A stretch of 64,000 bases of DNA. Origin: Phaeovulum sp. (GTDB lineage Bacteria; Pseudomonadota; Alphaproteobacteria; Rhodobacterales; Rhodobacteraceae). Shown here piece after piece: positions 1 to 64,000 of this stretch. The notes beneath the pieces are model-generated. The model did no database searches, was not told the DNA's origin, and worked only from the letters and a program-made list of their open reading frames with translations. The stretch covers positions 1 to 64,000 of the forward strand of contig NZ_JAUXPI010000044.1 in NCBI RefSeq assembly GCF_030684035.1, read 5' to 3'. Position 1 is the first letter of the stretch. The number at the start of each line of letters is the position of its first letter. Made by a program: the position numbers and the translations under genes.

Positions 1-161
1 GTCCGCCGCATGATCTCGACGGTGCCCTGACCGTCTGCGGTCGCGAGCACGATGCCCGCCCGCCACGCGAGCTTGCGCGCCGTGTTGCGGTTGGTCAGCA
101 GAGCTTGAAGCTCAGCGCGGTCGGCGGGGCCAAGGAAAAGGTAGATGTCGGAGCGTCTCAT
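1..161 (-). mobile_element. IS630-family transposase, N-terminal part (cut by window edge)
   Basis: Reading leftward from an ATG at 161, the 53 visible residues give an N-terminal helix-turn-helix region: PADRAELQALLTNRNTARK, then WRAGIVLATADGQGTVEIM. This is the usual opening of IS630-type transposases, which bind DNA with this part and cut with a DDE domain that would lie to the left of the window. A purine-rich GGAGG abuts the start codon. Whether the element is intact cannot be judged. An IS edge is expected between 161 and about 240 but was not located. Confidence 0.75.
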
Positions 162-238
162 CCTCCGACTATGCCACAGCATGGCACCGGCGGGAATCCT
201 ACGTCAGGTGTCGAACACTAGGTGCCATGCGGTGGGGG

Positions 239-499
239 CTAGTCGTTGCCGCCGCCGTTGTCGTTGGGCGGGTTGGGCTCGTTGATGGCGCTGACTTGCC
301 CGCCGAGATTCGCGTCAGAGTTCTGCACGAACTCGCTGACAGCCTGGCCAAACGGGATGCCCGCGCTCTTGTAGAGCGCGACTGTCGCTTTCACCGCCTG
401 GCCCCCTGCGCCGGGGTCGTCGGGGGCACCGGCAAGTGCGGGGGTGGTACCGAACATGGCCAGCACACAGGTCATGGCGAAAATAGGTTTGAATTTCAT
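239..499 (-). CDS. Small secreted protein of unknown function
   Basis: The 86-residue product opens with a clear Sec signal peptide (MKFKPIFAMTCVLAMFG, cleavage probably after ALA near residue 23). The short mature part has no cysteine and ends in an Asn/Pro/Gly/Asp tail (NEPNPPNDNGGGND). A GGGAG ribosome binding site stands about 7 bases before the ATG. It is isolated, between the IS630 end and the molybdate genes, and has an AT-rich upstream region with strong palindromes. I recognise no family; a periplasmic or exported accessory protein is the most that can be inferred. Confidence 0.6.
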   Translation of the reverse strand: MKFKPIFAMTCVLAMFGTTPALAGAPDDPGAGGQAVKATVALYKSAGIPFGQAVSEFVQNSDANLGGQVSAINEPNPPNDNGGGND

Positions 500-947
500 G
501 ATATTTTCTCCCTGATTGCTCCCTGAGGCGTATTCACCTCGAATTTATATTAGTATAATTCCAGACTAAAGGAACAGTTGCCGATGGTAATCGGCCAAAA
601 TTGGCCGATATTCACGCCAGAGTAGTGGAATATTTCGTAAGGCTTATTCTCTGGTTGCAAAGCCAACAGGGCTCCGCGCGGCAAGTTTCAAACAAGCGCC
701 GCACCTTGCTGGGTGATCGCGGTGGCCTCTGGCGGCAATCACTGCGCTGAATGCCGCCAACCTGCCTGACCCCCGGGCGGAGGCGGCCATGCTGACACCT
801 GCGGCGACTGCGGCCATTCGAAATGCGGCTGAAAGGCCTGCCGGGTGCGGCTCTGGCAATGTGTCCGCCGCCGACAGCGGTGCTTCGCGACCGCCGCTGA
901 CCAGATTGCGCTTGCCTCGCGCAGTCCCGGATTGCCATAGTCGCGCC
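500..947. other. Intergenic region, AT-rich at its left end
   Basis: No gene is supported here. Bases 536-660 are far richer in A and T than the surroundings. On the minus strand they contain a TATACT (552-557) that could be the -10 element for the small secreted protein. Overlapping ATCGGC/GCCGAT palindromes lie at 580-609. From about 660 to 947 the base composition returns to the local norm and nothing else is recognisable. Confidence 0.5.
580..609. promoter_or_regulatory. Overlapping palindromes, probable operator
   Basis: GCCGAT at 580-585 pairs with ATCGGC at 590-595. ATCGGCCAA at 590-598 pairs perfectly with TTGGCCGAT at 601-609 across a 2-base spacer. The three half sites lie about 80-110 bases upstream of the small secreted protein's start, beside its likely AT-rich promoter. 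The arrangement fits a dimeric regulator's operator; the regulator is unknown. Confidence 0.45.
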
Positions 948-1316
948 ATGGCCAAAAACGCCCCGCCCCCCGGTCTGCGCATCCGCATCGTCTTTGGCGA
1001 TGGCAGAATGCTGGGTCCAGGCAAGGCCGAACTCCTGGAACGGATCGCGCGCACCGGGTCCATCGCCGCGGCAGGGCGCGAAATGCGGATGAGCTACAAG
1101 CGCGCCTGGATGCTGATCGAGACCTTGAACGCGATGTTCCGCGAGCCTTTGGTCGAAAGCACCCGCGGCGGGCCGAAAGGCGGCGGCGCGGTCTTGACCG
1201 AAACCGGCCATGCAGTCTTGCGGCACTACCAGGAGGTGGTGGCTGCTGCAGCCGCGGCGGGCAAAAAGCCGGTCGCCACGCTGGCAGATCTGCTGAAGGA
1301 TATTCCCGAGCAGTAA
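948..1316 (+). CDS. ModE-like molybdate-responsive winged-helix regulator (DNA-binding domain only)
   Basis: The 122-residue protein matches the N-terminal winged helix of ModE: RIRIVFGDGRMLGPGKAELL, GSIAAAGREMRMSYKRAWML, then a wing rich in Gly/Lys (RGGPKGGGAVLTETG). ModE senses molybdate and represses modABC. Full-length ModE has two C-terminal MOP domains; these are absent here, so this is the short single-domain form common in alphaproteobacteria. I chose the ATG at 948 because upstream codons in frame are not ModE-like. It directly precedes modABC in the same direction. Confidence 0.85.
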   Translation: MAKNAPPPGLRIRIVFGDGRMLGPGKAELLERIARTGSIAAAGREMRMSYKRAWMLIETLNAMFREPLVESTRGGPKGGGAVLTETGHAVLRHYQEVVAAAAAAGKKPVATLADLLKDIPEQ

Positions 1317-1345
1317 TAACGCTTGCCTGGGCCCGATGAATCGGC

Positions 1346-1369
1346 TGATATGTTCGGCGAAACATATCA
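1346..1369. promoter_or_regulatory. Inverted repeat, candidate ModE operator of modABC
   Basis: TGATATGTT and AACATATCA form a perfect 9-bp inverted repeat with a 6-base spacer. It lies between the ModE-like gene and modA, 21 bases before the preferred modA start. Mo-boxes in other proteobacteria are AT-rich palindromes in the same place; the match to a published consensus was not computed. Confidence 0.6.
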
Positions 1370-1389
1370 CAACCCGGATGGAACAGCCG

Positions 1390-2178
1390 ATGCTCGATCA
1401 GACCCGCCGTGGCATGGCGGCATTCGGCCTGGCCCTGATGTCTGGCCTCGCGCCGGTTTCTGCCATGGCAGAGGACAGGCCGGTGATCGCCGCCGCGGCC
1501 GACCTCAAGTTTGCGCTGACCGAGATTGCGGCGGCTTTCGCGGCCGAGACCGGCACGAAGGTGGACCTTGCCTTCGGCTCTACCGGCAACTTCGCCACCC
1601 AAATTCGCGAGGGCGCGCCCTACCAGATGTATATGGCGGCGGATGAAAGCTATGTGGCTTGGTTGGCGGCAGCGGGCCTGACCCGCGACGAAGGCACGCT
1701 TTACGCGCAGGGCCGGATCGTGATGATGGTGCCGCACGGCTCCCGCCTTGCCGCGGATGGCAGCCTCGAAACCTTGAGGGCGGCACTGGCGGCGGGGAAC
1801 ATCAGCCATTTCGCCATCGCCAACCCGGAACATGCGCCCTATGGCAGGCGGGCGATGGAGGCGCTTCGGCACCAGGGAATATGGGAGGCGCTCGGGCCCT
1901 TTCTGGTGCTGGGGGAGAACGTCAGCCAGGCGGCGCAATTTGCCACTTCGGGCGACGCCGAGGGCGGCATCATCGCCTATTCGCTGGCGCTGTCGGAACA
2001 GGTCTCCAGACTTGGCAGCTACCAACTTATCCCGGCAGACTGGCACGCGCCGCTCAATCAGCGCATGGTGCTGTTGAAATCGGCGGGGCCGGTTGCCGAG
2101 GCCTTCTATGTCTATATCGGCACCCCTGCCGCGCGTGAGATCATGAAGAAATACGGTTTCGGGCTGCCCGGAGAATAG
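1390..2178 (+). CDS. modA: Molybdate ABC transporter substrate-binding protein ModA
   Basis: This periplasmic lipid-free binding protein captures molybdate (or tungstate) for the ModBC importer. The 262-residue chain starts with a Sec signal peptide ending ...SAMAED, followed by the family hallmark IAAAADLKFAL. Then come a conserved FGSTGNFATQIREGAPYQ segment and an ADESY stretch that normally line the oxyanion pocket. The ATG at 1390 is preferred because GGATGGAA sits 6 bases upstream. Starting at 1336 would place the palindromic operator inside the gene; 1378 is a second possibility. It is followed 2 bases later by modB. Confidence 0.92.
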   Translation: MLDQTRRGMAAFGLALMSGLAPVSAMAEDRPVIAAAADLKFALTEIAAAFAAETGTKVDLAFGSTGNFATQIREGAPYQMYMAADESYVAWLAAAGLTRDEGTLYAQGRIVMMVPHGSRLAADGSLETLRAALAAGNISHFAIANPEHAPYGRRAMEALRHQGIWEALGPFLVLGENVSQAAQFATSGDAEGGIIAYSLALSEQVSRLGSYQLIPADWHAPLNQRMVLLKSAGPVAEAFYVYIGTPAAREIMKKYGFGLPGE

Positions 2179-2180
2179 GA

Positions 2181-2849
2181 TTGGACTGGACGTCGCTCTT
2201 GTTGTCGCTGCGGCTGGCAGGGTGGACCGTGGTGATCCTCCTGCCGGTTGCGATTTTCGTGGGCCGGTTTCTGGCCTATCGCAGCTTTGCGGCCAAAGGC
2301 CTTGTCGAGGCGCTGGTGATGTTGCCGCTGGTGCTGCCGCCAACGGTGTTCGGCTTTTATCTGTTGCTCGGTTTTGGCGCGCGCTCGCCCATCGGGCAGG
2401 CCTGGGTTGCCGTGTTCGGCGAGCAACTGGTGTTCACCTTCCAGGGGCTTCTGCTGGCCTCGGTGATCTTCAACCTGCCTTTCGCGATTCAGCCCGCGCA
2501 GCGCGGGTTCGAGGCGATTCCGCTGCAAGTGCGCGAGGCGGCGGCATGCTGCGGGATGTCGCCGATGCGGTCGCTCTGGAAGGTGGAGCTGCCGCTGGCC
2601 TGGCCGGGGCTGTTGACCGCAATGGTGCTCACCTTTGCCCATACGCTGGGGGAATTCGGCATCGTGCTGATGGTGGGTGGCTCGATTCCGGGCAAGACCA
2701 AGACCATCGCCATATCGATCTACGACAAGGTGCAGGGGTTCGACATGGCAGGTGCAGGCACGATGTCGGCGGTGCTTCTGGCAATTTCGCTCGGCACCAT
2801 CACGCTGACTTTCTGGCTGTCGGCGCGCCTTGGCAAAAGGCTGTCGTGA
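2181..2849 (+). CDS. modB: Molybdate ABC transporter permease ModB
   Basis: Inner-membrane permease of 222 residues, the usual ModB length, with about five to six hydrophobic segments. The cytoplasmic EAA loop that docks on ModC is visible (REAAACCGMSPMRSLWKVEL, roughly residues 115-135). The start is TTG, supported by GGAG and AGGA just upstream. Its stop overlaps the ModC start as TGATG, so the two are translationally coupled. Confidence 0.92.
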   Translation: MDWTSLLLSLRLAGWTVVILLPVAIFVGRFLAYRSFAAKGLVEALVMLPLVLPPTVFGFYLLLGFGARSPIGQAWVAVFGEQLVFTFQGLLLASVIFNLPFAIQPAQRGFEAIPLQVREAAACCGMSPMRSLWKVELPLAWPGLLTAMVLTFAHTLGEFGIVLMVGGSIPGKTKTIAISIYDKVQGFDMAGAGTMSAVLLAISLGTITLTFWLSARLGKRLS

Positions 2850-3946
2850 TGGTGCTGCAGGTCATGGTGAAGGCGCAGGGTCCGATCCCGCTCGATGTGG
2901 CGTTCGAGGTGCAGCCGGGGGAACTGCTGGCGCTCGTCGGCCCGTCCGGATCGGGCAAATCCACCCTGCTGCGCACCATCGCAGGGCTTTGGACGCCAGC
3001 GCAGGCGCTGGTTGCCGTTGCCGGTGAAACTTGGGTGGATACGGCGCGTGGGGTGAACCTTGCGGCACACCTTCGCCATGTGGGGATGGTGTTCCAGTCC
3101 TACGCGCTGTTTCCGCATATGACCGCCGAGGCCAATGTGATGTCGGCCATGACGGCGCGCACGAAAGCCGCGCAGCGCGACGAGGCGCACCGCCTGCTGG
3201 CGCTGGTCAATCTGCACGCCCTTGGCGCGCGGATGCCTGCCGAGCTTTCGGGAGGCCAGCAGCAGCGGGTGGCGGTCGCACGCGCTCTGGCGCGCAATCC
3301 GCAGGTGCTGCTTCTCGACGAACCGTTTTCGGCGGTGGACCGCGCCACGCGCGAAGCGCTTTATGCCGAAATTCGCGCTCTTCGCGGGGTGCTCGACATG
3401 CCCGTGGTGCTGGTGACGCATGATGTCAACGAGGCGCAGCTTCTGGCCGACCGCATGGTGGTGATCGAGGCGGGCCGGATGGTGGCATCCGGGCCGACGG
3501 CGGTTGTCATGTCCGACCGCTTGGCTCTGCAAGCCATGGGTGTCCGCGAGGCGGCGGCGATGCTGCGTGCGACGGTTCACAGCCATGCCAACGATGGCAT
3601 GACCCGGCTGACCACCCGTGCGGGCACATTGTGGTTGCCGCGGCTGGATGCCGCCCCTGGGGCGCAGGTAAGGGTGCGGATCATGGCGCATGAGGTGATC
3701 TTGTCGCGCGCCCACCCCGAAGGCCTGTCGGCACAGAATATCCTGCCGGTGCAGGTGGTTGACATCTCGCAAGCCGAAGGCCCGGCGGTCATGGTGCGGC
3801 TTGCGCTTGGCGAAGAAATCATTCTTGCCAGCATCACCAGCCGTGCCGTCGCGTCGCTCGCCTTGCGCCCGGGCGATCATGTCCACGCGGTGCTCAAGTC
3901 CATGTCGGTCGCTCGCGATCATGTCTCCCTGGGCGACGCGCCCTGA
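2849..3946 (+). CDS. modC: Molybdate ABC transporter ATPase ModC
   Basis: The 365-residue ATPase powers molybdate uptake. Seen in order: Walker A GPSGSGKST near residue 33, Q-loop MVFQSYALFPHM, signature LSGGQQQRVAVARAL, Walker B VLLLDEPF, and the switch histidine in LVTHD. The C-terminal 120 residues form the MOP/TOBE molybdate-binding domain expected of ModC. The same reading frame stays open well upstream through modB, but only the part from 2849 is ModC. No further mod gene follows. Confidence 0.93.
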   Translation: MVLQVMVKAQGPIPLDVAFEVQPGELLALVGPSGSGKSTLLRTIAGLWTPAQALVAVAGETWVDTARGVNLAAHLRHVGMVFQSYALFPHMTAEANVMSAMTARTKAAQRDEAHRLLALVNLHALGARMPAELSGGQQQRVAVARALARNPQVLLLDEPFSAVDRATREALYAEIRALRGVLDMPVVLVTHDVNEAQLLADRMVVIEAGRMVASGPTAVVMSDRLALQAMGVREAAAMLRATVHSHANDGMTRLTTRAGTLWLPRLDAAPGAQVRVRIMAHEVILSRAHPEGLSAQNILPVQVVDISQAEGPAVMVRLALGEEIILASITSRAVASLALRPGDHVHAVLKSMSVARDHVSLGDAP

Positions 3947-4054
3947 TGCAGGGGGCATATCGACAAGCGGAAACCGTTTCCTCGACGGAAAAACCACCGC
4001 GCAGGACCGCCGCTTCCGGGGCGGCCCGGAGAGGATTCGGAAAAGGGAAAAAGA

Positions 4055-4129
4055 TGGTGCTGTGAGAGAGGATTGAACTCTCGACCTCCCCCTTACCAAG
4101 GGGGTGCTCTACCACTGAGCTACCACAGC
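4055..4129 (-). tRNA. tRNA-Thr (anticodon GGT)
   Basis: On the minus strand a 75-base cloverleaf folds. The acceptor arm is GCTGTGG with TCACAGC, the D-arm GCTC/GAGC, the anticodon stem CCCCC/GGGGG with loop TTGGTAA, and the T-arm GAGAG/CTCTC with loop TTCAATC. A discriminator A and an encoded CCA close it. Confidence 0.96.
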
Positions 4130-4307
4130 GCCGGTTGGGTCTTGCAGACCGTGGGCGCGGATTTAGACGCAATCGCCATGCCGTGCAAGCGCAATCTCGC
4201 GCCGCAAACCGGCCGGTGTCCGGTGCCCGCTCCGGTGCCGCCAGCGGCGGCGCAAGGGCCAGAGACGCGGATCACCCGGCGGGTCCCACACCGCCGGACC
4301 AGACGAT

Positions 4308-4333
4308 CCGGGCGAGGCTTGCGCCTCGCCCGG
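4308..4333 (-). terminator. Strong hairpin after the hexaheme cytochrome gene
   Basis: CCGGGCGAGGC and GCCTCGCCCGG make a perfect 11-bp stem with a TTGC loop, 28 bases beyond the stop codon of the leftward cytochrome gene. No T-run follows, so termination is inferred from stem strength and position. Confidence 0.5.
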
Positions 4334-4361
4334 CAGAGGTCAACCCTTGGTCGGCAGCGCG

Positions 4362-5756
4362 TCAGGGACGGTTTGCCTCCGGGTCATTGCAGGCGGTCTT
4401 GAGGTCCGCGCCGCCGACGAGATCGTTCAGGTCGGCGCAGCTGTCATAAAGCAGCCGCAAGGTATAGTTGAGGTTGTGCAGGCCCATGCTGGCGTCGCCC
4501 TCGGTTATCAGGGCGAAGTTCCAGATCGCCTTCAGCAGCCGTGCCGAGGGGTCGGTTTCGCTGGTCGCCGCGGGCAGCTTGTCGCGGCCGTAGCCCGAGA
4601 TCACGCAGCGCTCGTGCCCGTCATTGGCAAAGCTCATGCCGTTTTGCGACCCGGTAACCTTGTCATAGGCGGCCTTCAGCAGGCCGGAACACCCCTGATC
4701 GGGGTCGGCAAGGCGCACCAGAATGTCGCTGACCAGACGCGCGGGCTGTTTGGGAATCTCGAGCTTGACGGTGGCGGAGTCGGTGCTTGCCAGCCAGTCC
4801 TTGGCATCCTGAAAGTAGAGCGAACCGGCGACCAGATAGCCATCCGAGACCGGCACCGAATAGGTCGTCAGGTCGCGTTTGACGATATCGTGGCAGCTTT
4901 CGCAGCCCCCGAGGTTCGCCGCCATCGACCCCCGCAGCGGCGCGGTGATCTCGAAGCTGTGGTTGCCAAGTCCGGCGGACAGATGCGACATCATGTCGGT
5001 GCGCAACGGCATGTGGCAACTGACGCAGTTGGATTTCGGATCGACCGAATGCGTCGAGTCGTCGGGATATTCCCTGCCCGCGTATTCGGCACCGTTCGCA
5101 CCGACCAGAACATCGGCCTCGCCGCCATAATGCGGGCCGAAATGCGCGTTGAGCGCGAAGTCTGACTTGAGCGAGTTCATGATGCGATCGATCGTCGTAT
5201 CGAAGGTGGCCACCCGCCCGTCCATCAGCCGCACCGAGTGGCAGCTGACACAGATGCTGCCTTCCGGTTTGTCGTAGGTTGCGTTGATGCCATTGTGCAC
5301 CGGGGTGCCGGAAGGCACCGTGAGAACCGCGAAGTTGGTTTCTTGATGCGGCGTGTGGCAGGTTGAACAGCCGATCGGCGAGGGGTGGGCGAGGACTTCG
5401 GCGGCAACCGCCTCGGGGCTGTCATACTTGCCCGCGAGGCGGTTCAGGAACCCCTCGTTGGTGTGGCAGACTTGGCAGCTGGACCCGTTGCCCATCGACG
5501 ACATCGATCCGCCCCAATAGAACCCGATCGCCTGATGGCTGGCACTGTCGAACACCAGCTGGCGCTGGCCGTTGGCATGCACCGATTGCGCCCAGCCCGC
5601 CTTGGCGGAAAGAATCTGCTGGCCGATCTCGGTGGTGCCAGAGTGGCATTCGATGCAGGCCTTCAGTTCCTCGGCAACTACCAGCGGCTCTGCTCCCGCA
5701 GGGCCGAAGGTTGCCAGTAACATGGCTACGCCTGTTGAAAGCGTGATTTTGAACAT
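4362..5756 (-). CDS. Secreted hexaheme cytochrome c
   Basis: The 464-residue protein has a signal peptide (residues 1-22) and six CxxCH haem-attachment motifs beginning near residues 34, 94, 130, 169, 244 and 285. It is therefore a periplasmic electron carrier or multihaem reductase. The last 175 residues carry no haem but four further cysteines, which could form disulphides. It does not look like NrfA (no CxxCK) or like the octahaem protein elsewhere in this window. GGAGATCAG precedes the ATG. It is monocistronic, and its electron donor and acceptor are unknown. Confidence 0.85.
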   Translation of the reverse strand: MFKITLSTGVAMLLATFGPAGAEPLVVAEELKACIECHSGTTEIGQQILSAKAGWAQSVHANGQRQLVFDSASHQAIGFYWGGSMSSMGNGSSCQVCHTNEGFLNRLAGKYDSPEAVAAEVLAHPSPIGCSTCHTPHQETNFAVLTVPSGTPVHNGINATYDKPEGSICVSCHSVRLMDGRVATFDTTIDRIMNSLKSDFALNAHFGPHYGGEADVLVGANGAEYAGREYPDDSTHSVDPKSNCVSCHMPLRTDMMSHLSAGLGNHSFEITAPLRGSMAANLGGCESCHDIVKRDLTTYSVPVSDGYLVAGSLYFQDAKDWLASTDSATVKLEIPKQPARLVSDILVRLADPDQGCSGLLKAAYDKVTGSQNGMSFANDGHERCVISGYGRDKLPAATSETDPSARLLKAIWNFALITEGDASMGLHNLNYTLRLLYDSCADLNDLVGGADLKTACNDPEANRP

Positions 5757-5896
5757 TTCTGATCTCCTGTTGCTGCGTGTTGGCGCAGCCGCCCTTCAGG
5801 CCCGGCGCAAAGCTGTGCGGGAACGGCGGCGGTGCCGGGTTTGCGCGCCCGTTGAGGGGCGGTGCGGCGGCTCTGTGCCGACGCCTTAACCGGCGG

Positions 5897-6313
5897 TCAG
5901 ATCAGGTATGGTGGCGCTCGCGCGTTTTGCGGCAGCGTGCGCTTGGCCAGTACCGGCGTCTCGGGGTCGTTGCGCCGCAGGGTTTCGCTGCGGTTGGCTG
6001 TCGGCATTGGCGCGATCAGCGCGGGCTCGGGGAAGACGGCGCGCGCCAGCGCGATGCAGAGCGAACAGCTCGGGTCCTGGAAGGGCGGCACCGGCTCCCT
6101 GTCGCCGGTCGCGGGCGCGGCCCCGGCCAGGTCTGCCATCGCCGCGCTCAGGTCGTGGGTGCACAGATAGCGCGGATCAGTGAAATCATCGACGCCGCTG
6201 CCCCCAGCGCGCAGCGCAAGCCCGCCGAGCGTCGGCGACAGCAGGACAAACACCAGCAGGGCGAGAAAAACTCTGCGTAACGCGGCAGTTCTGGGGTGAA
6301 CTCCAAACACCAC
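5897..6313 (-). CDS. Small DUF2946-like protein with a CxxC motif
   Basis: The 138-residue product has one N-terminal hydrophobic segment (residues 14-36), then an acidic periplasmic part with DPSCSLCIALA and an Arg/Pro-rich end (RAPPYLI). This layout resembles DUF2946 proteins, which often sit near metal or redox genes, but the match is by eye only. It is divergent from the small basic gene before murA. The start at 6313 is GTG or a nearby alternative and is uncertain. Confidence 0.5.
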   Translation of the reverse strand: MVFGVHPRTAALRRVFLALLVFVLLSPTLGGLALRAGGSGVDDFTDPRYLCTHDLSAAMADLAGAAPATGDREPVPPFQDPSCSLCIALARAVFPEPALIAPMPTANRSETLRRNDPETPVLAKRTLPQNARAPPYLI

Positions 6314-6465
6314 GGCCCTATCCGGTTTATGCGCTTCCGACAGACTAGACGGCGCTGCCGGGCACGCGCATGTGACAAATCGTCTTGATTCGCGCCGTTC
6401 GGCGTACCTGCGCGCGCCGCCGCGAAATCTGGACGGCTGCGCGCAATGTCGCTAGAGAGGGTCGC

Positions 6466-6633
6466 ATGACCGGCAAAGCTCCAAAACAGGCGGCAGAGGG
6501 CAAGGCCGCGCGCGCGACGCGGCTTGCCGAAGCGCTGCGCGCCAATCTTTTGCGGCGCAAGGCTCAGGCGCGCGGGCGCGCGACGGCGACGGCAGACAAG
6601 AACGACCAGAACGGCGAGAGGCAGGAAAGCTGA
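6466..6633 (+). CDS. Small basic protein preceding murA
   Basis: A 55-residue protein, rich in Lys, Arg and Ala (KAARATRLAEALRANLLRRK), predicted helical. GAGGG lies 7 bases before the ATG, and the TGA is immediately followed by the murA ATG. Short proteins of this composition are commonly found directly upstream of murA in Rhodobacteraceae. No function is known; coupling to murA expression is likely. Confidence 0.65.
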   Translation: MTGKAPKQAAEGKAARATRLAEALRANLLRRKAQARGRATATADKNDQNGERQES

Positions 6634-7899
6634 ATGGACCAGATCATCGTGCGCGGCGGCAGGCCGCTTCAAGGTGCCATCCCGATTGCCGGGGCGAAAA
6701 ACGCCTGCCTTGCGCTGATGCCCGCGACGCTGCTGAGCGAGGCACCGCTGACCCTGACGAATGCGCCCAGGCTATCCGACATCGCCACCATGACCCAGCT
6801 TCTGGCCAGCCTCGGTGCCGAGGTGGCAAGCCTTCAGGGCGGCCAGGTGCTGGCGCTGTCGAGCCACGCGATTTCCAGCCACACGGCTGACTATGACATC
6901 GTGCGCAAGATGCGCGCCTCGATTCTCGTGCTCGGGCCGATGCTGGCGCGCGAAGGGCAGGCGGTGGTCTCGCTTCCCGGTGGCTGCGCGATCGGCGCGC
7001 GGCCGGTGGATCTGCATCTGAAGGCGCTTGAAGCCCTGGGGGCCGAGCTTGATCTGCGCGACGGTTATGTACATGCCAAGGCCCCGCGCGGGCTTCGGGG
7101 CGCTCAGGTCGAGTTTCCATTCGTTTCGGTGGGTGCCACGGAAAACGCGCTGATGGCGGCAACACTGGCCAAGGGCACGACCGTGCTGAAGAACGCCGCG
7201 CGCGAACCGGAAATCGTCGATCTGGCCGAGTGCCTGCGCAAGATGGGGGCACATATCGAGGGCGAGGGCACATCGACCATCACCATCGAGGGGGTGGACC
7301 GGCTTGGCGGTGCCACGCACCCGGTGGTGACCGACCGCATCGAGCTTGGCACCTACATGCTCGCCCCGGCGATCTGTGGCGGCGAGGTGGAACTGATCGG
7401 TGGGCGGCTTGATCTGGTGGGCGCATTCGCGGCGAAGCTGGGCGAGGCGGGGATCGACGTTTCCGAAACCGCGCGCGGGCTTCTCGTCCGCCGCCGCAAC
7501 GGGCGGGTGAATGCGGTGAATGTGGTGACCGAGCCGTTCCCCGGCTTTCCAACCGATCTGCAGGCCCAGATGATGGCGCTCTTGTGCACCGCCGAGGGGG
7601 TGAGCGTGCTGGAAGAACGCATCTTCGAGAATCGTTTCATGCATGCGCCCGAGCTATCGCGCATGGGTGCGCGCATCACCGTGCATGGCGGCACCGCGAC
7701 CGTTATCGGCGTAGAGCGGCTGAAAGGCGCGCCGGTGATGGCGACCGACCTGCGCGCCTCGGTGTCGCTGATCCTCGCCGGGCTGGCGGCCGAGGGCGAA
7801 ACCGTGGTCAGCCGCGTTTACCACCTTGATCGCGGCTATGAGCGGGTCGAGGAAAAGCTGCGCGCCGTCGGTGCCGATATCGAGCGGGTGCGCGAATGA
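6634..7899 (+). CDS. murA: UDP-N-acetylglucosamine 1-carboxyvinyltransferase
   Basis: MurA transfers enolpyruvate from PEP to UDP-GlcNAc, the first committed step of peptidoglycan synthesis, in the cytoplasm. The 421-residue length is standard. The substrate-binding Lys-Asn lies in [10 protein letters not shown] (K22, N23). The catalytic cysteine, the fosfomycin target, is C118 in [15 protein letters not shown]. The gene overlaps the following DUF2948 gene by four bases (ATGA), so the two are co-translated. Confidence 0.97.
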
Positions 7900-8372
7900 G
7901 CGATGCACGCTTCGAAGACGGTGCCGAGGTGCCGCTGCGGCTGAAAGCCGAAACTGCCGAAGATCTGGCGGTGCTCGCGGCGCTGGTGCAGGACGCGATC
8001 CTGAGCAGCGCCGACATCCACTATGACCGCAAGGCGCGGCGGCTGGGGTTGCTTCTCAACCGCTTTCGCTGGGAAGACCGGGTCAGCGCCGAGGCGCAGG
8101 GACGCCCGTTCGAGCGGGTGCGCGCGCTGTTGCTGATTTCCGATGTGCTTGCGGTGCAGCTTTCTGGGGTAACGCCGGGGGCAGGGGGCACCGTGCTTTC
8201 GCTTCTCGATCTCGGTTGGGCACCGGGCGAAGACGGCAGCGGGCGGCTTACCCTGACGCTGGCGGGTGACGGCGCGATTGCCGCCGAGGTGGAGTGCCTG
8301 AACCTTGCGCTGCGCGATGTGACGCGGCCCTATGTGGCACCCTCGCGCAAGGCCCCGCAGCACCCGGAGTGA
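7896..8372 (+). CDS. DUF2948 family protein
   Basis: 158 residues, with the family pattern [42 protein letters not shown], and a C-terminal [13 protein letters not shown]. The family is nearly confined to alphaproteobacteria and has no known activity. In relatives it sits between murA and hisD; here hisD lies about 23 kb away. It overlaps murA by four bases, so it belongs to the murA operon. Confidence 0.88.
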
Positions 8373-8374
8373 GC

Positions 8375-8851
8375 GTGCGGATCCGCCCGGCGGCGGTCGC
8401 TGATGCGCAGGCTGCTTCTGCGGTTCGCGTGACCTCGATCACCGAGTTATGCGAAGCCGATCACCACGGCGACCCCGGCGTGCTGTCGCGCTGGCTGGCC
8501 GACAAGACACCTGCGGCGCTGGCTGCGCGGATTGCGTCGGGCGGGGTGTTTGTGGCCGAGGTTGCGGGCCAACTGGTTGGTGTGGGCGAGTTCAGCCTTG
8601 CCGGGCTGGCGTCGGGGCAGGGCAGGATCACCCTCAACTATGTCGCCCCCGCCGCGCGGTTTCGGGGCATCAGCCGGGCGATGCTGCTGCGGCTCGAGGC
8701 GGAACTGGCCGCGCGGGGCTGCACCGAAGGGCTGCTTACCGCCACCGCCACCGCCACGCGCTTCTATCTGGCGGCTGGCTGGCGGCCCGCGGGGCCGCCG
8801 CGGCAGGGGCGCTGGATCGTCGGGCACCCGATGCGCAAGCGCCTTGGGTGA
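8375..8851 (+). CDS. GNAT-family N-acetyltransferase
   Basis: 158 residues from a GTG two bases after the DUF2948 stop, with GGAG upstream. The GNAT fold is indicated by VRIRPAAVADAQAASAVR at the start, a central strand (GGVFVAEVAGQLVGVGEF), the acetyl-CoA loop region YVAPAARFRGISRAMLLRLE (motif A, near residues 88-107) and a C-terminal TRFYLAAGWRP. The substrate is unknown. It is probably co-transcribed with murA, yet is not part of the usual conserved cluster. Confidence 0.8.
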   Translation: MRIRPAAVADAQAASAVRVTSITELCEADHHGDPGVLSRWLADKTPAALAARIASGGVFVAEVAGQLVGVGEFSLAGLASGQGRITLNYVAPAARFRGISRAMLLRLEAELAARGCTEGLLTATATATRFYLAAGWRPAGPPRQGRWIVGHPMRKRLG

Positions 8852-9048
8852 AGACACAGCGAGGTTCGCCCGCAATCCGCTGCGCACGACCACCGATCAT
8901 TGATATCGCAATACTCTTTGCCACCATCAAAGCCGACGGGATGCAGAGCATTCCGGCGGTGGACGTGCGGGGAGTCGGATCTTCGGGTGCCCGCCGCGCC
9001 AGACCGGCAGGTCCTTTCGCGCGCATCTTGCAACACGCCCGATGCAGC

Positions 9049-10101
9049 TTAGCCCCGCACCAGCCGCGCATCGGAGGCCGCGAACGTGAGATGAACACTG
9101 TCGCCTTGCCGGAACGGCGCGGCCACCGGCGCAGTAATGGCAAACAGCGGGCCTGCGGCGCTATCGAGCGTGTACTGGATCTGGTTACCAAGCCAGGCGG
9201 CATAGCGAACCTCGGCGGGCAGGCTGCCGGGTAGGGGCTCGGCGGAAAGCTGCAACTGATGCGGACGCAGCACCAGTTTCGCCGGGCCCGTCTCGATGCT
9301 GGCCAATGGCAGCGTCAGAGGCCGGTCGAGCAGGGTCAACCCGGTCGTCGCACCCGCCAGCGTCACCTCCACGTCGATCAAGTTCGCGTCGCCGATGAAA
9401 TCGGCGATGAAGGCCGAGGCAGGGCGATCATAAAGGTCGTGTGGCGAACCTTCCTGGGCGATCTCTGCGTTCTTCATCACGATGATGCGGTCGGAAACCG
9501 CCATCGCCTCTTCCTGATCATGCGTCACATAGACGGCGGTCAGGCCAAGTCGCTGCTGGATCTGGCGGATCTCTTCGCGCACATGGCGGCGCAGTTTCGC
9601 ATCGAGGTTGGAAAGCGGCTCGTCGAGCAACAGCACCTCGGGTTCGAGCACGATCGCGCGGGCGACCGCGACGCGTTGCTGCTGGCCGCCGGAAAGTTCC
9701 GAGGGCAGCCGGGCACCGAAACCGGTCAGCCCGACCAGCGCGAGCCCCTCCTCGGCCTGCGCCTGAACATCGGCCTTTGGCAGGCGTTTGACGCGCAGCC
9801 CGTAGGCGACGTTTTCAAGCACCGTCATATGTGGAAACAGCGCGTAGGACTGAAATACCATCGACACCCGGCGGTAGGTGGCGGCGAGATGGGTCACGTC
9901 GTGCCCGCCGATCAGAATCCGCCCTTCGCTGGCGCTTTCGAGCCCCGCGATCAGGCGCAAGGTGGTGGTCTTGCCGCAGCCCGAAGGCCCGAGCAGCGTG
10001 ACCAGTGTGCCGGGCGCGATGTCGAGCGTCAGCGGCTCAAGCGCCGTAACCTTGCCAAAGCGTTTGCCGACACCTTCGAAACGAACGGAACCTCGGGTCA
10101 T
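9049..10101 (-). CDS. ABC transporter ATPase (AfuC/FbpC type)
   Basis: 350 residues. Visible in order are Walker A GPSGCGKTT (about residue 40), Q-loop MVFQSYALFPHM, signature LSGGQQQRVAVARAI, Walker B VLLLDEPLSNLD, the D-loop and the H-loop in YVTHDQEEAM. A C-terminal TOBE domain follows. This is the energising subunit for the permease and binding protein just upstream. The ATG at 10101 is preferred over a TTG at 10122 because GGAGAG stands 4 bases before it. The family imports ferric ion or sugar phosphates; the phosphatase nearby favours the second. Confidence 0.88.
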   Translation of the reverse strand: MTRGSVRFEGVGKRFGKVTALEPLTLDIAPGTLVTLLGPSGCGKTTTLRLIAGLESASEGRILIGGHDVTHLAATYRRVSMVFQSYALFPHMTVLENVAYGLRVKRLPKADVQAQAEEGLALVGLTGFGARLPSELSGGQQQRVAVARAIVLEPEVLLLDEPLSNLDAKLRRHVREEIRQIQQRLGLTAVYVTHDQEEAMAVSDRIIVMKNAEIAQEGSPHDLYDRPASAFIADFIGDANLIDVEVTLAGATTGLTLLDRPLTLPLASIETGPAKLVLRPHQLQLSAEPLPGSLPAEVRYAAWLGNQIQYTLDSAAGPLFAITAPVAAPFRQGDSVHLTFAASDARLVRG

Positions 10102-10118
10102 TTTTCTCTCCGTTGGTG

Positions 10119-12272
10119 TCAATGCGCCTCAACCCTGTCGGTGCGGCGCAGGCGGCGACGCCCGATCAGCGCCTGCAGCGCAAGGATCGCGGCCAGCATG
10201 GTGACGATCAGGACCGTGGCATAAGCAATTGCGATGCCGAACTCGTTGTTTTCCACCCGGCCGACGATGAACGCTGTCGCCATGTTGTGGCGCGCGGAAA
10301 CCAGGAAGATCACCGCAGAAACCGAGGTGATTGCGCGCACGAAACTGTAGGTCAGCGCGGCAAGGATGGCCGGGCCCAGCAGCGGCAGGATCACCCGGCG
10401 CAGCGTGGTGGCGCTGTTCGCGCCGAGCATGATCGAGGCTTCGTCGAGCGAGCGGTCAAGCTGGCTCATCGCGGCTATGCCGCCGCGCACCCCCACCGGC
10501 ATGTTGCGGAACACGAAGACGATGATCAGGATCAACGCGGTTCCGGTCAACTCGATCGGCGGAAAGTTGAACGCCATGACATAGGCAACGCCGATCACAG
10601 TGCCGGGAATTGCAAAGGAAAGCATGGTTGAAAATTCAAATGCGCCCTTGCCGATAAAATTCTGGCGCACCAGCAGGTAGGCGGTGGCCAGGCCCACCGC
10701 TGCGGTTAGCGGCGCAGAAATGGCCGAGATGGTGAGCGTGGTGAAGTAGCTGTCCCAGGCCGCGCCGGTAAAGTGGATGCCGTTGCGCATGATGATGCCG
10801 AAGGCGCGTTTGTAATGGATCAGCGTAAAGGTATGGTCGTAGCCCCAGAGCTTTACGAAACTGCCGAAAACGATCAGCAAATAGACCGCCAGCGTGAACG
10901 CCGCCCAAGGCAGCGCAAGCGCGTAACAGGCGCGCCGCACCCCGCTTGACAACGCCGCATGGCGGCCGGAATCGGCCTTGCCGGTGACGGTCGCGTAGCT
11001 TTTGTTGCCCAGCCACTGTCGTTGCAGCACGAAGGCGCTCAGCGTCATCGCGAGCAATATCATCGACAGTATCGCGGCTTTGGCCGGGTCGGCCACCGTG
11101 CCGACGATGGCGAAATAGATATCGGTTGAAAGCACGTTGAAGTTGCCGCCCAACACCAGCGGGTTGCCGAAATCGGCGAGGCTTTCAATGAAACCGAGAA
11201 GGAATGCATTGGCTAGGCCCGGCCGCATCAGCGGCAGCGACACATATCGGAAGGTCTGCCAACGGGTAGCATTGAGCGTCTGGCTGGCTTCCTCCATCGA
11301 CGGGCTGACCCCCTCGACCACGCCGATCAGCACCAGGAAGGCGATCGGCGCGAATGACAGCATCTGAGCCAGCCAGACGCCCCAGAAACCGTAAAGCCAG
11401 CGGGTCTTTTCCCAGCCGAAGGCATCGGCGAAAAACTCGGTGATGGTGCCCGCACGGCCAAACAGCAAGATCAGCGCAAGTCCGATCACGAACGGCGGCG
11501 TGATGATCGGCAGGATGGTGAGCACCCGCAACAGCCGCTTGGCGGGAAAATCGGTGCGCGTGAAGATCAGCGCGAAGGCCAGCCCCAGCAGCGTCGTGCC
11601 CGCCCCGGTCAAGAGCGCCAGCAGCAAAGAGTTCACGGCCGGTCCGCACCAGCGCCCGCCGCCGAGGCACGAGACCGACCAGATTTCCGGCGCGAAGAAG
11701 CGCGGCAGGAACTCCGAAACGCCAAATCCCGCCCCGCCCTTCAGCTCGAAGGCGCGGATCAGGATAAAGGCCATCGGATAAAAGACAAAGACCGCGACCA
11801 GCGCCACTACCAGCCCGACCAGCCCGGTAACAAAGGCATCGCCCCGGCCACGGCCAAGCCCCGAGATGCCGGTGGTGATCAGGAACAGGAGCGCCGCGGC
11901 GGTGACAAAGGCACCCGCACCCATGCCGGGCTGCGACGCCTCGGCCAATCCGAAGCGGGTGCCGGTGCCGAGGATCATCAGTCCCTGCCCGAGCATTGTT
12001 GCAAGGCCCAGCGCGCCGGCCGCGACCAGCCCGCGCGCGGTTGCAAGCGGCGGGCGGCGCGCTGCCAGCACCGCAGCGGCAAATCCCAGGCCAAGCAGTG
12101 GCCCGACCAGCCACAAACGGCCTGACATGGCCCAGACCAGCGCCGAAGACCCGGCCCCGAGCGGTGCAGCGAGCCAGCCGAACGACCAGAACCCGCCGGC
12201 CGAAATGTACCAGGGCAGCAGCGCATAGCCCGCCAGCCCGATCATAAGCCAAATGCCTGCGGTCCGCGTCAT
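10119..12272 (-). CDS. Fused two-domain ABC permease (AfuB/FbpB type)
   Basis: 717 residues, with about 14 hydrophobic segments and two permease halves in one chain. The EAA loops are MEEASQTLNATRWQTFRYVSLP near residue 340 and LDEASIMLGANSATTLRRVILP near residue 620. This internal duplication is typical of FbpB/AfuB permeases, which need no second membrane subunit. The N-terminal 150 residues add extra helices. It lies between the binding-protein gene and the ATPase gene, separated from the former by a strong hairpin. Confidence 0.88.
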   Translation of the reverse strand: MTRTAGIWLMIGLAGYALLPWYISAGGFWSFGWLAAPLGAGSSALVWAMSGRLWLVGPLLGLGFAAAVLAARRPPLATARGLVAAGALGLATMLGQGLMILGTGTRFGLAEASQPGMGAGAFVTAAALLFLITTGISGLGRGRGDAFVTGLVGLVVALVAVFVFYPMAFILIRAFELKGGAGFGVSEFLPRFFAPEIWSVSCLGGGRWCGPAVNSLLLALLTGAGTTLLGLAFALIFTRTDFPAKRLLRVLTILPIITPPFVIGLALILLFGRAGTITEFFADAFGWEKTRWLYGFWGVWLAQMLSFAPIAFLVLIGVVEGVSPSMEEASQTLNATRWQTFRYVSLPLMRPGLANAFLLGFIESLADFGNPLVLGGNFNVLSTDIYFAIVGTVADPAKAAILSMILLAMTLSAFVLQRQWLGNKSYATVTGKADSGRHAALSSGVRRACYALALPWAAFTLAVYLLIVFGSFVKLWGYDHTFTLIHYKRAFGIIMRNGIHFTGAAWDSYFTTLTISAISAPLTAAVGLATAYLLVRQNFIGKGAFEFSTMLSFAIPGTVIGVAYVMAFNFPPIELTGTALILIIVFVFRNMPVGVRGGIAAMSQLDRSLDEASIMLGANSATTLRRVILPLLGPAILAALTYSFVRAITSVSAVIFLVSARHNMATAFIVGRVENNEFGIAIAYATVLIVTMLAAILALQALIGRRRLRRTDRVEAH

Positions 12273-12294
12273 CTTTAGGGCACCCTTGGGGATT

Positions 12295-12332
12295 GCCCGC
12301 CCCGGCAGGCCTTGCGGCGTGGCGGGGCGGGC
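12295..12332 (-). terminator. Hairpin between binding-protein and permease genes (attenuator)
   Basis: GCCCGCCCCG and CGGGGCGGGC form a perfect 10-bp stem with an 18-base loop in the 76-base gap between the two genes. Hairpins here often reduce transcription of downstream permease genes or stabilise the binding-protein message. Confidence 0.5.
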
Positions 12333-12348
12333 TCTGTGTGCGGCATGT

Positions 12349-13377
12349 TTACTCGATCGCGCCGCCTGCGTATTTCACGTCGGTTTCCCAACGCGCGAGC
12401 AGGCGCTCACGGGTCGCCGAAGAGCCGTAGGTCGCGAAGTCGTAATCGATCAGCTTGACCCCTGCCATGTCGGGGGCGTCAGGATCAGTAGCCGAGGCGG
12501 GGTTCGAAGGAATATTGTAAACCCCCACCTCGAGCCCGCGCGATTGCGCCTCGGCGCTGAGCACATATTCCACCCAGCGCGTCGCCGCTGCGAGGTTGGG
12601 CGTGCCGGCGATTACCGAAACCGCGCCGACCTCGTAGCCGGTGCCTTCGCAGGGGGCGACGATCGCCACCGGGAAGCCGTCCTTCTTCAGCTTCACCATG
12701 TCATGCATGAAGCCGATGCCGATGGTGGTTTCACCGCGCGCCGCGGCCTTGCCGGGGGCGGAGCCGGATTTGGTGTACTGGTTCACGTTCGCCCCGATCG
12801 CGGCCAGAAGCTTGAAGCCTTCGTCCTCGCCGAAAAGCTGCACCAGGGTGGCCAGCTCGGTATAGGCGGTGCCCGAGCTGTTGGGGTTGGAAACCTGAAC
12901 CTCGCCACGGTATTCGGGCCTGGCCAGATCGCTCCAGCAGGCGGGAACCGTCAGGCCCTTCGCGGCCAGAACCTCGGTGTTGTAGATGATGCCGAGCAGT
13001 CCGACATGCACGCCGACGGCCCTGCCGCCCGACATTTCGGTCATGTTCAGCGACCAGCCGAGTTGACCGCCGACATCCGCGGTGGTGGCCTGGGTCAGCC
13101 CTTCGGCGGCGGCGATCAGGTGCGGGTCGCCGGTGCCGCCCCACCAAACGTCAACCTTGGGGTTTCCGGCCTCGGCGCGGATCTGCGCCAGCACTTCGCC
13201 GGTCGACTTGCGCACCATCGCCACGTCGATGCCGGTGTCGATCTTGAAATTCTGGGTCATCAGGTCGCACCAGGCCTGCTCGTTCGAGCAGACCACGTTC
13301 AGTTGTTCCGCGAAGGCACCCGAGGCACCAAAGGCAGCAGCCAGCGCCAGCGCGCTGATCGTGTGTTTGCGATTCAT
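12349..13377 (-). CDS. Periplasmic substrate-binding protein, AfuA type
   Basis: 342 residues with a Sec signal peptide (MNRKHTISALALAAAFG, cut after AFA). The mature protein begins EQLNVVCSNEQAWCDLM and continues with MVRKSTGEVLAQIRAEAGNP and DVWWGGTGDPHL. This pattern is typical of AfuA-like proteins within the FbpA family. FbpA binds ferric ion through tyrosines; AfuA of Actinobacillus binds hexose phosphates. The VRKSTGE and GTGDPH segments fit the AfuA side, but the ligand is an inference. AGGAATAAC precedes the ATG. Confidence 0.85.
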   Translation of the reverse strand: MNRKHTISALALAAAFGASGAFAEQLNVVCSNEQAWCDLMTQNFKIDTGIDVAMVRKSTGEVLAQIRAEAGNPKVDVWWGGTGDPHLIAAAEGLTQATTADVGGQLGWSLNMTEMSGGRAVGVHVGLLGIIYNTEVLAAKGLTVPACWSDLARPEYRGEVQVSNPNSSGTAYTELATLVQLFGEDEGFKLLAAIGANVNQYTKSGSAPGKAAARGETTIGIGFMHDMVKLKKDGFPVAIVAPCEGTGYEVGAVSVIAGTPNLAAATRWVEYVLSAEAQSRGLEVGVYNIPSNPASATDPDAPDMAGVKLIDYDFATYGSSATRERLLARWETDVKYAGGAIE

Positions 13378-13594
13378 TGTTATTCCTCCAGACACTGCCC
13401 GAACCGGACTCCTCTTCCGGTCGGGTCGGCGGCAGGTTGGCACAACCGCGCGCCCGCGGTCGAGATGGTACGGCACCTCCAGGTCCGGTCTGATGTGGAT
13501 TTTTCATGAACAAAGTTACAAAATCGGTCCACACAGTTCACAGCGGAGCCGTAATCGGCGAAGACATGCGCAAGCGAGGGGAGGGCAACAGAAC
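13378..13594. promoter_or_regulatory. Divergent promoter region, importer versus two-component system
   Basis: This 217-bp gap separates the leftward importer operon from the rightward regulator genes. Bases 13490-13540 are AT-rich and likely hold the promoters. No convincing operator repeat was identified by eye, although the response regulator very probably binds here. Confidence 0.5.
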
Positions 13595-14335
13595 ATGCCG
13601 GGCGAGGCTGCGGGCGGGCCAGTTGTGGCGGTCATCGATGATGACCCGGATTTGCGTGCGACGGTCGCGGCGCTGTTGGCCGAAAGCGGCTTTCAACCGC
13701 TGCCATTACCGGACGGGGCGGCGTTCCTGGCTCTCGGTCCGGCCCCCGAGGTGGACCTTGCGCTGATCGACCTCAGGCTTGCAGGCGGTGAAAGCGGGTT
13801 GGCGCTGGCCGTCGCCATTCGCCAGCGGTTGGGCCTGCCGATCATCATGTTGACAGGCCGCGGCAACGATACCGACCGCATCATCGGGCTGGAGACGGGT
13901 GCCGACGATTACATGTCAAAGCCTTTCAACCCGCGCGAACTGATCGCGCGGGTGCGCGCCGTGTTGCGCCGCGCGGGGCGACCCTCACCGTCCCTGCCGG
14001 ATCGCTCGGCCAACCAAATCCTGCCGTTCGGCGCGATGCGGCTCGATCTGACCCGGCGGGAGCTGATCGGTGCCGATGGTGCCGAGATCGCGCTGACCAA
14101 CGCGGAATACCGGCTTCTGGAGCATTTCCTGCGCCACCCCGATCGAATCATCGCGCGCACCGATCTGATGCGCGAACTGGGCAACGACCTGTCGCAGTAC
14201 ATGGACCGCACCATCGACGTGCTGATCTTGCGGTTGCGCCGAAAGATCGAGCCGGTGCCCTCGAAACCGGTCCATTTGCAGACCCGGCGCGGTATGGGTT
14301 ATGTCTTTGTCACCCGGTCCGGAGCGCCGACGTGA
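13595..14335 (+). CDS. OmpR-type response regulator
   Basis: 246 residues. The receiver domain (about residues 9-125) has the acidic pair in VIDDDPDL, the phospho-acceptor D59 in LALIDLRL, the switch Thr in IMLTGRG and the conserved Lys in YMSKPFNP. The winged-helix output domain occupies about 150-240 (LTNAEYRLLEHFLRHPDRII, DVLILRLRRKIE, RRGMGYVF). GGGGAGGG precedes the ATG. It overlaps the kinase gene by four bases. By position it should control the divergent importer. Confidence 0.9.
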   Translation: MPGEAAGGPVVAVIDDDPDLRATVAALLAESGFQPLPLPDGAAFLALGPAPEVDLALIDLRLAGGESGLALAVAIRQRLGLPIIMLTGRGNDTDRIIGLETGADDYMSKPFNPRELIARVRAVLRRAGRPSPSLPDRSANQILPFGAMRLDLTRRELIGADGAEIALTNAEYRLLEHFLRHPDRIIARTDLMRELGNDLSQYMDRTIDVLILRLRRKIEPVPSKPVHLQTRRGMGYVFVTRSGAPT

Positions 14336-16812
14336 GGCGGCTGTCGGTACGGGCGCGGTTGATGTCGGCGCTGGCGGCGCTGGCGGCGGCGAACTTGATG
14401 CTCGGCTTGGTCGCCTGGATTGCGATCGATCGCGCGCGCGACCGGTTCGACCGGCTGCATGGCGAAACCCTGGTCGCGGTCGAACGCGCGCTGGTGCTCT
14501 CGCGGCAAGCCTCGGACCTGGCGACGCTGGCACCCTATCTGCTGACACTGAAAAGCCCGTTTCGAGTCGCCCAGGAAGGCGGTGCGGCGACCGCGCTGGT
14601 CGAAGCCGCTGAAATCCAGCTGCCGCCGGGCGACGCGCTTGCGCCGGTGCTCGCCGACACCGGAGCCGCTATTGCCAACCTGGTCGCTGCGGCCTCGGAC
14701 CGTGCAGCGTTGCGCGACCTTGTGCTGCGGCTCGCGGCGGAACTGGCGCAGAGCGAACGCCGCTTTGCCGCGTTCTCTGCCGAACCCGGGGCCAGCTTGG
14801 CCGAGCGGCAGGACTGGCTTAGTCTGCAACGGCTTGCGGCGGTCTTGCTTGCGGCTTCGCGGGCCGAAAACCTGATCGGCGTGGGCGAGTTTCACCGCGA
14901 ATATTACGGCCTGTCGCGCCGGCTGGCGGGCGCGGTGGCAGCACCGGGCACCCAGGCGCTGGGCCGATTGGTCAAACTGGCCGAAGGCGAGGGCGGGCTT
15001 TTCGATCTGCGCCGCTTCGAGCTGGCAAGGGCGATAGATGCTGAAGCGGCGCTGGTGCGCATCCGCTACGGCAGCGCCGCGGTTATCGCCCATTCGGCTG
15101 CGGTCAACGCCGCGGCGCAGGCCACGATTGCCGAAGAACGGGCGCGCACCGCCACGGCGATTTCGCTGGCCAAGCTGACGATCCTCAGCATCGGCTTGGC
15201 CAGCACCGGGCTGGCGCTGATCGCGGCCCTCTATGTCTCGGGGCACGTTACCGCCAACCTGCGCGCCATTTCGGATGCGATGATGCGGTTGGCGGCGGGC
15301 GACCGATCATCGCGACTGCCGCGCGGCGAGGGCGCGGGTGACGAAATCGGCAAGCTCCTGTACGCGTTTCGCAGCTTCCGCGCCAACGCGCTTCGGCTTG
15401 ACCGTTCCTACCGCCAGGCGGCGCAGCGCACCGCGCTATTTGGCAACATGATGGAAGCAATCAGTGACGGCGTCGCGGTGCTTGCCGAAGGCGGCGCGCT
15501 GGTCAGCACCAATGATCGCCTTGCGCAAGTGCTGCGGATCGACCCTGCATCGCTTCAGGGGCGCGTGGTGCTGGCTGAAGCCGTCGCGGCGGCCGGCTGG
15601 CTGGTTGAACCCGGCCCTGGTGGCTTTGCCGATCTTTCATTGCCCGATGGCCATCATGCCGAGTGGCGCGAAAGCCCGCTGCCTGGCGGAGGCTCGGTGG
15701 CGCTGGTTTCGGATGCGACCGAGCGGCGGCAGATGGAAGAGCGCCTCGCGCGGATTCAGCGGATCGAGGCGTTGGGCAAGGTTTCGGGCGAAGTCGCGCA
15801 TGATTTTGGCAACATCCTTTCTACCATCTCGGGGAGTCTGCACCTGATGGAAACCGCCGCGCCCGCGCGCCAGTTGGCGCTGCGCCAAACGATCGGCTCG
15901 GCGGTCGATCTTGGCACCTCGCTGACCGAGCGGTTGCTGGCCTTCGCACGGCGCCAACAGCTTGACCCCGAAGTGATCGAGCTCAACGCGCTGGTCGAGG
16001 GCCTGGCCGATCTGGTCGGATTCGCGTTGCACGACGGGGTGGCGCTGACGATCCAGCCTTCGACCGAGCCGCTTCTGGCAAAGGTGGACCCCGGGCAGCT
16101 TGAAAGCGCGATCCTCAACCTCTGCCTGAACGCCGCGCAGGCGATCGAGGCGGGCGGACAGATCACCATTTCCATTGCCCGCCTGGCCGATGGCGCGGCG
16201 CAGATCGAGGTTGCCGATACCGGCAAAGGCATGAGCGCCGAGGTCCTGCGCCACGCGATGGAGCCGTTTTTCTCGGCACGAATTGACGGCACCGGAACCG
16301 GGCTCGGGCTGGCGATGGTCTATGGCTTCATCCGGCAGTCGGGCGGCGACATGCGCATCGATTCGACCGAAGGCAGGGGCACCACGGTGTGCCTGGTGCT
16401 GCCGCCGGTGGTGACCGACGAGACCACAGCGCCTGCTCTGCCTTGGCGGCGCATTCTTCTGGTCGAGGATGACCCTGCGCAACTTGCGCTTGCGCGCGCC
16501 GAACTGGCGCTGCCGGGGGTCGAGGTGGTCGGGGCCGAGTTCGCCGCCGAGGCGCTCGAACAGCTGGCCGCCGCACGCTTCGATCTGGTGCTCACCGATC
16601 TGTCATTGCAGGGGCAGGCCACAGGCTGGGCGATCGCCGAAGCCGCATTGGCCGATCCGCGCACGGTTTGTGTCGTGGTCTCGGGGCGGCTGCCCGACAT
16701 CAACCCGCTGGGCGGGCAGTATGGTGCGCGGCTGGCGGTTTTGCCCAAACCGGTCACGCGAGCAGGGCTTTTTGCTGCGCTTGCCCGGAGTGCCGATCAG
16801 CATGGTACCTGA
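14332..16812 (+). CDS. Hybrid sensor histidine kinase with C-terminal receiver
   Basis: 826 residues from a GTG. Two membrane segments (about 12-32 and 282-305) frame a 250-residue periplasmic sensor region. Then come a HAMP domain, a PAS-like region, the H-box GEVAHDFGNIL with phospho-acceptor H490, N-box NLCLNAAQAIEAGG, G-boxes DTGKGM and GTGLGLAM, and a receiver domain whose acceptor is D756 in LVLTDLSLQG. The large periplasmic part suggests it senses either the nutrient or the loaded binding protein. It overlaps the following HAD gene by 11 bases. Confidence 0.9.
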   Translation: MRRLSVRARLMSALAALAAANLMLGLVAWIAIDRARDRFDRLHGETLVAVERALVLSRQASDLATLAPYLLTLKSPFRVAQEGGAATALVEAAEIQLPPGDALAPVLADTGAAIANLVAAASDRAALRDLVLRLAAELAQSERRFAAFSAEPGASLAERQDWLSLQRLAAVLLAASRAENLIGVGEFHREYYGLSRRLAGAVAAPGTQALGRLVKLAEGEGGLFDLRRFELARAIDAEAALVRIRYGSAAVIAHSAAVNAAAQATIAEERARTATAISLAKLTILSIGLASTGLALIAALYVSGHVTANLRAISDAMMRLAAGDRSSRLPRGEGAGDEIGKLLYAFRSFRANALRLDRSYRQAAQRTALFGNMMEAISDGVAVLAEGGALVSTNDRLAQVLRIDPASLQGRVVLAEAVAAAGWLVEPGPGGFADLSLPDGHHAEWRESPLPGGGSVALVSDATERRQMEERLARIQRIEALGKVSGEVAHDFGNILSTISGSLHLMETAAPARQLALRQTIGSAVDLGTSLTERLLAFARRQQLDPEVIELNALVEGLADLVGFALHDGVALTIQPSTEPLLAKVDPGQLESAILNLCLNAAQAIEAGGQITISIARLADGAAQIEVADTGKGMSAEVLRHAMEPFFSARIDGTGTGLGLAMVYGFIRQSGGDMRIDSTEGRGTTVCLVLPPVVTDETTAPALPWRRILLVEDDPAQLALARAELALPGVEVVGAEFAAEALEQLAAARFDLVLTDLSLQGQATGWAIAEAALADPRTVCVVVSGRLPDINPLGGQYGARLAVLPKPVTRAGLFAALARSADQHGT

Positions 16813-17413
16813 GGCGCTGATCTTTGATTGCGACGGCACGCTGGTTCTGAGCGCGAATCTGCATTTCGCGGCGTTCAGCGCGGCGCTCGCGGCGCAGGGT
16901 GCGCATCTCGATCGCGCCTGGTACGAAGCCCGCACCGGGTTCGCGCGCCGCGATCTGATCGCCGCCTTTTGCGCCCAAAGCGGGCTGCGGCTCGACCGAG
17001 CGCGGCTCGAAGCCGAAAGCATCACCGCCACGCTTGCGCGGGCGGCAACCACGGTGCGGGCGAATGCGCCGGTCGCGGCTCTGGCGCGTCGCTGCTTCGG
17101 GCACCTGCCGATGGCGGTTGCCTCGAACGCCGAGAAACCGGTGGTGCAGGCGATGCTTGCCGCGGCGGGGCTTGGCGATCTGTTCGACCCGGTGGTGACG
17201 CTGAGCGAGGCGGGCAAGGCCAAGCCCGACCCGGGGATGTTCCTGATGGCCGCCAGCGCCATGGCCCACGCCCCGGCGCGCTGCCTGGTGCTGGAAGACA
17301 GCGATCAGGGCCTGCAGGCCGCGCGCGCCGCAGGCATTCCCGCGCTCGACGTACGCTTGCCGTCGGTGTTGACCATGCTGCCGCAGCTTTGGCCCGGCAT
17401 TGTGGCCAGTTGA
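16802..17413 (+). CDS. HAD-family phosphatase (subfamily IA)
   Basis: 203 residues. Motif I is FDCDGTLV (nucleophile D9, general acid D11). A helical cap follows, then motif II in VASNAEKP, the lysine in AKPDPGMF, and motif IV LEDSDQGL. This is the fold of beta-phosphoglucomutase and sugar-phosphate phosphatases. It starts inside the kinase gene, so expression is coupled to the two-component system. A cytoplasmic sugar phosphatase would suit an importer of hexose phosphates; the substrate is not provable here. Confidence 0.85.
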   Translation: MVPEALIFDCDGTLVLSANLHFAAFSAALAAQGAHLDRAWYEARTGFARRDLIAAFCAQSGLRLDRARLEAESITATLARAATTVRANAPVAALARRCFGHLPMAVASNAEKPVVQAMLAAAGLGDLFDPVVTLSEAGKAKPDPGMFLMAASAMAHAPARCLVLEDSDQGLQAARAAGIPALDVRLPSVLTMLPQLWPGIVAS

Positions 17414-17922
17414 GGCGCAGACCGAAGCTGGGCGATCGGTTGCGGCGACGGCTGCCGAAATGGCCGCCAACATGCTCCGGGGATACCGGCAAGACCGACC
17501 GCGGATGCGCCCTGATGCGGCGGAACGGGCAGTCTGGTCCGGCCCTGTGACCGCAAGCCCGCACGCCGATCCGGGATCCGGGTGCCGCGAATGCCGAGAT
17601 GGTGGTAGCGATCGATATCGGGGTCTTTGGCCGCGGTTGAGGGTGGCACGGTGCGCAGCTCGGCCCGCGGCGGGGCCAAAGCGCCAGGACTCGCGCTTGC
17701 CGGATAGCCGACCCGCGCCATATTTTGCGCGGCTTTTGCAGGTGCCACTGGCGAGGTGCTGACCACCCTCATCGCGGCAGCGTCGAGCAGCGCCTACGGG
17801 CGCGGTCCCGCCGTCGTGCATCATGAGCTCGCGCAAGATCAACGGGCATGGTTGGAAAGCCGGATGAAACGGAACGCGCTTTCGCGCCAACATCTGCTGC
17901 GGCACCGGGGCAAGCGGGTCTC

Positions 17923-17960
17923 GAGTCTGTCTGGCGCTGAAAGAAGCGCCAGGCAGACTC
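17923..17960. repeat. 16-bp stem hairpin
   Basis: A 16-base arm from 17923 (GAGTCTGTCTGGCGCT) pairs with 17945-17960 with a single G-T mismatch across the loop GAAAGA. There is no T-run on either side, so it may be an intergenic repeat or an RNA stabiliser rather than a simple terminator. Confidence 0.5.
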
Positions 17961-17976
17961 CAGCTTCCTGGTTTGC

Positions 17977-18020
17977 GCCTGTCTTGCGACAAAACCGGTG
18001 CCCACTTTTGTCGGACAGGC
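17977..18020 (-). terminator. Bulged hairpin directly after the RpiR-family gene
   Basis: GCCTGTC plus CGACAAAA pairs with TTTTGTCG plus GACAGGC, 15 bp in all, with a 3-base bulge and an 11-base loop. It begins one base beyond the stop codon of the leftward regulator gene. The inner half resembles intergenic repeats I have seen in other alphaproteobacteria. A terminator role is inferred from position. Confidence 0.5.
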
Positions 18021-18021
18021 T

Positions 18022-19014
18022 CTAGCTGTCGCGTACCTTGGTGGTGAAGGACTGCCGCACATAACCGCCATAACGCAAGAGCCGGGCCTCGGCGTCGCGC
18101 AGCCGCTGCTCGGTGTCGGGGCTGCGGCTGGCCAGTTCCACCAGCAGCCGCTCGACCAGATGAAACGCGCCGGTCAGCGAGGGCAGCAGTTGCGGCCCCG
18201 CCATTGGCAGCCGGAACACCTGCCAGGCACCGCGCGCGATCGGTGAGGCGTGGCTGTCGGTCAGCGCGATGATCCGCGCGCCGCAGCCTTGCGCGATATC
18301 GCAACCGCGGATCACCTCGGCCGAATATTGCGCGTAGCTGATGGCGATGACGATATCTTCGGGCGTGCAGGTGGACATCGCATCGACAATCAGCCCCGGC
18401 TGCGCCGGCGTCGGCTGAAAGTTCGCGAAAGCCATGGTGCCGGTATAGCTGAGGTAATGCGCGACCGAATAGCAGCTGCGCACACCGAGGCAATGCACCC
18501 GGCGCGCTGCCAGCAGCGCTTCGGCGCAGCGGGCTATCTGGGCATCAAGCGCGTCGGTATAAAGCGCCTCGATATTGCCAAGCGTGGCCGCGCGAAGCGA
18601 GGCACCAAGGTCCTTGCTGCTGTGCGCGCGCAAGGCCGCCACGCGGCTGGCCAGATCCGCGGTGGTTTCGCGGCGCAAAAGGTCGCGCACCGCGGTTTGC
18701 AGCGGCTCGAACCCGGCGAAGCCCAGGACGCGGGCAAGGCGCAGCACGGTATTGGCATTGCTGCCGGACATTGCCGCCATGGTGCGCACCGATTGAAAAG
18801 CGATCTCCTCGGGGCGGTCGGCCAGCCAGCGCGCCAGCGCCGCAGGCTGCGGCGTGGCGCTGGCGGAAGCCCGCGTCAGCGCCGCGGCCAGCTCGGCGAG
18901 GGTCGCGAACAGCGGGGCGGGTTCGGGGTGCGGGGTGGGGGTGTCGTTCAAGGGGGCCTCATCAGAGAATGCAACTGTAATACGAGATTGACTCTGGCGA
19001 TACAAACGTTTCAT
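18022..19014 (-). CDS. RpiR/MurR-family transcriptional regulator
   Basis: 330 residues. An N-terminal helix-turn-helix (about 60-110: RTMAAMSGSNANTVLRLARVLGF) is followed by a SIS domain (about 155-290: VHCLGVRSCYSVAHYL, STCTPEDIVIAISYAQYSAEVI) that in this family binds a phosphorylated sugar or related ligand. It is transcribed divergently from the TAXI-TRAP operon and very likely controls it. The ATG at 19014 is used; the first 20 residues are unusual and a start a little downstream is possible. Confidence 0.88.
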   Translation of the reverse strand: MKRLYRQSQSRITVAFSDEAPLNDTPTPHPEPAPLFATLAELAAALTRASASATPQPAALARWLADRPEEIAFQSVRTMAAMSGSNANTVLRLARVLGFAGFEPLQTAVRDLLRRETTADLASRVAALRAHSSKDLGASLRAATLGNIEALYTDALDAQIARCAEALLAARRVHCLGVRSCYSVAHYLSYTGTMAFANFQPTPAQPGLIVDAMSTCTPEDIVIAISYAQYSAEVIRGCDIAQGCGARIIALTDSHASPIARGAWQVFRLPMAGPQLLPSLTGAFHLVERLLVELASRSPDTEQRLRDAEARLLRYGGYVRQSFTTKVRDS

Positions 19015-19088
19015 CTACTTGCCAAGGTCCGTGCCCGTCAGAGGGCGCGCCCGAAACAAGCCTTTACAGTCTGACAGGAGGACATCCC
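19015..19088. promoter_or_regulatory. Divergent promoter region of regulator and TRAP operon
   Basis: The 74-bp gap must hold both promoters; the start of the regulator gene itself overlaps a TTGACT (about 18986-18991) in the rightward direction. AGGAGGA lies 7 bases before the TAXI gene. No clear inverted repeat was seen. Confidence 0.4.
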
Positions 19089-20057
19089 ATGAAAATGACC
19101 CTGCTTGCGACCGCAGCGGTGCTCGGCCTGGCGCTTTCCGGTGCCGCATCCGCGCAAGAACAGACCTTCATCACCATCGGCACCGGTGGCGTGACCGGCG
19201 TCTATTACCCGACCGGCGGCGCAATCTGCCGGATGATGGCCAAGACCCGCGCCGAAACCGGTATCCGCTGCGGCGTCGAATCCACCGGCGGCTCGGTCTA
19301 CAACGTCAACGCGATCCGTTCGGGCGACCTGGAATTCGGCGTCGCGCAATCGGACGTGCAGTTCAACGCCTACAACGGCGCGGCGGCATTCGCCCAGACC
19401 GGTGCCATCAGCGATCTGCGCGCGGTATTCTCGATCCATCCGGAGCCGTTCACCGTGGTGGCGCGCGCCGACAGCGGCATCGTCACCTTTGACGATCTCA
19501 AGGGCAAGCGCGTGAACATCGGCAACCCCGGCTCGGGGCAGCGCGAGACGATGGAGGTGGTGCTGGCCGCCAAGGGCTGGACCACCGCCGACTTTGCGAT
19601 GGCCAGCGAGTTGCAGGCGGGCGAGCAGAGCCAGGCTCTGTGCGACAACAACATCGACGCGATGATCTACACCGTGGGCCACCCGTCGGGTTCGATCCAG
19701 GAGGCGACGACGGCCTGCGATTCGGTGCTGGTGAACGTCGTCGGCCCCGAAATCGACCAACTGGTTGCCGATACCCCGTTCTACCGCGTCGCCACCATTC
19801 CCGGCGGCATGTATCGCGGCTCCGCCGCAGATGTGACGACCTTCGGCGTGGGTGCCACGTTGGTCACCGGCGCGGCGGTGCCCGATGAGGTGGTCTATCA
19901 GCTCGTCAAGTCGGTGTTCAGCGATCTTGACCAGTTCAAGAGACTGCATCCTGCCTTCGCCAACCTCGATCCGGCGCAAATGGCCAATGACGGGCTTTCC
20001 GCGCCGCTGCATCCTGGTGCCGAGCGCTACTTCCGCGAAGTCGGCCTGATCAAGTAA
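19089..20057 (+). CDS. TAXI-family TRAP transporter solute-binding protein
   Basis: 322 residues with a Sec signal peptide (cleavage after ASA near residue 22). The TAXI hallmark is present: ITIGTGGVTGVYYPTGGAIC, then VESTGGSVYNVNAIRSGDLE and GVAQSDVQF. TAXI proteins bind small carboxylates such as glutamate or 2-oxoglutarate and pass them to a sodium-driven TRAP permease. Ligand unknown. A hairpin and the fused permease follow. Confidence 0.93.
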   Translation: MKMTLLATAAVLGLALSGAASAQEQTFITIGTGGVTGVYYPTGGAICRMMAKTRAETGIRCGVESTGGSVYNVNAIRSGDLEFGVAQSDVQFNAYNGAAAFAQTGAISDLRAVFSIHPEPFTVVARADSGIVTFDDLKGKRVNIGNPGSGQRETMEVVLAAKGWTTADFAMASELQAGEQSQALCDNNIDAMIYTVGHPSGSIQEATTACDSVLVNVVGPEIDQLVADTPFYRVATIPGGMYRGSAADVTTFGVGATLVTGAAVPDEVVYQLVKSVFSDLDQFKRLHPAFANLDPAQMANDGLSAPLHPGAERYFREVGLIK

Positions 20058-20109
20058 TGTGATGCGAGTTGGGGGTCTGCGCAGGCAGCCCCCCCCCATG
20101 GTTCTTTCG

Positions 20110-20140
20110 CCGGGCCGCTGCGGATGCCGCTGCGGCCCGG
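20110..20140 (+). terminator. Hairpin between TAXI binding-protein and permease genes
   Basis: CCGGGCCGC and GCGGCCCGG form a perfect 9-bp stem with a 13-base loop in the 108-base gap. It probably lowers read-through so that the binding protein outnumbers the permease. A run of nine C bases lies just upstream (20089-20097). Confidence 0.5.
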
Positions 20141-20165
20141 TCGATGGTGAGAGAGGGGCCTGGAT

Positions 20166-22811
20166 ATGGCAAACGACGCAGATCCGGTTGGCAGCGAGAC
20201 CGGGAGGAAGTTCAGCGATGCGGAATTGCAGGATCTTGTCACCAGTTCCGACAGCGGCGCGCGCGCGCCCGCCAGCCGCGCGGTGGCGCTGTTCATCGCC
20301 GGAGTGGCGCTGGCCTGGTCGCTTTATCAGCTCTGGATCGCGCAGCCGCAGCTTTGGTTCGGACAATATCTGCCGGTAATGAACTCGTCGCAGACCCGGC
20401 CCTTGCATCTGACCTTTGCGGTGCTGCTTGCCTATCTGGCCTATCCGGCCCGCAAATCCTCGCCGCGCGACCGGGTGCCACTGATCGACTGGCTGCTGGC
20501 GATCGTTGCGGCGGGCACAGCGTTTTACGTTTTTGCCTTTTCGGCGCGGCTGGCGGTTACTGCCCGGTCCGGGTTGCCGACCGAAGCGCAGGTGATCGTC
20601 GGCGCGGTCGGCATCGTTTTGCTGCTTGAAGCGTCGCGGCGCGCGCTGGGCCCCGCGCTGGCGGTGGTGGGTGGCCTGTTCATGGCCTATGCCTGGTTTG
20701 GGCGCGGCTGGTTGATCCCCGATCTGATCGAGCACAACGGGCTTTCGTTCAACACCATCGTCAACGCGCAATGGCTCGATACGACAGGCGTTTTCGGCAT
20801 TCCGCTGGGGGTATCGACAAGTTTCGTGTTCATGTTCGTGCTGTTCGGCGCGCTTCTCGACAAGGCCGGGGCGGGCAATTATTTCATCCAGATAGCTTTT
20901 GCCGGGCTGGGCCACCTGCGCGGCGGTCCGGCTAAGGCCGCTGTCGTCGGCTCGGCGATGACCGGGCTGATCTCGGGTTCGTCTATCGCCAATGTGGTGA
21001 CCACCGGCACCTTCACGATTCCGCTGATGAAGCGCGTGGGCTTCTCTGCCGAAAGGGCCGGCGCGGTCGAAGTGGCAAGTTCGGTCAACGGGCAAATCAT
21101 GCCGCCGGTGATGGGGGCCGCAGCCTTCCTGATGGTCGAATTCGTCGGCATCCCCTATGTCGATGTGATCAAGCACGCCTTCATTCCGGCGGTGATTTCC
21201 TACATTGCGCTGGTCTATATCGTGCATCTGGAGGCGCTGAAGCGCGACATGCCCGCGCTTGGGCAGGCCAAAAGCCTGACGCAGATGTTTTTGAAGATCT
21301 TCGCAGGTTTCGTGGCGGCGGCCCTGGGTTTCACGGCGCTGGTTTACGGCGTCGGCGGGCTGCGCGCACTGGCACCCGCGCTGGCCAATGCGCTGGTATT
21401 GGGGGCCGTGCTGCTGGCCTATGTCGCGATGGTGCGGGTGGCCGCCGGTCGCGAGGATCTGGCGCTCGATGACCCCCACGCAAAGGTGTTCCATCTGCCC
21501 ACCGTGGCGCAGGTGTTTCCGACCGGGCTGCACTTCCTGCTGCCGATCCTGGTGCTGGTCTGGTTCTTGATGGTCGAGATGCAGTCGCCTGCGAAATCGG
21601 CGTTTTATGCGGTGGCGATGATGCTGGTGATCATCACCACGCAGCGCCCGATGAAGGCGCTGTTTCGCGGGCAGGATGTGGCGGCGGCGCTGCGCCAGGG
21701 CTTCGACGACCTGATCCAGGGCATGATCGCGGGGGCGCGCAACATGATCGGCATCGGGGTGGCCACCGCCGCCGCCGGGATCATCGTCGCCACCGTCACC
21801 AAGACCCCGATCGGCACCGAGCTTGCGGGCCTTGTCGAGATGCTCTCGGCGGGCAAGCTGTTCCTGATGCTGCTGCTGGTCGGGGTGTTCTCGCTGATCC
21901 TCGGCATGGGCCTGCCGACCACGGCAAACTATATCGTGGTCTCGTCGCTGATGGCCGGGGTGGTGGTGACACTCGGGGCGCAACAGGGGCTGATCGTGCC
22001 CCTGATCGCGGCGCATCTCTTTGTCTTCTACTTCGGCATCATGGCCGATGTGACGCCGCCGGTGGGGCTGGCCTCGTTTGCCGCCGCTGCGGTTTCGGGG
22101 GGCGACCCGATCCGCACCGGCGTCATCGGCTTTGGCTATTCGCTGCGCACCGTGGCGCTGCCGTTCCTGTTCATCTACAATCCTTCGCTGATCCTTTACG
22201 GCGTTGATCTGGCCACATGGGGCGGGCTCGTGCAGGCGGTGGCGATTTTCTGCGTTGCGACCTTTGCGATGCTCCTGTTCGCCGCGGCAACCCAGGGCTA
22301 TTTTTTCGCCCGCTCGCGGCTTTGGGAAAGTGCGGCGCTCCTGCTGGTGGCTTTCACGCTGTTCGTGCCGGGGTTCTGGCTGAACCGGGTGCAGGCACCG
22401 TTCCACGAAAGCCCGCCGGTCGAACTGGCCGCCGCGATGGATGCCGCAAATTCCGGCGACCAGATCCGTTTCGTGGTGGCCGGGCCTACCTTCGTACAGG
22501 GCAAGACGACGCAAACGACGCTGGTCTATACCGTGGCCGAGAATGCCCCGGAGACAGGGCGCGCGGCGGCGGCAGGGCTGCTGCTCATCCCCGAGGGTAC
22601 GCGGATGTTCATGGACGAGCCGATGTTCGGCACTCCTTATCAGAAAAAGCTTTCGGGCATCGACTTTTACGCCAGCGAGCGCGCCGAGGTGCTGGCCGTG
22701 CTCACCCCGGCCGAGCGGCTGCCAAGGGAGCTGTTCTACATCCCCGCGCTCTTGTTGCTGGGCCTGGTGGTGATGCTGCAACGCCGCCGTCAGACAAAAC
22801 CGGCATTCTGA
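20166..22811 (+). CDS. Fused TRAP transporter permease (small plus large subunits)
   Basis: 881 residues, with 16 or more membrane segments. The small DctQ-like four-helix part comes first (about 38-190). The large DctM-like part follows (about 215-700), with the typical GAGNYFIQIAFAGLGHLRGG, SGSSIANVVTTGTFTIPLM and ILGMGLPTTANYI. The last 170 residues match the soluble DUF3394-type tail of TAXI permeases. Such fused permeases pair with TAXI binding proteins, as here. UspA follows 7 bases later. Confidence 0.93.
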   Translation: MANDADPVGSETGRKFSDAELQDLVTSSDSGARAPASRAVALFIAGVALAWSLYQLWIAQPQLWFGQYLPVMNSSQTRPLHLTFAVLLAYLAYPARKSSPRDRVPLIDWLLAIVAAGTAFYVFAFSARLAVTARSGLPTEAQVIVGAVGIVLLLEASRRALGPALAVVGGLFMAYAWFGRGWLIPDLIEHNGLSFNTIVNAQWLDTTGVFGIPLGVSTSFVFMFVLFGALLDKAGAGNYFIQIAFAGLGHLRGGPAKAAVVGSAMTGLISGSSIANVVTTGTFTIPLMKRVGFSAERAGAVEVASSVNGQIMPPVMGAAAFLMVEFVGIPYVDVIKHAFIPAVISYIALVYIVHLEALKRDMPALGQAKSLTQMFLKIFAGFVAAALGFTALVYGVGGLRALAPALANALVLGAVLLAYVAMVRVAAGREDLALDDPHAKVFHLPTVAQVFPTGLHFLLPILVLVWFLMVEMQSPAKSAFYAVAMMLVIITTQRPMKALFRGQDVAAALRQGFDDLIQGMIAGARNMIGIGVATAAAGIIVATVTKTPIGTELAGLVEMLSAGKLFLMLLLVGVFSLILGMGLPTTANYIVVSSLMAGVVVTLGAQQGLIVPLIAAHLFVFYFGIMADVTPPVGLASFAAAAVSGGDPIRTGVIGFGYSLRTVALPFLFIYNPSLILYGVDLATWGGLVQAVAIFCVATFAMLLFAAATQGYFFARSRLWESAALLLVAFTLFVPGFWLNRVQAPFHESPPVELAAAMDAANSGDQIRFVVAGPTFVQGKTTQTTLVYTVAENAPETGRAAAAGLLLIPEGTRMFMDEPMFGTPYQKKLSGIDFYASERAEVLAVLTPAERLPRELFYIPALLLLGLVVMLQRRRQTKPAF

Positions 22812-22818
22812 GGGGAAG

Positions 22819-23250
22819 ATGATGATCCGATCAATCCTGCTGCCAATCGATCTTTCCGACGACAAGGGCTGGCAAGCCCCGCTTGAGGCGGCGCTTTCGC
22901 TGGCGCGGCTCTACACGGCCAAGCTGCATGTGGTGGCGGTGCTGCCTGATTTCGGCATGGCGCAGGTGGGTGCATTCTTTGCCGGGGATTATGAGAAAAA
23001 GGCGCTGGCGGCCTTTGGTGTGGCGCTGAATGACTGGCTGCGCGCGCATGTGCCACCCGACGTCGAGGCGCATCCGCACGTTCTGCACGGCTCCATCTAT
23101 GACGAAGTGCTGCGCGCCGCCGACAAGCTCGCGGTCGATCTGATCGTGATCGGCGCGCACCGGCCAAAACTGAAGGATTATCTGCTCGGGCCGAACGCCG
23201 CACGGGTGGTCCGCCATGCCAGCCAGTCCGTCTATGTCGTGAGAGGTTGA
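22819..23250 (+). CDS. Universal stress protein family (UspA), TRAP-linked
   Basis: 143 residues: IRSILLPIDLSDDKG at the start, LHVVAVLPDFG in the middle and the nucleotide-loop region DLIVIGAHRPKLKDYLLGPNAARVVRHA at the end. The G-2x-G-9x-G pattern is only partly kept. TeaD, a UspA protein beside the ectoine TRAP transporter of Halomonas, regulates that transporter; a similar role is likely here. Confidence 0.88.
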   Translation: MMIRSILLPIDLSDDKGWQAPLEAALSLARLYTAKLHVVAVLPDFGMAQVGAFFAGDYEKKALAAFGVALNDWLRAHVPPDVEAHPHVLHGSIYDEVLRAADKLAVDLIVIGAHRPKLKDYLLGPNAARVVRHASQSVYVVRG

Positions 23251-23255
23251 TCTGC

Positions 23256-24587
23256 ATGACGAACCATATATTCGGCCGGTCAACCAGGGGCGTGCTTCCC
23301 GCCGCCGTGGCGGGTGATGGCTGCTATCTGATCGACGCCGCGGGCAAGCGCTACCTTGATGGTTCCGGCGGGGCGGCGGTGTCGTGCCTTGGCCATTCCG
23401 ACATCGGGGTGCGCGCCGCTCTGCACGCCCAGCTTGACCGGCTGGCCTTCGCGCACACCGGCTTTTTCACTTCGGAACCCGCCGAGGCGCTGGCCGATAC
23501 GCTGGTGGCGCATGCGCCCGAGGGCCTCGATCGGGTCTATCTGGTTTCGGGCGGGTCCGAGGCGGTCGAGGCGGCGCTGAAACTGGCGCGGCAGTATTTT
23601 CTGGAGATCGGCCAACCACAGCGGCACAGGATCATTGCCCGGCGGCAAAGCTACCATGGCAACACGCTGGGGGCGCTGGCCGCTGGCGGCAATGCCTGGC
23701 GGCGGGCGCAGTTTGCGCCGCTCTTGGTCGAGGTCAGCCATATCGCGCCTTGCTATGAATACCGCGACCGGGCCGAGGGCGAGACCCCCGAAGCCTACGG
23801 CCGGCGCGTTGCCGACGAGCTGGAGGCCGAGATCATGGTGCTTGGCCCCGAAACCGTGATGGCCTTCGTGGCCGAGCCGGTGGTGGGTGCCACGATGGGT
23901 GCGGTGCCTGCGGTGCCGGGCTACCTGAAACGCATCCGCGAAATCTGCGACCGCCACGGGGTTTTGCTGATCCTTGACGAGGTGATGTGCGGCATGGGGC
24001 GCACCGGCTACCTCTTTGCCTGCGAGGAAGACGGCGTGGTGCCCGACATGATCGCCATCGCCAAGGGGTTGGGTGCGGGCTATCAGCCGATCGGGGCACT
24101 TCTGGTGCAGGGGCGCATCTATGGGGCGATTGCGGCAGGCAGCGGCTTCTTTCAGCACGGCCATACCTATATGGGCCACGCGATGGCGGCTACGGCGGGC
24201 AATGCGGTGCTTAAGGCGATCTTCGAGCGCGGACTTCTGGAGCGGGTGCGTGCACAGGGGGCCAAGCTTGATGCGGCGCTGCGCGCGGCTTTCGGGCAGC
24301 ATCCGCATGTTGGTGATATCCGCGGCAGGGGCCTGTTTCGCGGTCTCGAACTGGTAGCAGACCGCGAAACCCGCTCCCCCTTCGACCCAGCGCGCAGGCT
24401 GCATGCGACGCTGAAGGCCGAGGCGCTTGAGGCCGGGCTGATCTGCTACCCGATGGGTGGCACCATCGACGGCGCGCGTGGCGATCATGTGCTGCTGGCA
24501 CCACCCTTCATTATCGCGGATGCCGAGATCGAGGAACTGGTGGGCAAGCTTTCGGCTGCGCTCGGGCGCGCGCTTGCGGCAACATGA
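23256..24587 (+). CDS. Class-III PLP-dependent aminotransferase
   Basis: 443 residues. Conserved features are VSGGSEAVEAALKLARQY, ARRQSYHGNTLGALAAGG, ILDEVMCGMGRTG and the Schiff-base lysine K270 in AIAKGLGAGYQPIG, followed by GHTYMGHAMAATAG. Class-III enzymes act on terminal (omega) amino groups or related amines. The ATG at 23256 is preferred to the overlapping TTG at 23247 because GAGAGG is upstream. It sits between the transporter and a BKACE enzyme, so it probably deaminates the imported compound to a keto acid. Confidence 0.9.
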   Translation: MTNHIFGRSTRGVLPAAVAGDGCYLIDAAGKRYLDGSGGAAVSCLGHSDIGVRAALHAQLDRLAFAHTGFFTSEPAEALADTLVAHAPEGLDRVYLVSGGSEAVEAALKLARQYFLEIGQPQRHRIIARRQSYHGNTLGALAAGGNAWRRAQFAPLLVEVSHIAPCYEYRDRAEGETPEAYGRRVADELEAEIMVLGPETVMAFVAEPVVGATMGAVPAVPGYLKRIREICDRHGVLLILDEVMCGMGRTGYLFACEEDGVVPDMIAIAKGLGAGYQPIGALLVQGRIYGAIAAGSGFFQHGHTYMGHAMAATAGNAVLKAIFERGLLERVRAQGAKLDAALRAAFGQHPHVGDIRGRGLFRGLELVADRETRSPFDPARRLHATLKAEALEAGLICYPMGGTIDGARGDHVLLAPPFIIADAEIEELVGKLSAALGRALAAT

Positions 24588-24597
24588 AGGGGCTGAA

Positions 24598-25476
24598 ATG
24601 ACCCTGGGCCGCCTTGCCACCCTGCCGCGCATCATGCTGGCCCCGAACGGCGCGCGGCGCTCCAAGACCGACCATCCGGCCCTGCCGGTGACAATTGCCG
24701 AGATCGTCGAAGCGGCGCGGACCAGCCATGCCGCCGGGGCAGGGGCACTGCACGCGCATGTTCGCGACATGACCGGCGCACATGTGCTCGACGCCGGGCT
24801 TTATGGCGAACTGATCGCGGAAATGGCGCGCGTGGTGCCCGCGATGCCGGTACAGGTCACCACCGAGGCGGCGGGGCGCTACACCCCCCCGGCGCAGCGC
24901 GCACTGCTGGACCGGCTGCGGCCCGAAGGCGTCTCGGTGGCGCTGGCGGAAATGCTGTCTGATGGCGATACCACCGCAGCGCGCCGTTTCTACCACGGTC
25001 TGGCCGCGGCGGGCGTGGCGGTGCAGCATATCCTTTATCGCCCCACCGAGGTGCAGGCACTTGCCGCCGAAATCGCCAGGGGCACGATGCCGCGAGCGGG
25101 GCTGCAATGCCTGTTCGTGCTCGGTCGCCACAGCGCCGGGCAGGTCTCCGACCCGGCCGATCTGGCGGAATTTGTCACTGCGCTGGCGGGCCTGCCGGAG
25201 CCCGCCGACTGGGCCGCCTGCGCCTTCGGTCCGACCGAAACCGCCTGCCTTGCCGCGGCCTTTGCCGCTGGGGGCAAGGCGCGCGTTGGCTTCGAAAACA
25301 GCCTCTGGAATGCCGACGGCAGCCTGGCGCGCGACAATGCCGAACGGGTCGCCGAAATTGCCGCGCTGCCAGGCAGCGGGCGCAAGTTGGCGATCAGGCA
25401 CCGGCTTCGGGCGGGGGAAGTGGGAAACGGCATGAATCCCACCCAAGTTGGTCACACTCCGCATTCAGCCGGGTGA
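24598..25476 (+). CDS. BKACE-family beta-keto acid cleavage enzyme
   Basis: 292 residues. These zinc enzymes condense a beta-keto acid with acetyl-CoA and release acetoacetate plus a new acyl-CoA. The metal motif HAHVRD (H52 and H54) and LAPNGARRSKTDHPALP at the N-terminus are visible, as is FGPTETACLAAAFAAGGKARVGFENSLW near the end. AAGGGG precedes the ATG. It is the last gene of the TAXI operon, which implies the pathway passes through a beta-keto acid; specificity cannot be read from the sequence. Confidence 0.88.
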   Translation: MTLGRLATLPRIMLAPNGARRSKTDHPALPVTIAEIVEAARTSHAAGAGALHAHVRDMTGAHVLDAGLYGELIAEMARVVPAMPVQVTTEAAGRYTPPAQRALLDRLRPEGVSVALAEMLSDGDTTAARRFYHGLAAAGVAVQHILYRPTEVQALAAEIARGTMPRAGLQCLFVLGRHSAGQVSDPADLAEFVTALAGLPEPADWAACAFGPTETACLAAAFAAGGKARVGFENSLWNADGSLARDNAERVAEIAALPGSGRKLAIRHRLRAGEVGNGMNPTQVGHTPHSAG

Positions 25477-25699
25477 CCGAAACAGCTTTCTGCCCTGCGG
25501 CTCTTGAAAGATTTGATCTCGGTGCCTTTTTCCCCACCACGCCAGCCGCGCGAAGGCCAGCGGTGGCGGCAAAGCAGCCACCGACCCTATTATTGTGGAT
25601 GTCGTTTGGCGCTGCTGCACAAATTCCGTGAGGGTTTCACACCATGAACCCAGCGCGGTAGCTGGATCGCATGGGCTCACCCACGCCCCCCCACCAAAC

Positions 25700-26165
25700 C
25701 TGAAACTTGCCAACCTGCAACGAAGCGCGCAAGCGGCGCGGCGCGCTGACGATCTGGTTCGACGCCGAGACGATTTGGGAGGCCGCCGACCGGCAAGCGT
25801 GGCCGCCAGCCCGACTACGGCGGTGAGGAGGGTCAGAATCAGTCCGCGGGACTGTTTTCCCGACGAACGCGATCCAGAGCTGCCTGACCGTGAAAGGTGA
25901 AGGGCACAGGGACGGTTCGGCAAGGCTCTCCGCCAGACGAGCGGCTTCGTCGAGGACCCCTGCGGCTGATCTGCCTTTGGCCGGTCGGTGCCCAAATTCA
26001 GCACCCACGGCCGCCGGGCGAAGACCTTGAAGGTCGATATCCCCTCTCGTGGATCGCAGCGGCCATTGCACATGCAGATCGGCAGCACCGAGACCAAGGC
26101 CGGAAGGGGAGCGGGAAAGGAACGCTCGAAAGCACGGCGATTGCAGACGCCGGGGCGGGCGCGAG
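25700..26165 (+). pseudogene. IS5-family transposase remnant, frameshifted
   Basis: Pieces of an IS5-type transposase are spread over several frames in the right order: NEARKRRGALTIWFDAE near 25715, TGKRGRQPDY near 25785 in another frame, AIQSCLTVK near 25870, FVEDPCG near 25950, and KTLKVDIPSRGSQRPLHMQI near 26027. The order and spacing match intact members, but frameshifts, stops and a deletion remove the DDE core. GCTGCTGCACAAATTCCG near 25608 may be the left end. The 25477-26233 interval holds nothing else. Confidence 0.8.
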
Positions 26166-26233
26166 AATAACTAACCGAACCCCGGAAGCATGGGGTATAG
26201 CCGGGCTTTTCCGTTTTCGCGCTTTGAAATCCT

Positions 26234-27019
26234 TCAGATAAGCCCGGTGGCCAGCCCGAGACCAAGCGCGACCATCGTGAGCGCGACGGTGATCTGAACC
26301 CCGCGCAGCGTGACCTTGGTCAGGATGCGCGACCCGATGAAGGCCCCGAGAAAGGCGCTGAGGGTGGCGACGCCAACCACCGTCCAGACATCGGGCGTCA
26401 GGGCTGCGAAGTTGCGGGCGAGATGCGACAGGCCATAGACGCTCAGCCGTGTGGCATCGACGATCACCGCCGCCACGACCCCGGTCGCGATGAAGGCCTC
26501 CTTGGTAAGCCCCGCCTTGATCAGGAAGGCGGTCCGGAACGCGCCCTGATTGCCCGAAAGCCCGCCGAAGAACCCCGAGGTCAGCCCGCCCAGCGGGAGT
26601 AACCGCGCCGGGAATTTCAGCCGGGCAAAGGCCGGGGAAAGTTCCAGCAGCGCAAAGATCATGATCAGCGTGCCGATGGCCAGCGGCAGCGCCTCGATCC
26701 GGTATTCGTTGCCGAAAGCGGCCCAGGCCGTGATCGTCGGCAGATCGGACAACCGGACCAGAAGCGACGCGCCCAGAATGGCGGCCAGTGCCGCAGGGAC
26801 CGCAAAGCGCAGGAGCACCCGTGCATCAGCCTTGCGCCCCACGAGCGCCAGCTTGAACAGGTTGTTGGCCAGATGAACCAATGCCGTGGCACCGACGGCC
26901 ACCTCGACCGGCATCAGTAGGGCGAAGGCCGGCATCAGGATCGTGCCAAGGCCGAAGCCGGAAAACAGCGTGAGCCCGGAGGCGAGGACAGCGATAAGCG
27001 CGACGAACAGGATATCCAT
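26234..27019 (-). CDS. TauE/SafE-family sulfite or sulfonate exporter
   Basis: 261 residues with about eight membrane helices. The family's duplicated glycine-rich motif appears as SGFGLGTILMPAFALLMP near residue 20 and GGLTSGFFGGLSGNQGAFRTAFL near 140. TauE/SafE proteins export small anions such as sulfite, sulfoacetate or other organosulfur compounds. It is divergent from a PadR regulator and chromate transporter and shares a palindromic operator region with them. ATG at 27019 chosen; an upstream extension would run into the PadR gene. Confidence 0.85.
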   Translation of the reverse strand: MDILFVALIAVLASGLTLFSGFGLGTILMPAFALLMPVEVAVGATALVHLANNLFKLALVGRKADARVLLRFAVPAALAAILGASLLVRLSDLPTITAWAAFGNEYRIEALPLAIGTLIMIFALLELSPAFARLKFPARLLPLGGLTSGFFGGLSGNQGAFRTAFLIKAGLTKEAFIATGVVAAVIVDATRLSVYGLSHLARNFAALTPDVWTVVGVATLSAFLGAFIGSRILTKVTLRGVQITVALTMVALGLGLATGLI

Positions 27020-27069
27020 GATACCGCGCTCTCCGGCAGAGGGGATTGACGGCACAGATACGGGATGAT

Positions 27070-27086
27070 TTATCGAATGTCGATAA
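27070..27086. promoter_or_regulatory. Palindrome in divergent TauE / PadR promoter
   Basis: TTATCGA and TCGATAA form a perfect 7-bp inverted repeat with a 3-base spacer, 51 bases from the TauE start and 21 bases before the preferred PadR start. It is a good candidate operator for the neighbouring PadR regulator. Confidence 0.6.
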
Positions 27087-27106
27087 CGAAAACGGGAGAT
27101 GACAGC

Positions 27107-27421
27107 TTGCCCGAGCGTATGGAGCATCATGATCTGCTTGCCGGGCTGGTGCGGTTGCACATCCTGCACCATGCGGCGCAGCACCCGGTCTATGGCCAGT
27201 GGATGATCGACGAACTGGCGCGGCACGGCTACCGGCTGTCGCCGGGCACGCTCTATCCGATGCTCTCGAAGCTGGAGCGGGACGGATACCTGACCAGCAA
27301 GACCGAACGCGAGGGACGGACGTCGCGCAATTTCTACACGATCACTGAAAAAGGGCGCGAAGGTCTGGCGGTCGCGCGGGTTCGTTTGCGGGAACTGAAG
27401 GGCGAGGCAGGGGCGGAATGA
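27107..27421 (+). CDS. PadR-family transcriptional regulator
   Basis: 104 residues. The winged helix is clear: LVRLHILHHAAQHPVYGQWMIDELARHGY, then LSPGTLYPMLSKLERDGYL and the wing TSKTEREGRTSRNFYTITEKG. I place the start at a TTG with GGGAG 9 bases upstream; ATG codons at 27065 and 27077 would lie in or before the palindrome, and ATG 27119 is the other candidate. The stop overlaps chrA by four bases, so it should govern chrA and the divergent exporter. Confidence 0.85.
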   Translation: MPERMEHHDLLAGLVRLHILHHAAQHPVYGQWMIDELARHGYRLSPGTLYPMLSKLERDGYLTSKTEREGRTSRNFYTITEKGREGLAVARVRLRELKGEAGAE

Positions 27422-28635
27422 CGGACACGACCGACGCGGCCGAGGCCAGACCGTCGCAGGGCACTCCGGGCGAGGTCTTTTCTGCCTTCTTCAAGCTCGG
27501 CCTGACCTCGTTCGGCGGGCCGATCGCGCATCTGGGCTATTTCCGCGATGAGCTGGTCACGCGCCGCAAATGGCTGAGCGATCGCGCCTACGCCGATCTG
27601 GTGGCGCTGTGCCAGTTCCTGCCCGGCCCGGCCTCCTCGCAGGTTGGCTTTGCCATGGGTATGCTGCGCGCGGGCTGGCTCGGGGCGCTTGCGGCCTTCA
27701 CCGCCTTCACGCTGCCCTCGGCGCTGGTGTTGCTGGTCTTTGCGATGACGGCGGCGTCTATTTCGGGTCCCATAGGAACGGGCACCCTGAACGGCCTGAA
27801 GATCGTCGCGGTGGCGATTGTCGCGCAGGCCGTCTGGGGCATGGCCAGGAATCTCTGCCCCGACCGGGAGCGCGCCGCGATTGCTGTCGGCGCGGTGGTC
27901 GTGCTGGCGTTTCGGCCGGGCGCTTTCGGGATGGTCGGCGCAATCGTGCTGGGCGCGCTTGCCGGTCTGGCGCTGGGGCGCGGGACGGGTGCGCCGGTTG
28001 GCGGGCATGTCACGATGCCGGTATCGCGAAGGGTGGCTGCCGCAGCGCTCGCCGCGTTCTTCGCGGCTCTGTTCCTGCTTCCGCTGATTGCTGGGCAAAG
28101 CCAGTCGCTGGCGGTGATCGACAGCTTCTATCGCGCAGGGGCGCTGGTGTTCGGGGGCGGCCATGTCGTCCTGCCACTGTTGCAGGCTGAGGTCGTCGCA
28201 CCCGGCTGGGTCACGCCGGACCAGTTTCTCGCCGGATACGGCGCGGCGCAGGCGGTGCCGGGTCCGCTCTTCACCTTTGCCGCCTATCTGGGCGCGGTGC
28301 AGGAGCCTGAGCCGAACGGCGTGGCAGGGGCGATCATCGCGCTGCTTGCAATGTTCCTGCCCGGCTTCCTGATCCTGATCGGTGTCCTGCCGTTCTGGGA
28401 CCGGTTCCGCGCCATGGCACGAGCGCAGTCGCTGATGCAGGGCGCGAACGCCGCTGTTGTCGGCATCCTCGGTGCGGCGCTCTATTCGCCGGTGTTCACC
28501 AGCGCCGTTGGGGACTTGCGTGACTTCGCGCTGGCGCTCGGCTGCTTCGTCCTGCTGATGGCGTGGAAGGCCCCGCCCTGGGTAGTAGTCATCGTTGCGG
28601 CGGTCGGCGGAGTGGGGCTGGCATTCACGGGGTGA
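27418..28635 (+). CDS. chrA: Chromate transporter ChrA family
   Basis: 405 residues with two CHR halves. The first has FKLGLTSFGGPIAHLGYFRDELV and LVALCQFLPGPASSQVGFAMG; the second has FYRAGALVFGGGHVVLPLLQ and FLAGYGAAQAVPGPLFTFAAYLG. These paired FGG and PGP motifs define the long-chain ChrA chromate/sulfate exchangers of the inner membrane. It is coupled to the PadR gene. Whether the real substrate is chromate or another oxyanion is not shown. Confidence 0.88.
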   Translation: MTDTTDAAEARPSQGTPGEVFSAFFKLGLTSFGGPIAHLGYFRDELVTRRKWLSDRAYADLVALCQFLPGPASSQVGFAMGMLRAGWLGALAAFTAFTLPSALVLLVFAMTAASISGPIGTGTLNGLKIVAVAIVAQAVWGMARNLCPDRERAAIAVGAVVVLAFRPGAFGMVGAIVLGALAGLALGRGTGAPVGGHVTMPVSRRVAAAALAAFFAALFLLPLIAGQSQSLAVIDSFYRAGALVFGGGHVVLPLLQAEVVAPGWVTPDQFLAGYGAAQAVPGPLFTFAAYLGAVQEPEPNGVAGAIIALLAMFLPGFLILIGVLPFWDRFRAMARAQSLMQGANAAVVGILGAALYSPVFTSAVGDLRDFALALGCFVLLMAWKAPPWVVVIVAAVGGVGLAFTG

Positions 28636-29072
28636 CTGCGGATCTGGCGGGGTTGTGATGCCCCGAGGCCGCGCCAACTGGTTTCGGCTGTCCGGAAACC
28701 TGGCGCTTCGATTGCACCTGGTCGAACAGGCCGCGGCCGAAAGCCCCGACATGCCAGGCAAGGCGCTTCGTTCCGTTCTCCTTGCCGCTGTGCCCTGCCA
28801 TCCCGCCGCAGCGCGCGCGCTGCCGGACGTCGATGCTCGGGTGGCGGTCGAAGGGGTGCAGATTTCGCCGGGTCGATACATAACCCCCGAAAACATCCCC
28901 GAAAACAACGGAAAAATTCGGCCAAGCCGGATCGGGGCGAACGCTTTCACGCGGGCAAGTGGCGGAGGGTATGGGGCAGGGGTCAGGCCGTTGCTGGCAT
29001 GGCCGGTTTGGTTTCGCCATGCGCGCCGCTTTTGGTCGCTGCCGCATCACGCGACGCGGCATCAAGCTGCGC
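28636..29072. other. Gene-free interval after chrA
   Basis: The 437 bases hold no supported gene. The only notable detail is an imperfect direct duplication around 28886-28910, where CCCCGAAAACA occurs twice in tandem. Some minus-strand codons look faintly protein-like but have no start or family match. This may be a degraded insertion. Confidence 0.4.
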
Positions 29073-29915
29073 TCAATCGGCGATCACTTCCTGCCGCTGC
29101 TGGCCGAGCCCCTCGATACCCAGTTCGATCACGTCGCCCGCCTTCAGATAGCGCGGTGGCTTCTGGCCCAGCCCCACGCCGGGCGGGGTGCCGGTCGAAA
29201 TCACGTCACCAGGGTGCAGCGTCATGAACTGGCTCAGGTAGCTGACCAGATGGGCCACGCCATAGACCATCGTCCGGGTAGAACCGTTCTGCATGGTCTG
29301 ACCGCTGACCTTCAGCCACATCGCCAGGTCCTGCGGATCGGCCACTGCGTCGCGGGTCACCAGCCAAGGTCCAAGCGGGCCAAAGTTGTCGCAGCTTTTG
29401 CCCTTGGTCCACTGGCCCGCGCGCTCAATCTGAAAGGCACGTTCCGAGACGTCATTGGTCACGGCAAAGCCCGCGACATGGGACATCGCCTCGGCCTCCG
29501 TCACATATTTGGCCTTGGTGCCGATGATGACAGCCAGTTCCACCTCCCAGTCGGTCTTTTCCGATCCACGCGGGATGATCACCGGGTCGTTGGGACCACA
29601 AATGGCCGAGGTGGCTTTCATGAAGATCACCGGTTCGGGCGGTACGGCCATGCCGCTTTCGGCGGCGTGGTCCGCGTAATTCAGGCCGATGCAGATGAAC
29701 TTGCCGGTGCCGCCGACGCAAGGCCCCAGCCGCGTTTGGGCAGAGACCACCGGCAGGTCCGCCGGGTTGGCAGCGCGGATTGCCGCGAGCCCCGTGTCCG
29801 ACAGGACCGCGCCAGCGATATCGGGAACCACCCCCGACAGATCGCGGATCGTGCCATCGTCATGCATCAAGCCGGGTTTTTCGGCCCCGGCCGGGCCATG
29901 GCGCAGAAGTTTCAT
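29073..29915 (-). CDS. Fumarylacetoacetate hydrolase family protein
   Basis: 280 residues. The metal-binding core is visible in IGLNYADHAAESG, PVIFMKATSAICGPNDPVII and SEKTDWEVELAVIIGTKA (the conserved E-x-E), followed by FAVTNDVSERAFQ and STGTPPGVGLGQKPP. These enzymes cleave or hydrate diketo acids. With an SDR dehydrogenase, a sugar mutarotase and a UxaA-type dehydratase remnant upstream, the likely substrate is 2,4-diketo-3-deoxy-L-fuconate or -rhamnonate. Confidence 0.88.
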   Translation of the reverse strand: MKLLRHGPAGAEKPGLMHDDGTIRDLSGVVPDIAGAVLSDTGLAAIRAANPADLPVVSAQTRLGPCVGGTGKFICIGLNYADHAAESGMAVPPEPVIFMKATSAICGPNDPVIIPRGSEKTDWEVELAVIIGTKAKYVTEAEAMSHVAGFAVTNDVSERAFQIERAGQWTKGKSCDNFGPLGPWLVTRDAVADPQDLAMWLKVSGQTMQNGSTRTMVYGVAHLVSYLSQFMTLHPGDVISTGTPPGVGLGQKPPRYLKAGDVIELGIEGLGQQRQEVIAD

Positions 29916-29923
29916 GGGTTTCC

Positions 29924-30664
29924 TCAGGTATTGGACCAGCCGCCGTCGATCACATGGGCAACGCCCGTGGTATAGGACGACTCGTCGGATGCAAGATAAA
30001 CCGCCAGCGCCGCAATCTCTTCGGGCCGACCGATGCGGCCGATAGGCTGGCGGGCGATGAATGCCATGCGCGCGGCCGCGTAATCGCCGGTGGCGCGCAG
30101 CCGATCCTCAAGCGAGGCGCTTTCGACCGTGCCGGGGCAGATGGCGTTGGCCCGCACACCGCGGGTGATGAAATCGGCGGCAATCGCCTTGGTCAGCCCG
30201 ATCACCCCCGCCTTGGTTGCGCCATAGACAAAGCGGTTGGGTGCCGCGATCACCGACGAGGCGACCGAGGCCATGTTGATGATCGACCCGCCGCCCCGGG
30301 CCAGCATGCCGGGCAGAAAGGCGCGGCACATCCGGTACTTCGCGGTCAGGTTCAGATCGAACGAAAAGGCCCATTGATCCTCGTCACATTCGAGGATCGT
30401 GCCATTGGCCACGAAGCCCGCGCAGTTGAACAGCACGTCAACCGGACCAGCCGCCGCGACAGCGGCCGCGATCGCGGCCGGGTCGCGCACGTTGAGGGGC
30501 ATTGTCTCGAGCCCCTCGGCACCAAGGCTTTCCGGCACCGCCGGGTTGACATCGGTGGCAATGACATGCGCCCCCGCGCGCGCCATGGCCAATGCCGAGG
30601 CCCGGCCTATTCCCTGCCCTGCCGCCGTCACCAGCGCGTGCTTGCCTGCAAGCCTGTCAGTAAT
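29924..30664 (-). CDS. SDR dehydrogenase, apparent ATT start
   Basis: 246 residues if begun at an ATT at 30664 (TDRLAGKHALVTAAGQGIGRA). The catalytic Ser and Tyr-x-x-x-Lys are in NMASVASSVIAAP and FVYGATKAG, and NAG-type motif FNCAGF is present. The frame has no ATG, GTG or TTG early enough to include the first Rossmann strand; the GTG at 30631 would delete it. The ATT has GGAGG 9 bases before it and overlaps the stop of the upstream gene. It probably oxidises a deoxysugar acid next to the hydrolase. Confidence 0.8.
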   Translation of the reverse strand: MTDRLAGKHALVTAAGQGIGRASALAMARAGAHVIATDVNPAVPESLGAEGLETMPLNVRDPAAIAAAVAAAGPVDVLFNCAGFVANGTILECDEDQWAFSFDLNLTAKYRMCRAFLPGMLARGGGSIINMASVASSVIAAPNRFVYGATKAGVIGLTKAIAADFITRGVRANAICPGTVESASLEDRLRATGDYAAARMAFIARQPIGRIGRPEEIAALAVYLASDESSYTTGVAHVIDGGWSNT

Positions 30665-30986
30665 GGTGAAACACCTCCTCCATCATCGCCCACCAATCCC
30701 CGGCGGCGCGGCTTTCCAGTGGGATCTGGCAGGGATCGGTCAGCTTCCACCAGCTCTGCGTCACCGGATCGGCGGCGATCGCGGCCATGTCGGCGGCGTA
30801 ATTCTGCCCGTGATATTCCCATTTGCCAAACAGGATATTCTCGGGTTCGCGCAGGAAGATCGTATAGTTGCGGATATTGGCGGCGGAAATCCGCGCCAGC
30901 ACGCCCGGCCAAACCTCTGTGTGCAGCGCCTTGTATTCCGCCACTTTTTCCGGCCTTAGCCCGATCATCATCGCCATCCGCCGCAT
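30657..30986 (-). CDS. L-rhamnose mutarotase family protein
   Basis: 109 residues. The family pattern is seen in MMIGLRPEKVAEYKALHTEVWPGVL, RNYTIFLREPENILFGKWEYHG and a C-terminal DWWAMMEEVFHHY. These enzymes interconvert the anomers of L-rhamnose, L-fucose or similar sugars. The start overlaps the stop of the UxaA remnant as TGATG, and the SDR gene overlaps its end, so all four genes formed one operon. Confidence 0.9.
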   Translation of the reverse strand: MRRMAMMIGLRPEKVAEYKALHTEVWPGVLARISAANIRNYTIFLREPENILFGKWEYHGQNYAADMAAIAADPVTQSWWKLTDPCQIPLESRAAGDWWAMMEEVFHHY

Positions 30987-31161
30987 CACATCACCGCGCC
31001 GATCTGCCACGGCACGAACTCTGCCCCGCCAAAACCGAGTGCCTCCGACTTCGTGACCTCGCCCGAGGCGACGCGGATGAACTGTTCGAACATCTCGCGG
31101 CCCTTTTCTTCCAGCGTGACGCCTTCCAGAATGTCGCCGGTGTTCAGGTCCATATCGTCTA
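30986..31161 (-). pseudogene. 3' remnant of a UxaA-family sugar-acid dehydratase
   Basis: Only the last 58 or so codons survive: LDDMDLNTGDILEGV, EEKGREMFEQFIRVASGEVTKSEALGFG, EFVPWQIGAVM. This is the unmistakable C-terminus of altronate/fuconate dehydratases, normally around 380-500 residues. Family resemblance ends abruptly at about 31160, and the sequence upstream is unrelated. The gene has been cut by a rearrangement, together with whatever promoter and transporter preceded it. Confidence 0.82.
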
Positions 31162-31447
31162 GAGGTGGCTGCGGTTGGTCTGAACAGGTTCCGGTAGGCA
31201 ACGCCCGCACTCAGCTTTGGGATGCAAGACCCCCGCCGGGTTCGCGCTGCATCTGGCCGACGCAATCGCCCCCCCGCTGCACGAGATTACCGCTCCTCGC
31301 TCCGGGCGATTGCTCGACCCGCGCCGGCCGGGCTCCGGTCGTGGCTTGAGAAAGTTCAGTGGCAGGTCAGAAGCGCCTTGCTGCGTTGCGGCGCTTGCGG
31401 GGCGGGCGCGAAGGCCTTAATCGGGGAGTGCAAGCAGGGAGCGCCCG
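31162..31447. other. Junction region before hisD
   Basis: About 286 bases between the truncated UxaA gene and hisD. No gene is supported. The hisD promoter should lie in the right-hand part. GGAG precedes the hisD start closely. Confidence 0.5.
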
Positions 31448-32758
31448 ATGCCGCAGTATCTTTCCACGCTCGAGCCAGGGTTCGAGGCCCGTTTTCTGGC
31501 GCTTCTGGGGATGAAGCGCGAGGACGCGCCCGATGTCGACGCGGCCGTGGCGGCAATCATTGCAGAGGTGCGCGCGCGCGGCGACGCGGCGGTGCTGGAC
31601 CTGACCGAGCGCTTTGACCGGTTGCGCCTGACCCCGGCGACGCTCGCCTTTTCGCCTGCCGAGATTGCCGCCGAGGTGGCCAAGGTCTCGGCCGCGGACC
31701 GGGATGCACTGGAACTGGCCGCAGAGCGGATCCGCGCCTATCACGCCCGCCAGATGCCCGCCGATGCGCTCTGGACCGATGCGGTGGGGGCCGAACTGGG
31801 ATGGCGCTTCACCCCGGTTGCGGCGGCCGGGCTTTATGTGCCCGGTGGGCTGGCAAGCTACCCGTCATCGGTGCTGATGAACGCGATTCCGGCGCGGGTG
31901 GCGGGGGTGGAGCGGCTGGTCATCGCCTGCCCGACGCCGGGCGGGGTGGTGAACCCGCTGGTGCTGGCGGCAGCCAAGATTGCCGGGGTCGATACCGTTT
32001 ACCGGATCGGCGGCGCGCAGGCGATTGCGGCGCTCGCCTACGGCACCGCGACGATTGCGGCGGTGGACAAGATCACCGGGCCGGGCAACGCCTATGTGGC
32101 AGCGGCAAAGCGGCGGGTTTTCGGCAAGGTCGGCATCGACATGATCGCCGGGCCTTCGGAGATTCTGGTCATCGCCGATGCTGCGAATGACCCCGACTGG
32201 ATCGCGCTCGACCTCTTGAGCCAGGCCGAGCACGATGAAAGCGCGCAGGCGATCCTCATCACCGACGACGCGGATTTCGGGCAGGCTGTCACCGCGGCGG
32301 TCGAGCGGCACCTGCAAACGCTGGAGCGGCGGGCGATTGCCGGGGCAAGCTGGCGCGATTATGGCGCGGTGATCGTGGTGCGCGATCTGAACGAGGCGGC
32401 GGCGCTCAGCGACCGTATCGCGCCCGAGCATCTGGAGCTTTGCGTGGCAGACCCCGAGGCGCTGGCCGCGAGGGTGCGGCACGCGGGTGCGATATTCCTT
32501 GGGGCCTACACGCCCGAGGCAATTGGCGATTATGTCGGCGGGCCGAACCATGTGCTGCCCACGGCGCGGTCGGCACGGTTTTCATCGGGCCTTTCGGTAT
32601 TCGACTTTCTCAAGCGCACCACGCTGGCGCGGATGACCCCTGCGGCGCTAGCCGCAATCGGCCCTGCCGCGGCGCGGTTGGCGCGGTCGGAAAGCCTTGA
32701 GGCGCACGGGCTGAGCGTTCTGGCACGGCTTCAGAGGCTGAACGGGGAGCCGGGATGA
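31448..32758 (+). CDS. hisD: Histidinol dehydrogenase
   Basis: 436 residues, normal length. HisD performs the last two oxidations of histidine synthesis, histidinol to histidine, with NAD and zinc. Recognisable blocks are YVPGGLASYPSSVLMNAIPARVAG, KITGPGNAYVAAAKRRVFG, DMIAGPSEILVIAD, LLSQAEHDESAQAIL (catalytic Glu and zinc-binding His region) and PNHVLPTARSARFSSGLSVFDF. It overlaps the UPF0262 gene by four bases and begins the conserved seven-gene run. Confidence 0.97.
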   Translation: MPQYLSTLEPGFEARFLALLGMKREDAPDVDAAVAAIIAEVRARGDAAVLDLTERFDRLRLTPATLAFSPAEIAAEVAKVSAADRDALELAAERIRAYHARQMPADALWTDAVGAELGWRFTPVAAAGLYVPGGLASYPSSVLMNAIPARVAGVERLVIACPTPGGVVNPLVLAAAKIAGVDTVYRIGGAQAIAALAYGTATIAAVDKITGPGNAYVAAAKRRVFGKVGIDMIAGPSEILVIADAANDPDWIALDLLSQAEHDESAQAILITDDADFGQAVTAAVERHLQTLERRAIAGASWRDYGAVIVVRDLNEAAALSDRIAPEHLELCVADPEALAARVRHAGAIFLGAYTPEAIGDYVGGPNHVLPTARSARFSSGLSVFDFLKRTTLARMTPAALAAIGPAAARLARSESLEAHGLSVLARLQRLNGEPG

Positions 32759-33243
32759 CACCGACCAACTGCATCTGCCGGATCGAGATCGACGACCAGG
32801 GCCTGCCGCCACCGACGCCGCAAATCGCGCAGGAGCGCAAGGTGGCGATATTCGATCTGCTCGAGGAGAACAGTTTCTCCTTGCCGGGTCGCGGTGGTGC
32901 TGCGGCACCTACGGGGCCGTTTTGCCTTGGTCTGGCGATCCGCGAAGGCCGCCTGGTGGTGGAAGCCTCAAATGAGGCGGGCGAGCGGCTGGCCGAGTTT
33001 CACCTTTCGCTCGGGCCCTTTCGACAAGTGGTCAAGGACTATTTTCAGATCTGCGAGAGCTATTTTGATGCGGTGAAGCGGCTGCCGCCAAGCCAGATCG
33101 AGGCCATCGACATGGCACGGCGCGGCATTCACAACGAAGGTGCCGAGGTGCTGATCGAGCGGCTTGCGGGCAAGGCCGAACTTGACCGGGCGACCGCACG
33201 GCGACTGTTCACGCTGATCTGCGTTCTGGCACCGGGAGCCTGA
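32755..33243 (+). CDS. UPF0262 family protein
   Basis: 162 residues. IRIEID-like opening (CICRIEIDDQGL), QERKVAIFDLLEENSF, LAIREGRLVVE, and FRQVVKDYFQICESYFDAVK match this alphaproteobacterial family, which has no known activity. It always lies between hisD and the small phosphatase in relatives, as here. Confidence 0.9.
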   Translation: MTPTNCICRIEIDDQGLPPPTPQIAQERKVAIFDLLEENSFSLPGRGGAAAPTGPFCLGLAIREGRLVVEASNEAGERLAEFHLSLGPFRQVVKDYFQICESYFDAVKRLPPSQIEAIDMARRGIHNEGAEVLIERLAGKAELDRATARRLFTLICVLAPGA

Positions 33244-33246
33244 GCC

Positions 33247-33708
33247 TTGGGCAAGCTGCCGCACTCGGTGCTGTTTTGCTGCGACCACAATTCGACGCGC
33301 TCGCCGATGGCCGAGGGCATCATGAAAAAACTCTACGGCAAGGCGGTCTATGTTCAGTCCGTCGGGGTGAAGAACGAGCTGGAGACCGACGGCTTTGCCA
33401 TTTCCGTATGCCAGGAAATCGGGGTGGAGCTTGGCCGCCACCGGGTGCGCTCGTTCGACGAGATGCAGGATTGGGGCGACGACCTTTCGGGCTTTGATCT
33501 GGTGGTTGCGCTGTCGCCTGCCAGTCAGCGGCGGGCGCTGGAACTGACGCGGTTCTTTCACCTCGATGTCGAATACTGGCCGATCCTCGATCCGACCGGG
33601 CTGGGCGAGGGGCGCGAGGCCAAACTTGCCGCCTACCGCAAGACCCGTGACCAGATCCTGGCGCGGATGGTCGAGCGCTTCGGCGCGCCGCCCGATGCTT
33701 CGGCCTGA
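33247..33708 (+). CDS. Low-molecular-weight phosphotyrosine phosphatase / arsenate-reductase-like protein
   Basis: 153 residues from a TTG with GGGAG upstream. The P-loop [13 protein letters not shown] near residue 13 gives the C-x5-R signature (preceded by a second Cys). A likely catalytic Asp lies in [12 protein letters not shown] near residue 115. The family occurs at this place in Rhodobacteraceae genomes; its substrate is not established. Confidence 0.85.
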
Positions 33709-33820
33709 AGCCAGACCGGCAATTGCCCGCACCTGCCAGTTATGCCTTGAAAAACCTGCGCGCCCGGCGCATTTAGGGCGCGCCCGCGGCTTTGGCGGGC
33801 TGGATCTTACCGGAGTGACC

Positions 33821-34039
33821 ATGGCCAAGGAAGAAATGCTCGAATTCCCCGGCGTCGTGAAGGAACTCCTGCCGAACGCGACGTTTCGGGTCGAGCTTGA
33901 AAACGGCCATGAAATCATCGCGCATATGGCGGGAAAGATGCGCAAGAACCGCATCCGCGTGCTGGCGGGCGACAAGGTGCAGGTGGAAATGAACACCTAC
34001 GATCTGTCAAAGGGCCGCATCAACTACCGTTTCAAGTGA
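33821..34039 (+). CDS. infA: Translation initiation factor IF-1
   Basis: 72 residues, full length. The single S1-type OB fold is plain: [64 protein letters not shown]-1 occupies the ribosomal A site during initiation. The gap before it (33709-33820) probably holds its own promoter. The stop overlaps the maf start. Confidence 0.98.
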
Positions 34040-34608
34040 AACTGGTTCTCGGCTCTGCCAGCCCGCGCCGCGCGGAACTTCTGGCGCAGCTGGGCATTGT
34101 GCCCGATGCGTTCCGCACCCCTGACATTGACGAGACATCTCGGCGCGGTGAAACCCCGCGCGCCTATGTGCTGCGCATTGCGCGCGCCAAGGCCGCGGCG
34201 GTACCGCTGGCCGAGGGCGAGGTGCTGCTGTGCGCCGATACCACGGTGGCGGTAGGTCGGCGCATTCTGGGCAAGCCTTCGGATGCGGGCGAGGCGGCCG
34301 AGTTTCTCTGGGCGCTTTCCGGCCGACGGCACCATGTGCTGACCGCCGTGGTGGTGCGCCGTGGCGCGCGGTTGTGGGAGCGGGTGGTAGATACCACGGT
34401 GAAATTCAAGCCGCTGTCGAACCCGGAAGTGAACGCCTACCTTGCCAGCGGCGAATGGCATGGCAAGGCCGGGGCTTACGGCATTCAGGGCCGTGCCGGG
34501 GCGTTCATTCCGTGGCTGCAAGGCTCGTTCTCGGCGGTCGTCGGCTTGCCGCTTGCCGAAACCGTGAACCTGTTGCGGGCGGCGGGCTACCCGGTGGAGG
34601 GTGCATGA
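34036..34608 (+). CDS. maf: Maf-family nucleoside triphosphate pyrophosphatase
   Basis: 190 residues from a GTG that overlaps the infA stop. The family motif is [18 protein letters not shown] at the N-terminus, with [16 protein letters not shown] and [18 protein letters not shown] further on. Maf proteins hydrolyse modified or canonical nucleotides to monophosphates. Overlap with rng (ATGA) shows translational coupling. Confidence 0.94.
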
Positions 34609-35651
34609 AGGGGCGCGTGGTCATTCTGGGTGTGCTGCGTGGCCGCGAGGCGGCGGCGCTGCTGGTGGACGGGCGGCTGGAAGATCTGCTGATCGATCCG
34701 GGCGCGGCGGTGCCACTTGCGCCCGGCGCGATACTCCGCGGGGTGGTGGACCGGCAGATGAAAGGCCAGGGCGGGGTGTTCCTGCGCCTGCCCGGTGGCG
34801 AGAAAGGCTTTTTGCGCGAAACCGGGGGGCTCGCGCCGGGGCAAGCGGTGCTGGTGCAGGTCTCGGCGGGTGCCGAGCCCGGCAAGGCGGTGCCGGTGAG
34901 CGCGCGGCTTTTGTTCAAAAGCCGCTACGCGATCATCACCCCGGATGTACCCGGCCTCAACGTTTCGCGCCGCATCTGCGAGGCCGAAACCCGGGCGCGG
35001 CTTGCCGAAATAGCGGCGGCGGCGATGGCGGGCAGCACCGCGGGGCTGATCCTGCGATCGGCCTGTGAGGCGGCCGAGGCAGAGGAAATTGCCGCCGACA
35101 TTGCCCAGATGCGGGCGCTTGCCGAGGCGGTGCTGGCCGACCTGGAGGGCGAGCCGGAGCTGTTGTTCGACGCCCCCGGCCCGCATGAGGAAGCCTGGCG
35201 CGACTGGGCCGAACCTGCACCCGACGAGGTGGCCGACGCCCCCGGCGCAATGGAGGCGCATGGCGTGGAGGCAGCGCTCGCAGCGCTTCTGACCCCGCGC
35301 GTGGCTCTGCCGATCGGGGCGCATATGCAGATCGAGCCGACCCGCGCTCTGGTTGCGGTCGATGTCAATACCGGCTCCGACCATTCGCCCGCCGCGGCCC
35401 TCAAAGCCAATATTGCCGCGGCCCGCGAATTGCCGCGCCAGTTGCGCCTGCGCGGGCTTGGCGGCCAGATCACCATCGATTTCGCGCCGATGGCCAAGAA
35501 AGACCGCGCCACGCTGGAACAGCAATTGCGCGCCGCGTTCAAGGGGGAGGCGGCCGAAACCAGCCTTGCAGGCTGGACCCCGCTTGGCAATTTCGAGCTG
35601 AGCCGCAAGCGTGACCGCGTGCCACTGGCGGCTATTCTGGGGGGCGCGTGA
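34605..35651 (+). CDS. rng: Ribonuclease E/G family protein
   Basis: 348 residues, shorter than E. coli RNase [23 protein letters not shown] opens the protein, followed by an S1-like RNA-binding part ([25 protein letters not shown]). The metal-binding catalytic segment [13 protein letters not shown] (near residue 250) and [21 protein letters not shown] follow. The Zn-link and C-terminal domains are missing, as in other short alphaproteobacterial versions. It would process rRNA or mRNA. Confidence 0.88.
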
Positions 35652-35652
35652 A

Positions 35653-35835
35653 ATGGATGACTGCCCGATCTGCGGCAAGCCTGCTGTGGTGGCCTACAAA
35701 CCCTTCTGCTCGCGCCGCTGCGCCGACGTGGACCTCGGGCGCTGGCTGACCGGGTCTTACGCGATCCCCGGCGAAGCGGTTGATGACGAGAACCCGCCGC
35801 CCGCCGACGCCGACCCCGAAGCGCCCGTGCACTGA
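35653..35835 (+). CDS. yacG: DNA gyrase inhibitor YacG
   Basis: 60 residues with a single zinc site: CPICGKPAVV and FCSRRCADVDLGRWL, the CxxC and CxxxC pairs of YacG. The acidic tail is typical. YacG binds gyrase and inhibits it. The start is one base past the rng stop. Confidence 0.93.
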   Translation: MDDCPICGKPAVVAYKPFCSRRCADVDLGRWLTGSYAIPGEAVDDENPPPADADPEAPVH

Positions 35836-35843
35836 CCCGGGCG

Positions 35844-35860
35844 CGGGCAACTTTTGCCCG
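35844..35860 (+). terminator. Terminator of the hisD-yacG run
   Basis: CGGGCAA and TTGCCCG form a perfect 7-bp stem with a CTT loop, 8 bases after the yacG stop. No long T-run follows. Confidence 0.6.
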
Positions 35861-35931
35861 AAAGCCTCTGGACAGGCCCGGCCCGCTCGTCTAGGAAACG
35901 CGCACCCGAAGCGCCCTGCGCCTCGCATGGT

Positions 35932-36007
<76 letters not shown>

Positions 36008-36010
36008 CTT

Positions 36011-36020
36011 CCCCCCCCCC
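36011..36020. repeat. Run of ten C bases
   Basis: A homopolymer tract three bases beyond the tRNA-Phe CCA end. It may vary in length by slippage or sequencing error; it lies outside any gene. Confidence 0.6.
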
Positions 36021-36160
36021 TTGAGCGGCAAGATGCGGCGCGCGGACAGCGGCAGCCGGGTTTCGGTTTCGCGGCAAGCGCTGCGTTTGAGGCTTGCAAC
36101 CCAGGGGACCGGATGCGAGCTTTCTCCGGGCTAACCGGATCACTGACACAGGAGCTGATC

Positions 36161-37207
36161 TTGCGCATTTTCAATCTCATGGCCTCTGCCGCGATGCTTG
36201 CAACTCTGGCTGCGCAATCGGGATCTGCGCAAACTCCAGCAACGGCGGAATGCGCCGAACTGTTCCGGGGCCAGCGGATCACCATCATCGTGCCGAACGC
36301 GCCGGGCGGCGGGTACGACCTTTACGCGCGCAGCATTGCCCCGGTTCTGGAACAAGCGAGCGGCAGCAGTGTGCGCATTTCCTATAACAGCGGCGGTGGC
36401 GGGCGGGCGGCGCTGGTATCGGTGGCCGAGGCCGGTGCCGATGAGTTGGTGATGCTGATCGACAGCACCATCGATGTGCTTTCGATGCTGGCACTTGGCG
36501 ACAACGCGTTGAGCTATGGTTCGGTCCGGATTCTGGGCGTCATGCATACCGACCCCGACGCGTGGATCGGCCGCGCTGGCATTGACCTCGGTTCACCCGA
36601 GACGCGGGAGTTGGTGGCATCCGCCAGTTCCGCCGAAGCGAACTTCGCCGGCATCAACCTTGCGGCATTGGCCATGCGGCTCCAAGCGCGCGTTGTATCG
36701 GGCTATTCGGGGTCGGCAGATACTACTGCCGCGGTGATGCGGGGCGAGACAGATTTTGCGCCGGCATCCTTGACGACAGCCAGAAAGACCGCCGCATCGA
36801 GCGACCTCGAAATCCTGATGGTGCTTTCAGAGGGCGCATATCCGGCGGTTCCCGACGCGCCGTACCTCGCGGGCGAAGGCGGTATAGTCTGGCAGCGCAG
36901 CGCCTCCCTACCCGAGGCTGAACGTGCCGAATTGCAGGCGCTGGCGCGACAGGCGGTCAACCTGTCAACCGGGTCGAGGGCGCTCTTTGCTTCGGCTTCC
37001 TTGCGCCCTGCGGCGTTTGCCTGTCTTGCCGCCGCAACCGAAACCACGCTCATGAGCGACGCTTTCCGGCAGGCCGCCGAAGCGGTCGGGCGCCCGGTAA
37101 GCCCGATGACCGCCAGGGACGCCGAAGCGCTCGTGGTCCGCACCATTGCCGCCCTTGCCGAAGCCGCACCGCTATTTGACCAGTTCAGGGCCGAGATGAA
37201 ACCCTGA
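36161..37207 (+). CDS. TctC-type substrate-binding protein of a tripartite tricarboxylate transporter
   Basis: 348 residues from a TTG with AGGAG 7 bases upstream, giving a good signal peptide (RIFNLMASAAMLATLAAQ). The mature protein has ITIIVPNAPGGGYDLYAR, the TctC/Bug signature, and SGYSGSADTTAAVMRGETDF. It would bind a carboxylate in the periplasm and deliver it to TctA. An ATG at 36113 is open in frame but lacks a good signal sequence. Confidence 0.82.
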   Translation: MRIFNLMASAAMLATLAAQSGSAQTPATAECAELFRGQRITIIVPNAPGGGYDLYARSIAPVLEQASGSSVRISYNSGGGGRAALVSVAEAGADELVMLIDSTIDVLSMLALGDNALSYGSVRILGVMHTDPDAWIGRAGIDLGSPETRELVASASSAEANFAGINLAALAMRLQARVVSGYSGSADTTAAVMRGETDFAPASLTTARKTAASSDLEILMVLSEGAYPAVPDAPYLAGEGGIVWQRSASLPEAERAELQALARQAVNLSTGSRALFASASLRPAAFACLAAATETTLMSDAFRQAAEAVGRPVSPMTARDAEALVVRTIAALAEAAPLFDQFRAEMKP

Positions 37208-37228
37208 GAAGGTGAGCGGGAAAAGCGA

Positions 37229-39196
37229 TTGGGAGACCTGATTTCACCCCTCGGCCTCGGGATATTCAATGTCCTGTCCTGGCCAAACATCCTGATCCCG
37301 GTTCTGGGCACGATACTGGCAATGATCCCGTCGTTTTTGCCAGGGATCGGCGGGGCGAGCGTTGCGGCGGTTGCAATTGCAGCAACGCTGACATGGGACC
37401 CGGTTTCGGTGCTGCTGCTGTTTGGCGCGCTTACGGGCGGGGCCACATTCATGGGCTCGATCACCGCGATCCTGTTCAATATTCCGGGAAATGCCTCCAG
37501 CGCGGCGGTGTTGCTCGATGGCTATCCAATGGCGCGCGGGGGGCGTGCCCGCACGGCAATCGCATGTGCGGCCACCGCGTCGGCGCTGGGATCGGTTTTC
37601 GGGGTGCTGGTGCTGATCGCAATTCTGCCATTCGTTCAACCATTGCTGCTGCAGTTCGGCCCGCTTGAGAAGTTCCTTCTGGGGGTTTGGGGGCTCTCGA
37701 CGATCATCGCCGTGCCCAGCAATTCGCCGATCCGGGCCGTTGCGGTGACCCTGCTCGGGCTGATCCTTGCGATGGTCGGCGCAGACCCGGAAACGAGCCG
37801 CCCGCGCTGGACCTTCGGCAACTTCGAGCTGTTCGATGGGTTCAACACGGTGGCGATGTTTCTGGGCTTTTTCACGCTTGCCGAAATCATTTCCTGGCGG
37901 CGCAGCTATGAGGTGAAGGCCATAGCGCCGGGGCCGGAGGCGGGCGATTCCACGCGGCAAGGTGTGCTGGCGGTGTTTCGCCACTGGGGTCTCACTATCC
38001 GCTCGGCGGTGATCGGAACATTGGTCGGCGTGATCCCTGGCGTCGGCGGAACGGTGGCGAGTTTTGTGGCCTATGGCCACGCGGTGCAGAGTGCTGGCGA
38101 CCGGAGCCGGTTTGGCAAAGGTGATATCCGTGGCGTGATTGCCCCCGAGGCGGCGGTGGACGCCAAGGATGGCGGGTCGTTGCTGCCGGTTCTGGCGCTT
38201 GGATTGCCGGGCAGCGAGGGCGGGGTGATCTTGCTCACAGTGCTCGGCATTCATGGATTCGTGCCCGGTACGCCGATGCTTACAACCGACCTGTCGTTCA
38301 CCTACACGCTCATATTCGCGCTGCTCCTGTCGAACATCCTGACCTCGCTTCTGGGTGTGGCGCTGGCGCCATCGCTTGCCCGGCTTACCCGGTTGCGGAT
38401 CGACCGGGTGGCTCTGCCGATGCTGGTTGCAAGTCTGGTGACGGTGGTTCAACTGAACGGGCTGCTCGTTGATCTTTATGCAGCGGTTGGCTTCGGAATG
38501 CTTGGGTATTTCTTCAAGCAGTTCGGTTGGCCCCGCGTGCCATTCGTGATTGCCTTTGTTCTGGGCGGTTTCATCGAGAGCAACCTCAATCTTTCGCTGC
38601 AATTGTTCAGTTACGGCAGGATTGCCCCGCAAGAGCGGCCTGCGGCCTGGGTGATCGCGGCGATCATTCTGCTTTCGGTCTGGTGGATGTCGCGGCGTTT
38701 CAGCGTACGCGCAAAGCGGCCTGCGCCAAGCCTTTCCGAGCCTGCCTTCGCGGTGCCGCTGCTGGCGGCTGCCGGGGTGTTCGCGTTGGTAAGCCTGCGC
38801 GGCGGGGCGGCCTATTCGGGCTATGCACAGCTCATCGTCTGGTCGGGGGTTGTCGTGCTTGGCGTGATCGCGCTCGCTGGCAGCCGGTCGTTCTTGCGCA
38901 GCCGAGAGACGGGCGCGCCGACCGAACCGCCCATCATTGCGAAGGCGCACAGGCTTCCGCTGCTGCTGCTGGGGCTTCAGCCGGTGGCGGTCTGGTTGCT
39001 CGGCCCGCCGATCGCAATTGCTGCGATGGTCGGTGTCTGGCTCTCGGCAGGGTCGCAGGGCAGGCCCGGCAGGCTTCTGATTGCCGCTCTGGTTGCCGCG
39101 GCGACGGGCCTGGCGGTGGCGAAGTATCTGGACCAGATCGCAATGCTGCGGTTGCCGCGCCCGGCTTTCTTCGCTTTGCTTGCCGGGATTTTCTAG
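37229..39196 (+). CDS. TctA-type transporter permease with TctB-like C-terminal extension
   Basis: 655 residues from a TTG. Residues 1-500 are TctA: PGIGGASVAAVAIAATLTWD, FNIPGNASSAAVLLDGYPMA, GVIPGVGGTVASFVAYGHA, LALGLPGSEGGVILL. TctA alone is about 500 residues; the last 150 add four or so helices and resemble a fused TctB. It follows the TctC gene by 21 bases. Its last four bases overlap the convergent methyltransferase gene. Confidence 0.88.
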   Translation: MGDLISPLGLGIFNVLSWPNILIPVLGTILAMIPSFLPGIGGASVAAVAIAATLTWDPVSVLLLFGALTGGATFMGSITAILFNIPGNASSAAVLLDGYPMARGGRARTAIACAATASALGSVFGVLVLIAILPFVQPLLLQFGPLEKFLLGVWGLSTIIAVPSNSPIRAVAVTLLGLILAMVGADPETSRPRWTFGNFELFDGFNTVAMFLGFFTLAEIISWRRSYEVKAIAPGPEAGDSTRQGVLAVFRHWGLTIRSAVIGTLVGVIPGVGGTVASFVAYGHAVQSAGDRSRFGKGDIRGVIAPEAAVDAKDGGSLLPVLALGLPGSEGGVILLTVLGIHGFVPGTPMLTTDLSFTYTLIFALLLSNILTSLLGVALAPSLARLTRLRIDRVALPMLVASLVTVVQLNGLLVDLYAAVGFGMLGYFFKQFGWPRVPFVIAFVLGGFIESNLNLSLQLFSYGRIAPQERPAAWVIAAIILLSVWWMSRRFSVRAKRPAPSLSEPAFAVPLLAAAGVFALVSLRGGAAYSGYAQLIVWSGVVVLGVIALAGSRSFLRSRETGAPTEPPIIAKAHRLPLLLLGLQPVAVWLLGPPIAIAAMVGVWLSAGSQGRPGRLLIAALVAAATGLAVAKYLDQIAMLRLPRPAFFALLAGIF

Positions 39197-40080
39197 CGCG
39201 GCGGCATGCGCTCGGCGAGGATTGCCGCCTGCGGAGTTTCGCGCGATTGGCCGGCGATGAAGATCGGCGAACTGGTCGCCGCCGCCTGCGGCCGCGACAG
39301 CGAAATGAGGTTGAACCCGGCATTTGCCAGCAGCACGAGAAATTCGGCCTCGGGTGTCGGCGCATGCGCGAAGCTATTGGACCAGAAATCCGCCCCCGCC
39401 GCGCCGATGGCGCGCGCAAGCGGGTCCGGGTAGCCGCGCGCGCGCGCGGCGCTTTCCAGCAGGGCGCGATTTTCCTTGATGGGTTGGGGGTCATGCTTGC
39501 GGCGGCCCACGTCGAGGCGTTGATGCGCGATCAGCAACCCGCCCGGCCGCAGCGCGCGCGCCAGCGCGTCGATCATTGCCTGCCGCGCGGGCACCGGCAG
39601 AAAGTTGAGAAAGCTGTGCATGACCACGGCATCGACCGGGCGGCATGTGAGCGCGGATATATCGCAACGGTGCAGCTCGAAGCGCATGCCCAGATGGCGC
39701 GCGAAAAGCCGGTTCTGCTCGATCGTTGTTGCGCAGCGATCGGCCAGAACGATCTCGGGCTCGATCTCCTGCGCGCGAAGCGCGTTCAGCACCAGCGCGA
39801 CAAGCCCGGTGTCGGCGGCCCCTGCCAGCAGCACGCGGCACCGCCCGCCAGAGGCCGCGCGGTGAAGGCCATCGGCAATGAACGCCCCGCCTGCGGGCAG
39901 CGCGCTGTTCTTGGTCAGCAGGCGGATCATGCTCCAGGCGCGATGGTAGGGGCCGCAGCCATGATCGGGCTCGCAGAGCGTGTCGGCCCAGTCGAAAGCA
40001 AAGCGCGCAAGCCTTTCCAGTGGCTCGTCGGTTGCGGGCGTGGCGGCCTGCGACGTCTCGTCGGGCGGCGAAGTGGTCAT
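39193..40080 (-). CDS. SAM-dependent methyltransferase-like protein
   Basis: 295 residues. A Rossmann-like core spans about 75-190: RVLLAGAADTGLVALVLNALRA, EPEIVLADRCATTIEQN (acidic end of strand 2), LHRCDISALTCRPVDAVVMHSFLNFLP, and LARALRPGGLLIAHQRL. The substrate is unknown. It overlaps the GT25 gene by four bases, so the two are probably co-expressed and could act on a surface glycan. Confidence 0.7.
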   Translation of the reverse strand: MTTSPPDETSQAATPATDEPLERLARFAFDWADTLCEPDHGCGPYHRAWSMIRLLTKNSALPAGGAFIADGLHRAASGGRCRVLLAGAADTGLVALVLNALRAQEIEPEIVLADRCATTIEQNRLFARHLGMRFELHRCDISALTCRPVDAVVMHSFLNFLPVPARQAMIDALARALRPGGLLIAHQRLDVGRRKHDPQPIKENRALLESAARARGYPDPLARAIGAAGADFWSNSFAHAPTPEAEFLVLLANAGFNLISLSRPQAAATSSPIFIAGQSRETPQAAILAERMPPR

Positions 40081-40928
40081 GCCTTGGCACGCTCAGCCGA
40101 CTTGTGGCTGGTATTTTCCGCCAGCTGTTTTCGCTGCGGCCAGATCATGCCGTGGCGGGCAAGATAGAGGAACCTGCGCAGATAATTCGTAGCCCTGAGA
40201 CAGTAGTGATAAAGCCGTTTGTGCCGCGAAAACTTGAAATGGCGGTAGGGCAGGGCCCCGGTTATCAGACTTTCGAGGGACCGGTCGGGATGGCTTGGAA
40301 ACGGTTCCATCCCGAGCAGGCGGAAATCATGCGCGAAAAAGCGGCCCAACTCGTGGTCGGTGGGGCGGGTGATCGGCAGCATTTTCTGCAATAGCTGCTC
40401 TGCCGTCGCACGGTTGATCAGATAGGCGCTGGTACCGGTAGTTGGCCCGAGATAGGCATTGAGCGCATAGCGGCCGACAAAGCCTTGCCGGATCGGCAGC
40501 GCAGCCATGCCCCGGCTGAGTTTCAGAACATCCCAAAGCGGACGGACCTGAAGTGCAAGCGTCACCGCCTCGCAGAAATCGTCGTGCAGAACCGCGTCAT
40601 CCTCGATCACCAGCGCCACAGGCTTGTCGGTCGCAAGAAATGCGCGCCAGACTTGAAGATGCGAGAGATAGCAGCCGATCCCGCCCCAAAGGATGCGTCG
40701 GCCGGTGTTGCGCATAAAGGCGGCTTCATCGACATGCTGCGCGATTCCGGCCGCCTCAGCGTTGCCGTCGACTCCGTCAATAATGGAGTAGGTTATCCCG
40801 GTCGCATCAAGCTGGCCCTGCATGGTCTCGCGCCGCGCAATCGCACGCGGCAGATTGATCAGCCAGACCGCAAGGCAATCATCAAACAGCCCTTGCGCCT
40901 CCGGTTGCAGGCGTGGATCGCGCGCCAT
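40077..40928 (-). CDS. Glycosyltransferase family 25 (LPS type)
   Basis: 283 residues. VWLINLPRAIARRETM begins the domain, GGIGCYLSHLQVWRAFLATD follows, and the acidic motif LVIEDDAVLHDDF gives the metal-binding Asp residues. GT25 enzymes add galactose or similar sugars to lipooligosaccharide. A GTG at 40943 is an alternative start. It is divergent from the ATP-grasp-like gene. Confidence 0.88.
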   Translation of the reverse strand: MARDPRLQPEAQGLFDDCLAVWLINLPRAIARRETMQGQLDATGITYSIIDGVDGNAEAAGIAQHVDEAAFMRNTGRRILWGGIGCYLSHLQVWRAFLATDKPVALVIEDDAVLHDDFCEAVTLALQVRPLWDVLKLSRGMAALPIRQGFVGRYALNAYLGPTTGTSAYLINRATAEQLLQKMLPITRPTDHELGRFFAHDFRLLGMEPFPSHPDRSLESLITGALPYRHFKFSRHKRLYHYCLRATNYLRRFLYLARHGMIWPQRKQLAENTSHKSAERAKA

Positions 40929-41110
40929 CCCGAGTTTCCCCACTGTCTGCCGCTATTCGTTGCGGCGAAGCCCTTGTCAGTTTCTTCTTACGAAAAGCCG
41001 ACCGGCTGCACCATGCCGGATTTCACTGCCGCGCGCCGCGCGGATCGGGCTTGCGGCGCGCGCTACCCGCGATCAGTCTGCCAGCAGATGGCGGCGCAAG
41101 GGAGCGCAGA

Positions 41111-42136
41111 ATGATTGTCCTATTCGTTCACGAGATGAACCGGAACCCGGCGCGCAAGCTTTTGGCCGAAGCGCGAAGCGGCCTGCCGCCGATCCGTCTG
41201 GTTACCTATCAGCAGGCATTCCGAAGGCTGTCATTTCCAGCGGGCACGCTCATCTTCACCGACTTCGAGTTTCTTGACGGCTTTGGCATGATGGCTGCCG
41301 CTGCAATCGCCGAGGCGGCGCTGCGCGACAATCCGCAAACCCTGATCCTCAACCATCCCTGCCACGCCGCCGAGCGCTACCCGCTCTTGCGCCGCCTGCA
41401 TCGGGTCGGGCTGAACCCGGTCGAGATCACCCGGCTCGACGGCGGCGACCGCCCGGCGCGTTACCCGGTGTTTCTGCGGCTTGAGGACGGCTGTCTTGGC
41501 TCGGAGACCGGGCTTATCACCTCGGATGAGGCATTTGATGCCGCCATCGCGGATCTGCGCGGCTCCGGTCGGCCGCTCAAGCGCCGGGTCGCGGTCAGTT
41601 TCGAGTCAGAGCCTGACCGCGAGGGCCTTTTTCGCAAATACGGCGCTTTCCGGATTGGGGACCAGATCATTCCGCAGCACATCCTGCGCAGCGCCGACTG
41701 GGTGGTGAAATCCGCGAAAAGCGAGCTTTCCGAGGCTTTCAACGCCGAAGAGTTCGCCTATGTGCGCGACAACCCGCATGCCGAGGCGCTCATGCAGATG
41801 TCCGATATCGGAGGGCTTCAGTTTGGCCGGATCGATTACGGGATGGTCAGCGGGCATCCGGTGATTTTCGAGATGAACCCGAACCCGACCTTTCCCCGGT
41901 TCAGCAAGCGCGGCGGCGACCGGCAAGAGCGCAGGGCGATCATCCTGCGGGCGGTGGCCGCCGCCTTTGCGGCGATTTCCAGCGCCGAGAATGGCCATAG
42001 GCGGATCGGTTTTGCGCCGCCGCTTGATGCGCGGCGCTACATTCAGACCTCGCGCTGGGGTGCCGTTTCGCGCCTGATCTGGTCTTGGCGCGCGCAGCTG
42101 GCAGAGCGGCGCGCGGGCGGGCATGGGGCGGGGTAA
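41111..42136 (+). CDS. ATP-grasp-like protein of unknown function
   Basis: 341 residues with GGAG 6 bases before the ATG. The N-terminal part (IVLFVHEMNRNPARKLLAEA, LIFTDFEFLDGFGMMAAAAIAE) resembles a Rossmann pre-domain. The C-terminal half ends with GRIDYGMVSGHPVIFEMNPNPTFP, where E254 and N256 look like ATP-grasp metal ligands. Lysines for ATP are plausible in WVVKSAKSE. Together with the divergent glycosyltransferase pair it may modify a glycan or peptide, but this is speculative. Confidence 0.6.
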   Translation: MIVLFVHEMNRNPARKLLAEARSGLPPIRLVTYQQAFRRLSFPAGTLIFTDFEFLDGFGMMAAAAIAEAALRDNPQTLILNHPCHAAERYPLLRRLHRVGLNPVEITRLDGGDRPARYPVFLRLEDGCLGSETGLITSDEAFDAAIADLRGSGRPLKRRVAVSFESEPDREGLFRKYGAFRIGDQIIPQHILRSADWVVKSAKSELSEAFNAEEFAYVRDNPHAEALMQMSDIGGLQFGRIDYGMVSGHPVIFEMNPNPTFPRFSKRGGDRQERRAIILRAVAAAFAAISSAENGHRRIGFAPPLDARRYIQTSRWGAVSRLIWSWRAQLAERRAGGHGAG

Positions 42137-42314
42137 ATCGGTGCGATCCCCGGGCCGGGTCCGGATATGATACAGTGCGGTGACCGGGCACGCCTGCTGG
42201 CTTGATCCGGGTCATGGCGCGGGCGACTGATTGGGTGTTAAATGCCCACCGAAGTCGCTGGAATTGCGGCAAGTGGCGGCCTCGTGCCGGGGCTTGCCGC
42301 GAAAGGAGAGCAAG

Positions 42315-42617
42315 ATGGACCAAATTGCGGATACACCCCCCCCTGAAACCCCGACCGAAGCTGTTGCAAGCGATCTGCCGAAGAACATCTGGATGCACGG
42401 GCTCTTGATGCTGGTGATGCTGGTGCTGCTCCGGGTCGCCACAACTCTGCTGACGCTCTGTGCCGTGATCCAGTTCCTCTGGATGTTGATCGGCAAAAGC
42501 CGCAACGAAGGCATCAAGAGCTTTGGCGAAGGTCTGGCGCACTGGCTGGAAGTGGCCTCGCTTTTTCTTGCCGGGAAAAGCGACGTGAAACCGTTCCCGT
42601 GGAGCGCCTGGAAATAA
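42315..42617 (+). CDS. DUF4389-like small membrane protein
   Basis: 100 residues with a strong AAGGAG site. An acidic/proline N-terminus precedes one or two helices (WMHGLLMLVMLVLLRVATTLLTLCAVIQFLWMLI) and a short tail ending FPWSAWK. The motif QFLWMLIGKSRNEGIKSFGEGLAHWL is typical of DUF4389. Function unknown. A loose FNR-like sequence (TTGAT-N4-GTCAT, 42202-42215) lies upstream. It converges on yjjW. Confidence 0.75.
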   Translation: MDQIADTPPPETPTEAVASDLPKNIWMHGLLMLVMLVLLRVATTLLTLCAVIQFLWMLIGKSRNEGIKSFGEGLAHWLEVASLFLAGKSDVKPFPWSAWK

Positions 42618-42635
42618 CGGCCAGAGTTGCGGCGG

Positions 42636-43490
42636 CTAGAGCCAGACCGAAGGTGTGACCACCTCGCCCAGCCCCGCCGCCCGCAGCTTTGCGGCGGCGG
42701 CTTCGACCCAGGCGCGCGGCATCTTTGGCCAGTCGCGCGCGGGCCCCTGTACGCCGTGGTGCTGAAATGCGTTGAGCTTTATGCGCACCGGCCCAAGCCC
42801 GCGCGCAAAAGCGATCAGCGCATCGATTTCGGCGTCACTGTCGGTAAAGCCCGGCACCATCAGAAAGCGCAACTCGTAAAGCTTGCCCGCCTTCTGGGCA
42901 ATGCGCGCGCTTTCAAGGCTCTTGTCGTTCCTGCGCCCGGTCAGCGCGGCATGGGTGCCAGGCGCAAAGGCCTTGATGTCGAGCATCACCCCATCGGTCA
43001 CCGGCATGAGCCGCTGCCAGCCCTGCGGCCCGAGGTGGCCGTTTGAATCGATGAAACAGCTGAGCGCCGCAAGTGCCGGATCGGCCTTGATCGCGGCAAA
43101 AAGCGCCTCGACGAATTTTGCCTGCACCGTCGCCTCGCCGCCAGAAATGGTTATGCCGTTCAGAAACGGCAGGTTCTGGCGCAGCATCGCCAGCACGTCT
43201 TCGACTGTCAGGCTTTCAGTCATCGGGCTTGCGCTGATCGGGCAGGCGCGCAGGCAGAGGTCGCATTCGTCGCAGCGCGCGGCATCGAAGGCGATGGTGC
43301 CATTGGTCAGCGAAAGTGCGCCTTGCGGGCAGGCGGGAACACAGTCGCCGCAGTTGTTGCAAATGCCGATCGTATGCGGGTTGTGGCAGCCGGGGCAGGC
43401 AAAATTGCAGCCCTGCAGGAACAGCACCAGCCGGTTGCCGGGGCCATCGACCGCCGACCAGCGCAGAACCTTACTGACGTTGGCCCGCAT
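42636..43490 (-). CDS. yjjW: YjjW-family glycyl-radical enzyme activase
   Basis: 284 residues. The radical-SAM cluster motif CNFACPGC (C-x3-C-x2-C) is near residue 28. An inserted ferredoxin pair follows: CNNCGDCVPACP and CDECDLCLRACP, each for a 4Fe-4S cluster. NGITISGGEATVQ is the SAM-binding GGE region. The enzyme generates the glycyl radical on YjjI using SAM and low-potential electrons. It overlaps yjjI by 20 bases and is the last gene of the seven-gene operon. Confidence 0.92.
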   Translation of the reverse strand: MRANVSKVLRWSAVDGPGNRLVLFLQGCNFACPGCHNPHTIGICNNCGDCVPACPQGALSLTNGTIAFDAARCDECDLCLRACPISASPMTESLTVEDVLAMLRQNLPFLNGITISGGEATVQAKFVEALFAAIKADPALAALSCFIDSNGHLGPQGWQRLMPVTDGVMLDIKAFAPGTHAALTGRRNDKSLESARIAQKAGKLYELRFLMVPGFTDSDAEIDALIAFARGLGPVRIKLNAFQHHGVQGPARDWPKMPRAWVEAAAAKLRAAGLGEVVTPSVWL

Positions 43491-45006
43491 CGAGTTCCTG
43501 CCCGACTACCCGTGGTTTGCGCGCCAGAATTCCGGTGAGCTTGGCCGCCTCGGCCCCAAGCGCGGTGGTGTTGGTGCGCGAACCCTCGCCCGCATCCTGG
43601 CGGGCGACATCTGAAAGCCGGATCATGTAGCCGGTCACCCGCACCAGATCGTTCGAGGCAACATTGGCGGTAAATTCGCGAAAGCCGCTGGCGAAAGCTC
43701 CCTTGCAAAGCTGAAGCACTGCGGCCGGGTTTGCCTTCACGGTCTCGTCCAGCGTCAGGATCTCGCTCACGCCGCTCGCGTAATAGCGGTGCTGCGGGGC
43801 AAGCGCCTGCACATGGGCGACCGGGTCGGGCTCGGTACCATAGGCAATGCGGATGCCGGGGGTGGTTTCGCTGTCGGTCGAAAGCCCGGCTTGCGCGTGC
43901 AGCATTGCGCGCCCCCGCCAGACATTCCGCATCGGGCGCGCCTCGACCATCGCGGCCAGAGCTTCGGTGATGCGCAGGCCAAGCGCGTTGGCGTTTTGGT
44001 CGTGGCCATAGCGGCCCGTCAGGCCTGCCTTGCCTTGCAGAATGTCCACCGCCTCGGCCATGCCGAAAACGCCGAACATTGCGGTGAAACGGTCGCGGTC
44101 GATCCAGCCTTCGGTGACGAGGAAACTTTCAAAGAAGCCGGATTCGTCATAGAGATAATCGATGCGCGCCTGCATCAGGTTGAAACAGGTCTCGACATAG
44201 CGGGGCAGAAGCTCACCAAGGAAATGCTCGATCCCCTTGGCCCGCAGCGCCACCTCGCGCAGGTTCACCCGTGCCAGGGTCGAGGCACCGCCGCGCAAGG
44301 GCAGGGCGTTGTAGCAGCTGACAATGCCGTAACCCGCTTCGTCAAAGGTTGCGGCGTGGATCGGGTGGTTGGCGATATGCGGCTTGGAACATTCGGTGAT
44401 GTTGGTCACCGCCTGCGCCAGCAGCGCCTCGGTGCTGACTGCGGGGTCATAAAACAGCGTCAGGTTCGGGGCGATCTGCTTGAGCTCGGCATCCACCCGC
44501 AGAATGGCGCGGGCCACCGCGTTATCGGTCGGGCCGATATTGGCATGCAGAAAGGCGTCCGGCAGAACCCGGTCGATATAGCGCCAGAAGCGCTTGATCT
44601 TGCTGTAAAGTTCGTCGTCGGAGACACCGGCACAGAACGGCAGCAGCAGCGCGTCAAGTTGCCCGATATAGACCGGCATTCCGGTGATCGAGGGCACATG
44701 ATGATAGGCAATCATCAGCGTGTTCAGCGCATCATCAAGCGTTTCGGGGGGCGGCAGTTCAAGCCAGCACGAACCCTTTTCCAGCACCACCGAGAAATCG
44801 GCCAGCACATAGCGCGGCCGGTAGGGTGCCGCACCCTCGTACATGTCGCAGATGATGCGCGCATCAAGCGCGTCGCGGGTTTCAGGATCAAGCGCGGGGT
44901 AGGCCAGCAGGTTTTCCGCCTGCACCGCCAGCGCATGCGCCTTTTGCGCAGGCGTCAGCGCCGGATCGTTGACGATGGAGCGAAGCCTTTGAAACCCGTC
45001 GAGCAT
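43471..45006 (-). CDS. yjjI: YjjI-family glycyl-radical enzyme
   Basis: 511 residues. The C-terminal glycyl-radical motif is RVTGYMIRLSD, the radical Gly being G459. The likely thiyl cysteine is C231 in YGIVSCYNALPLRGGA. The protein is much shorter than pyruvate formate-lyase (about 760) and is the YjjI type, whose reaction is unknown. It requires anaerobiosis and its partner YjjW. I chose the ATG at 45006; the frame stays open to 45087 but that part overlaps the previous gene. The upstream neighbours are ferredoxin-dependent enzymes. Confidence 0.9.
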   Translation of the reverse strand: MLDGFQRLRSIVNDPALTPAQKAHALAVQAENLLAYPALDPETRDALDARIICDMYEGAAPYRPRYVLADFSVVLEKGSCWLELPPPETLDDALNTLMIAYHHVPSITGMPVYIGQLDALLLPFCAGVSDDELYSKIKRFWRYIDRVLPDAFLHANIGPTDNAVARAILRVDAELKQIAPNLTLFYDPAVSTEALLAQAVTNITECSKPHIANHPIHAATFDEAGYGIVSCYNALPLRGGASTLARVNLREVALRAKGIEHFLGELLPRYVETCFNLMQARIDYLYDESGFFESFLVTEGWIDRDRFTAMFGVFGMAEAVDILQGKAGLTGRYGHDQNANALGLRITEALAAMVEARPMRNVWRGRAMLHAQAGLSTDSETTPGIRIAYGTEPDPVAHVQALAPQHRYYASGVSEILTLDETVKANPAAVLQLCKGAFASGFREFTANVASNDLVRVTGYMIRLSDVARQDAGEGSRTNTTALGAEAAKLTGILARKPRVVGQELDAGQRQ

Positions 45007-45030
45007 TGCGGCCCCCCATGCGGCAAAGCG

Positions 45031-45060
45031 CCGCGTCGGCGCAAGATAGCGCCGACGCGG
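45031..45060 (-). terminator. 12-bp hairpin between the PFOR-like gene and yjjI
   Basis: CCGCGTCGGCGC and GCGCCGACGCGG form a perfect 12-bp stem with a six-base loop in the 73-base gap. No T-run follows on the minus strand, so it is more likely a partial terminator, processing site or stabiliser that sets yjjIW expression than a true operon end. Confidence 0.5.
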
Positions 45061-45079
45061 ACAAAACGAAAGCACTGCC

Positions 45080-47338
45080 TCAGGCAAAGGCCTTGGCGCG
45101 CTCGATCAGGGCAGGCAGGTCGGGCTCGTCCGGGTTGCGCGGCTTGCCGGGGTGAATGATCGACACCTGACAGCCTTCAGCCGCCTCGACCAGTTGGCGG
45201 AAGCTGCCGCCGTCAGGGTTGACGATATAGGCCTGCATGTTGTCGTTATAGGCGAAAAGCTGCGCGTTGATCTGCGTGCATTCGTTGCAGGTGGTGCAGC
45301 GCGCGGTTTCGATCCAGGGCAGGTCCGAAGGCGGCGCGGCGGCGGCACTGGCAGCGGGTGCCGCCGTGGCCGCTGCGGATGGCGCTGCGGCTCTGGCGGG
45401 ACTGGCCGCCGGGACGGAGGCAACAACGGCGACGGTCGGTGCCGGGCCGACGCTTGCGGGGGCGGCAGCGGCGGCTGCCGCAACAGCCTTTGCCACCGCC
45501 TCGGCCGTCCGCGCCTCGAACTTCACCCGCTCGGCGGCAAGCAACCGCTCGGCGTGCGAATTGCGAATGCCGGCAAGCTCTTGCAGGCGCCGCCAGGCAT
45601 CAATCGCGCGGGTTGCCGCTTCGGCCACCTTTTCTGCCACGCCGCAGCGCGTCAACTCGTTGTGCGCGTTGATGCCAAGCACATAGGGAACCCGCGCCAC
45701 CGCCATGGCCGGTTCGAGTGTCAGCCAATCGGCGGCAGGCAGCATCTTTTCGGACCAGTCCTTTTGCGCAATCGGCTGGCTGTAGCGCGCGTAGCGTGCA
45801 TCGCACATGGCAAAGTCGATGAAGCTGAAGGCGGTATCGATGCTCAGCCGCTGCCCGGTGCCATCTTCAAAATCGAGCCGATAGCCGGGCCAATCAGCCT
45901 CCAGCGCCGGGTTGGTGGCAAGGTCGAACCGCCGCGCCCAGTCGGGGCCAGCCGAGGGGTCGTAGCAGAAGGTCGGAAACGCGCGCGACTCGGTTGCCGC
46001 CGCCGCCAGAAGGTAGGGGGCGACCCCCTCCACACTTGGCGTGGCACCCGAATAGACGCAGAAAAGCGCCGCGCCATCGTAGCGCATGCCGCGCACCAGG
46101 GCATCGCGCATGCGGTAAAGATGCGCCGAGGAAACCTGCAATGCGAAGGCGTTGTTGGTGCCCATTGCCATTGCCGCAAGCCGCGCCGAGCCGCCGCCAA
46201 AAGCGTGGCGAGATGGTTCGGGCGAGGTGGTCCCCAGAATGTCGTCGGTCTGCACCAGCACCTTGATCGGCAGGCCCGATGCCAGTGCCTCGAAGGCGCG
46301 CACGGTTTCGGCGATGTCGTCCTCGCCGTCGCGCAGCAGCACCAGCGCGGCGGGAAGCAAGGCTTCCTGTTCCGCGGTAAGGTCGCTTTCGTCGTAAGCG
46401 TTGAGCACCGGGTCGTGCTGGGCAGGGCGATACTTGCCCTCGGCTTCCAGCTCTGCCGTGGTCAGCGCCTTCACGAATTCCACCATTTCGGGCAGCCGCT
46501 CGCGGTAGGCATCAAGCGCTCTGGCGCAGCTTTCGAATATGTAGCTGTGCGGCTTGGGCTGGCCGGGCAGCAGTTCGGAACCGCGCACCGGGCCATAGAA
46601 GCGCTGGCCGCCAAGCACCGAAAGCGCCCAGCCAATGCGATGCAAGCGGTCTTCGGGCAGCCTGTCCACCGGCCGCGCGCGGGCGAGAATGCCGGACAGG
46701 GCACCAAAATCGATGCCGACGCTATCGGCTTGGCCGACGGCAGATTTCAGCGCCTCGGCACCATGCGCCTCGTCCGATTTCATGAAGTCGGCCTTGAGGA
46801 TGTCGGAAAGCCGCAAGATCAGGCCATCGACCTTCTTGCGAAAGGCCGCGGCCTTGTCGCGGTGAACAGCGTGCCAGGCATGGCTCAGCACCGCCTTGGG
46901 TGTGGCCGCATCGCAGCCGATCACCATGCCATCGGCATGCAGCCGCTCGCGCGCGCGGTCAAGGTTGGTGTCCATCGGGCCGAAGGGCTGTTCGCCCTGC
47001 GCCTGCAAAAGCGCCGCCGCCGAGGTCCGCCACAGGTCTGAAAGGCGGCCGCTTTCACCTGCGGCGACACGGCGACGTATCGCGGCCTCGAGCCGCAGCA
47101 CCTGTTGGCGTTGCGCCTCGCCTGCCGGGCCCGGCTGGGCGACAGCACCAAGCGCGTCGTCGATGAGCCGCATCAGCGGGCGGAACTGGGTCCCGCCCTT
47201 GTCATCCTCGACCAGCACAAGCGGGTAGTCGTAGCGCAAATCTTCAAGTGTGCCATAGCGCGCAAAAAGCGCGGGGCGGTTGACTGCGCTGGCAGGGCCA
47301 TGGCTGGGCGTGGTTCCGGGCATTTTCTGGTGCTGCAT
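45080..47338 (-). CDS. PFOR-related protein with tethered C-terminal ferredoxin domain
   Basis: 752 residues from an ATG 4 bases after korB. The N-terminal 350 residues are unfamiliar. Residues about 400-560 resemble the C-terminal TPP-side domain of pyruvate:ferredoxin oxidoreductase (SARLAAMAMGTNNAFALQVS, RYDGAALFCVYSG, FDLATNPALEADWP), but the TPP motif GDGW is absent. An Ala/Pro-rich linker of about 60 residues (630-690) leads to a ferredoxin-like domain with CTTCNEC and a fourth Cys in EGCQVSI. Presumably it partners KorAB as an electron outlet. Confidence 0.75.
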   Translation of the reverse strand: MQHQKMPGTTPSHGPASAVNRPALFARYGTLEDLRYDYPLVLVEDDKGGTQFRPLMRLIDDALGAVAQPGPAGEAQRQQVLRLEAAIRRRVAAGESGRLSDLWRTSAAALLQAQGEQPFGPMDTNLDRARERLHADGMVIGCDAATPKAVLSHAWHAVHRDKAAAFRKKVDGLILRLSDILKADFMKSDEAHGAEALKSAVGQADSVGIDFGALSGILARARPVDRLPEDRLHRIGWALSVLGGQRFYGPVRGSELLPGQPKPHSYIFESCARALDAYRERLPEMVEFVKALTTAELEAEGKYRPAQHDPVLNAYDESDLTAEQEALLPAALVLLRDGEDDIAETVRAFEALASGLPIKVLVQTDDILGTTSPEPSRHAFGGGSARLAAMAMGTNNAFALQVSSAHLYRMRDALVRGMRYDGAALFCVYSGATPSVEGVAPYLLAAAATESRAFPTFCYDPSAGPDWARRFDLATNPALEADWPGYRLDFEDGTGQRLSIDTAFSFIDFAMCDARYARYSQPIAQKDWSEKMLPAADWLTLEPAMAVARVPYVLGINAHNELTRCGVAEKVAEAATRAIDAWRRLQELAGIRNSHAERLLAAERVKFEARTAEAVAKAVAAAAAAAPASVGPAPTVAVVASVPAASPARAAAPSAAATAAPAASAAAAPPSDLPWIETARCTTCNECTQINAQLFAYNDNMQAYIVNPDGGSFRQLVEAAEGCQVSIIHPGKPRNPDEPDLPALIERAKAFA

Positions 47339-47342
47339 GTCT

Positions 47343-48332
47343 TTACTCCGCTGCCACCGGTTCCGCGTCATCGGGCCAGATCGTGACCTTGTCGAATTCC
47401 TCCCGCAGCACGGTCTCGACCAGCGCGGGGGTCGACGGCCGTTCGCCGGCGCGCAGATCGTCGTAGCAGGGCACCGAGGGATCGTTGTAGAGAATGCCCA
47501 CCGGAATTTCGTCGGCAATCGCCGCTATCGCCAGGGCGCGGCCCATATCAAGCGGGTCGTGGGTTTCCTGGTTCTTGTAGACGCGCGAAACCTCGGGGCT
47601 GAGGCGCAGCCCGTTGCCATGGGTGAGAATGCGCATTTTCGAGGGGTCGCGCACATAGTCGTCAAAGCGGTGCTGCATGAATTCCGGGCAGCGCTGCAAG
47701 ATGCGCACGAAGGACAAGCCACGGTGATGGAACGCCTTTTTCAGGATGTCGTAGAGCAGATCGGGGATCCAGTCCACCGCCTGCGCCACGAACGACACGT
47801 TGGCAACCCCGAGTGTCACGGTCAGAGGATTGAGCGGCAAGAGCACTGAGCCAAAGGGCGTGGTGTTGCTTTTCTGGCCGATCGGCGAGGTGGGCGAGGC
47901 CTGCTTCTTGGTCAGCCCGTAAATCTGGTTGTCGTGCAAAAGCACGGTCATGTTCATGTTGTAGCGGATCGCGTGGATCCAGTGCGCGGCACCGATGGAG
48001 GTGCAGTCGCCGTCGCCGGTGGTGACGAACACGTCGAGGTCGGGGCGGCGGATTTTCACGCCTTCGGCAACCGGCAAGGCACGGCCGTGGATGCCGTGAA
48101 AGCCATAGGCGTTCATGTAGTGCGGCAGTCGGCTGGAACAGCCGATGCCGGATACGCAGACGGTCTTTTCAGGGGCCAGTTGCTCATCGCGGCAAAGTTT
48201 CTGCATCGCGGTCAAAATCGCGGTATCGCCGCAACCGACGCACCAGCGCGGCGCGATGTCGCTTTGGTAGTCCGATAGCGCATAGTCGGTTTCGACCATG
48301 CGCATCATGCAGGCGGAAAGATTCTCGGACAT
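47343..48332 (-). CDS. 2-oxoacid:ferredoxin oxidoreductase beta subunit (KorB type)
   Basis: 329 residues. C31 and C34 in RWCVGCGD and a further Cys in SGIGCSSRLPHYM bind a 4Fe-4S cluster. The TPP/Mg site is TGDGDCTSIGAAHW and DNQIYGLTKKQASPTS. With KorA it oxidatively decarboxylates a 2-oxoacid to an acyl-CoA and reduces ferredoxin. The start at 48332 is 4 bases beyond the korA stop. Substrate (2-oxoglutarate, pyruvate or other) is not readable from sequence. Confidence 0.92.
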   Translation of the reverse strand: MSENLSACMMRMVETDYALSDYQSDIAPRWCVGCGDTAILTAMQKLCRDEQLAPEKTVCVSGIGCSSRLPHYMNAYGFHGIHGRALPVAEGVKIRRPDLDVFVTTGDGDCTSIGAAHWIHAIRYNMNMTVLLHDNQIYGLTKKQASPTSPIGQKSNTTPFGSVLLPLNPLTVTLGVANVSFVAQAVDWIPDLLYDILKKAFHHRGLSFVRILQRCPEFMQHRFDDYVRDPSKMRILTHGNGLRLSPEVSRVYKNQETHDPLDMGRALAIAAIADEIPVGILYNDPSVPCYDDLRAGERPSTPALVETVLREEFDKVTIWPDDAEPVAAE

Positions 48333-48336
48333 CGGG

Positions 48337-50238
48337 CTATTCCTTCCCAAGCTTGGAGCGCACGGCGGCAACGATTGCGGTGGGTTTCAAGGGTTGCCCC
48401 CGGGCGTTGCCCCAGCAATCGATGTCAACCAGGTAACGCGAGCGCAACAGCAGCGCGAGGCTTGAATAGCGGCGGTTTTCGGGGGTGATGAGCGGGTCCG
48501 AAAGCGGGTCGTTCCAGTTGTTTTCGATACTCATCACATGGGTGAAGCGCTTCATCACCTCGCCAATGCCAGAAGCCATCGGTTGCAGGAACTTCAGGTG
48601 CAGCGATGAGGCCGCGATGCCCTGGGCGCGCAGAATTCCCACCGCCTCCTCGATCGCGCCAAGCGTGCTGCCCCAGCCGATCAACAGCATTTCGCCGCTG
48701 TCGCCGCCACAAAGCGGCGGCAGCCGCAGCGTGGTTTGCAGCGCCGCAAGCTTGCGCGAGCGGTTGAGCAAGCCTTCTTCGTTGATCTCGGGGTCGTAGG
48801 CCACATGGCTGTCGCGGTCATGTGCAAGGCCGGTCAGGCAGTGCATGCCGTTCGGCTGGCCGGGGATGAAGCGGGTGGCAATGCCGGTGCGCGGATCCCA
48901 GTCATAGGGCTTGGCATCTTCGGGCACCGGGCTCTGGTTGACCGGCGGGGCCAGCCAGTCTTCGCGGAAGCTCGGTCGCGGGAAGGGTTGCTGGGCGGTT
49001 GCAAGGCTCGCATCCGACAGCAGCATGACCACCATGTTGAAGGTTTCGGCGATCTTGCGCGCAGTGATGACCGAATAAAAGCAGTCCTCGATGGTCGAGG
49101 GTGCCATAACCACCTTGGGGGCATCGCCGTGACCGCCGAAAATCGCCGCCATCAGATCGCCCTGTTCCACCTTGGTCGGCAGCCCGGTCGAGGGGCCGCC
49201 GCGCTGCACGTCAATCACCACCAGCGGGATCTCGGCCATCACCGCAAGGCCAAGCGCCTCTTGCTTGAGCGAGAGGCCGGGGCCCGAGGTGATGGTGACC
49301 GCGCATTTGCCCGCGTAGCTGGCACCAATGGCGAAGGCGCAGGCGGCAATCTCGTCTTCGGCCTGGTGCACGACGCAGCCGACCTTTTCGAAGATGTTGC
49401 TCAGGTAATGCGAGGTCGAGGTGGCGGGCGTGATCGGATACATCGCGCACACTTCCATACCCGAGGCGACCACGCCGAGCGCGAGCGCGGTGTTGCCGTT
49501 CATCACCACCTGCGCTTCTGTCGCGCGCTTGGCCGGAACGGTGAAGCGCAGATCGAGGTTGGTTTCTGCCCAGCTGCGGCCGGCATCAAGCAACTCGATG
49601 TTGGCATCGATGATCTTCTGGTCTTTCTTGCCGAAAATCCGCGCCACCTGCGCCCGCGCCAGCCCTTCATCAAGGCTGTAGATGCCGCAGAGCATGCCGA
49701 GCACGAACATGTTCTTGCCCTTGCGCGGGTCGGGCACGAGCTTGAGGCATTCCACCTCCATCGGCACCTCATAGACGCGAAAGCCGCGGGTGCGGATCTC
49801 CTCGACAACCTGCGCGTAAGAGGCGGCGATGCCCGCGTTGCGGTCATTGCGCCATTTGCTTTCCATCAGGATGATGCCGCCGGGCTTGATCTCGTCGGCG
49901 TGCAGACGGCTGAGCAGCACCTGTTCGTTGAAGGCCACCACGAGGTCGGCCTCGTTGCCGCCGTTTGTCACCGGGCCAGAGGCAAAGCGCACCCGGTTGC
50001 CCGAAGCCCCGGCCACCGAGCGGTGCGGGGGCTGGATTTCGGCGGGAATGATTTCCACCGTCCAGATGCCGTTGCCGGATCGCGCCGCGATGGCACCGAA
50101 GCTTTGCCCGCAGCGTTGCGCGCCTTCGCCCGAGTCGGAAACGATTTCGACGATGTGCTCGCTCAGCACCACCGCTGGCTTTGGCCTCGGTTTGCTCGGT
50201 TGCCGTTCGATCACCGCCTGTTCGGCTTTGTTGTCCAT
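48337..50238 (-). CDS. 2-oxoacid:ferredoxin oxidoreductase fused gamma-alpha subunit (KorA type)
   Basis: 633 residues. Residues about 30-200 are the gamma domain (SDSGEGAQRCGQSFGAIAARSG, NEADLVVAFNEQVLL); 225-600 are the alpha domain with NGNTALALGVVASGMEVCAMYPITPATSTSHYL, VHQAEDEIAACAFAIGASYAGKCAVTITSGPGLSLKQEALG. The fused gamma-alpha form is usual for KorA of aerobes and facultative bacteria. It is 15 bases after nfnB. Confidence 0.93.
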   Translation of the reverse strand: MDNKAEQAVIERQPSKPRPKPAVVLSEHIVEIVSDSGEGAQRCGQSFGAIAARSGNGIWTVEIIPAEIQPPHRSVAGASGNRVRFASGPVTNGGNEADLVVAFNEQVLLSRLHADEIKPGGIILMESKWRNDRNAGIAASYAQVVEEIRTRGFRVYEVPMEVECLKLVPDPRKGKNMFVLGMLCGIYSLDEGLARAQVARIFGKKDQKIIDANIELLDAGRSWAETNLDLRFTVPAKRATEAQVVMNGNTALALGVVASGMEVCAMYPITPATSTSHYLSNIFEKVGCVVHQAEDEIAACAFAIGASYAGKCAVTITSGPGLSLKQEALGLAVMAEIPLVVIDVQRGGPSTGLPTKVEQGDLMAAIFGGHGDAPKVVMAPSTIEDCFYSVITARKIAETFNMVVMLLSDASLATAQQPFPRPSFREDWLAPPVNQSPVPEDAKPYDWDPRTGIATRFIPGQPNGMHCLTGLAHDRDSHVAYDPEINEEGLLNRSRKLAALQTTLRLPPLCGGDSGEMLLIGWGSTLGAIEEAVGILRAQGIAASSLHLKFLQPMASGIGEVMKRFTHVMSIENNWNDPLSDPLITPENRRYSSLALLLRSRYLVDIDCWGNARGQPLKPTAIVAAVRSKLGKE

Positions 50239-50253
50239 AATCTGCCTGCTTTC

Positions 50254-51762
50254 CTAGATCAGCCGCACATGGGTAAAGTTGCGTTCCGCCAGATCGATGC
50301 CGAAAATGCTGCCATCGAGCCCGGCATGCTCGGGCGCGTAAACCCTGCCCGAGTCGCGGATGCCGAGGTAGCGCTTGATGCTTGCCGCAGCCTTGCGCCC
50401 GGCACCCATGGCCAGAATGACCGTGGCGGCACCGGTGACGATGTCGCCGCCCGCATAAACCCCCGCAAGCGAGGTGGCGAGGCTATCGTCGCACTGGATA
50501 TAGCCGCGCTTGTCGAGCTTGAGCTTCGAGGTCTGCCCGAGGATCGGATTGGGCGAGGTGCCGATTGCGTAAACCACGGTATCGGCCTCGAAATCGAACT
50601 CCGACCCCGGCACCACCACCGGGCTGCGCCGACCGCTCGCGTCAGGGTCGCCCAGTTCCATCCGCACGCAGCGCAGCGTGCGCACGTTGCCATTCGCGTC
50701 GCCGAGTATCTCGACCGGGTTGGTCAGCCAGTGGAATTCAATGCCTTCTTCTTCGGCGTGGTGCAGTTCTTCCTTGCGTGCGGGGCATTCGGTTTCGGTG
50801 CGCCGGTAGATGCAATGCACCTCTTCCGCCCCAAGCCGCAGGCTTACCCGCATCGCATCCATCGCGGTATTGCCGGCACCGATGACCGCGACGCGTTTGC
50901 CCAGACCCAGCGGCGTGTCGTAGGCGGGGAACTGACCGGCGCGCATCAGGTTGCAGCGGGTCAGAAGCTCGTTGGCCGAAAGCACGCCATTCAGCCCCTC
51001 GCCGGGAAGGTCCATGAAGCGCGGCGAGCCTGCGCCAGTGCCGATGAAGACCGCGTCATACCCCATCTCGCCAAGCATCTGTTCAATGGTGAACAGCCGC
51101 CCGACCAGCGTGTTGCACTTGATTTCCACCCCCAGCGCCTCGATTGCTCCGATCTCCGCATCGACAACCGAATTCGGCAGCCGGAATTCGGGGATGCCGT
51201 AGCGCAGAACGCCGCCCGGTTCGTGCAGCGCCTCGAAGATCGTGACCTTGCACCCGGCCTTGGCAAGGTCCGCCGCGCAGGCCATGCCTGCCGGACCCGA
51301 CCCGACGATGCCGACGCGAAAAGGCTGCCGTTCGATATGGCTGACCTTGCGCCAGCCCTCGGCAATGGCGCGGTCGCCCAGCCAGCGTTCCAGCCGCCCG
51401 ATGGCGACAGGTTCCAGCGTGCCGCCCGCACCCACCGGGCAGACGCCTTCGCACTGGTCTTCCTGCGGGCAGACGCGGCCGCAGACGGCGGGCAAAAGCG
51501 TCGAATCCGTCAGCAGATCATAGGCTCCCTGGTAATCGTGCTTGATCATCCGGGTAATGAAGCCCGGAATGTCGATGTTGACCGGGCAGCCCTCGATGCA
51601 GGCGGGCTGCGGGCAGACCAGGCAGCGCTCGCATTCCAGAAGCGCGTTCGGCACGTCGAAGCCGAGTGCCACCTCGTCAAAGTTCTTGGCGCGGATTTCG
51701 GGTTCCTGCACCGGCATCAGCGCGCGCTGCTGCGGAATCGAGCGGATCGTCTTGCGGGCCAT
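50254..51762 (-). CDS. NfnB/SudA-type flavin oxidoreductase, large subunit
   Basis: 502 residues. The N-terminal cysteine-rich region (CERCLVCPQPACIEGCP and CGRVCPQEDQCEGVCP) binds two 4Fe-4S clusters. It is followed by an FAD Rossmann motif VGIVGSGPAGMACAADLAKAG and an NADPH motif VAVIGAGNTAMDAMRVSLRLG. NfnAB couples ferredoxin oxidation and NADH oxidation to NADP reduction by flavin bifurcation; the same architecture occurs in sulfide dehydrogenase SudAB and in GltD. Partner NfnA is encoded immediately upstream, with a 1-base overlap. Confidence 0.9.
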   Translation of the reverse strand: MARKTIRSIPQQRALMPVQEPEIRAKNFDEVALGFDVPNALLECERCLVCPQPACIEGCPVNIDIPGFITRMIKHDYQGAYDLLTDSTLLPAVCGRVCPQEDQCEGVCPVGAGGTLEPVAIGRLERWLGDRAIAEGWRKVSHIERQPFRVGIVGSGPAGMACAADLAKAGCKVTIFEALHEPGGVLRYGIPEFRLPNSVVDAEIGAIEALGVEIKCNTLVGRLFTIEQMLGEMGYDAVFIGTGAGSPRFMDLPGEGLNGVLSANELLTRCNLMRAGQFPAYDTPLGLGKRVAVIGAGNTAMDAMRVSLRLGAEEVHCIYRRTETECPARKEELHHAEEEGIEFHWLTNPVEILGDANGNVRTLRCVRMELGDPDASGRRSPVVVPGSEFDFEADTVVYAIGTSPNPILGQTSKLKLDKRGYIQCDDSLATSLAGVYAGGDIVTGAATVILAMGAGRKAAASIKRYLGIRDSGRVYAPEHAGLDGSIFGIDLAERNFTHVRLI

Positions 51763-52718
51763 CAGTGCGCCCCCCCGGCTTCATGCGGCAATTGCGTGCG
51801 GCGGCAGTTTTCGTCGTAACGTTCAAGAGCGTCGCGTTCTTGCGCCTTGTAGCGCTTGAGGCGCAGCATCAGGTCATCGAAATCGACCTTGTGGCCATCA
51901 AAGTCCGGCCCATCGACGCAGGCAAAGCGGATCCGGTCATCAACCTTCACCCGGCAGCCGCCGCACATGCCGGTGCCATCGACCATGATCGGGTTGAGGC
52001 TGACCATGGTCTTGACCTTGTAGGGGCGGGTGGTCTCGACGCAGCCTTTCATCATGATCGGCGGGCCGATCACCACCACCTCGTCGACATCGACATGGGC
52101 CTGCAGCGCCTGGGTGATGCCGAGCGTCACGAGGCCCTTGATGCCGACCGAGCCGTCATCGGTGCAGATGATGAACTCGTCGCAGACAGCGCGGAACTTG
52201 TCATCCCAGAACACCAGATCCTTGTTGCGAAAACCCACCACGCCGATGACGTAGGCCCCGGCTTCCTTGAAGGCACGGGCCTGCGGGTAGATCGGCGCGA
52301 CGCCAAGACCGCCGCCGACGCAGATCACCTTTTTCGCACCCGATACATGGCTCGGCACCCCCATCGGGCCAACGATGCCGTAAAGCGTGCCGCCTTCGTG
52401 CAGCGTTGCCTGCATCTGCCGGGTGGATTTCCCCACCGCTTGCACCACCAGCGTCACCGTGCCGCGGTCCCGGTCAAAATCGGCGATGGTCAGCGGCACC
52501 CGCTCGCCATGCTCGTCGAGAATGATGATCACGAACTGCCCGGGCTTCGCGGCGCGCGCCATTGCCGGGTGTTCGACCTCCAGCAGAAATGTGACATCGG
52601 AAAAGTCGGTGCGTGTCAGGATCGGGAAACCCCTGGAACGAATGTCTTCGTAAGGATTTGTCTTGGAGGGGCGGGTATGTATCGCCCCGGCTGCACCTGC
52701 GTCATTGTAGTCGGTCAC
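51762..52718 (-). CDS. NfnA/SudB-type flavin oxidoreductase, small subunit
   Basis: 318 residues from a GTG with AGGGGGAAGG upstream. An FAD-binding ferredoxin-reductase fold (GQFVIIILDEHGERVPLTIAD) and NAD motif (CVGGGLGVAPIYPQA) precede a 2Fe-2S site in DGTGMCGGCRVKV with a final Cys in RFACVDGP. It pairs with NfnB. As first gene of the operon it is the one immediately downstream of the leftward FNR box. Confidence 0.9.
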   Translation of the reverse strand: MTDYNDAGAAGAIHTRPSKTNPYEDIRSRGFPILTRTDFSDVTFLLEVEHPAMARAAKPGQFVIIILDEHGERVPLTIADFDRDRGTVTLVVQAVGKSTRQMQATLHEGGTLYGIVGPMGVPSHVSGAKKVICVGGGLGVAPIYPQARAFKEAGAYVIGVVGFRNKDLVFWDDKFRAVCDEFIICTDDGSVGIKGLVTLGITQALQAHVDVDEVVVIGPPIMMKGCVETTRPYKVKTMVSLNPIMVDGTGMCGGCRVKVDDRIRFACVDGPDFDGHKVDFDDLMLRLKRYKAQERDALERYDENCRRTQLPHEAGGAH

Positions 52719-52774
52719 TGCCTTCCCCCTGTCGGTGGTTTGGCCGGACCCTACGCCGATACGTCTGCGCTTCC

Positions 52775-52788
52775 TTGATCTGCATCAA
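52775..52788 (-). promoter_or_regulatory. FNR box for the nfn-kor-yjj operon
   Basis: TTGATCTGCATCAA is a perfect FNR-type dyad (TTGAT-N4-ATCAA). Its centre lies 63 bases before the nfnA start, close enough for a class-II promoter with a start site near 52740. Confidence 0.8.
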
Positions 52789-52873
52789 TGGCCCGAGGCT
52801 TAGGCAAATGCCCACCGGCTCGTCCACCTTGTGCACGGCGAAAGCAGGGTATCGATCAAGTAAATATGTATCT

Positions 52874-52887
52874 TTGATGCACATCAA
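52874..52887 (+). promoter_or_regulatory. FNR box for the diheme cytochrome gene
   Basis: TTGATGCACATCAA is a perfect FNR-type dyad, extended to TTTGAT...ATCAAA (52873-52888). Its centre is 87 bases before the start codon. A class-II position (-41.5) would put transcription near 52922, with GATAGC at 52909-52914 as a weak -10. An AAATATGTAT element abuts it on the left. Confidence 0.8.
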
Positions 52888-52967
52888 AGCGCGTCGGCAC
52901 GAAAGGCGCGATAGCGCTGCAAGCTGGGCCGCGCGGCCCGGTGCGCGCGTCGTTGCAGGAGGATCCG

Positions 52968-53561
52968 ATGGTGACAATTCTTGAACTGGCGCGGAGCGGA
53001 CGCGGGGTTGCACTGGCAGTTGCGGCGCTGGCATCCGTGCTGGCGGCTCCTGCCAGGGCGCAGGTTGCCGATGGCTCTGATCTGGTGGCAAAGGGCAAGG
53101 CGATCTTCGAGGCAGGGATAGGCGGTATTCCCTGCGCCGCTTGCCATGGCGAAGACCAGACGGGCCTTGTCGGTCCGAGCATCGAGGGTGGCAGCGTGCA
53201 GATGGTTCACACCGCGTTGGAGAATGTCGAAGCGATGCAGTCGCTTTCGCTCAACCTGGCACAGATGGTCGCGGTTTCGAGCTATCTGCAATCGCTGACC
53301 CCGGCACCGGCGGCGGCACCGATGAGCAAACTGGTGCTCGAAGGAAAGGCGCTTTACGAATCGTCCGAGGCACATATTGGCTGCGTCGAATGCCACGGCC
53401 ACGACCAGACCGTTCTTGTTGCACCTGACCTGACCGGGGTAACGGTTTTGCAGGTGCATGACGTGATGGATCAGATCGAACAGATGGAGGGCGTGCTTTT
53501 GACCTTGCCACAAATGGTTGCGGTGTCGGCCTACCTCAACTCGATCGACGCCCCACAGTAA
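52968..53561 (+). CDS. Periplasmic diheme cytochrome c (first copy)
   Basis: 197 residues with AGGAGGA before the ATG and a signal peptide cut near AQVAD (residue 32). Two CxxCH motifs occur at residues 56 (CAACH) and 139 (CVECH). Each is preceded by a GKAIFE/GKALYE helix and followed by HG-x-DQT-x-LV, so the protein is an internal duplication of a small cytochrome domain. It is the first gene right of the FNR boxes and probably shuttles electrons to a periplasmic reductase. Confidence 0.88.
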   Translation: MVTILELARSGRGVALAVAALASVLAAPARAQVADGSDLVAKGKAIFEAGIGGIPCAACHGEDQTGLVGPSIEGGSVQMVHTALENVEAMQSLSLNLAQMVAVSSYLQSLTPAPAAAPMSKLVLEGKALYESSEAHIGCVECHGHDQTVLVAPDLTGVTVLQVHDVMDQIEQMEGVLLTLPQMVAVSAYLNSIDAPQ

Positions 53562-53640
53562 CTATCCGCTGCCAAGGTACCGAAGGTTCCGAAGTCGCAG
53601 GCAGCCGGGCGATTACATTTGCTCTTTTGAAAATACATAT

Positions 53641-53654
53641 TTGATATGGGTCAT
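53641..53654 (+). promoter_or_regulatory. Degenerate FNR-like site before the second diheme gene
   Basis: TTGATATGGGTCAT matches the left FNR half exactly and the right half at TCA only. It is preceded by ATACATATTT, the reverse complement of AAATATGTAT found beside the perfect box upstream. It lies 200 bases before the gene, so direct control is uncertain. The rest of 53562-53853 holds nothing recognisable. Confidence 0.4.
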
Positions 53655-53853
53655 GGCGCAGGGGCGAATCTTGCCGCACTGTTCCTAAGTCGGGTGGCAC
53701 GGATCAGTATCGCTGCCCGGTACCTTGGTGTGGGCTTCATCGCCCCTCGGGTCGTGTGCGCCTTGGGCACATGCGGCAAGCGCGGCGTCGAGCCCTTTTC
53801 CCGAATTGCGGCGGCAGTGCCTGGGTGCGTCGCCCCTGAACGAGGAGGTCGTC

Positions 53854-54477
53854 ATGAATTTGAACCATCTGCGCAGCGCGAGGGTTTCGGTCGCAGCCAT
53901 TGCCCTGGGCTTGGCCGGGGCGGCAACAGGCTGGGCACAGACGGTGCCAGATGCGGACCTGGCCGCCAAGGGCAAGGCAATCTACGAAACGGGTGTGGAA
54001 GGTGCCGCCTGCGTCGACTGCCACGGCCTTGACCCGGTTCTGGTCGTCGGGGGGCTTGTTCCTGGCCAGGATTTCAACACGGTGCACTCGGCGCTGGCTG
54101 AACAGCTTGCGATGCAGCCGCTGACGCTGACCGAAGAACAGATCGCCGCCGCTTCGGCCTATCTGCTCAGCATTGGCACCGCGACGGCCACGCTCGTTGC
54201 ACCGGGTGCCGCGGGTACCCCTGCCTCGACCTCGCCGTCCTTCATCCAGTTGGCGGCCATGGGCAAGGCCATCTTTGAATCCGGGCCCGACGGCCTTGGC
54301 TGCGTTGAGTGCCATGGCCATGATGCAACCGTGCTGGTGGCACCGAACCTTGGCGGCAAGAACCCTGGCCAAGTGCATCTGGCGCTCGCCACCGTTGCCG
54401 GAATGGACGGCATCAAGCTTAGCGCTGACGACCTCAAGGCCGTCATCGCCTACCTTGAGCAACAGGCCGTCAAATAG
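53854..54477 (+). CDS. Periplasmic diheme cytochrome c (second copy)
   Basis: 207 residues, GAGGAGG before the ATG, signal peptide cut after GWA (about residue 28). CxxCH occurs at residues 53 (CVDCH) and 150 (CVECH). The second half (CVECHGHDATVLVAPNLGG) is almost the same as in the preceding gene, so the pair are paralogs. An Ala/Thr/Pro linker (108-130) joins the two domains. It lies between the first copy and a convergent membrane-protein gene. Confidence 0.88.
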   Translation: MNLNHLRSARVSVAAIALGLAGAATGWAQTVPDADLAAKGKAIYETGVEGAACVDCHGLDPVLVVGGLVPGQDFNTVHSALAEQLAMQPLTLTEEQIAAASAYLLSIGTATATLVAPGAAGTPASTSPSFIQLAAMGKAIFESGPDGLGCVECHGHDATVLVAPNLGGKNPGQVHLALATVAGMDGIKLSADDLKAVIAYLEQQAVK

Positions 54478-54486
54478 GTTCCAGTT

Positions 54487-54516
54487 GCGCCCCGACGGTC
54501 ATTCCGGTCGGGGCGC
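54487..54516. terminator. Bidirectional terminator between convergent genes
   Basis: GCGCCCCGAC and GTCGGGGCGC form a perfect 10-bp stem with a 10-base loop, just after the second diheme gene and overlapping the last codons of the convergent membrane-protein gene. Confidence 0.6.
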
Positions 54517-55494
54517 GGCGTTTTGTGCCGCAGGCGGAGCGGCGGGTTTCTGCCCCACCCAGCCTGCCGCCTTTTCGCCCAGCTTGCGGAACTTGTCAGA
54601 GGCGCGGGTGAGCTTTTCTTCCCATTCCGGGTTAGGGGTCTGGCCTTCGGTGACCTTGAAGAACACCTGCAACATGCATGCAATGGCAAGGGGTTCGATC
54701 AGCGCCGCCTTTGCCGCCCAGGCGAACAGCAGCGCAAACACCACGCCGCCTGCCGCGATCGTGCCGGGCATCAGGTAGACCACCGCGGCGGCGGGTGCGA
54801 GCATGACCACAAACACCACCAGCGACAGGCCATAGACGATGGCGGTAAGCCAGACCGCATTGATCATGATCGGCTTGGCGTTCTGCCCGTAAAGCACCAG
54901 TGCCTCGCGCGCGCTGGCAAAGGGATTGTCTGATTTCGTGCGGATCGCATGGGCCAGCATCACCTCGTCAAGCAAGCCGACAGCAACCCGCAGATAGGCG
55001 CGCACCAGCCCCATGATCTTGTCGAGCCCCGGAATCGGCAGAATGGTAAGCAAGCCCTGCACCAGACCGGTGATTGCGCCAAGCACGCCCTTGATAAGCC
55101 GGTCGAGCACGAAAAGTGCCGAAGCCTGACCGAACCGCTCGGTCACCACGGCGCGGGCATGTTCGATCTGGCCCCGCCCCTGCGGCAGGGTGCCGCCCTG
55201 CAATAGTTCGACCATCACCGCGATATGGCCCGCCTTGACGACATAAAGCAGATAGTCGCGCAGGAAGAACAGCACCCCGGCGACGCCGCCAAAACCGATC
55301 AGGCCGCCCCAGAACGTGGATGAGGCGCGGAATTCCTCGTCGCCAAAACCACCGATGCCCCAGCCGATGCCCGCGCCGGTGCCGGTGGCGATGATATAGG
55401 CGGCGGTGATGGCAAAATAGACGACCATGCGGAACAGCACGAAAGGTGCCGTCTGCCGCATCAGGCCCAAGCCGCGCGAAATGCTGAAATCCAT
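54499..55494 (-). CDS. Integral membrane protein of unknown function
   Basis: 331 residues, AGGGGAC before the ATG at 55494. Hydrophobic stretches near 15-40, 62-85, 135-165, 210-235 and 245-270 suggest five to six helices; the soluble tail (285-331) is charged and ends in an Ala/Pro-rich stretch. No family recognised. It is embedded in the cytochrome cluster but transcribed the other way, so its link to electron transport is by position only. Confidence 0.7.
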   Translation of the reverse strand: MDFSISRGLGLMRQTAPFVLFRMVVYFAITAAYIIATGTGAGIGWGIGGFGDEEFRASSTFWGGLIGFGGVAGVLFFLRDYLLYVVKAGHIAVMVELLQGGTLPQGRGQIEHARAVVTERFGQASALFVLDRLIKGVLGAITGLVQGLLTILPIPGLDKIMGLVRAYLRVAVGLLDEVMLAHAIRTKSDNPFASAREALVLYGQNAKPIMINAVWLTAIVYGLSLVVFVVMLAPAAAVVYLMPGTIAAGGVVFALLFAWAAKAALIEPLAIACMLQVFFKVTEGQTPNPEWEEKLTRASDKFRKLGEKAAGWVGQKPAAPPAAQNAAPRPE

Positions 55495-55758
55495 GTCAGT
55501 CCCCTGATCCGGTTGGGGTGGAGCGCCACCCAAGGCGAAGTCGAGCATTACGCGCCCATTTGGTGCCGGGAATGCACCTTGATGCAAGCGATTCGGGCTT
55601 GTCGGGTGCTGGACGCGGGGGCTGGAATGCGGGCGCAATGCGCGCGGGGTGCGACACAATGCCCTGCCGCTGCGTCAATTCGGCGTTTGCAGAATAATAT
55701 GTGTCTCCAGTAAACTAATTACAGGGAGTTATCTTTTCATACTTTAGACGGGGTACTG
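55495..55758. promoter_or_regulatory. Divergent promoter region before the octaheme gene
   Basis: A 264-bp gap. Bases 55690-55745 are AT-rich and include AATATGTGTCT (55696-55706), similar to the AAATATGTAT element of the diheme promoters. No FNR dyad is visible here. Confidence 0.4.
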
Positions 55759-57429
55759 ATGGCACATCGCGCATGGGCACTTGCGGCGTTCGCGCTCGCG
55801 CCGATCTTGTGGGGAGGAGCAGTGGCTGCTCAGGCCGAGGTTGCGGCGGCGGGGGTGCCGGCGGCGGCACTTGTCGGCAGCAGCACCGCCGACCATTCCA
55901 AGTTCGAGGTGCTGAAAAAGCCCTTCGCCTCGGGGCCCGAGGTCACGCAAGCGTGCCTTAGCTGCCACACCGAGGCCTCCGATCAGGTCATGCACACGGT
56001 GCACTGGCAGTGGGATTACACCCAACCCGAGACCGGGCAGTTGCTCGGCAAATCGGAAGTTCTGAATTCCTTCTGTGGTAACGTGGCGGGCAACGAGGCG
56101 CGTTGCACCTCGTGCCATATCGGCTATGGCTGGACCGACGTGCGCGAAGAAGCCTCGTCCGATCCGACACAGGTTGATTGCCTGGCTTGCCATGATACGT
56201 CAGGTCAGTATGCCAAACAGGACAATCAAGCTGGCAAACCGCCGCTTGATCCGGTCGCGCCGGGGGCGAAAACCATCACGGGCGCTGTGGCGTGGGCGGT
56301 GAACCTCTCGGAAGCCGCGCAGTCCGTCGGCGCGCCGGGGCGCGATAATTGTGGCAACTGCCATTTCTACGGCGGCGGCGGCGACAACGTTAAACACGGC
56401 GATCTGAGTTCGGTGCTTTACGCGCCCTCACGCGATGTCGATGTGCACATGTCGAGCGAAGGTGCCGACATGACCTGCGTCGATTGCCATGTGACCGAGG
56501 GTCACGCCATCGACGGCAGCCGTTTTGCGACCAACGTGACCGACCCGCATGCGGCAGACCGCCTGCCCGGAGCGGCCTCGGATGTCGCGGCCTGCGATTC
56601 GTGCCATACCAATGCGCCGCATCCGGCGACCGTGGTCGGGCTGAAGCTCAATGACCACACCGACCGGGTTGCCTGCGAAAGCTGCCATATTCCCAGTTTC
56701 GCGCGTGGCGGCATTGCCACCAAGACGCTGTGGGACTGGTCTACCGCCGGACGTCTGACCGAAGACGGCAAGGTTATTTCCGAGCACGGCTATACGCAGG
56801 GCAACGGCACCGAGTTGCATAGCTACATCTCGACCAAGGGTAATTTCGAATGGGCCGAGAACGTGGTGCCCCATTATGCGTGGTTTGATGGCAACGTGAC
56901 CTTCACCCTGCGCGATACCGTGATCGACCCGACCTCGCGCGTCGAGATCAACCAGTTGCATGGTGACGCCGCCGATCAGGACTCGCGTATCTTCCCGTTC
57001 AAGCGGATGGAAGGGCGACAGGCATTTGATACCGTCTCGAACCGGCTTGCCTTCAACCATGCCTATGGTCCCGGCACGGACACCGCCTTCTGGGTCAACT
57101 TCGACTGGGCAAAATCGTTGCAGGCGGGGATGGACTATGTCGGCGAGGGTTTTTCGGGCAACTTCGGCTTTGTTGACACCTACATGTATTGGCCGATTGC
57201 GCACATGGTCGCCCCGGCGCGCGACGCGGTCGATTGTGCCGAGTGCCATTCGCCCGGCGGCCGCATGGTCAATATCGCCGGCATCTATGTGCCCGGCAGC
57301 GGGTTGGGAATGGGCGGCAAGCTTGGTTTGCTGGTTTTCATGATGGGCGCGTTGGGCGTGCTCGGGCACGCGCTGCTGCGCGTTTTCGGTGCGGCGCGGC
57401 GCAAGCGCGGAGGGGCTGAACATGGCTGA
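55759..57429 (+). CDS. Octaheme c-type cytochrome, tetrathionate-reductase family, membrane-anchored
   Basis: 556 residues. Eight CxxCH motifs start at about residues 66, 116, 141, 198, 240, 279, 306 and 493. The sequence around the first three (VTQACLSCHTEASDQVM, SFCGNVAGNEARCTSCHIGYGW, DCLACHDTSGQY) matches the octahaem tetrathionate reductase family. Members of that family reduce tetrathionate, nitrite and hydroxylamine in vitro. K212 in NVKHGDL may be the active-site ligand. A signal peptide and one C-terminal helix (about 518-540) anchor it in the membrane. It overlaps the cytochrome b gene by 8 bases. Confidence 0.9.
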   Translation: MAHRAWALAAFALAPILWGGAVAAQAEVAAAGVPAAALVGSSTADHSKFEVLKKPFASGPEVTQACLSCHTEASDQVMHTVHWQWDYTQPETGQLLGKSEVLNSFCGNVAGNEARCTSCHIGYGWTDVREEASSDPTQVDCLACHDTSGQYAKQDNQAGKPPLDPVAPGAKTITGAVAWAVNLSEAAQSVGAPGRDNCGNCHFYGGGGDNVKHGDLSSVLYAPSRDVDVHMSSEGADMTCVDCHVTEGHAIDGSRFATNVTDPHAADRLPGAASDVAACDSCHTNAPHPATVVGLKLNDHTDRVACESCHIPSFARGGIATKTLWDWSTAGRLTEDGKVISEHGYTQGNGTELHSYISTKGNFEWAENVVPHYAWFDGNVTFTLRDTVIDPTSRVEINQLHGDAADQDSRIFPFKRMEGRQAFDTVSNRLAFNHAYGPGTDTAFWVNFDWAKSLQAGMDYVGEGFSGNFGFVDTYMYWPIAHMVAPARDAVDCAECHSPGGRMVNIAGIYVPGSGLGMGGKLGLLVFMMGALGVLGHALLRVFGAARRKRGGAEHG

Positions 57430-58090
57430 GCGTCTGGTCAAGGTATATTCGCGTTTCAACCGCATCTGGCACTGGTTGCAGGTGCTCTCAATCCTGATGC
57501 TGCTGTTCACCGGCACCCGGATCATGAGCCTGCACCCGATCCTGCCGTTCCAGGCTGCGGTGACGCTGCACACGCTCACGGCGCTGTTCTTGCTGGTGCT
57601 CTGGGCGTTTGCCACCTTCTGGCTTTTTACCACGGAAAACTGGAAGCAGTTCATTCCGCGCTACGAAGGGCTGCCCGCGGTGATCCGCTTTTATGCCTGG
57701 GGGGTGTTCAAGGGCGAGCCGCACCCCTACCACAAGGCCTATCACCGCCGCCACAACCCGTTGCAGGCGCTATCCTATCTGGCGCTGAAGGTGGTGCTGT
57801 TCCCGGCCATCTGGATCTCGGGGCTGGCCTATCTGGGCTACACTTTCTGGGCACCTGCGGATCACGCGAGCTTCTGGCTGACCATCGTTGCGAATATCCA
57901 CATCCTTGCGGCATTTTCGGTGGCGACCTTCGTGGTGCTGCATGTCTATCTCTTGACCATCGGCCACGGTTTTCGCGAGCATGTGCGCCCGATGATCACC
58001 GGTTTCGAGAAAGTCGAGGTTTCGGCAGAGGCGGAGGCCTATTTTGCCGCCGAAAAGCCCGAGCGGCTGAAGGAAGAAGCGCAGAGCTGA
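57422..58090 (+). CDS. Membrane cytochrome b (b561 type), partner of the octaheme protein
   Basis: 222 residues. Four helices with histidines suited to two b haems: RFNRIWHWLQVLSILMLLFTG, VTLHTLTALFLLVLWAF, an interior segment around residues 115-145, and IHILAAFSVATFVVLHVYLLTIG. The family transfers electrons from the quinol pool to periplasmic c-type partners. Coupled translation with the octaheme gene (8-base overlap) argues that they form one quinol-oxidising complex. Confidence 0.9.
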   Translation: MAERLVKVYSRFNRIWHWLQVLSILMLLFTGTRIMSLHPILPFQAAVTLHTLTALFLLVLWAFATFWLFTTENWKQFIPRYEGLPAVIRFYAWGVFKGEPHPYHKAYHRRHNPLQALSYLALKVVLFPAIWISGLAYLGYTFWAPADHASFWLTIVANIHILAAFSVATFVVLHVYLLTIGHGFREHVRPMITGFEKVEVSAEAEAYFAAEKPERLKEEAQS

Positions 58091-58094
58091 ATAC

Positions 58095-58125
58095 GAAAAA
58101 GCGCCGCGAAAGCGGCACCTTTTTC
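58095..58125. terminator. Bidirectional terminator
   Basis: GCCGC and GCGGC with a GAAA tetraloop, flanked by GAAAAAG on the left and CCTTTTTC on the right, give a U-tract in both directions between convergent genes. Confidence 0.8.
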
Positions 58126-58141
58126 AGCAGGGCTGCATTGG

Positions 58142-58702
58142 TCAGCTGCCCCAGGTGCGCAGCGGTCCGCAATCCATATGCACGAAATTCGAGCGGCTGT
58201 ACTTGCCAACCCCACCGGCATTGCACGCCGCTGCAGCCCGGTAGATCTGCGAGACCGAGCGGCCATCAAGCCGCAGATCGGCGGCCTGACCCTGGATATG
58301 CAGCGAATTCGCCGCAACCCCGCGCGAAACCCGGCGCATCGCATCGTTGGTTTCCTTGGAGCGGTAGCCCGAAAGCATGTTGTAGGGGGCGGAAGCCTCC
58401 ATCAGGCGGTGCGAGGCGGCGGCAATGTCGATGGTGCGCGGATCGATACCGATCACTTGATTGTTGCGAACGTCGCGCATGAAACGGCTGATCTCGGCCA
58501 TCGCCTCTTTGATGTATTCGCCTTCGACCCAGTAAACCATGTCGATCGACTCGCCGGTGCGGCCCGAGAACATGCGGATGCGGCGGATGTCGCCAGCGCC
58601 CTTGAGAAAGCCGAATGGCTTGCCGGAGGCTGGGGCAGCGACGATCATGGTTGCCGCAAAGGCACCAAGAAGGCCGCGCCGAGAAATTGACCCTGTGTTC
58701 AT
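58142..58702 (-). CDS. DUF882 / YcbK (MepK)-like peptidoglycan hydrolase
   Basis: 186 residues with a twin-arginine type leader (SRRGLLGAFAATMIVAAPASG). The M15-like zinc fold is seen in YNMLSGYRSKETNDAM, ANSLHIQGQAADLRLDG (zinc His and Asp) and NFVHMDCGPLRTW (second His). MepK cleaves 3-3 cross-links, the product of L,D-transpeptidases such as the divergent gene next door. Confidence 0.9.
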   Translation of the reverse strand: MNTGSISRRGLLGAFAATMIVAAPASGKPFGFLKGAGDIRRIRMFSGRTGESIDMVYWVEGEYIKEAMAEISRFMRDVRNNQVIGIDPRTIDIAAASHRLMEASAPYNMLSGYRSKETNDAMRRVSRGVAANSLHIQGQAADLRLDGRSVSQIYRAAAACNAGGVGKYSRSNFVHMDCGPLRTWGS

Positions 58703-59007
58703 TCCGCTTCGCCTGTCCCGTATTTGCCGTATTTGCCAACGGCTTAATCGATTGTTCACACTCAACCACCGAAACTTTATGGCACAAAGCGATTCGCCTT
58801 CCAACATCGCTTTTGTCGCACAAGGGGAATTCATATGCCGATCGGCCACTTTTTGCCGAAAGCGCGCGGCTGTTGCGCGCGTGCATCGCACTGTGTCGCG
58901 TTTGCCCTGCCCGCGCTTGCGCACGCGAATGTGCGCGCCGGGGGGTGGACAGCCGCGACATTTTGTCTGACCCTGCGGTGAATGTTTTGACCGGTTCAGA
59001 GGCGGGT
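58703..59007. promoter_or_regulatory. Divergent region, MepK-like versus L,D-transpeptidase
   Basis: The 305 bases hold promoters for both genes. A tandem duplication of GTATTTGCC lies at 58720-58737. A 48-codon open frame at 58835-58981 has a fair Shine-Dalgarno but no recognisable product. Confidence 0.5.
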
Positions 59008-60627
59008 ATGGTGGAGTTGACACATTCGGGCACATGGCGCGGGCTGGTGCAGCGGGTTCTTGTTGCCTGGCTTCTGGTACTTGGGCTTGCACTGCCCGCT
59101 ACGGCGCAGCTTTCGGGGTTTCAACAGGCCCTTGCCGAGGCTGCTTCGTCGGACCCGGCGCTTGCCGCATTCTATGGCAACCGTGGCTATGAACCGATCT
59201 GGACCACCGGGGCCGATGCCGACCGTCGTGGCGCGTTCTTTGCCGCGCTTGCCGCCGCCCCGGCGCATGGCCTTCCTGCCGCGCGATACAGTGCCGAGGC
59301 GCTGGCCGCGCGGTTTTCCAGCCTGCACACCGAGCGCGACCGCGCCCGGCTTGAGGCGGCAATGTCGGCAACGCTGCTGACCTACGCGCGCGATGTTCAG
59401 GTAGGTGTCGTCACCAACCCTGCGGCGCTGGAAGATGGGTTGGTGCGCAAGCCAAAGCGGCAGGACCGGCTGGCGATTCTGGATGGTTTCGCGGGTGCAG
59501 ATCCTGATGCCTTCCTGCGCAGCCTGCCGCCGCAGGTGCCTGAATACGCCCAGTTGATGCGCGCCAAGTTCGATATCGAGGCGGCGCTGGCGCGCGGTGG
59601 CTGGGGCCCGAAGGTTCCGGCGCAAGGCAAACTGGAACCCGGCGCTACCGGCCCGGCGGTGATTGCGCTGCGCGACCGGCTGATCGCGCTTGGCTATCTT
59701 GGCCGCAGCGCCTCGGCCAGCTACGATCTGCCGCTCCAGCAAGCGGTGCAGATGTTCCAGCTCGACAACGGGCTGACCGCCGACGGTGTGGCGGGCGAGA
59801 CCACGATGCGCGAGGTCAACCGGGACCCAGAGGAACGGCTGCGCGCGATCGTGGTGGCGATGGAGCGGTTGCGCTGGATGTATGGAACCGAGCGCGGCGC
59901 GCGCCACGTCTGGGTGAACCTTCCCGACTTCTCGGCAAAAATCATCGACGACGGCAAGGTCACCTTCCAGACCGTCACCGTGGTCGGGCAGAACCTGAAG
60001 GATACCCGCAGCCCGGAATTCTCGGATTTCATGGAACATATGGTGGTGAACCCGAGCTGGAACGTGCCACGCTCGATCACCGTCAAGGAGTATCTGCCGA
60101 TGCTCCAGTCAGACCCGAACGCGGTTTCCTATCTGCAATTGATCGATGTGAGCGGCAGGGTCGTTGATCGCAGCGGGCTTGATTTCACCCAGTTCGACGC
60201 CAACACCTTTCCCTTCGACATGAAGCAGGCCCCCTCCAACAGCAATGCGCTGGGGCTGGTGAAATTCATGTTCCCCAACCCGCACAACATCTATCTGCAT
60301 GACACCCCGTCGAAATCGCTGTTTTCGCGCGAAACGCGGACCTTCTCGCACGGCTGCATCCGGTTGCAGCAGCCATTCGACTTTGCCTATACGCTGCTGG
60401 CGGCGCAAAGCAGCGATCCGCAGGGGCTGTTCGCGCGGTATCTGCGCACCGGGCAGGAAAGCATCCTGCCGCTGGAACGCTCGGTTCCGGTGCATCTGGT
60501 CTATTTCACCGCCTGGCCCAACGCCAAGGGCCGGACCGAGTTTCGCCGCGACATCTATGGCCGCGATCAGGCGATTTACCAGGCACTGCAAAACGCCGGG
60601 GTGGCGCTGCCTTCGTGGCAGAGCTAA
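59008..60627 (+). CDS. YcbB-type L,D-transpeptidase
   Basis: 539 residues. A hydrophobic leader (12-30) is followed by an N-terminal helical domain, a peptidoglycan-binding domain (about 215-265: LEPGATGPAVIALRDRLIALGYL and FQLDNGLTADGVAGETTM), and the YkuD domain with the catalytic SHGCIRL (H448, C450). The enzyme makes 3-3 cross-links in the periplasm. The ATG at 59008 gives the best signal sequence. It is divergent from the MepK-like hydrolase. Confidence 0.92.
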   Translation: MVELTHSGTWRGLVQRVLVAWLLVLGLALPATAQLSGFQQALAEAASSDPALAAFYGNRGYEPIWTTGADADRRGAFFAALAAAPAHGLPAARYSAEALAARFSSLHTERDRARLEAAMSATLLTYARDVQVGVVTNPAALEDGLVRKPKRQDRLAILDGFAGADPDAFLRSLPPQVPEYAQLMRAKFDIEAALARGGWGPKVPAQGKLEPGATGPAVIALRDRLIALGYLGRSASASYDLPLQQAVQMFQLDNGLTADGVAGETTMREVNRDPEERLRAIVVAMERLRWMYGTERGARHVWVNLPDFSAKIIDDGKVTFQTVTVVGQNLKDTRSPEFSDFMEHMVVNPSWNVPRSITVKEYLPMLQSDPNAVSYLQLIDVSGRVVDRSGLDFTQFDANTFPFDMKQAPSNSNALGLVKFMFPNPHNIYLHDTPSKSLFSRETRTFSHGCIRLQQPFDFAYTLLAAQSSDPQGLFARYLRTGQESILPLERSVPVHLVYFTAWPNAKGRTEFRRDIYGRDQAIYQALQNAGVALPSWQS

Positions 60628-60683
60628 ACCGGAACCGGAAGCGGCGGGGCAAGGTGGCCCCGGCGCAAGATCCGGGGCCAACC

Positions 60684-61775
60684 ATGCCGCAGACCGTAGC
60701 ATCCATTGCCCGCATGCTTGGGCTTGTCGCCGAAGGTGAGGTCGGGCTGACCGTCACCGGTGTTGCCGAACCCGCGCTGGCGGGGCCGGGTGACCTCGCC
60801 TTTGCCGGAAACCCGGAATACGCGGCCGAGCTTGATAAAGGGCAGGCGCGCGCGGCGTTGCTTTGGGCGGGCGCTGATTGGCGCGGGTTGGGGCTTGCCG
60901 CAGCGATTTTGGCCGAGCGGCCGCGCTATGCGATGGCGGGCATCAGCCGGCTGTTCGATCCCGGCCCGGAAATCGCCCCCGGTATCCACCCGAGCGCGGT
61001 GATCGACCCAAGCGCAGAGATCGGCGCAAGCGCGGCGATTGGCCCCTTCGTGGTGATCGGGCGCGATGTGCAGATCGGCCCGCGCGCCCGCATCGGCGCG
61101 CATACCAGCATTGCCGAAGGCTGCCGGATCGGGGCAGATGTGCTTCTGTATCCGCGTGTCACCATCTGCGCCCGCGTCGAGATCGGTGCGCGCTTCATCT
61201 GCCAGCCCGGCGCGGTGATCGGCGGTGACGGCTTTTCCTTCGTGACCCCGGAAAAATCGGCTGCCGAGGAAGTGCGCCAGACGCTTGGCCAGCGTGGCGC
61301 GCTGCACCCGCAGGCCTGGGCGCGCATTGCAAGCCTCGGCGGCGTGGTGATTGGCGACGATGTCGAGGTGGGGGCGAATACCACAATCGACCGGGGCACC
61401 GTGCGGGCCACCATGATCGGTTCGGGTACCAAGCTCGACAACCTCGTGCAGGTCGGCCACAACGCGCAGATCGGCCGCGACTGCCTCTTGTGCGGGCAGG
61501 TGGCCATCGGCGGCTCGGCGCGCATCGGCGACAGGGTGGTGCTGGGCGGCAAGGGGGGTGTCACCGACAACATCATCGTCGGGGATGATGTGGTGGCGGG
61601 GGCGGCGACGGTGATCTTGTCGAACGCGCCCGCGGGGCGCGCCCTGTTCGGCACACCCGCAATCAAGATGGAACAACAGATCGAGGCATGGAAGTACATG
61701 CGCCGTCTCGGGCGACTATTCGCGCAGGTGGCAGAATTGCGCGAAGCTGCTACAAGGGCGCGCGACAAGGATTGA
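60684..61775 (+). CDS. lpxD: UDP-3-O-acylglucosamine N-acyltransferase LpxD
   Basis: 363 residues. An N-terminal uridine-binding domain (1-100) is followed by a left-handed beta helix built of hexapeptide repeats (IHPSAVIDPSAEIGASAAIG, VVIGRDVQIGPRARIG), the catalytic H259 in LVQVGHNAQIG, and a short helical C-terminus. LpxD adds the N-linked 3-hydroxyacyl chain to the lipid A precursor. A GTG at 60615 is open but overlaps the transpeptidase gene. The ACP gene follows after 12 bases. Confidence 0.92.
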   Translation: MPQTVASIARMLGLVAEGEVGLTVTGVAEPALAGPGDLAFAGNPEYAAELDKGQARAALLWAGADWRGLGLAAAILAERPRYAMAGISRLFDPGPEIAPGIHPSAVIDPSAEIGASAAIGPFVVIGRDVQIGPRARIGAHTSIAEGCRIGADVLLYPRVTICARVEIGARFICQPGAVIGGDGFSFVTPEKSAAEEVRQTLGQRGALHPQAWARIASLGGVVIGDDVEVGANTTIDRGTVRATMIGSGTKLDNLVQVGHNAQIGRDCLLCGQVAIGGSARIGDRVVLGGKGGVTDNIIVGDDVVAGAATVILSNAPAGRALFGTPAIKMEQQIEAWKYMRRLGRLFAQVAELREAATRARDKD

Positions 61776-61787
61776 ACGGAGGTATTC

Positions 61788-62051
61788 ATGGCCAGTGCAG
61801 TTGCGGACGAAATCATTGCCATTATCGCCCGGCAGGCGATGCTGGACGCGCGCGAGGTGCGGCTCGACATGACGCTTGACGAGTTGGGCTTTGACAGTCT
61901 GGTGCTGGTTGAGGCGCTGTTTGCCATCGAAGAGAAATTCGACGTGACCGTGCCCTACAATGCCAACGAGCCGGACGAGACAGACTTTGACATCTCGTCG
62001 GTCGGCGCGGTCATCGCCGGGGTCGAGGCGCTCGTGGCAGCCAAGGTCTAG
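61788..62051 (+). CDS. Acyl carrier protein
   Basis: 87 residues, acidic. The 4'-phosphopantetheine serine is S37 in DELGFDSLVLVEALF. It differs from the housekeeping AcpP (DSLDTVE) and lies between lpxD and a ketoacyl synthase, so it is a specialised carrier, presumably for an unusual acyl chain. GGAGG precedes the ATG by 5 bases. Confidence 0.9.
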   Translation: MASAVADEIIAIIARQAMLDAREVRLDMTLDELGFDSLVLVEALFAIEEKFDVTVPYNANEPDETDFDISSVGAVIAGVEALVAAKV

Positions 62052-62055
62052 CCTC

Positions 62056-63264
62056 ATGGCGCGGGTTGTCATTACCGGCGCGGGCAGCATCAACCCGCTC
62101 GGGCGCAATGTGGCCGAGACCTGGGCAGCGATGCAGGCGGGGCGTTGCGCCATCGGACCGCTGGAGTTCCGCGATGTGGAACGGCTATCGGTGAAGATCG
62201 GCGCGCAGGTTCATGGTTTTGTTCCGGAAGACCACCTGAGCCGCGCCGAAATCGGCTTTTCCGACCGCTTCGCGCAATTCGCGCTGGTCTCCGCCAGGCA
62301 AGCGGTGGCGCAAGCGGGGCTTGTCTTTGAGGGCGAGCTTGCCGACCGCGCAGGGGTGGTGATCGGCACCGCCGGGGGCGGTCTGACCACTTCCGACGAG
62401 GCCTACCGCGCGGTCTATGCCGAGGGCAAGAACCGGGTTCACCCCTTCGTGGTGCCGCGGCTCATGCACAATGCGGCGGCAAGCCAGATCAGCATTGCGC
62501 TGGGTCTGCGCGGCCCGACACTGGCAGTTTCCACCGCCTGCGCCGGGTCGAACCACGCGATGGGGCTGGCGTTTCAAATGGTGCGTTCGGGTGCGACCCC
62601 GGTGATGCTGGCGGGCGGTGCCGAGGCGATGCTCTGTTTTGGCGGCATCAAGGCCTGGGAAGGCTTGCGGGTGATGTCTGCCGATGGCTGCCGCCCGTTC
62701 AGCGCCGACCGCAACGGCCTGGTGCAGGGCGAAGGGGCCGCGGTTTTCGTGTTCGAGGAGTATGATCGCGCCCGCGCGCGCGGTGCCCAGATTCTGGCCG
62801 AAGTCGCGGGTTTTGCGATGGGGGCCGATGCCGGCGACATGTTGACGCCCTCGGTCGCGGGCGCGGCACGCGCCATGGCCGGGGCGCTCGCCGATGCGCG
62901 GCTCGCGCCCGAGGCGGTGGGCTACATAAACGCGCATGGCACCGCCACGGCGGCAAATGACCGCAGCGAATGCGCCGCCGTGCGGCAGGTGTTTGGCGCG
63001 CATGCCGACCGGCTGATGATTTCGTCCACCAAGTCGATGCACGGGCATCTGATCGGTGCCACCGGGGCGGTGGAGCTTCTTGCCTGCCTGATGGCGCTCG
63101 GCGAAGGGGTGATTGCCCCGACCGTGGGCTACCGTGTTCCCGATCCCGATTGCGCGCTAGACGTGGTGCCGAACGAGGCGCGGCAGGCGCGTGTCGATGT
63201 CGTGCTGTCGAACGCTTTCGCCTTTGGCGGGCTCAACGCCGTGCTGGCGCTGACGCGGGTCTAG
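62056..63264 (+). CDS. Beta-ketoacyl-ACP synthase (FabF type)
   Basis: 402 residues. The thiolase-fold triad is C162 (VSTACAGSNHAMG), H294 (NAHGTATAAND) and H331 (KSMHGHLIGATGAVE). It elongates acyl-ACP by two carbons. It begins 4 bases after the ACP gene and is likely to use that ACP specifically. The presence of lpxD in the same run suggests its product goes into lipid A or another envelope lipid. Confidence 0.9.
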   Translation: MARVVITGAGSINPLGRNVAETWAAMQAGRCAIGPLEFRDVERLSVKIGAQVHGFVPEDHLSRAEIGFSDRFAQFALVSARQAVAQAGLVFEGELADRAGVVIGTAGGGLTTSDEAYRAVYAEGKNRVHPFVVPRLMHNAAASQISIALGLRGPTLAVSTACAGSNHAMGLAFQMVRSGATPVMLAGGAEAMLCFGGIKAWEGLRVMSADGCRPFSADRNGLVQGEGAAVFVFEEYDRARARGAQILAEVAGFAMGADAGDMLTPSVAGAARAMAGALADARLAPEAVGYINAHGTATAANDRSECAAVRQVFGAHADRLMISSTKSMHGHLIGATGAVELLACLMALGEGVIAPTVGYRVPDPDCALDVVPNEARQARVDVVLSNAFAFGGLNAVLALTRV

Positions 63265-63278
63265 GCAGAAACGGCAAA

Positions 63279-63297
63279 CGCCGCCCCTTGGGCGGCG
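63279..63297. terminator. Hairpin between convergent genes
   Basis: CGCCGCCC and GGGCGGCG form a perfect 8-bp stem with a CTT loop, 14 bases after the ketoacyl synthase stop. Confidence 0.55.
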
Positions 63298-63325
63298 CTG
63301 CGCGGTTTGGGAAGGAATGCGCGGC

Positions 63326-63985
63326 TCAGGGTCGCGGCGTCGGCGCGTCGGATGGCACAGAAGGCGCGGTTGCAGCGGCGGTAGCGGCGGCAGCGGCGGC
63401 GGCATCCGATGCGGCATTGGCGGCGTTGACTGCCTCGTAGCCTGCGGCAAACCCGGGCAGCGTGATTGCCACGCTCACAACCTGGTCGGGTGCCACCATC
63501 GGCACCAGCGACATCACCGCCGAGGTGCCGGTTTTCATGTACTCGATGTCTTCGCTTGAAAGCCCGGCACGGGCGACGCAGCCGATCGAGTTGCAGAAGG
63601 TGAAGGGGTAGCGGCGCGGTTCGCCACCATCAAAGCTGATCGCAACCATCTGCGTGAGCAGCGTTTCGAGCGGCGTCAGAATGGTTGCACCAGCCGCCGC
63701 CGGTTGCCCCGGGGGCAGACCGAACAGGCTGATTTCGGCAACCGCGTTGCCATCGGAATCCTTCAGCAACTGGTAAAGCTGGCAGGGGTCAAAGCCGTCG
63801 GCGCTGTGGATGCATTGCATTTCCCAGTCGCCATGGGTCGCCGCGATGTAGGTTTCGCCTACCACCACTTCTTCCGTCGCCGCAGCATCGGCGGCGGGGG
63901 CTTGCGGTGCCGCGTCTTGCGCGAAGGCGGGTGCGGCGAGACCGAGAAACAGCGAAAGTGCCAGAGGTTTGAACATGTCAGCCAT
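63326..63985 (-). CDS. Invasion-associated locus B (IalB) family protein
   Basis: 219 residues. A signal peptide (MADMFKPLALSLFLGLAAPAFAQ) is followed by the IalB domain: THGDWEMQCIHSADGFDPCQLYQLL, AEISLFGLP, ETLLTQMVAISFDGG, PFTFCNSIGCVAR. Four cysteines probably form disulphides. The C-terminus is a long Ala-rich tract (about 190-205). The role in free-living species is unknown. Starts at 63976 and 63994 are alternatives. Confidence 0.85.
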   Translation of the reverse strand: MADMFKPLALSLFLGLAAPAFAQDAAPQAPAADAAATEEVVVGETYIAATHGDWEMQCIHSADGFDPCQLYQLLKDSDGNAVAEISLFGLPPGQPAAAGATILTPLETLLTQMVAISFDGGEPRRYPFTFCNSIGCVARAGLSSEDIEYMKTGTSAVMSLVPMVAPDQVVSVAITLPGFAAGYEAVNAANAASDAAAAAAATAAATAPSVPSDAPTPRP

Positions 63986-64000
63986 GGGTTCCATCCTGAA

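Follow-up and report, generated by a model that had tools for sequence, protein, structure and literature searches.

A seven-gene cluster of Phaeovulum appears to place a YjjI-YjjW glycyl radical pair behind a conserved Nfn-Kor-Orf5 module

The 64,000-nt stretch of Phaeovulum DNA analyzed here (the window) contains seven closely spaced genes that combine a glycyl radical enzyme (GRE), YjjI, and its activase with a 2-oxoacid:ferredoxin oxidoreductase (Kor) and Nfn. The locus raises the question of whether the seven products form a single anaerobic pathway, as a preliminary description had proposed, or belong to units that merely share a location. All seven genes were found on the minus strand, from 52718 to 42636, in the order nfnA-nfnB-korA-korB-orf5-yjjI-yjjW, with the common direction and the spacings that had been claimed for them:

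51762..52718, minus strand, nfnA: 318 aa, GTG start; NADH/FAD/[2Fe-2S] subunit of Nfn
50254..51762, minus strand, nfnB: 502 aa; FAD and two [4Fe-4S], GltA/GltD-like subunit; 1-base overlap with nfnA
48337..50238, minus strand, korA: 633 aa; fused gamma-alpha subunit of the 2-oxoacid:ferredoxin oxidoreductase; gap of 15 after nfnB
47343..48332, minus strand, korB: 329 aa; TPP and [4Fe-4S] subunit; gap of 4 after korA
45080..47338, minus strand, orf5: 752 aa; PFOR TPP domain without TPP motif, plus ferredoxin; gap of 4 after korB
43471..45006, minus strand, yjjI: 511 aa; glycyl radical enzyme, Gly459, likely thiyl Cys231; gap of 73 after orf5
42636..43490, minus strand, yjjW: 284 aa; radical-SAM activase with ferredoxin-type dicluster; 20-base overlap with yjjI

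In profile searches, cut-offs were exceeded by NfnA (NF004862, 385.7 bits; cut-off 220), NfnB (TIGR01316, 567.6; 471.75), KorA (TIGR03710, 512.5; 482.75), KorB (PF02775, 91; 21.9), YjjI (TIGR04040, 708.8; 498.3, and PF11230, 669.2; 23) and YjjW (TIGR04041, 335; 250.2). With TIGR02177, KorB reached 247.7 bits, slightly below the cut-off of 261.9. The sole domain match of Orf5 was its C-terminal ferredoxin domain (PF13370, 24.7 bits; cut-off 24.5), and the NCBIfam search returned no match for this protein.

The linkage between these genes was then followed across genomes. The full seven-gene order is also present in the congeners G001 and G002, and a third congener, G003, has yjjI and yjjW together with the last part of orf5, the gene within which its contig stops. 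YjjI and YjjW are 76-90% identical within the genus, and the conservation of the order despite this drift hints at selection for co-expression. A survey of yjjI covered the best 80 of 98 loci, 69 of them with at least 1.5 kb of upstream DNA. Among these best 80 of 98, yjjW adjoins yjjI in 80/80, and kor, nfn or orf5 lie beside yjjI in three, all from the genus of the window; in the other 77 yjjIW loci no gene of the nfnA-to-orf5 group adjoins. Weak nfnB matches in loci L036 and L047 (30-31%) were not taken as linkage. In six loci, ubiTUV-like genes are found upstream of yjjI instead. As the preliminary description had suggested looking for, the Kor-linked YjjIs group as one shallow clade, which lies inside the YjjI family.

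Outside the genus, the order nfnA-nfnB-korA-korB-orf5 is complete in four genomes (G010, which is a Tropicimonas, G184, G089 and G152), none with yjjI adjoining, and G232 carries nfnB-korA-korB-orf5 on a contig cut at both ends; the claim that Kor and Nfn belong together is borne out by these four complete orders and the partial fifth. For G184, G089, G152 and G232, no YjjI match was listed in the YjjI search covering them. Tropicimonas has both sets of genes, at least 40 kb apart: its yjjIW pair is on a separate contig, with more than 40 kb between the pair and each contig end. Judged by this distribution, the operon consists of two modules, nfnA-nfnB-korA-korB-orf5 (module 1) and yjjI-yjjW. 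The preliminary description had staked its self-contained pathway on yjjI and kor/nfn being neighbors in related genomes, and outside the genus they are not. In that pathway YjjI would make or consume a 2-oxoacid or its precursor, Kor would convert the 2-oxoacid to acyl-CoA and Nfn would balance ferredoxin. The close gene order kept within the genus speaks for it, but linkage in 3/80 loci (best 80 of 98) from a single genus, the unlinked co-occurrence of the modules in Tropicimonas and the other partners of yjjI, such as the ubiTUV-like genes, all speak against it, as does the active site of YjjI.

The glycyl motif of YjjI reads RVTGY and its glycine is residue 459, the position given for it beforehand. 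Gly459 and Cys231 are invariant in 55/55 aligned YjjIs (the window protein and those of 54 of 77 loci; L030, L031 and L085 were dropped for length), and Cys231 aligns with the Cys of 'MGCRSF' in E. coli NrdD and with 'ACC' in pyruvate formate-lyase (PFL), so it is the likely thiyl cysteine. YjjI carries GRE signatures, an RVxGY loop and a mid-chain thiyl Cys, and is predicted to hold a glycyl radical. In the alignment, Ser230-Cys231, invariant in 55/55, stands opposite the Cys-Cys of pflB, a pair that we take to be residues 418-419 of PFL. A PFL-type 2-oxoacid enzyme is ruled out by this replacement, and since YjjI lacks the PFL-type Cys-Cys pair, nothing suggests a 2-oxoacid as its substrate or product. 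Taken with the linkage counts, this leaves the idea that YjjI feeds Kor unsupported, and we consider the single pathway highly improbable. Glycyl radical dehydratases and lyases (eliminases) have the motif Cys-x-Glu at the thiyl site; it is absent from YjjI, where Cys231-Tyr232-Asn233 is invariant among the 55 aligned sequences.

In predicted fold and in profile, YjjI most resembles class III ribonucleotide reductase. All Foldseek ranks from 1 to 23 are NrdD chains; among the 50 rows listed by VIA, Z scores are 25.8-31.4 for NrdD and 24.7-27.4 for other GREs, the best match being an NrdD (Z 31.4, 469 aligned), and the full-length profile match to NrdD has an E of 1.7e-9. A true NrdD is nevertheless ruled out, PF13597 being below its cut-off and the zinc site missing: against a cut-off of 26.2, YjjI of G003 scored 20.9 and that of G002 20.0, no PF13597 match was listed for the window genome, and the C-terminus of YjjI has no CxxC and lacks the C-terminal Cys4 zinc site, of which E. 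coli NrdD holds both CxxC pairs in the alignment. Tyr66 of YjjI is aligned with E. coli NrdD Cys175, presumably the second active-site Cys, and, unlike NrdD, YjjI would have no ATP-cone judging by its length. Despite its NrdD-like predicted fold, YjjI is without the catalytic signatures of NrdD, PFL or the eliminases. Single-sequence and profile searches of PDB sequences with YjjI gave no match, and the YjjI family model also matched E. coli, used as a control. A reaction for YjjI was not found among the papers listed from an open-licence PMC library, where most subscription papers are absent.

What might module 1 do? NfnA is closest to the NfnI subunit 5jca_S (E 5.4e-92) and NfnB to 4ylf_B and NfnI 5jca_L among solved chains. 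The adjacent genes carry the NfnA and NfnB domain sets, and the window pair is assigned to Nfn by these families and chains. KorA and KorB carry the TPP and [4Fe-4S] motifs of the 2-oxoglutarate:ferredoxin oxidoreductase families; Cys31, Cys34, Cys65 and Cys215 are invariant in the seven KorBs aligned, and the best solved chain for KorA is 6n2n_A (E 1.6e-81), from what we take to be the reductive TCA (rTCA) enzyme of Magnetococcus. With respect to substrate, alignment places a Leu in KorA where Sulfolobus has Asp468, and an Arg at the Lys49 position of KorB, a residue shared by 6n2n and 8ys5 among solved chains. Hydrogenobacter KorAB, which is highly specific for 2-oxoglutarate, is also described as having Leu at the Asp468 position, and a Leu there would favor a 2-oxoglutarate pocket; the Sulfolobus K49R mutant is described as preferring pyruvate, and the Hydrogenobacter beta subunit as being without the Lys49 region (PMC5020499). 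The Arg appears ambiguous as a marker, and the residues give mixed signals as between 2-oxoglutarate and pyruvate.

A 2-oxoglutarate dehydrogenase E1 subunit is encoded in 9/9 module carriers, and therefore Kor would be an alternative to that dehydrogenase. The same observation, suggesting that the group uses the oxidative step, weighs against module 1 running in reverse, with Nfn reducing ferredoxin from NADPH and Kor carboxylating succinyl-CoA to 2-oxoglutarate, as in the reductive TCA cycle, for biosynthesis or electron disposal. The kinship of KorA with 6n2n is in keeping with such a direction. So is a flux model of Rhodospirillum rubrum, in which 2-oxoglutarate synthase is given as reductive (PMC12151479). 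We regard this reversal as possible, though rather unlikely.

The member of module 1 without a family name is Orf5. Its residues ~289-600 correspond to a PFOR TPP domain lacking the TPP motif, followed by an Ala/Pro linker and a C-terminal single-cluster ferredoxin (Cys681, Cys684, Cys687, Cys723). In hhalign, residues 289-699 align collinearly (E 1.6e-26) with residues 1164-1592 of a PFOR-like protein of 1636 aa, whose TPP_enzyme_C match falls within the part aligned to Orf5. There, GDGAAYDIG of the long protein reads RDGEDDIAE in Orf5, and the GDG motif occurs in 0/7 Orf5s (RDG in five, neither in two). From these alignments Orf5 is recognizable as a PFOR thiamine domain that became detached, lost its TPP motif and was joined to a [4Fe-4S] ferredoxin. 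PDB sequence searches with Orf5 gave ferredoxins as the only credible matches, and a plasmid search gave two distant ones (30-32% identity). Weak matches in G079 (E 4.1e-4) and G159 (E 8.0e-4) were excluded from the counts, and an AlphaFold model built from three sequences was set aside (mean pLDDT 34.8).

In this genus the modules probably share a promoter. Three elements of the locus, none of them in the preliminary description, may bear on its expression:

52775..52788, no strand assigned: perfect FNR-type box (TTGATNNNNATCAA), 56 bp upstream of the nfnA start
52874..52887, no strand assigned: second perfect FNR-type box, 155 bp upstream of nfnA
45007..45079, minus strand: orf5-yjjI intergenic region, with a strong 12-bp hairpin (CCGCGTCGGCGC / GCGCCGACGCGG) that is not followed by a T-run

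A perfect box lies 54-56 bp upstream of nfnA in all three testable genus members (the window, G001 and G002); the comparison DNA, 1.39 Mb in all, holds 17 perfect boxes. The second box may act on the divergent cytochrome c gene at 52941. In G001 its counterpart has two mismatches, and in G002 no site with three mismatches or fewer was found. Outside the genus, a one-mismatch site is located upstream of nfnA at -105 in Tropicimonas and at -103 in G089, and the best sites have two mismatches in G184 and four in G152. FNR-like regulators with clustered cysteines are encoded in the window genome, its three congeners, Tropicimonas and G089. Given the FNR box on the Kor-Nfn unit, its anaerobic use is likely, with FNR as the putative regulator and the seven genes as a probable single transcript.

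Close to yjjI, one perfect box and three within one mismatch were counted in 79 loci (L076 was left out, its upstream DNA being too short), vs 0 and 0 in an in-gene control; within two mismatches the count was 15 loci vs 15 in the control. An FNR box directly upstream of yjjI is ruled out as a general feature (3/79 loci within one mismatch). The hairpin stem is present in 4/4 genus members, with one end pair broken in G002. It was rejected as a classical terminator: it has no T-run and is not among the 13 sites found, vs 9.7 in shuffles. Covariation gave no support, as the two pairs changed on both sides among the four members were reached by 124/500 shuffles.

In E. coli, a regulon table places yjjI under 'directly activated by FNR' (PMC3688515), and yjjI and yjjW are marked as FNR-activated elsewhere (PMC2634741). 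In data reported for Yersinia intermedia, yjjI was 4.3-fold and yjjW 2.1-fold higher without oxygen (PMC3792023). The FNR activation and this rise point to anaerobic use of yjjIW also where Kor does not adjoin, as in E. coli, where yjjIW adjoins deoCABD and has no Kor gene beside it. Alternatively, the link between the modules could be electronic, with the Orf5 ferredoxin, or NADPH via a flavodoxin/ferredoxin reductase, allowing YjjW to install the glycyl radical. It is well established that radical-SAM activases require a low-potential one-electron donor; module 1 would be expected to yield reduced carriers, and the genus holds the genes together. Yet the modules are apart in Tropicimonas, 77/80 yjjIW loci (best 80 of 98) have no adjoining module 1 gene, and module 1 is not beside the E. 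coli pair next to deoC. An electron supply of this kind seems to us quite unlikely.

The explanation that we regard as probable is that in this genus two separate anaerobic modules, an NADPH route through Kor, Orf5 and Nfn and an independent YjjIW pair, are transcribed as one unit under FNR control. It builds directly on the gene content, the conservation of each module, the linkage in one genus, the FNR boxes and the homology of Orf5 to the PFOR TPP domain; from these we infer the substrate of Kor, the path and direction of its electrons, the role of Orf5, co-transcription and FNR binding. The 2-oxoacid oxidized by KorAB would most likely be 2-oxoglutarate, yielding succinyl-CoA and CO2, and this step would replace under anaerobic conditions the 2-oxoglutarate dehydrogenase used with oxygen. 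Orf5, PFOR-derived and TPP-dead, would serve as a docking and carrier subunit: its ferredoxin domain would take up electrons from the [4Fe-4S] cluster of KorB, and NfnAB would join them with those of NADH to reduce NADP+. YjjI-YjjW, carrying out a glycyl radical reaction of its own, would sit behind module 1 and use its anaerobic promoter. A bolder version, which we consider improbable, has NfnAB, KorAB and Orf5 in one complex, the dead PFOR domain bridging Kor and the bifurcating flavoprotein, so that 2-oxoglutarate and NADH would confurcate to NADP+ with no free ferredoxin; in the genus this complex would also charge YjjW, and YjjI would have a chemistry outside known GREs.

Taking the two-module explanation, the gene neighborhood that suggested a YjjI-Kor pathway is a genus-level one and a poor guide to the substrate of YjjI. 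What is conserved in Alphaproteobacteria is a five-gene electron module including the unnamed Orf5, which may account for the way in which facultative anaerobes couple a ferredoxin-type oxidation of 2-oxoglutarate to NADPH. For E. coli YjjI, an NrdD-like fold without NrdD, PFL or eliminase signatures narrows the candidate chemistry.

The Nfn-Kor-Orf5 block is a variant of known parts; a description of it was not found in the open-licence papers searched, where most subscription papers are absent. Solved KorABs (6n2n closest, then Sulfolobus 5b46/5b48, and 8ys5) share with the window enzyme the gamma-alpha fusion plus beta subunit, the YPITP motif, the TPP motif and the [4Fe-4S] cysteines; unlike them, window KorAB is accompanied by Orf5 and Nfn, and 2-oxoglutarate is its putative substrate. 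The 2-oxoglutarate:NADP+ oxidoreductase of Azoarcus evansii, with three subunits, couples Kor to NADP+ via a flavoprotein, as proposed for module 1, but to our knowledge has no Orf5-type protein. Known Nfn has in common with that of the window the two subunits, the order nfnA-nfnB, the domains, the [2Fe-2S] motif and the N-terminal Fe-S domain, whereas the window genes share a five-gene unit with those for KorAB and Orf5; the legend to Figure 2 of PMC6405883 names PFOR, and not Kor, among nfn neighbors. A pairing of OFOR and Nfn as in the window occurs on contig C19 of Tropicimonas, where the 1636-aa PFOR-like enzyme adjoins a fused Nfn; its C-terminal third is homologous to Orf5, but it is one chain that keeps the GDG motif, while Orf5 is a separate protein in which this motif is lost. 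Finally, E. coli YjjI and YjjW belong to the same family as those of the window and are FNR-activated, but they lie beside deoCABD, whereas in the window genus the pair lies behind kor.

Seven open reading frames were found in the window on the minus strand where the preliminary description had placed them, spaced as it had stated (in gene order, a 1-base overlap, 15, 4, 4 and 73 bases, and a 20-base overlap), and YjjI carries the predicted glycine at position 459. The operon and the cytochrome genes lying near it are:

52718-42636, minus strand: operon nfnA-nfnB-korA-korB-orf5-yjjI-yjjW
52941-54477: a pair of cytochrome c-type genes, reading away from nfnA
55759-58090: tetrathionate reductase-family octaheme cytochrome c (TIGR04315, score 576.6 bits against a cut-off of 375), followed by a b-type cytochrome

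Pfam and NCBIfam searches bore out the earlier family assignments. YjjI scored above the cut-offs of TIGR04040 and PF11230, YjjW above that of TIGR04041, KorA of TIGR03710, NfnA of NF004862 and NfnB of TIGR01316; the score of KorB was just below the TIGR02177 cut-off. For the 752-aa product of the fifth gene, Orf5, the Pfam match was confined to the C-terminal ferredoxin domain and the NCBIfam search gave no match. The 73-base gap between orf5 and yjjI includes a 12-bp hairpin, which lacks a T-run and is present in all four genus members (one end pair is broken in the congener G002); its covariation among these four does not exceed the shuffle control.

The preliminary description had proposed that YjjI, Kor and Nfn form a single pathway, and had named beforehand a missing yjjI-kor/nfn linkage in related genomes as the result that would speak against it. 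Among 61 near relatives, six have YjjI above cut-off (the own genome, a 2.96-Mb assembly that is 99.95% complete, all three congeners, Tropicimonas G010, and G030); it was likewise found, at class level, in 3 of 385 genomes, the own genome counted. For the named-genome scan, the best 80 of 98 relatives were taken as loci, with at least 1.5 kb of DNA upstream of yjjI in 69 of the 80 and at least 5 kb in 61. In these best 80 of 98, yjjW directly follows yjjI in every case, and homologues of kor, nfn or orf5 (above 45% identity) are present in three, all from the window's genus; weak nfnB matches at two further loci, L036 and L047 (30-31%), were left out of this count. Outside the genus these loci show no such linkage, and the proposed pathway is not supported. 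Further neighbours of yjjI and yjjW differ between loci and include AraC-type regulators, deoC in E. coli and, in Rhodobacter sp. SW2, NnrS following yjjW. As for the suggested tree, the three kor-linked forms do make up one clade among 55 YjjIs (support 100/100), nested in a group of 22 rows that have other gene contexts.

The first five genes also occur apart from yjjI. Orf5 searches gave matches in three of 100 family genomes (own, congener G003, G010), in the own genome alone among 149 of the order, and in seven of 240 class genomes, own included. The class-level matches are full-length in G184, G089 and G152 and partial in G232, whose contig ends inside nfnB and inside orf5; two weak ones were left uncounted. 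The full order nfnA-nfnB-korA-korB-orf5 is kept in G010, G184, G089 and G152. In G010, yjjIW and the five-gene module are on different contigs, yjjIW being 40.3 and 44.4 kb from the ends of its own. No YjjI match was listed for G184, G089, G152 or G232 among the 385 class genomes, which presumably include these four. Behind the module in G089 (L111, 12368-16849) there is a second 2-oxoacid oxidoreductase-like set (198, 417 and 333 aa), along with a 544-aa NfnB-like protein.

Two perfect TTGAT-N4-ATCAA boxes precede nfnA, at 56 and 155 bp. The window holds three such sites within one mismatch, against a mean of 0.72 in shuffles, of which 2 of 100 reached at least three. The first FNR box is kept 54-56 bp before nfnA in the congener G001 and also in G002, in which the divergent cytochromes gave no homologue match; the second box may serve these cytochrome c-type genes. 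G010 and G089 have one-mismatch sites before nfnA, at -105 and -103 respectively, and the best site has two mismatches in G184 and four in G152. FNR-like regulators whose N-terminal cysteines are clustered occur in the own genome (G000), its three congeners (G001-G003), G010 and G089. Across the named loci (1.39 Mb) there are 17 perfect FNR-type boxes. Directly before yjjI they are rare: of 79 loci, one has a perfect box and three have a box within one mismatch (none of either in an intragenic control stretch), and within two mismatches the numbers equal those of the control inside the gene (15 vs 15). In E. coli, yjjI is listed among the operons that FNR directly activates (PMC3688515), and yjjI and yjjW are marked 'FNR-activated' in PMC2634741; in Yersinia intermedia grown without oxygen, values of 4.3-fold for yjjI and 2.1-fold for yjjW are given (PMC3792023), both being increases. 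Taking together the FNR boxes and this anaerobic expression elsewhere, shared anaerobic control is enough to explain how the five-gene module and yjjIW could be joined. The operon is real, and its likely explanation is an ordinary one, a single genus having brought two anaerobic modules together. Two results deserve to be retained: the Nfn-Kor-Orf5 module, which is conserved and includes a TPP-dead PFOR-ferredoxin protein, and the position of YjjI close to NrdD.

The link of yjjI to another gene set is tighter than that to kor. At six loci (L024-L027, L029, L033), yjjI is preceded by an SCP2-domain gene and two U32 genes, which we take to be UbiT, UbiU and UbiV; the domains were scanned in L024, and the other five loci were grouped with it by similarity. 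In all six, the last ubi-type gene contains, 11 bases from its end, an ATG that may be the start of yjjI. The arrangement spans records titled with several genera. One of them, L029, is named as an Acidovorax MAG, and the closeness of its YjjI and ubi-type neighbourhood to those of the Rhodobacterales loci L025 and L026 suggests a mis-binned contig or a recent transfer.

The AlphaFold model of YjjI is good (pLDDT 89, pTM 0.89), and Foldseek ranks 1-23 obtained with it are class III ribonucleotide reductases. The best VIA-align row is 8p2s_B (Z 31.4, rmsd 3.4, 469 aligned); among the 50 rows listed, Z is 25.8-31.4 for NrdD vs 24.7-27.4 for other glycyl radical enzymes (PflD, PFL, CutC and others), so that the ranges overlap at the lower end. 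With small profile sets, YjjI matched seven NrdDs over its full length at E 1.7e-9 and four PFL-type enzymes, two of them incomplete, at E 2.2e-5; PFL against NrdD gave 0.26. The NRDD model matches YjjI of G002 and G003 weakly, under cut-off, and the YjjI model weakly matches a G194 gene that scores 619 bits with NRDD. Upon alignment, Cys231 falls at the thiyl position, where YjjI has neither the Cys-Cys of PFL nor the Cys-x-Glu motif of the eliminases. The NrdD zinc site is likewise lacking, and opposite the second active-site cysteine of NrdD stands Tyr66. NRDD (PF13597) was above cut-off in none of eight YjjI-bearing genomes (G000-G003, G010, G030, which is only 86% complete, G230 and G323), and therefore these probably draw their anaerobic deoxyribonucleotides from another reductase class. 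PF01228 gave no match in G000-G003 or G010. An NRDD-type structure was predicted for YjjI in 2011, in a paper suggesting a role in nitrogen metabolism (PMC3228777).

Regarding the Kor substrate, the signs are mixed. KorA carries Leu where the Sulfolobus enzyme has Asp468, as does Hydrogenobacter KorAB, described as highly specific for 2-oxoglutarate (PMC5020499). At the Lys49 position, KorB has Arg, like 6n2n and 8ys5, but a K49R mutant of the Sulfolobus enzyme is reported to prefer pyruvate. The four cluster cysteines are kept in all seven KorBs aligned. As the E1 subunit of 2-oxoglutarate dehydrogenase was found in all nine module carriers, Kor would be an alternative to that enzyme.

Residues 289-699 of Orf5 align collinearly with residues 1164-1592 of a PFOR-like protein of G010 that is 1636 aa long (E 1.6e-26). 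The TPP motif GDGAAYDIG of the latter reads RDGEDDIAE in Orf5, and GDG is present in none of seven Orf5s; all seven keep Cys681, 684, 687 and 723 of the ferredoxin domain. Orf5 would then serve as a carrier or docking subunit linking Kor and Nfn. It may also have a shielding role, by analogy with DaPFOR, a PFOR whose additional C-terminal domain lies over a cluster and makes the enzyme stable to oxygen (PMC5020499). As to the pairing of OFORs with Nfn, G010 encodes a further example, in which the partner of Nfn is the PFOR-like protein just named:

L103 (G010, contig C19), 5112-12778: long OFOR (1636 aa) and fused Nfn (919 aa), genes overlapping by 4 bases

Considering this overlap, and that the legend to Figure 2 of PMC6405883 counts PFOR among the neighbours of nfn, the Nfn-OFOR pairing is in itself already known; in the 919-aa fusion the NfnA part is C-terminal, like the published pattern C.
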